From: a bacterium
GTDB taxonomy: Bacteria > RBG-13-66-14
Length of the DNA stretch: 16,891 bases
Direction of reading: 5' to 3'
Assembly (NCBI GenBank): GCA_035528375.1
Contig: DATKYS010000074.1
Coordinates: forward strand, 1 to 16,891
Positions 1 through 16,891 of the stretch are shown in pieces. The notes under the pieces are model-generated. The model had not been told where the DNA came from. It did not search any database and saw only the letters and a program-made list of their open reading frames with translations. The translations under genes and the position numbers were made by a program. Numbering within the stretch: position 1 is the stretch's first letter; every line of letters begins with the position of its first letter.

Positions 1-29
1 TTTATCGTACGCCCCCTTTCACCACCAAC

Positions 30-51
30 AAAAAAGCCCCTCTCGGGACTT
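30..51 (-). terminator. Intrinsic terminator after the radical SAM gene
   Basis: Read on the minus strand, a 7-bp stem AAGTCCC / GGGGCTT (one G-T wobble) closes on a GAGA tetraloop of the GNRA type and is followed by a run of T. It starts about 20 bases beyond the stop codon of the radical SAM gene, where the minus-strand transcription unit would end. Nothing else is seen in positions 1-72. Confidence 0.75.
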
Positions 52-72
52 TCTCGAAGGATACCGACCGAC

Positions 73-1137
73 TCAGGCCGTCTCGGCCATCCCCCCGTTG
101 CGCCGGCCGATGAGCCGCCGGAGGTGGCCCTCGGCGAGGAAGCTGATGGGGTGTTCGAGGTAGTGGATAGGCTCCATGTAGCAGCTCATGTAGCACAACC
201 GGCCGCAGTGGTGCCGCGGCGCCTCGCGGTAGGCCCGCTTCAGCACGGCCCACAGGCTCGGCTCCTCCAGCAGGTTCCCCGCCACCCAGTGCATCTTCGT
301 GCAGGGGTAGAAAACCTGGCCCAGCGGCCCCACCTTGGGGGTGACCGTGGCGTAGCAGCGGTAAGGGAGGAAGTCGCGCACCCGCTCGAGGTAGAGGGTA
401 GTGTTGAGGACGGGGTAGCCTTGTTCTTTGCGGCGGATGAGCGCGTCGATGAGCGCCCGGTACTCGGGGTTGCCGACGAGCTCCGGGTTGGGCTCGAAGC
501 CGTCCACCCGCGGCACGGCGTTGAAGCTGACCCCGATTTCGGCGGCGAAGTCCAGGAGCGGCAGCACCTGGCCTAAATGGTCGGGGAGAATCACGGCGTT
601 GATGTTGATTTGGAAGCCCTTTTCGTCCTGGGCCTTCGCGTAGTGGCGAAGGTTGCCCATCACCCGGTCGCAGGCGCCCTTGACGCGGACGATGGAGTCC
701 CAAATCTCCGGCACCGTGGAATCCAGCGAGACGATGAGCTGGTCCACGTAGTCCAGCAGGACCTCGTGGCGGCGCATCTGCATGAGGTTGGTGTTGAGGA
801 CCAGCGGGGCGAAGCCGAGCGCGTGGGCGCGGCGGATGACCTCGTCGATGTCGGGGAGGATGAGAGGCTCGCCGCCGGAGATGTCCAGGGCCGGGATGCC
901 GGGGCGGATTTTTTCCAGGACGCGCAGCTTGTCCGCCGTGGGCAGCTCCCGCCGGTCCATCTTCGGGTAGCCGCAGTAGACGCAGCGCATGTCGCAGCGG
1001 TTGGTGATGTTGTAGCTGGCCAGGACGGGGTAGACCTCGCGCCCGCGGGCCGAGTCCTTCTGGAACCGGACCTTGACGATGTTCTTCGCCAGGTTCGCCA
1101 GCCACTGGGGTCGGATGCGCTTGAGGCTGAAGGCCAT
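73..1137 (-). CDS. Radical SAM protein with extra C-terminal cysteines (SPASM/twitch-like)
   Basis: 354 aa. The radical SAM signature CDMRCVYC (C48, C52, C55) follows a beta-strand-like SYNITNR, and SGGEP (87-91) is the SAM-binding GGE motif, so the protein should bind a [4Fe-4S] cluster and cleave S-adenosylmethionine to a 5'-deoxyadenosyl radical. Five more cysteines in the C-terminal third (C261, C279, C311, C315, C319, the last three in CGRLCYMSC) suggest an auxiliary Fe-S cluster as in SPASM or twitch domains. The substrate cannot be told. The ATG at 1137 is preceded by a modest GGGG about five bases upstream. It is the last gene of a minus-strand unit with a ferredoxin, a plausible electron donor, but an AT-rich foreign-looking gene lies between them. 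No membrane segment or signal peptide is visible. The family is certain; the reaction is unknown. Confidence 0.9.
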   Translation of the reverse strand: MAFSLKRIRPQWLANLAKNIVKVRFQKDSARGREVYPVLASYNITNRCDMRCVYCGYPKMDRRELPTADKLRVLEKIRPGIPALDISGGEPLILPDIDEVIRRAHALGFAPLVLNTNLMQMRRHEVLLDYVDQLIVSLDSTVPEIWDSIVRVKGACDRVMGNLRHYAKAQDEKGFQININAVILPDHLGQVLPLLDFAAEIGVSFNAVPRVDGFEPNPELVGNPEYRALIDALIRRKEQGYPVLNTTLYLERVRDFLPYRCYATVTPKVGPLGQVFYPCTKMHWVAGNLLEEPSLWAVLKRAYREAPRHHCGRLCYMSCYMEPIHYLEHPISFLAEGHLRRLIGRRNGGMAETA

Positions 1138-1153
1138 AATATCCCCGCAGAGT

Positions 1154-1159
1154 ATTATA
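1154..1159 (-). promoter_or_regulatory. Possible -10 box for the radical SAM gene
   Basis: A perfect TATAAT on the minus strand lies 16 bases before the radical SAM start codon, next to the stop codon of the upstream AT-rich gene. No convincing -35 hexamer is found at 16-18 bases, and the surrounding DNA is AT-rich, so a chance match is quite possible. Confidence 0.25.
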
Positions 1160-2209
1160 TTAAAATTCAGCTAGTAAAGAACACCTACAACCTGGAAACC
1201 AAGGTGGGCTTTTTTCTCTAAGCTCATCAATTTTATAGATTTTTTGCCTTTTAAGACAGTAAGAAGTTGAATTATCAGTAGCTAATACTTGCATCTTTTT
1301 TACGAAACCTGAATTGACAGCCTGTTCAATTTCTCTAGCAGTATAACAACTCATAGAAAGTGTATGTGACAATAAATTATAGAGAGCGAGCTCTAAAGAA
1401 AGAGGTAAATTTGGATCATCCAAATCAATATCAACTTCGTCATCACTGTCATATGAGGAGTCAACCGAACCAACGTTTTCAAAAGCATTTTCTACTGAAA
1501 ATTCTTTCCTTTGATTCGGAATATAATTGTTTTCTCCAGATGGCACGCCCAAGTCATCGAGCATTTTTGATAATTCCATTTCCTTACTAGAATCTACTAA
1601 ACAATTTATCAAATCCTCTTTTTTCCCTACAGCGCGTAATCCTGCTGTTTTTGAAACCTTCTGGACAAGATGATAATCCGTAATAACTAGTCTATCAGCT
1701 GGTTTTGTGGCTTCACGTACAATATTCCATTTAACAAGTTCGCGTATTAGCTCAGGATTAGGAAAATCATCTTCGTTATATGCTAGAGGATAATTACTAT
1801 GAAAAAGTTTTAAATAATAATATTTAATATTTAACGGTAAATCGTTTGCTTTAGTTTTAATTTCTTCAGGTGACTCCTCAAACCACCTTTTTATCTGATA
1901 ATCCTCTATAGATGTTTTTATCCTTGGTATTTTATCAAAGTAGCGCAAACAAGGTTCCCACATGTAAGGAAATTCGTTTTCTTTTCGAAAGCGTTGTAGC
2001 CATTCTATTAATTCTGGCCAATCCCAATCAACTCCGCTTAACGCCTCCTTTATTTGTCTATCTAGGTACTTTTCGCCATTCAGAAACGCAGGTATCCAAT
2101 ATTCTCGGATTTTCTGCTTAGCATTTTCAGGCGCTACTATTCGGGATAAAACATTTTTAACTGTCTCTTGGATAATATCCTTCCCTTGACTGTTTTCAAA
2201 TTTCTTCAT
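1160..2209 (-). CDS. AT-rich hypothetical protein with SAP-like segment and MuF-like C-terminal tail
   Basis: 349 aa, not confidently assigned. Residues about 179-206 (HLVQKVSKTAGLRAVGKKED...) fit the SAP helix-extension-helix pattern 'GL...GKK.DLI..L', often a DNA-binding element. The C-terminus, about 287-346, reads AREIEQAVNSGF...D..TSYC(318)...SPPWFPGCRCSL, which resembles the end of phage Mu gpF/SPP1 gp7-type head morphogenesis proteins (D...C..C...PP.HP.CRC.L), with F in place of the usual H and only one of the two middle cysteines. An acidic stretch lies near 250-266. The gene is far more AT-rich than its neighbours (about 38% GC in one 60-base line, against well over 60% around it), which points to recent acquisition. 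The ATG follows the ferredoxin stop by 5 bases with no Shine-Dalgarno, so translation would have to be coupled. No signal peptide is seen. Function unknown. Confidence 0.75.
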   Translation of the reverse strand: MKKFENSQGKDIIQETVKNVLSRIVAPENAKQKIREYWIPAFLNGEKYLDRQIKEALSGVDWDWPELIEWLQRFRKENEFPYMWEPCLRYFDKIPRIKTSIEDYQIKRWFEESPEEIKTKANDLPLNIKYYYLKLFHSNYPLAYNEDDFPNPELIRELVKWNIVREATKPADRLVITDYHLVQKVSKTAGLRAVGKKEDLINCLVDSSKEMELSKMLDDLGVPSGENNYIPNQRKEFSVENAFENVGSVDSSYDSDDEVDIDLDDPNLPLSLELALYNLLSHTLSMSCYTAREIEQAVNSGFVKKMQVLATDNSTSYCLKRQKIYKIDELREKSPPWFPGCRCSLLAEF

Positions 2210-2214
2210 TGAGG

Positions 2215-2406
2215 TTACCGAACGGCCTCCGCCGTTTCAACCAGGCGGAGCGCCCCCACCGGGCAGAGCTTGGTGCAGATGCCGCAGCCGTTGCAGAGCC
2301 CCTGGTCCACGACCAGCGTCAGCTCGTCGAGGAGGAGGGCCATCGTGGGACACACCCCCACACACCCCCCGCAGTACGCGCAGAGTCTACGGTCAATCTC
2401 GAGCAT
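2215..2406 (-). CDS. Small 2[4Fe-4S] ferredoxin
   Basis: 63 aa bacterial-type ferredoxin with two four-cysteine cluster motifs, CAYCGGCVGVCP (residues 9-20) and CNGCGICTKLCP (38-49), each C-x2-C-x2-C-x3-CP, binding two [4Fe-4S] clusters for one-electron transfer in the cytoplasm. The ATG at 2406 is chosen over an in-frame upstream one at 2448 because AGGTGG stands six bases before it, and because the upstream start would lie before the predicted transcription start. It is first in a minus-strand unit with the AT-rich gene and the radical SAM gene, and it has its own promoter. A reductant role for the radical SAM enzyme is an inference from gene order; the fold is secure. Confidence 0.9.
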   Translation of the reverse strand: MLEIDRRLCAYCGGCVGVCPTMALLLDELTLVVDQGLCNGCGICTKLCPVGALRLVETAEAVR

Positions 2407-2438
2407 ACACCGCCACCTGGCGCCTAAGCGGTTAACTA

Positions 2439-2468
2439 AGGATAGCACGCCCGGGCGTCCCGCGTCAA
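2439..2468 (-). promoter_or_regulatory. Sigma70-type promoter with palindromic spacer, ferredoxin unit
   Basis: On the minus strand TTGACG (2468-2463) and TATCCT (2444-2439) are 18 bases apart, about 30 bases upstream of the ferredoxin start. The spacer contains a perfect 12-bp palindrome, ACGCCCGGGCGT (2447-2458), lying between the two hexamers where a repressor or a MerR-type activator could bind. The promoter is directly visible; the operator role is inferred. Confidence 0.6.
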
Positions 2469-2604
2469 CCGAATCGCGAGGACCCGCATGGTAAAAAACG
2501 GGCGAGACCCTTGACGAGCGCCATTTTCCGGGCTAATAAAGACCCGCAGCGGGGTGTGACCATGGAACGCGCGCGAGGAGTCGTAAGAATCGCGCCCACC
2601 AGGA

Positions 2605-2626
2605 ACAAGGGGTGTAAACCCCTTGT
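2605..2626. repeat. Perfect hairpin, 8-bp arms
   Basis: ACAAGGGG, a six-base loop TGTAAA, then CCCCTTGT form a perfect stem. There is no T tract on either side, so it is not a classic intrinsic terminator. It may help end aspS transcription, or be one copy of a dispersed palindromic element. Confidence 0.6.
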
Positions 2627-2646
2627 CTCCTCGCCGACCGGACTCG

Positions 2647-2686
2647 CCGGGGCTCCTCTTTTTCTTGGGCGCCCAACTATCCCCGG
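2647..2686. repeat. Nested inverted repeats just downstream of aspS
   Basis: An outer pair CCGGGG (2647-2652) / CCCCGG (2681-2686) encloses a perfect 12-bp palindrome TTGGGCGCCCAA (2665-2676). It begins about 20 bases after the aspS stop codon. In the aspS transcript it could fold as a 3'-end structure, although no T tract follows. Confidence 0.5.
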
Positions 2687-2706
2687 AACCCCCGTCATCG
2701 GCCAGG

Positions 2707-4539
2707 TCAGCCCGATTGCGTCCCCTCATCGCCTCCGCGGGCGATTTTTTTCGTCCCGCCCTCCAGCCGGAGGCCGAGCTCGGCGAGCTGCGCCGGGTCC
2801 ACGGCCGAGGGCGCGTCGGTGAGCGGGTCGTAGGCCCGCAGCGTCTTGGGGAAGGGGATCACCTCGCGGATGTTCTCCCGCCCCAGCATGAGGGCGATGA
2901 GCCGGTCCAGCCCCGGCGCGATGCCGGCGTGGGGCGGCGTGCCGTAGGACAGCCCCTCGAGGAAGAAGCCGAACCGCTCCCGAACCGCCTCCTCGGAGAG
3001 CCCCAGGGTGTGGAACACGCGGCGCTGGACCTCGTGGTCGTGAATCCGGGGGCTGCCCGAGGCTATCTCCACCCCGTTGACGACGATGTCGTAACTGGCC
3101 GAGCGGACCGAGAGCGGGTCGGATTCGAGCCGCTCCAGATCGTCGGGGTGGGGCATGGTGAAGGGGTGGTGGCTCGAGGTGAGGCGCCCCTGGTCGTCGG
3201 TCTCGAAGAGCGGGAACTCGACCACCCACAGCACGTCCCAGCGGCCGGGGGGGATGAGCCCCAGCTCGTCGCCGAGGGCCAGGCGCAGGCGGGAGAGGGC
3301 GGTGTTGACCCGACCGGCGGGCCCGGCGGCCAGGAGGAGGAGGTCACCCGGCCCGGCGCCGCACAATTTCATGAGCTCACCGGCCGCCGCGTCCGTCAGG
3401 TACTTCTTAATGCTGGCGTTCCAGGAGCCGTCTTCGAGCCATTTGACCCAGACGAGGCCGCCCGCTCCGGCGGACCTGGCGATGTTCTCCCAGACGTCGA
3501 GGGTTTTGCGGCTGGCCCCGGCCTGACCGGGCACGCGGATCCCGCGCACTACTCCGCCCCCGTCGAGCGCCCCCTTTATAAAGGAGAGCTCCGTGTCGCG
3601 GAAGACCTCCGAGAGGGTGACCAGCTCCAGGCCGAAGCGGGTGTCCGGCTTGTCGGAACCGTAGCGTTGCTGGGCCTCGGCGTAGGTCATCCTCGGCCAG
3701 TGGACGGGGAGCTCCACCCCGAGGAGTTCTGCCCAGAGGTGGCCGAAGAGCCCCTCGGTGACGGCGAACACCTCCTCCACGCCGGCGAAGCTCATCTCGA
3801 GGTCGAGCTGGGTGAATTCGACCTGGCGGTCGGACCGGGCGTCCTCGTCGCGGAAGCAGCGCGCGATCTGGAAGTAGCGGTCCGCGCCGGCCACCATGAG
3901 GAGCTGCTTGTACATCTGGGGGCTCTGGGGCAGGGCGTAGAAGGAGCCTGGGTAGACGCGGCTGGGCACGAGGAAATCCCGGGCGCCCTCGGGGGTGGAC
4001 CGGGTAAGCACCGGGGTCTCTATTTCGAGGAAACCTGCCTCGGCGAGCCGGTTGCGCATCGCCAGCATGAAGCGGTGGCGGAAGCGGAGCATCTCGGCCA
4101 TGGGGCCCCGGCGCAGGTCCAGGTATCGGTGCCGGAGCCGGAGTTCCTCGTTCACCGGCGCCGACCCAAGTGGGTCGTCGGCGATGGGGAAGGGGAGCGG
4201 TTTGGCGGGAGAGAGCACCTCGAGAGAGTCCACCAGAACCTCGACCTCACCGGTGGGTTGGTCGGGTCGGACCTGATCCGCGGGACGACGACGGACCGCG
4301 CCGCGCAGGACCACGACGTACTCGAGGTGGCAGTCGGCGGCGACCCGCCCGGCCTCGGGGGCGTGCTCGGGGTCGGCGACGACCTGGCTCTCGCCGTAGC
4401 GGTCCCAGAGGCGGATGAAGACGATGCCGCCCAGGTCGCGCACGTGGCGGACCCAGCCGCAAAGGGTGACCGTTTTCCCCAGGTCCGCGGCCGAGATGCC
4501 CCCGCAGGTGTGGGTGCGTCCGGTGTAATCGAGTGCCAA
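2707..4539 (-). CDS. aspS: Aspartyl-tRNA synthetase
   Basis: 610 aa, the usual length for bacterial class IIb AspRS. It charges tRNA-Asp with aspartate in the cytoplasm. An OB-fold anticodon-binding domain (about 1-110, CGWVRHVRDLGGIVFIRLWD) is followed by the class II core: motif 1 around 165-180 (FLEIETPVLT), motif 2 FRDEDARSDRQVEFTQLD (229-246), a bacterial GAD insertion (about 305-430), and motif 3 GIAPGLDRLIALM (539-551). The residue after RD in the anticodon domain is Leu36, as in discriminating E. coli-type enzymes, rather than the His of several non-discriminating ones; this hint on tRNA specificity is weak. The start is TTG at 4539, six bases after a clear AAGGGA; no ATG fits as well. 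It is transcribed divergently from the TonB-dependent receptor. Confidence 0.97.
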   Translation of the reverse strand: MALDYTGRTHTCGGISAADLGKTVTLCGWVRHVRDLGGIVFIRLWDRYGESQVVADPEHAPEAGRVAADCHLEYVVVLRGAVRRRPADQVRPDQPTGEVEVLVDSLEVLSPAKPLPFPIADDPLGSAPVNEELRLRHRYLDLRRGPMAEMLRFRHRFMLAMRNRLAEAGFLEIETPVLTRSTPEGARDFLVPSRVYPGSFYALPQSPQMYKQLLMVAGADRYFQIARCFRDEDARSDRQVEFTQLDLEMSFAGVEEVFAVTEGLFGHLWAELLGVELPVHWPRMTYAEAQQRYGSDKPDTRFGLELVTLSEVFRDTELSFIKGALDGGGVVRGIRVPGQAGASRKTLDVWENIARSAGAGGLVWVKWLEDGSWNASIKKYLTDAAAGELMKLCGAGPGDLLLLAAGPAGRVNTALSRLRLALGDELGLIPPGRWDVLWVVEFPLFETDDQGRLTSSHHPFTMPHPDDLERLESDPLSVRSASYDIVVNGVEIASGSPRIHDHEVQRRVFHTLGLSEEAVRERFGFFLEGLSYGTPPHAGIAPGLDRLIALMLGRENIREVIPFPKTLRAYDPLTDAPSAVDPAQLAELGLRLEGGTKKIARGGDEGTQSG

Positions 4540-4571
4540 AACCGTCCCTTCACGAGAAAGAGGCCCGGGGG

Positions 4572-4600
4572 ATGTTACCAGATACCGGGTTCGCAGTCCA
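4572..4600 (-). promoter_or_regulatory. Probable aspS promoter
   Basis: On the minus strand TGGACT (4600-4595) and TAACAT (4577-4572) are 17 bases apart, each with four of six consensus matches, and 32 bases before the TTG start of aspS. It is the best pair found in that interval. Confidence 0.4.
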
Positions 4601-4656
4601 GCGTCTCCGTGATGAGAACGTGTTATTTGAGGGGCATCCGCGCGCCAGGTTTTTAC

Positions 4657-4685
4657 TTGACACAGGTTTTCGGCTGTATTAACGT
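4657..4685 (+). promoter_or_regulatory. Probable promoter of the TonB-receptor gene train
   Basis: A perfect -35 hexamer TTGACA (4657-4662) is followed after 17 bases by TAACGT (4680-4685). The -10 is only half-consensus but lies inside a perfect 10-bp palindrome TTAACGTTAA (4679-4688), a possible operator. Transcription from here would give a leader of roughly 175 bases before the receptor start codon. Confidence 0.5.
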
Positions 4686-4742
4686 TAACTATGCTTGCAT
4701 AGACCGCGAGGGCTCTCCAGAAAGAGGCACCGACTACCCCGG

Positions 4743-4788
4743 TTGGGGGTCATCCGTCGGGCCCGAGAGCATCATTGGGGGTCCCCAA
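4743..4788 (+). repeat. Direct repeat and hairpin in the receptor leader
   Basis: TTGGGGGTC occurs at 4743-4751 and again at 4775-4783, exactly 32 bases apart (about three helical turns). The second copy is also the left arm of an inverted repeat TTGGGG / CCCCAA (4775-4788). Both are downstream of the predicted promoter. They may be regulator sites or leader-RNA structure. Nothing else is seen in the rest of the 4540-4868 gap apart from the two promoters. Confidence 0.4.
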
Positions 4789-4868
4789 GAGGCATCATCC
4801 TTTACTTCTTCTTCTGATGATACTTGGCACGCTGAACCCCGTAACTTGACGACGAGGGAGGGTTGTTA

Positions 4869-7535
4869 ATGAAATTGCACACGACGGCCCTGGCCCTCTG
4901 CGTCTGCCTGGTAATTGTCGCGCCCGTCCTGGCCGGCAACACAGCGCAGATCTCCGGCATCGTCGCCGACGAAAGCGGTATGCCCATCGCCTTCGCGACG
5001 ATCCGGGTAGAGGGCACGGACATCCACGCCACCTCTGACGAGGACGGGTACTTCTCCCGGAGTGACGTTCCACCCGGACAGTACAACGTGACCTGCTCGG
5101 CTCCCGGGTATATGGACTTCACCTACGTCGAGATTCCCTTCCTCACCGACATGCGGCGCAACGTCAACTTCAATATGAAGCGCCCCGAGGCGGAGGAGGT
5201 GCTGACCATCACGGTCCACGCCGAGCACCGCCTGATCGAGCCCAGCCTGACGACCTCCATTGACTACATCACCGCCGAGGACATCGAGCAGCTCCCGGCG
5301 GACAACTTCTACGACCTGATGGAGAACGAGGCGGGCGTCACCAACGACGACGGATTCATGCACGTCCGCGGCGGCCGCGCCACCGAGATCACCTACATGG
5401 TGGACGACATGCCGATCCTGGATCCCGTCACCGGGTACGCCGCCACCAACGTCAACAACTCCGCCATCGCCGAGATGAGCATCATCTCGGGGACCTTCTC
5501 CGCCGAGTACGGCAACGCCCAGTCCGCCGTGATCAACATCACCACCAAGGCCGGCAGCACCAAGGAGCACGAGGGAATGGTCCGCTTCCGGCAGGAGCTC
5601 TACCAGAGCACCAAGGAATTCGGCTCCCAGAAGGTGCTGGAGTCCACCGGACAGCCCGACTGGGATTCCGTACCCACCACCTGGACCACCCGGACCCGCC
5701 AGGGACGCTTCTGGAAAGGCGAGGCGTCCGTCGGCGGCCCGATTGGCAACTTCATGACCTTTTTCCTCTCCGGCGACTACTCCGAGACCGGAACCCAGTT
5801 GATCATGCCGCGCCCCCGCTGGGAGTACAACGCCCAGAGCAAACTGCGGTTCAGCTTCTCCCAGGACATGTCCCTGACCCTTTCCGGCTCCCTGAACCAG
5901 CTCTACCGTCCGCTCTTCGACGTCCAGTACCAGTACACGCTGGACAACATGTACCACCTTTGGCGCGACTCGTATCAGGTGAGCGGCACTTGGAAGCACA
6001 TGATCAACGAGAAAACTTACTACACACTCCGCGCCAACTACTTCAACTCCTGGAACCACTACGGCGTCCGCTGGGGCGACGATGATTGGCACTGGGAGAA
6101 CGATCCCAACAACCCCGGGGAGCAGATCCAGGTCTGGGAAAACGGCGACGCCTGGGGCGACCACCAGATCGGCGACATGAAGTGGTGGGAGGACTACGAC
6201 ACGGACTGGCGCCAGGGCGGCCCCGGCGGCTGGTTCTACACCAAGGGCGACATGCGCATCTGGGAAACCCGCAAGGAGCAGATCTGGACCGGCAAGGGCG
6301 ACTTCACCACCGAGATTGACGAGCACAACCTGATCAAGGCCGGTCTGGAATACACGAACTACGACGTGGATCTCTTCCAGCGCCAGCCCCTGGCCTCCAA
6401 CACCTACGGCGACAAATACCACGTCTTCCCGTGGCAGGGCGCGGTGTACGTACAGGACAAGATGGAATACACCGAGATGATCATCAACCTGGGTCTCCGC
6501 TTCGACTACTTCGACCCCAACACCGACTACCCCGAAAACCCGATGGACTCCCAGGACTCCGATCCCGATTCGGATAACGAGACCTTCCAGGACATCCCCC
6601 GGGTGGACGCCGAGGCCAAGTACCAGCTCTCGCCGCGTCTGGGCGTGGCCCATCCGATCTCGGAGTTCGACAAGCTCCACTTCTCCTACGGGCACTTCTT
6701 CCAGATGCCGTCCTTCCGCTACCTCTACATGGGCAACTACGAGAAGCCGATCGGCGCCTACCCGATCTTCGGGAACCCGAACCTGAAGCCTGAGAAGACC
6801 ATCTCCTACGAAATCGGCATCCAGCACCTGTTCACCAAATCGGTGCTCCTCGACGTCACCGGTTTCTACAAGGACGTCTCCGGGCAGCTCGACACCATCC
6901 GCTACAATCACCCCCTGGGCATCTGGAACTACACCCGGACGACCAACTCCGACTGGGGCAACGTCCGCGGCGTAGAACTGGTCCTGGACGGCACCTGGAC
7001 CGACTGGTTCAGCTCGAAGATAGCCTACACCTACTCCATCGCCCGGGGCCTGTCGTCGGATTGGCGGCAGGGGTACGACTACTCGTACTACGGCTGGAAC
7101 CTCCCGCTGGAAGCCAACCTGTTGGACTGGGACGTGACCCACACCGTCAACCTGATGCTCGACTTCCGCGACGCCGACACGTGGGGCGCCAACCTGAACT
7201 TCAGCTTCGGATCCGGCACGCCGTACTCACCCCCCACCGAGCAGGGCGGCCAGAAGAGGATAAACTCCGAGCGCATGCCCTGGTCCATGACCCTGGACGC
7301 CAAGGTCAACTACAACATAAACATGTGGGGTATGCAGTTCCAGCTCTTCGTCGAGGCGCTCAACATCTTCGACCGCTGGAACGTGAGTAACCTGGGACCC
7401 GACGAGGGCACAGGTGGTAACCGCGACTGGACGACTTTCTACTATCTCTACGGCGACGAGAACGGACCGTGGGACGACGTGGACGTCTACGACGAACCCT
7501 TCCAGCTCCGCGTCGGCGGCAGCATATCCTTCTAG
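4869..7535 (+). CDS. TonB-dependent outer-membrane receptor with N-terminal carboxypeptidase-regulatory-like domain
   Basis: 888 aa. Signal peptide 1-22, then a CarboxypepD_reg-like beta-sandwich (about 26-104: ISGIVADESGMPIAFATIRV...GYFS...PPGQYNV), a TonB-box-like EEVLTITV (109-116), a plug (about 120-228: HVRGGRATEITYMVDDMPI... and FSAEYGNAQSAVINITTKAG), and a long beta-barrel ending in the aromatic LRVGGSISF. This is the architecture of SusC/Oar-type receptors that import bulky substrates with energy from TonB-ExbB-ExbD. No SusD-like lipoprotein is next to it, and the substrate is unknown. Residues 402-473 carry 11 tryptophans among many Asp/Glu/Gly and are probably a surface loop. The ATG at 4869 follows GGGAGGG by six bases and is preferred to the in-frame TTG at 4863. 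It is first in a co-directional series ending with its energising TonB system. Confidence 0.95.
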   Translation: MKLHTTALALCVCLVIVAPVLAGNTAQISGIVADESGMPIAFATIRVEGTDIHATSDEDGYFSRSDVPPGQYNVTCSAPGYMDFTYVEIPFLTDMRRNVNFNMKRPEAEEVLTITVHAEHRLIEPSLTTSIDYITAEDIEQLPADNFYDLMENEAGVTNDDGFMHVRGGRATEITYMVDDMPILDPVTGYAATNVNNSAIAEMSIISGTFSAEYGNAQSAVINITTKAGSTKEHEGMVRFRQELYQSTKEFGSQKVLESTGQPDWDSVPTTWTTRTRQGRFWKGEASVGGPIGNFMTFFLSGDYSETGTQLIMPRPRWEYNAQSKLRFSFSQDMSLTLSGSLNQLYRPLFDVQYQYTLDNMYHLWRDSYQVSGTWKHMINEKTYYTLRANYFNSWNHYGVRWGDDDWHWENDPNNPGEQIQVWENGDAWGDHQIGDMKWWEDYDTDWRQGGPGGWFYTKGDMRIWETRKEQIWTGKGDFTTEIDEHNLIKAGLEYTNYDVDLFQRQPLASNTYGDKYHVFPWQGAVYVQDKMEYTEMIINLGLRFDYFDPNTDYPENPMDSQDSDPDSDNETFQDIPRVDAEAKYQLSPRLGVAHPISEFDKLHFSYGHFFQMPSFRYLYMGNYEKPIGAYPIFGNPNLKPEKTISYEIGIQHLFTKSVLLDVTGFYKDVSGQLDTIRYNHPLGIWNYTRTTNSDWGNVRGVELVLDGTWTDWFSSKIAYTYSIARGLSSDWRQGYDYSYYGWNLPLEANLLDWDVTHTVNLMLDFRDADTWGANLNFSFGSGTPYSPPTEQGGQKRINSERMPWSMTLDAKVNYNINMWGMQFQLFVEALNIFDRWNVSNLGPDEGTGGNRDWTTFYYLYGDENGPWDDVDVYDEPFQLRVGGSISF

Positions 7536-7542
7536 GTTGCCA

Positions 7543-7572
7543 AGGTCGGGGTCGAACCGTCGGCCCCGACCT
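7543..7572 (+). repeat. GC-rich hairpin after the receptor gene
   Basis: Perfect 9-bp arms AGGTCGGGG / CCCCGACCT around a 12-base loop, 8 bases after the receptor stop. No T tract follows, so read-through into the next gene is expected. It could be an mRNA-stabilising or processing structure, or a weak attenuator. Confidence 0.6.
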
Positions 7573-7644
7573 ACCCCGGATTTGCCAAGGGCATACCCGG
7601 TTTTGTCGTAAACATTCACCGTTCTCAGCAAGGAGGAAATCTCC

Positions 7645-10041
7645 GTGAAGCTGAAACTTAAAATCGGCCTTTCAGCCGTGGCACTGATGGCCTTCGTCGT
7701 GGGGGTGGTGGCGGTCGGTTCAAACGGTGTGACGGCCCGCTCGCTCACCAAGGTTGAACCGGACGGCAACTTCCGCATCATGACCTTCGTCCACAACATA
7801 GGCAACTTCGGCAACACGGTGTTCAACTGCGCCAACATCGGCTCGGACAGCGTGGTGCCAAACGGCGAGTGGCCTCTCGGTTCGGGCGTTGAATACAACT
7901 ACACCGGCTCGCCGTGGTTCGGCAACCAGGAGACCGTCATCCACGTGTACCACGTGATGCAAGAGCTCGACTGGTCTCCGAAGTCGCCCATCTACAACAC
8001 CGACCCCGGCACACCCTACCCGCTCCCCACGTCCTTCGGCCCGCAGGAGGGCACCGACTACAGCTGGATGAGCGAGTACTGGCGCACCAACGTTCCATCG
8101 CGCGTCTCGGACCAGGACGGCCACTGGTACATGACCGACGAGGGCTCGAAGATCCAGATCGGCCTCGAGGTCTGCGTCCAGTCCATGGGCTGGAGCGCAC
8201 CGGGCCACGACGAGTGGCTCACCATCTACTACTTCCTGCGCTATAAGGGAACGGCCCCGCTCGACCCCGACACATACATGGCCTTCGCCTTCGACTGCGA
8301 CGTCGGCGGAGGGATCTCCTCCGGCGACGACCTGGCCCAGTTCGACGGCAACAGCACCCAGCTCGGGCAAGGCTCCGGCGAGCCCTTCGGCGACGGCGAC
8401 CTCTACAACAACGTCACCTGGGCTAAAACCTCCGACTACATCCCCGACGAGTACGACTCCGTCAACTTCCCCATGCCCATTGACGGCAGCTCGGACACCC
8501 AGCCCTACTGGGAGTACTTCGCCGGTAACTCGAGTTACCAGTACGCCGCGCCGCGCAACATGAGCTACATGTTCGACTCCGAGTGGGATTCGGGCGGCCC
8601 CTACCCCGGTTTCGTCGGGGTGCGCTTCCTGCGCGCCTGCATAGATCCCGGCGGCCCCGCCGAACGTGAGTACATCGTCACCGGCCAGCACTCCTGGGAC
8701 ATCAACAACGACCCGGAGAACGATGCCTACAAGTTCGCCTACATGGTGGACGTCGGGACCTTCGAGGAAATCACCACCGCCTACGACTGGCGCATCTGCC
8801 CCTCGGTCGGGCCCTTCGAGGACATGTCCGGCGAGGGGATGCAGCCCGGCGAGGTGCTCGAGGTGCGCAACTGCTTCGTCATCGGAAACCACCGCAACGG
8901 GTTACGGGCGAACGCCGACCAGGCCCTGGCAGACGCCCTGGGCTTCAACGGCAAGTTCGACGACCCCCGCCAGGGGGACGAGGTTGACGACTTCGTCGTG
9001 CTCTCGCCGCCCAAGAGCGCGCTCCTCTCGGCCGGAGTTCAGGACGGCAACATCACACTCCACTGGGACCCCCTGATCAACCTCACCACCAACATCGAGG
9101 TCCTGCCCGACATCAGCTCCAACAACCAGATTGACTTCGAGGGCTACCGTCTCTACCGCGCCGCGGCGCTGGACCAGCTCGGCAACAACGCCGACCTCAA
9201 GCCCTGGTATGACGACGGCCAGACCGAGGAGCCCACGTACCTGCGCGACCTCTTGTGCTGGTGGGACAAGGACATCAACGACACGAGCGATTGGCACGGC
9301 GGCGAGTACTGGAAGGCCCCGGGCTACCACGGCCCCGGCCACCCCACCCATCCCGACCTTTCAGCCGTCCGGTACGAGTACAACCAGCTCAACAACTGGG
9401 ACGACATTCAGTACGCCCCGGGCACCGGCAACCGGATCTACGAGTACATAGACGACGGGAACCACTACGCCCACTGGGACAAGTGGGTGGATTACTCCTC
9501 GCGTGGCGGTGACGACACCTGGGCCGACGACTACGACGTCCCGATACCCCAGCCACCGCGCACCCACTTCACCTACTACTACGCCGTCGTCTCCTTCGAC
9601 TTCGGCGCGCACCCCTTCTACAACGAGCAGATTGGCGAGGACCCGTACCCCGCGCTCGAGGGCGGCGTGCGGGCCAACTACATTCAAGTGACGCTGACCA
9701 CCGGTAACAGCGACAACCTGGACAACGTGCTGGTGGTGCCAAACCCCTACATCGGTGGGGTTGACTGGCAGACCCGTTCGGTGACGGGTATCGTCGAGCG
9801 CAAGCTCGCCTTCACCAACCTGCCCGACCGCTGCACCATCCGCATCTACACGATTTCCGGCGACCTGGTGGACATCATCGAGCACAACAACCAAACCTCC
9901 GGCACGGCGTGGTGGGACCTCCAGTCCCGCAACAACATGGAGGTGGCGTCCGGCGTTTACATCTACCACATAGACGCCACCGAGTCCGGTCTCGGCACCA
10001 AGATAGGGAAGTTCGCCGTCATCCTGGGCGAGAGACTGTAA
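7645..10041 (+). CDS. Large secreted protein with C-terminal sorting-type (FlgD-Ig/T9SS-like) domain
   Basis: 798 aa. Start GTG at 7645, chosen because AAGGAGGA stands seven bases upstream. Signal peptide about 1-31. The body is rich in Tyr, Trp, Asp and Gly, with an Asp-rich stretch DCDVGGGISSGDDLAQFDGN that may bind calcium. From about residue 454 (PPKSALLSAGVQDGNITLHWDPL...FEGYRLYRA) it looks like fibronectin-type repeats, ending YYYAVVSFDFG. The last hundred or so residues (VPNPY...FTNLPDRCTIRIYTISGDLVDII...WDLQSRNNMEVASGVYIYHI...GKFAVIL) match the Ig-like C-terminal domain used as a type IX secretion signal in Bacteroidota and found as FlgD-like Ig elsewhere. A PorV-family gene, the T9SS shuttle family, follows directly. 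Likely on the cell surface; no catalytic motif is recognised. Export by a T9SS-like route is inferred. Confidence 0.85.
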   Translation: MKLKLKIGLSAVALMAFVVGVVAVGSNGVTARSLTKVEPDGNFRIMTFVHNIGNFGNTVFNCANIGSDSVVPNGEWPLGSGVEYNYTGSPWFGNQETVIHVYHVMQELDWSPKSPIYNTDPGTPYPLPTSFGPQEGTDYSWMSEYWRTNVPSRVSDQDGHWYMTDEGSKIQIGLEVCVQSMGWSAPGHDEWLTIYYFLRYKGTAPLDPDTYMAFAFDCDVGGGISSGDDLAQFDGNSTQLGQGSGEPFGDGDLYNNVTWAKTSDYIPDEYDSVNFPMPIDGSSDTQPYWEYFAGNSSYQYAAPRNMSYMFDSEWDSGGPYPGFVGVRFLRACIDPGGPAEREYIVTGQHSWDINNDPENDAYKFAYMVDVGTFEEITTAYDWRICPSVGPFEDMSGEGMQPGEVLEVRNCFVIGNHRNGLRANADQALADALGFNGKFDDPRQGDEVDDFVVLSPPKSALLSAGVQDGNITLHWDPLINLTTNIEVLPDISSNNQIDFEGYRLYRAAALDQLGNNADLKPWYDDGQTEEPTYLRDLLCWWDKDINDTSDWHGGEYWKAPGYHGPGHPTHPDLSAVRYEYNQLNNWDDIQYAPGTGNRIYEYIDDGNHYAHWDKWVDYSSRGGDDTWADDYDVPIPQPPRTHFTYYYAVVSFDFGAHPFYNEQIGEDPYPALEGGVRANYIQVTLTTGNSDNLDNVLVVPNPYIGGVDWQTRSVTGIVERKLAFTNLPDRCTIRIYTISGDLVDIIEHNNQTSGTAWWDLQSRNNMEVASGVYIYHIDATESGLGTKIGKFAVILGERL

Positions 10042-10045
10042 CCGA

Positions 10046-10068
10046 CGGGGGGAGCCCGTCTCCCCCCG
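10046..10068 (+). repeat. GC-rich hairpin after the secreted-protein gene
   Basis: Perfect 9-bp arms CGGGGGGAG / CTCCCCCCG with loop CCCGT begin five bases after the stop codon. There is no T tract. It matches the hairpins that follow the receptor and PorV-like genes in placement and in run-of-G / run-of-C design, though not in exact sequence. Confidence 0.6.
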
Positions 10069-10127
10069 ACACGCTTTCGAGGAAACTTTCGACATAATAC
10101 AGTTTACCTGAGAGGGGGCTAGTTCTG

Positions 10128-11135
10128 ATGAAGGCTAAAACCCTGGCGCTTCTCCTGGTGCTGATGCTGGTCTTTTCCGCCGTGGCTCAGGAAAAAACCG
10201 GAACGGCGGGCGCCCAGTTCTTGAAAATCGGCATCGGTCCCCGAATGATGGGGATGGGGGGAGCCTGCGTGGCAACCGGCCCGGCGGACGCCTCCATCGC
10301 GTTCTGGAACCCGGCGGCTCTCACCCGCATCCCCGGCGGGGACGTCTTCTTCGAGGACAACGAGTGGGTCGCCGAGACGCGGCTGATGAGCTTCGCCGGG
10401 GTGTACAACTTCGGCGTCATCGGCTTCTTCGGCCTGACCGCCACATACCTGGACTATGGCGACATGATACGTACGACCCAGGAAGACCAGGATGGTTCCC
10501 TGGGAACCTTCACGGCTTCCGACCTGGCGGTGGGTGTGGCCTACGCCCGCAGGTTCACCGACCGATTCAGCGTCGGCCTGCGCGGTCAGTACATCATGCA
10601 GACCATAGACACCTACGACGCGATGGGCTGGGGCATAGACATCGGCACCCTGTACGACACCGGCTTCAAGAGCCTGCGCATCGGGATGGCGATCCAGCAC
10701 TTCGGCGGGGACATGCGCTTCGACGGTACCTACGGCGAGCTGGAGCGTGACGGGAGTGGGTACATCATGACGGATTTCAACGACTTCTCGCTGCCCATGA
10801 CCTTCCGACTGGGCCTGGCCTACGATCTGTTGGAGGGCGAGGACCACTTCATCACCCTTGGTCTGGACGCCATCCATCCCAACGATGCCGAGGAGCGCGT
10901 CAACGTGGGCCTCGAGTATCGGATGTTCAACGTGGTGGCCCTTCGTGTCGGGTATCGGCTCAACTACGACTTCTTCGCCGGCACGGAGGACGACAGCCTG
11001 GTCCCGGGTCTCACCGCCGGAGTCGGCTTCAAGGTCGGCCTCGGCCGGACCTCCGACATACACGTGGACGCCGCCTACGCTGATCTGGGACGCCTCGGCT
11101 ACTCGCTGCGCTTCGCCCTCGGGTTCTCCTTCTAA
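10128..11135 (+). CDS. PorV/PorQ-family outer-membrane beta-barrel protein
   Basis: 335 aa. Signal peptide about 1-20 (MKAKTLALLLVLMLVFSAVA). Residues 25-64 (GTAGAQFLKIGIGPRMMGMG, then GACVA...ADASIAFWNPAAL) are the hallmark start of the PorV/PorQ (UPF0164-like) family, and the chain alternates in beta-barrel fashion to a terminal aromatic ALGFSF. In Bacteroidota PorV carries cargo with a C-terminal domain through type IX secretion; related barrels in the FadL superfamily act in transport. The gene sits directly after a cargo-type protein, consistent with a working pair, but no other T9SS core gene (SprA, GldKLMN, PorU) lies in the window. The ATG at 10128 follows GAGAGGGGG by about nine bases. 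The family is firm; the role is an inference. Confidence 0.88.
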   Translation: MKAKTLALLLVLMLVFSAVAQEKTGTAGAQFLKIGIGPRMMGMGGACVATGPADASIAFWNPAALTRIPGGDVFFEDNEWVAETRLMSFAGVYNFGVIGFFGLTATYLDYGDMIRTTQEDQDGSLGTFTASDLAVGVAYARRFTDRFSVGLRGQYIMQTIDTYDAMGWGIDIGTLYDTGFKSLRIGMAIQHFGGDMRFDGTYGELERDGSGYIMTDFNDFSLPMTFRLGLAYDLLEGEDHFITLGLDAIHPNDAEERVNVGLEYRMFNVVALRVGYRLNYDFFAGTEDDSLVPGLTAGVGFKVGLGRTSDIHVDAAYADLGRLGYSLRFALGFSF

Positions 11136-11162
11136 GAAGAGAGGACGTACGAAAAAACAAGG

Positions 11163-11185
11163 CGGGGGGCCGGACGCGCCCCCCG
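11163..11185 (+). repeat. GC-rich hairpin after the PorV-like gene
   Basis: Perfect 8-bp arms CGGGGGGC / GCCCCCCG with a seven-base loop, 27 bases after the stop codon. A run of six A precedes it and no T tract follows. It is the third such hairpin in the gene train. Confidence 0.6.
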
Positions 11186-11536
11186 TTCAGCAAGAACCCG
11201 CCCCGGCCGAGGGTGATGATTCCTCGGGATACCTTCAGGGTTTCTACGAAACACGGGTCGCGGAGCTCCGGCGACGGTCCCGAGCGCACCCGGAAATCCA
11301 GAACAGACGAGAGGGCGCGGGGAAATTGTTGAACCGACGGGCTTTTTACCCTGATTTAGGGCCCCGGTTCTTCATCTGACAGGTACCCGGATACGGGGAT
11401 CTTCGAGCTTGAGTGAGGCAAGGCCTACAAGCGAAACGAGGCAGTTACCCGGGCGCGGATCGGCGAGAAGAAGTAGAGCTTTGCCGATCCCGACACCGGA
11501 AGTTGCAGCCCCCCAGCCGGAAACGGTGGTCGTGTG
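11186..11536 (+). other. Intergenic stretch with possible gene relic
   Basis: About 350 bases with no intact gene. In the frame of 11360-11500 the translation contains protein-like pieces separated by single stops: YPDTGIFELE, stop TGA (11414), GKAYKRNEAVTRARIGEKK, stop TAG (11474), SFADPDTG. The codons of the middle piece mostly end in G or C, as in the host genes. An inverted repeat GGATCGGC (11457-11464) / GCCGATCC (11483-11490) overlaps it. This may be a decayed coding remnant or chance; no family was recognised. A promoter for the downstream genes could lie here but none is convincing. Confidence 0.35.
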
Positions 11537-13045
11537 ATGGAAAAGAAAATAACATTCCTACTCGTGTTATTCCTCCTTCTGGCCCCGGCCGCAGCCGACT
11601 TCGGACCGTCGGACTCCGAGGGCGGCATTCTGTTCACCACCGACAGCCGCCAGTTCTTCGGCACACGGGGAACCCTCCTGGAGATCTACTACCAGGTGCC
11701 CAACACCTCGTTGAAATTCACCCCCACAACCGAGGGAACCTGGTGGGCCACCTACATCACCATGCTGGAGATTCTCAATCCCGACGGGGAGGTAATCTAC
11801 CGGAAAACCGCCACCAACGACGTCGAGGTGACCCTCGAGGAACAGACACGGCAGGAATCGTTCTACTCGCTCAATACGTTTCGGGTGGAAATCGAACCCG
11901 ATCTTTACGAGGCCCGGCTGATCATCGGCGACCCAAACTCGAAGCTCGAGGGTACGGCGTTGCTGCCCCTTGAGGTAAATCTCAGGCCGGTGCCCGGCAT
12001 CAGCGACATCCAGCTCGCCTCCCGGGCCCGGGCGCTCAACGCGGAGGATTTCGATCCCGAGGGGAATTTCAAGGGGAAGGCCGAGCTGGTCAAAGACGAC
12101 TACTTCGTCGCCCCCCTGGCCAGCCGGCGGCAGGTGTCGCCCGACGACAACCTCCTCTACTTCTTCCTGGAGCTCCTCACCGACCCCGGTGAGCACACGT
12201 TCGCCTACGAGATATACGACGAACCGGGCAGGCTCGTGGACTCCGGGGAAACCGATTTCACGGGAGGCGGGATCGCGGGCACGGTCTTCTCGGTGAACGC
12301 GGGGGACTGGACCCGGGGCAAATACACCGTCCGGGGCCGGCTGACGAACGACACCTCCGGGGAGGTCGTGGCTGAGAGGGAATCCTTCTTCTGGATCGGC
12401 TCGGTGACTCCCGAGACGGTGACGGAGGTGGCCCGCGTCTCCGACGTCCCGATGACCGACCGCGAGTTCGAGCAGATACTTCACGAAATCGGCTTCATCG
12501 CCGCCGAGGACGAGATAATTCAGCTCAAAGCCGCGCCGCCCGAGGGGCGCTGGACCGTGGTGGACCATTTCTGGGCCGTGAGGGATCCCGACCCGACGAC
12601 GCCGGAGAACGAGTTCAAAATCGAGTACTACCGCCGCCTGTCCTACGTGCGCGAGCACTTCGCCACCGGCTACACCGACGGACTGGACACCGACCAGGGC
12701 CGCCTCTACGTCAGGTACGGCCCTCCCGACGAAATCGTCGAGAACCCCCTCGGCGCGGGCATCGCCGGCACGGAGCACCTGGGGGGCGAGGCCCCGGAAC
12801 TCGAGGGGAGCTTCAGCGGCGACGGCCGCCAGGGAACGGCGGTTGCCGCCAGCGGCAACCAGGGCCAGACCGATTCCAGCGTGGGTGAGTTCATGGGCGT
12901 CATCGTGAACCTGGAAAAACCTCATCTTTTATGGATTTATTACTCTTCCAGCTCGGATTCAGGCATCCGGAAGTTCCTCTTCGAGGACCGGACGGGTTTC
13001 GCGAACTACGAGATCGTATGGTCGACCGAGAGGGGCGAGTACTAG
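11537..13045 (+). CDS. GWxTD domain-containing secreted protein
   Basis: 502 aa. Signal peptide about 1-21 (MEKKITFLLVLFLLLAPAAA), predicted exported. The N-terminal 300 residues are beta-rich and not assigned. The GWxTD domain begins near residue 330: FWAVRDPDPTTPENEF (345 on) and GYTDGLDTDQGRLYVRYGPP (378-397). The family motif reads GLDTD here, with Leu for the usual Trp. A Gly/Ser/Ala-rich insert of about 50 residues (roughly 403-450) separates GPPDEI from the closing LLWIYY...FLFEDRTGFANYEIVW. GWxTD proteins are common in Bacteroidota-related and candidate-phylum genomes and their biochemical function is not established. ATG 11537 is preferred to GTG 11534 because GGTGGT then sits six bases upstream. 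It lies directly ahead of exbB. Confidence 0.87.
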   Translation: MEKKITFLLVLFLLLAPAAADFGPSDSEGGILFTTDSRQFFGTRGTLLEIYYQVPNTSLKFTPTTEGTWWATYITMLEILNPDGEVIYRKTATNDVEVTLEEQTRQESFYSLNTFRVEIEPDLYEARLIIGDPNSKLEGTALLPLEVNLRPVPGISDIQLASRARALNAEDFDPEGNFKGKAELVKDDYFVAPLASRRQVSPDDNLLYFFLELLTDPGEHTFAYEIYDEPGRLVDSGETDFTGGGIAGTVFSVNAGDWTRGKYTVRGRLTNDTSGEVVAERESFFWIGSVTPETVTEVARVSDVPMTDREFEQILHEIGFIAAEDEIIQLKAAPPEGRWTVVDHFWAVRDPDPTTPENEFKIEYYRRLSYVREHFATGYTDGLDTDQGRLYVRYGPPDEIVENPLGAGIAGTEHLGGEAPELEGSFSGDGRQGTAVAASGNQGQTDSSVGEFMGVIVNLEKPHLLWIYYSSSSDSGIRKFLFEDRTGFANYEIVWSTERGEY

Positions 13046-13090
13046 ACCCTTCTCCAATCTATCCACCTCTGCACCCGGGAGGACCACTCC

Positions 13091-13894
13091 ATGGCAAAAG
13101 TCAGACGTCTCAGCCTGTTCGCCCTGCTGGTGACCACGCTCTTCGTGCTGGCCCCGGCCACGATCGTGTTCGCCCAGGAGGCCGCGGCTGAGGGCGACGC
13201 TACCACCACCGAGGGGGAAACCCCGCCCGCCGAAGGCGAAGAGCTTCCCGCCGCACCCACCGACGAGGAGGGTGAGGCCGGGTCGGTCCAGGACTACTTC
13301 GCCAAGGGCGGGGTGGTCATGTACCCGCTGCTCCTGACCTCCGTGCTGGCCGGCGCGTACATCATCGAACGCCTGTTCACCTTCCAGTTCGCCAAGATAG
13401 ACGCCCGCAAGTTCACCGATCGGATCGTCGAGCTGGTCAAGGCCGGCAAGCGCGGCGAGGCCATCGAGGAGTGCAAGAAGACCCGCGGGCCCATCGCCGC
13501 CGTGTTCAAGGCCGTCCTGGAGCGCGCCGACCGCGGCGTGGCTGCGGCGGAGAAGGCGGCCGCCAACTCCGGCGCCGTGGAGCTCGCCTTCCTGGAGCGC
13601 GGCCTGATCGTGCTGGCCTCCGCCTCCACCATCGCGCCCATCCTCGGATTCCTCGGGACCGTCACCGGGATGATCCGCGCCTTCGAGGGCATCGCCCGGG
13701 CCGGTGAGGTCAAACCCACCATCGTCGCCTCCGGTATCTCCGAGGCCCTGATCACCACGGCGACGGGACTGGCCATCGCCTTCCCCGTGCTCATCATGTA
13801 CAACTACTTCACCAGCCGCATTGACCGCTTCGTCCTGGAGATGGAGGAGAGCACCACCGAGCTCATTGACGCCATCGAAGACACCCAGGCTTGA
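13091..13894 (+). CDS. exbB: MotA/TolQ/ExbB proton channel family protein
   Basis: 267 aa. ExbB forms the inner-membrane proton-conducting stator that, with ExbD, energises TonB. A cleavable-looking signal peptide (about 1-28, ending IVFAQ) is followed by a periplasmic Glu/Ala/Pro-rich linker (29-66), an N-terminal extension absent from E. coli ExbB. Three membrane segments follow, about 74-93, 171-192 and 218-240. The channel motif GFLGTVTGMIRAFEGIA (186-202) and EALITTATGLAIAFPVLIMYNYF (from 218) are conserved family sequences. ATG 13091 follows GGGAGGA. It is 45 bases after the GWxTD gene and 12 bases before exbD, clearly in one operon. It could equally be called TolQ; the linked TonB and receptor favour ExbB. 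Confidence 0.95.
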   Translation: MAKVRRLSLFALLVTTLFVLAPATIVFAQEAAAEGDATTTEGETPPAEGEELPAAPTDEEGEAGSVQDYFAKGGVVMYPLLLTSVLAGAYIIERLFTFQFAKIDARKFTDRIVELVKAGKRGEAIEECKKTRGPIAAVFKAVLERADRGVAAAEKAAANSGAVELAFLERGLIVLASASTIAPILGFLGTVTGMIRAFEGIARAGEVKPTIVASGISEALITTATGLAIAFPVLIMYNYFTSRIDRFVLEMEESTTELIDAIEDTQA

Positions 13895-13906
13895 CGGGGG
13901 TGACCC

Positions 13907-14317
13907 ATGGCCTTTAAACGCAAAAGCAAGGTGTCAGCCGATATACCGGCGGCGTCCATGTCCGACATCGCCTTCCTGCTCTTGATCTTCTTCATGACCA
14001 CCACCATCTTCAACGTGGAGAAGGGGATCCGTCTGGTGCTGCCGGCTGAGGGTCCGTCGCTGAAGGTCAAGCAGACCCACATCATCACCGTGCAGGTCGC
14101 CGAGGACGGCTCCATCTACCTGACGACGCCCGACGGCGTCAAGCCGATTCCGAGCAAGGGCCTTTTGAAGGATGAGCTCGAAAAGCGTCTGGCCAAGGAC
14201 AGCGAACTGGCCTTGATCTTCGAGGTCAGCGAGAAGGCGAACTACGAGATGATGATAGACGTCTTCGACGAGATAAAGAAGGCCAACTTCCAGCGCATCG
14301 CGCTGAAGATAAATTAG
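13907..14317 (+). CDS. exbD: ExbD/TolR family protein, first copy
   Basis: 136 aa. Single N-terminal membrane helix, SMSDIAFLLLIFFMTTT (residues 17-33), with Asp20 at the position of the proton-carrying Asp of ExbD/TolR, then a periplasmic domain (about 40-136) ending ALKIN. It partners ExbB in converting proton-motive force to TonB movement. ATG 13907 has GGGGGTG close upstream, and the gene lies 12 bases after exbB and 11 before the second exbD. Its periplasmic domain differs strongly from that of the second copy although the membrane helices are almost identical. Confidence 0.95.
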   Translation: MAFKRKSKVSADIPAASMSDIAFLLLIFFMTTTIFNVEKGIRLVLPAEGPSLKVKQTHIITVQVAEDGSIYLTTPDGVKPIPSKGLLKDELEKRLAKDSELALIFEVSEKANYEMMIDVFDEIKKANFQRIALKIN

Positions 14318-14328
14318 GGGGGTCGGCC

Positions 14329-14742
14329 GTGCAGTTGCTGAAGAAGACCAAGTCCAAACCGGAGATCCCCGCGGCGTCCATGTCCGACATCGCCTTTTTG
14401 CTGTTGATCTTCTTCATGACGACCACGGTCTTCAACGTGGACCGGGGGCCGCAGATCAAGCTCCCCTCCGCCGAGAAGGTGGAGAAGACGAAGCGCAAGG
14501 ACACCGTCGCCCTCTACGTGGACCGCAACGGCAACATCAACATAGACGGGCGCTACATCGCCCTGGAGCTCCTGCCAGACATCATGACCGAGGAGGTCGC
14601 CGCGAACCCGAACCTGACGGTGATATTCAAGGCGGACCGCGGCGCCGAGTACGGGCGGCTGATGGAGGTCTTCCAGCAGCTCCAGAAATCGCGAGCCTAC
14701 AAGATATCCCTCTCCACCGAGCTCGAAACCGGAGGGCTCTGA
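14329..14742 (+). CDS. exbD: ExbD/TolR family protein, second copy
   Basis: 137 aa. The N-terminal helix SMSDIAFLLLIFFMTTT again starts at residue 17, with Asp20 as the likely proton-relay residue, then VFNVDRGPQIKLPSAEK and a periplasmic domain with VALYVDRNGNINIDGR. The start is GTG at 14329, supported by AGGGGGG six bases upstream. Tandem ExbD pairs are common in these lineages; the two may form a mixed dimer in one ExbB ring or serve different TonB partners, which the sequence does not decide. It lies 62 bases before tonB. Confidence 0.94.
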   Translation: MQLLKKTKSKPEIPAASMSDIAFLLLIFFMTTTVFNVDRGPQIKLPSAEKVEKTKRKDTVALYVDRNGNINIDGRYIALELLPDIMTEEVAANPNLTVIFKADRGAEYGRLMEVFQQLQKSRAYKISLSTELETGGL

Positions 14743-14804
14743 CACTCCAGGAACAAACCCCGCAGCCCCGGCGTATTAAACCCGGCCAGTAGAAGGGGTT
14801 CGAT

Positions 14805-15479
14805 ATGGCAAACGAAGACAAAAGCGGCGATCGCCTCTTCGACGCGAAGGCCAAGCGCGGCCTCTTCCTCCAGGCGCTCCTTCTGTCCATCCTGTGCTGT
14901 CAGGTGGTCGTCCTGGGGATGAGCAACTTCGTGGGGCCGGTGCAGCCTTTCGTGCTCCAGCGCAACGTGCAGCAGCTGGAGAACATCGAGGTTATCAAGC
15001 CGCCCTCGAAAACGATTCAGATTCCCGAGGTCAAGCCGCCGCCCAAGCTCGTCCAGGCCGCCCCCGAGATATCCGAGGACGAGGAGGCCGCGGAGACCAT
15101 TGACATCCCCACATTCGAGCACGTCGTGGTGGAGGACACCGGCCATAGCGTATTCTCCGATCTGGGGCCCATCGGCGGCGATGAGGTGGGTGAAGAGCGG
15201 GGGCTCACGCCTCCCGAGAAGATTTCCGCCCCGGACCCCGAGTACCCGCCCATGCTCAAGGAGGCGGGCTGGTCCGGCACCTGCTCCATCGGGCTCTACA
15301 TTGACGAATCGGGAAACATAGGCAAGGTCTGGGTCATCCGCAGTACCGGCAAGGCCGAGGCCGATCAGGCGGCGATCGAGGCCGCCTGGGCCTCCCAGTG
15401 GAGGCCGGCCACCCAGAACGGCGTCCCCATCGCCAAGAAGATTTCCATCACCTACGAGTTCGAGATAGACGTTTACTAG
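14805..15479 (+). CDS. tonB: TonB energy transducer
   Basis: 224 aa. A short cytoplasmic N-terminus, one membrane anchor (about 19-40, containing adjacent Cys31-Cys32), a Pro-rich then Glu-rich periplasmic linker (about 61-140, with IKPPSKTIQIPEVKPPPK), and a TonB C-terminal domain (about 144-222: DPEYPPMLKEAGWSGTCSIG, YIDESGNIGKVWVIRSTG, AAWASQWRPATQNGVPIAKK). The domain binds the TonB box of outer-membrane receptors and passes on energy from ExbB-ExbD; the receptor at the head of this gene train is the obvious client. ATG 14805 follows AGAAGGGG. It is the last gene before a strong terminator. Confidence 0.95.
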   Translation: MANEDKSGDRLFDAKAKRGLFLQALLLSILCCQVVVLGMSNFVGPVQPFVLQRNVQQLENIEVIKPPSKTIQIPEVKPPPKLVQAAPEISEDEEAAETIDIPTFEHVVVEDTGHSVFSDLGPIGGDEVGEERGLTPPEKISAPDPEYPPMLKEAGWSGTCSIGLYIDESGNIGKVWVIRSTGKAEADQAAIEAAWASQWRPATQNGVPIAKKISITYEFEIDVY

Positions 15480-15518
15480 CGGGACGGCGGCCCCGGCGGG
15501 GGCGTGTACCGAGCATCG

Positions 15519-15546
15519 AACCGGACGGAAAGCCGTCCGGTTTTTT
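15519..15546 (+). terminator. Rho-independent terminator after tonB
   Basis: Perfect 10-bp stem AACCGGACGG / CCGTCCGGTT with an AAAG loop, running into a tract of six T. It is 39 bases after the tonB stop. A smaller GC hairpin, GCCCC-GGCG-GGGGC (15490-15503), lies just before it. This closes the receptor-to-tonB series. Confidence 0.92.
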
Positions 15547-15587
15547 AATAGCTACAGGGGCGAGCATTCTCTTCATTTCGGTGGCCC

Positions 15588-15616
15588 TTGACGACCTTGT
15601 AATTTTGTACTAGATT
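15588..15616 (+). promoter_or_regulatory. Sigma70-type promoter for the lipoprotein unit
   Basis: TTGACG (15588-15593), a 17-base spacer, and TAGATT (15611-15616) give a good sigma70-type promoter just after the terminator and about 40 bases before the lipoprotein ATG. An inverted repeat TGTAAT (15598-15603) / ATTACA (15614-15619) overlaps the -10 and could be an operator. Confidence 0.6.
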
Positions 15617-15655
15617 ACATAAGTCATGAAAAGAACTACAAAAAAGGGGATGATA

Positions 15656-16268
15656 ATGGACAAACACAAGCTCTTCTCTTCTCTTCGTTTTCGCGGCGTT
15701 CTTTCTGATTTCCTGTGAAGACGGCCTCTCGCCGTCGGAGGTCTCGCCTCTGTCAGACGACCCTCCTCCACCCTTGTACGGATTCTGGCGGATAGAAGGG
15801 GCAATTGACGCCCCGCTCGACTGGGACCCCCAGATGGACCCCGACCTGTTCCAGATCTGGTTCGGCGCGACCGAGCCCGTGTGGTCGCTCTACCAGGCCG
15901 ATTGCGAACCGCATATTACTTTCAACCTGGTCTTCACCGGACAGGAGGCTTGGCGCTGGCACTTCAAGGCTGAAGGGTCTCAACACTACGAAGGTGACCC
16001 CTTTCACACCTACTTTAGTCCCCCCGCAGATTGGTGGTCTCACCCCGACGAGGGCACACCGAGGTTCAGGCGCACCTTTGTCCAGGGGTACAAGTGGGTG
16101 GAATGGGGAGGCGGCTGGGCGTTAGTGATAGCGGACGAGGACTGGTCCTTCAGCCCGAAGAATTACGCGGACGGCATTCCCCGGCTGAATTGGAAGTACT
16201 TCCAACCTTACCCTCACGGCGATTTGTTTTACTGGGCCTGGGACACCGTTTATCTCGACCTCACATGA
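15656..16268 (+). pseudogene. Trp-rich lipoprotein gene, out of frame at a CTCTT repeat (possibly phase-variable, OFF)
   Basis: ATG 15656, with AAAAGGGG six bases upstream, opens a frame that ends after 20 codons at TGA 15716. A second frame, open from 15657 to the stop at 16268, lacks an ATG or GTG at its beginning yet encodes a lipoprotein signal, SSLLFVFAAFFLISC with lipobox LISC, followed by EDGLSPSEVSPL, a Pro run and a Trp-rich domain (YGFWRIEG..., GYKWVEWGGGWALVIADEDW) ending VYLDLT. The two frames meet at three tandem CTCTT units (15671-15685). With four units, or one, start and body join perfectly, giving roughly a 205-aa outer-membrane lipoprotein. As written it is off. A TTG at 15774 could only start a protein without the signal and has no ribosome binding site. 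The body has no stops and normal codon use, so the break is recent, reversible or an error. Function unknown. Confidence 0.75.
15671..15685 (+). repeat. Pentanucleotide tandem repeat (CTCTT)x3 in a signal-peptide coding region
   Basis: Three perfect copies of CTCTT directly follow the codons for MDKHK. A change of one unit shifts the reading frame. It is the same unit and the same place (leader peptide) as the phase-varying repeats of Neisseria opa genes, though only three copies are present here. Confidence 0.85.
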
Positions 16269-16280
16269 GGAGGTAACGTC

Positions 16281-16891
16281 ATGACCAGGATGACAATCCT
16301 TTTACTCTGCGCCCTCACGTTTTCGGCCACGCTCGGCCTCACCGGCGCTGTCGGCGTTTCGTCCCCGCACCGGGACGACGACCTGCAGGTCCTCTGGGAG
16401 GAGCCCTACGACTTCTCGCACTTGAGCGGAGGTTTTGGGAGCTGGGGGCCGCACTACACCCAGGACGACTTCACCCTGGCGACGGACGCGGTGCTCCAGG
16501 CCGTCGAATGCTGGGCGTATTACTACCCCGACGAACCCGACCACCACCCCCAGCTCTTCCACGTGGGCCTGCGCTACGACCACTACGGCATGCCCGGCGA
16601 GTACTACATCGCCAGTTATTGCCCCCATCCGAAAGAGACCTTTACCGGCGACGTTTACCTGGATATGTTTCCCGTGTACCACTACCGGTTGAACCTGGTA
16701 GACGACATCGGCGTTGAAGCCGGGACGCCGTTCTGGCTCGAAATCTACTCGGTGGCCGAAAATTTCGATTGGGGGATAAGGAACACCGGAAACCTGTACT
16801 ACACGTGGACACAATACGACGCCTCTGCCTTCTTCCGCCTCCTGGGCACGCCCCTGGACACCGACGTTCAGTCCGCGAGCTGGGGGGAGAT
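16281..16891 (+). CDS. Secreted protein, partial (runs off the window)
   Basis: At least 203 aa, open to the window edge. ATG 16281 follows GAGGAGG, which overlaps the stop of the preceding lipoprotein gene, by seven bases, so the two are very likely co-transcribed. A signal peptide (about 1-25: MTILLLCALTFSATLGLTGA from residue 4) is followed by an aromatic, Asp- and His-rich beta-sandwich-like sequence: LQVLWEEPYDFSHLSGGFGS, DDFTLATDAVLQAVECWAYY, then repeated YDHYG / VYHYR / FWLEIYS strands. The 'DDFTL...AVECWAYY' pattern recurs in extracellular beta-rich proteins of candidate phyla, but no named family is claimed. It may carry a sorting-type domain beyond the edge, as the protein at 7645-10041 does. 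Confidence 0.85.
   Translation, partial: MTRMTILLLCALTFSATLGLTGAVGVSSPHRDDDLQVLWEEPYDFSHLSGGFGSWGPHYTQDDFTLATDAVLQAVECWAYYYPDEPDHHPQLFHVGLRYDHYGMPGEYYIASYCPHPKETFTGDVYLDMFPVYHYRLNLVDDIGVEAGTPFWLEIYSVAENFDWGIRNTGNLYYTWTQYDASAFFRLLGTPLDTDVQSASWGE

Follow-up and report, generated by a model that had tools for sequence, protein, structure and literature searches.

The closest described counterparts of the locus analysed here are the opa genes of Neisseria, in which switching proceeds at ~1e-3 per cell per generation (PMC3960869) and whose positions also move by genomic rearrangement (PMC3960869, PMC4534519, PMC13183285). The locus resembles them in its CTCTT repeat unit, in the position of that unit within the signal-peptide codons and in the logic by which unit number sets the reading frame (PMC3960869, PMC4534519), and also in having several loci per genome in mixed ON and OFF states (PMC3960869, PMC4534519, PMC13183285). 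A second precedent, in which a simple repeat controls the frame of a surface lipoprotein, comes from Mycoplasma lipoproteins such as p78 of M. fermentans, phase-variable through a poly-A frameshift (cited in PMC3711429). The window, by which we mean the whole stretch of 16,891 nucleotides analysed, is contig C74 of a 2.63-Mb draft genome (G000, 144 contigs) of Ca. Coatesbacteria. Very probably, its lipoprotein gene belongs to a small family of phase-variable lipoproteins, restricted to the genus, that would operate as slipped-strand, translational contingency loci.

A CTCTT tract in the leader of a lipoprotein gene

The window carries a sigma-70-like promoter, TTGACG-17-TAGATT (15588-15616; 0.1 expected in shuffles), which ends 40 bases 5' of the ATG at 15656 and is followed by an A-run/G-run ribosome-binding region (AAAAAAGGGG; Table 1). 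The codons after the ATG read MDKHK and lead into exactly three CTCTT units (CTCTTCTCTTCTCTT), after which the frame soon closes, giving a 20-residue product (MDKHKLFSSLRFRGVLSDFL). The +1-shifted frame is open from 15657 to 16265 (203 codons, or 192 counted from FAAFFLISC), stops at 16266-16268 and encodes FAAFFLISC-EDGLSPSE..., the end of a lipoprotein signal and a mature protein of 184 residues. As in a contingency locus, the repeat unit is 5 nt long, not divisible by three, and lies inside coding sequence. Upstream of the lipobox the body frame has no in-frame ATG, GTG or TTG (TAA at 15654 is followed by TGG). Any other usual start for the lipoprotein is thus absent, and the window copy is OFF unless the tract length changes. 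An alternative start codon for the window lipoprotein was rejected on the same grounds.

This arrangement agrees with the sequence-only reading, which had described a good promoter and ribosome-binding site, an ATG at 15656 leading through three CTCTT units into the wrong frame, and an intact lipoprotein signal with about 180 clean codons in the adjacent frame. Its arithmetic, by which three copies are out of frame and one or four give an unbroken signal peptide, is correct (n = 1, 4, 7 and so on), and its comparison of unit and location with the Neisseria opa leaders matches the published descriptions (PMC3960869, PMC4534519).

Table 1. Features of the window, with tract length and frame state of the seven full-length family members
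Feature	Positions	Strand	Units (n)	State	Details
Promoter block common to family cassettes	15575..15623	+			-35 TTGACG 15588-15593; -10 TAGATT 15611-15616
A-run/G-run ribosome-binding region	15640..15649	+			From sequence and leader alignment
OFF reading frame	15656..15718	+			ATG 15656; 20 aa; TGA 15716-15718; second in-frame ATG 15650
(CTCTT)x3 tract	15671..15685	+			Codons 6-10; ON requires n = 1 mod 3
Lipoprotein frame, FAAFFLISC...	15690..16265	+			192 codons; lipobox LISC 15705-15716; Cys+1 codon 15714
Downstream secreted beta-sandwich-like protein (MTRMTILLL... paralogue family)	16281..16889	+			Contig end cuts gene; GGAGG 16269-16273
G000:C74 (window)			3	OFF	
G003:C477			4	ON	
G001:C150			5	OFF	
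G002:C102			6	OFF	
G002:C132			7	ON	
G001:C151			8	OFF	
G001:C51/C303			10	ON by phase, across contig break	

In the mechanism we propose, the conserved promoter and leader would start translation, and the CTCTT tract within the signal-peptide codons would set the frame. Slipped-strand mispairing would add or remove 5-nt units; in one length class in three the ribosome would continue into the lipoprotein, and in the other two translation would end as a peptide of 20-25 residues. CTCTT repeats read L-F-S-S-L in all three frames without a stop, so that ON alleles of any length should retain a hydrophobic signal core. Expression of the downstream gene, with its own GGAGG, may persist in OFF alleles. 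The A-runs and G-runs of the ribosome-binding region also vary in length between the window and its homologues, reaching G7, and form a possible second slippage site.

The lipoprotein matched no family in Pfam, NCBIfam or PDB sequence searches, and its structural model, which is beta-rich and of low confidence (mean pLDDT 58.9), gave no convincing structural match. The protein has a lipobox and may be displayed at the cell surface. Judging by the usual behaviour of such genes, our best guess would be a binding or shielding protein, exposed at the surface, whose loss and gain would diversify the population with respect to phages, predators or changing ligands.

Tract length and reading frame across the genus

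Searched at the protein level, 98 genomes yielded homologues in just three besides the window's own, all of its genus (G001; G002, RBG_13_66_14; and G003, CSMAG_1439), at 50-72% identity; all three carry them, as against 0 of 10 other genomes of the phylum, and profile searching of 14 genomes of the phylum likewise limits the family to the genus. The close full-length homologues all share the promoter, ATG, leader codons, CTCTT tract and lipobox. Together with the window copy, the six others make seven full-length members in four genomes, with 3, 4, 5, 6, 7, 8 and 10 units, counts in which the units at either end of a tract can be degenerate. The value of 10 is less certain, since that gene is split between two contigs whose 40-base overlap lies inside the tract, as expected of a repeat longer than a short assembly word.

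Three of the seven are ON and four OFF; every ON copy has n = 1 mod 3, and none of the seven bodies contains a stop. Distances from ATG to lipobox differ by whole pentanucleotides, gaps of whole units appear in the tract when the leaders are aligned, and a single-base frameshift outside the tract was found in none of the seven. The length differences come in whole units and change the frame. Each genome is one consensus sequence, and unit numbers were compared between genes and species; slippage would be the cause of such differences, and the frame state is presumably reversible. Comparing repeat number and frame in homologues was the check that the sequence-only reading had put forward, and its outcome (3-10 units, mixed states, open bodies, whole-unit differences) supports the claim of a phase-variable locus for the gene family as a whole. 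In the window allele, the three pure copies make a weak switch. With only three units the window allele would switch slowly; it probably does so, or is decaying.

One syntenic locus, beside an M23-like peptidase gene, can be followed through four species, with 3 units in G000:C135, 10 in G001:C303/C51, 6 in G002:C102 and 4 in G003:C477. The peptidase side is common to the first three, and the opposite side is also found in G003:C477. In G000:C135 the lipoprotein body is absent and the leader frame stays open up to a stop immediately ahead of the following gene. This is the only other tract of G000, which has no ON copy. G003:C52, an eighth and more distant relative, carries a degenerate tract of two units in its leader, is out of frame and looks like a case of decay; the leader in G003:C81 is degenerate too.

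Against the repeat background of these genomes the tract stands out. The 15-mer (CTCTT)x3 occurs at two sites in the 2.63-Mb genome, both in the family's promoter-leader context; simple base arithmetic puts the expected number of sites at an estimated ~0.005. Among sampled contigs of four genomes (169,442 bases), these CTCTT tracts were the only tandem repeats of 2-8 nt above our thresholds, and any five-mer repeated three times is expected 0.25 times in shuffles of this sample. A chance origin of the tract was rejected on these two results. (CTCTT)5 is present in 4 of 386 genomes, two of the window's genus and two from other phyla.

Selection, and alternative explanations of the window copy

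We estimated dN/dS at 0.49 between the window body and that of G001:C150, and at 0.58 between G002:C102 and G001:C303. Flanking genes gave 0.14-0.24, the lipoprotein bodies being two to four times higher; by these estimates the bodies evolve fast yet below neutrality. When unconstrained drift was simulated over half of the window-C150 synonymous distance, all 192 codons stayed open in 1-2% of runs. A single open OFF copy does not prove reversibility, because a recently switched-off copy would be open too, but recent independent losses would hardly account for four open OFF copies spread over three genomes.

The most substantial alternative makes the window copy a pseudogene with a fixed frameshift, its lineage being in the course of losing a family that is phase-variable elsewhere in the genus. 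This would be compatible with the family-level reading, and we regard it as a real possibility, if somewhat short of an even one. It draws on the mere three units of the window tract, on the equal length of the C135 tract, whose body is deleted, on the want of an ON copy in G000 and on the raised dN/dS. Against it, the body is open over 192 codons with lipobox and promoter intact, and the window branch, although indistinguishable from drift, is no faster than that of C150 (12 synonymous and 27 nonsynonymous changes, compared with 13 and 27). An assembly or base-call error hiding a true in-frame sequence might be suspected in a draft of 144 contigs, where the end of the window contig overlaps C27 by 141 bases. 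This is very unlikely, given that a 15-base tract is far below the assembler's apparent word of ~141 and that the assemblies of three other species, made independently, share the whole-unit pattern and the mixture of frames.

Programmed ribosomal or transcriptional frameshifting at the repeat, yielding lipoprotein from a fixed offset, would explain why OFF copies keep open bodies. However, offsets of n = 0, 1 and 2 mod 3 all occur, so that a conserved offset is absent and no fixed shift could serve all homologues; we consider such frameshifting highly improbable. We judge equally improbable that the repeat is a by-product of a serine/leucine-rich signal peptide with neutral changes in length. 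LFSSL repeats do fit a signal core in any frame, but neutral coding repeats under protein selection would vary by multiples of three units, whereas four of the seven are out of frame, and exact repeats have been kept at the DNA level. Phase variation across the family remains our preferred reading.

Cassette arrangement and relation to known systems

The flanks joined in the window correspond to two different loci of a relative. Positions 11573-15623 align with G001:C386, a TonB locus, at 90.6%, and positions 15575-16891 with G001:C150, a response-regulator locus, at 77%; the right flank of the latter continues in G000:C27, and its left flank corresponds to G000:C54. The junction of the two syntenies falls inside the shared promoter of ~50 bp (15575-15623), and G001:C386 has the promoter and downstream gene without a lipoprotein. 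Cassette shuffling, or misassembly, is therefore likely; recombination between loci seems the simplest reading, with misassembly possible. We tentatively suggest, at somewhat less than even confidence, a multi-locus system of an uncultured phylum in which slippage would switch individual copies and recombination at the ~50-bp promoter would move cassettes, giving an Opa-like repertoire independent of Neisseria.

The downstream protein likewise matched no family in Pfam, NCBIfam or PDB sequence searches; its model is a beta-sandwich with weak matches only, including phage baseplate, discoidin-like and carbohydrate-binding domains. In G001:C150 (L092, ~7518-8130) a tandem duplication of ~30 bases shifts the frame of the gene 3' of the lipoprotein. 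A scrambled cassette in G003:C81 (L099) has the order degenerate leader, downstream-type gene, lipoprotein C-terminal fragment and second downstream-type gene. Several contigs of G000, namely C54, C113, C135 (right end) and C74/C27, end inside cassette genes (L102, L103, L090, L091); C74 and C27 share exactly 141 bases, and C54 and C113 end in identical sequence. Contig ends within cassette genes suggest identical copies or strain variants. Elsewhere in the window, the minus-strand protein at 1160-2209 weakly matches an SPP1 gp7-type minor capsid domain (E 0.0027, short of the cut-off), and a large secreted protein at 7645-10041 has weak matches to T9SS-type C-terminal domains; its gene neighbours one for a TonB-dependent receptor and one for a predicted outer-membrane barrel.

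Outside the genus, five paralogues (L119-L123) in a distant 1.2-Mb genome, G212, have leader tracts of (CTCTT)12, 14, 16, 16 and 21 (MTKTITTAFKKASLLFSSLLF...) in mixed frames. They share with the Coatesbacteria genes the CTCTT unit, its leader position and the mixture of frames; their proteins, in contrast, are larger and of another kind, and their tracts much longer (12-21). They are apparently a second opa-type switch outside the Coatesbacteria genus. Our literature search, which left most subscription journals and preprints outside its range, found no paper joining Coatesbacteria with phase variation or with lipoprotein.

An opa-type CTCTT switch in a genus of Coatesbacteria suggests independent origins of one solution, to which CTCTT may lend itself because its repeats encode a workable signal core (LFSSL) whatever the frame. 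The family may help to make populations heterogeneous, for instance in their response to phages, predators or ligands, and it offers a testable marker of such heterogeneity in an uncultured lineage, because metagenome reads give unit counts directly. Annotation of draft genomes can turn genes of this type into pseudogenes or short fragments.

The likeness to Mycoplasma p78 (cited in PMC3711429) lies in repeat control, the repeat there being a homopolymer and here a pentanucleotide, in unrelated bacteria. Membership of the Neisseria opa family was considered and rejected: searches of Pfam, NCBIfam and PDB gave no match to the Opa outer-membrane barrel, and the protein has a lipobox instead. As the protein is not an Opa, the proposed Coatesbacteria switch is opa-like rather than of the opa family. 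Unlike opa, it would govern a lipoprotein rather than an outer-membrane barrel, belongs to a different phylum and has short tracts, and convergence, not homology, best explains the resemblance. As judged from sequence, the Coatesbacteria CTCTT family would work much as the gonococcal Opa switch does, in an unrelated protein and bacterium.
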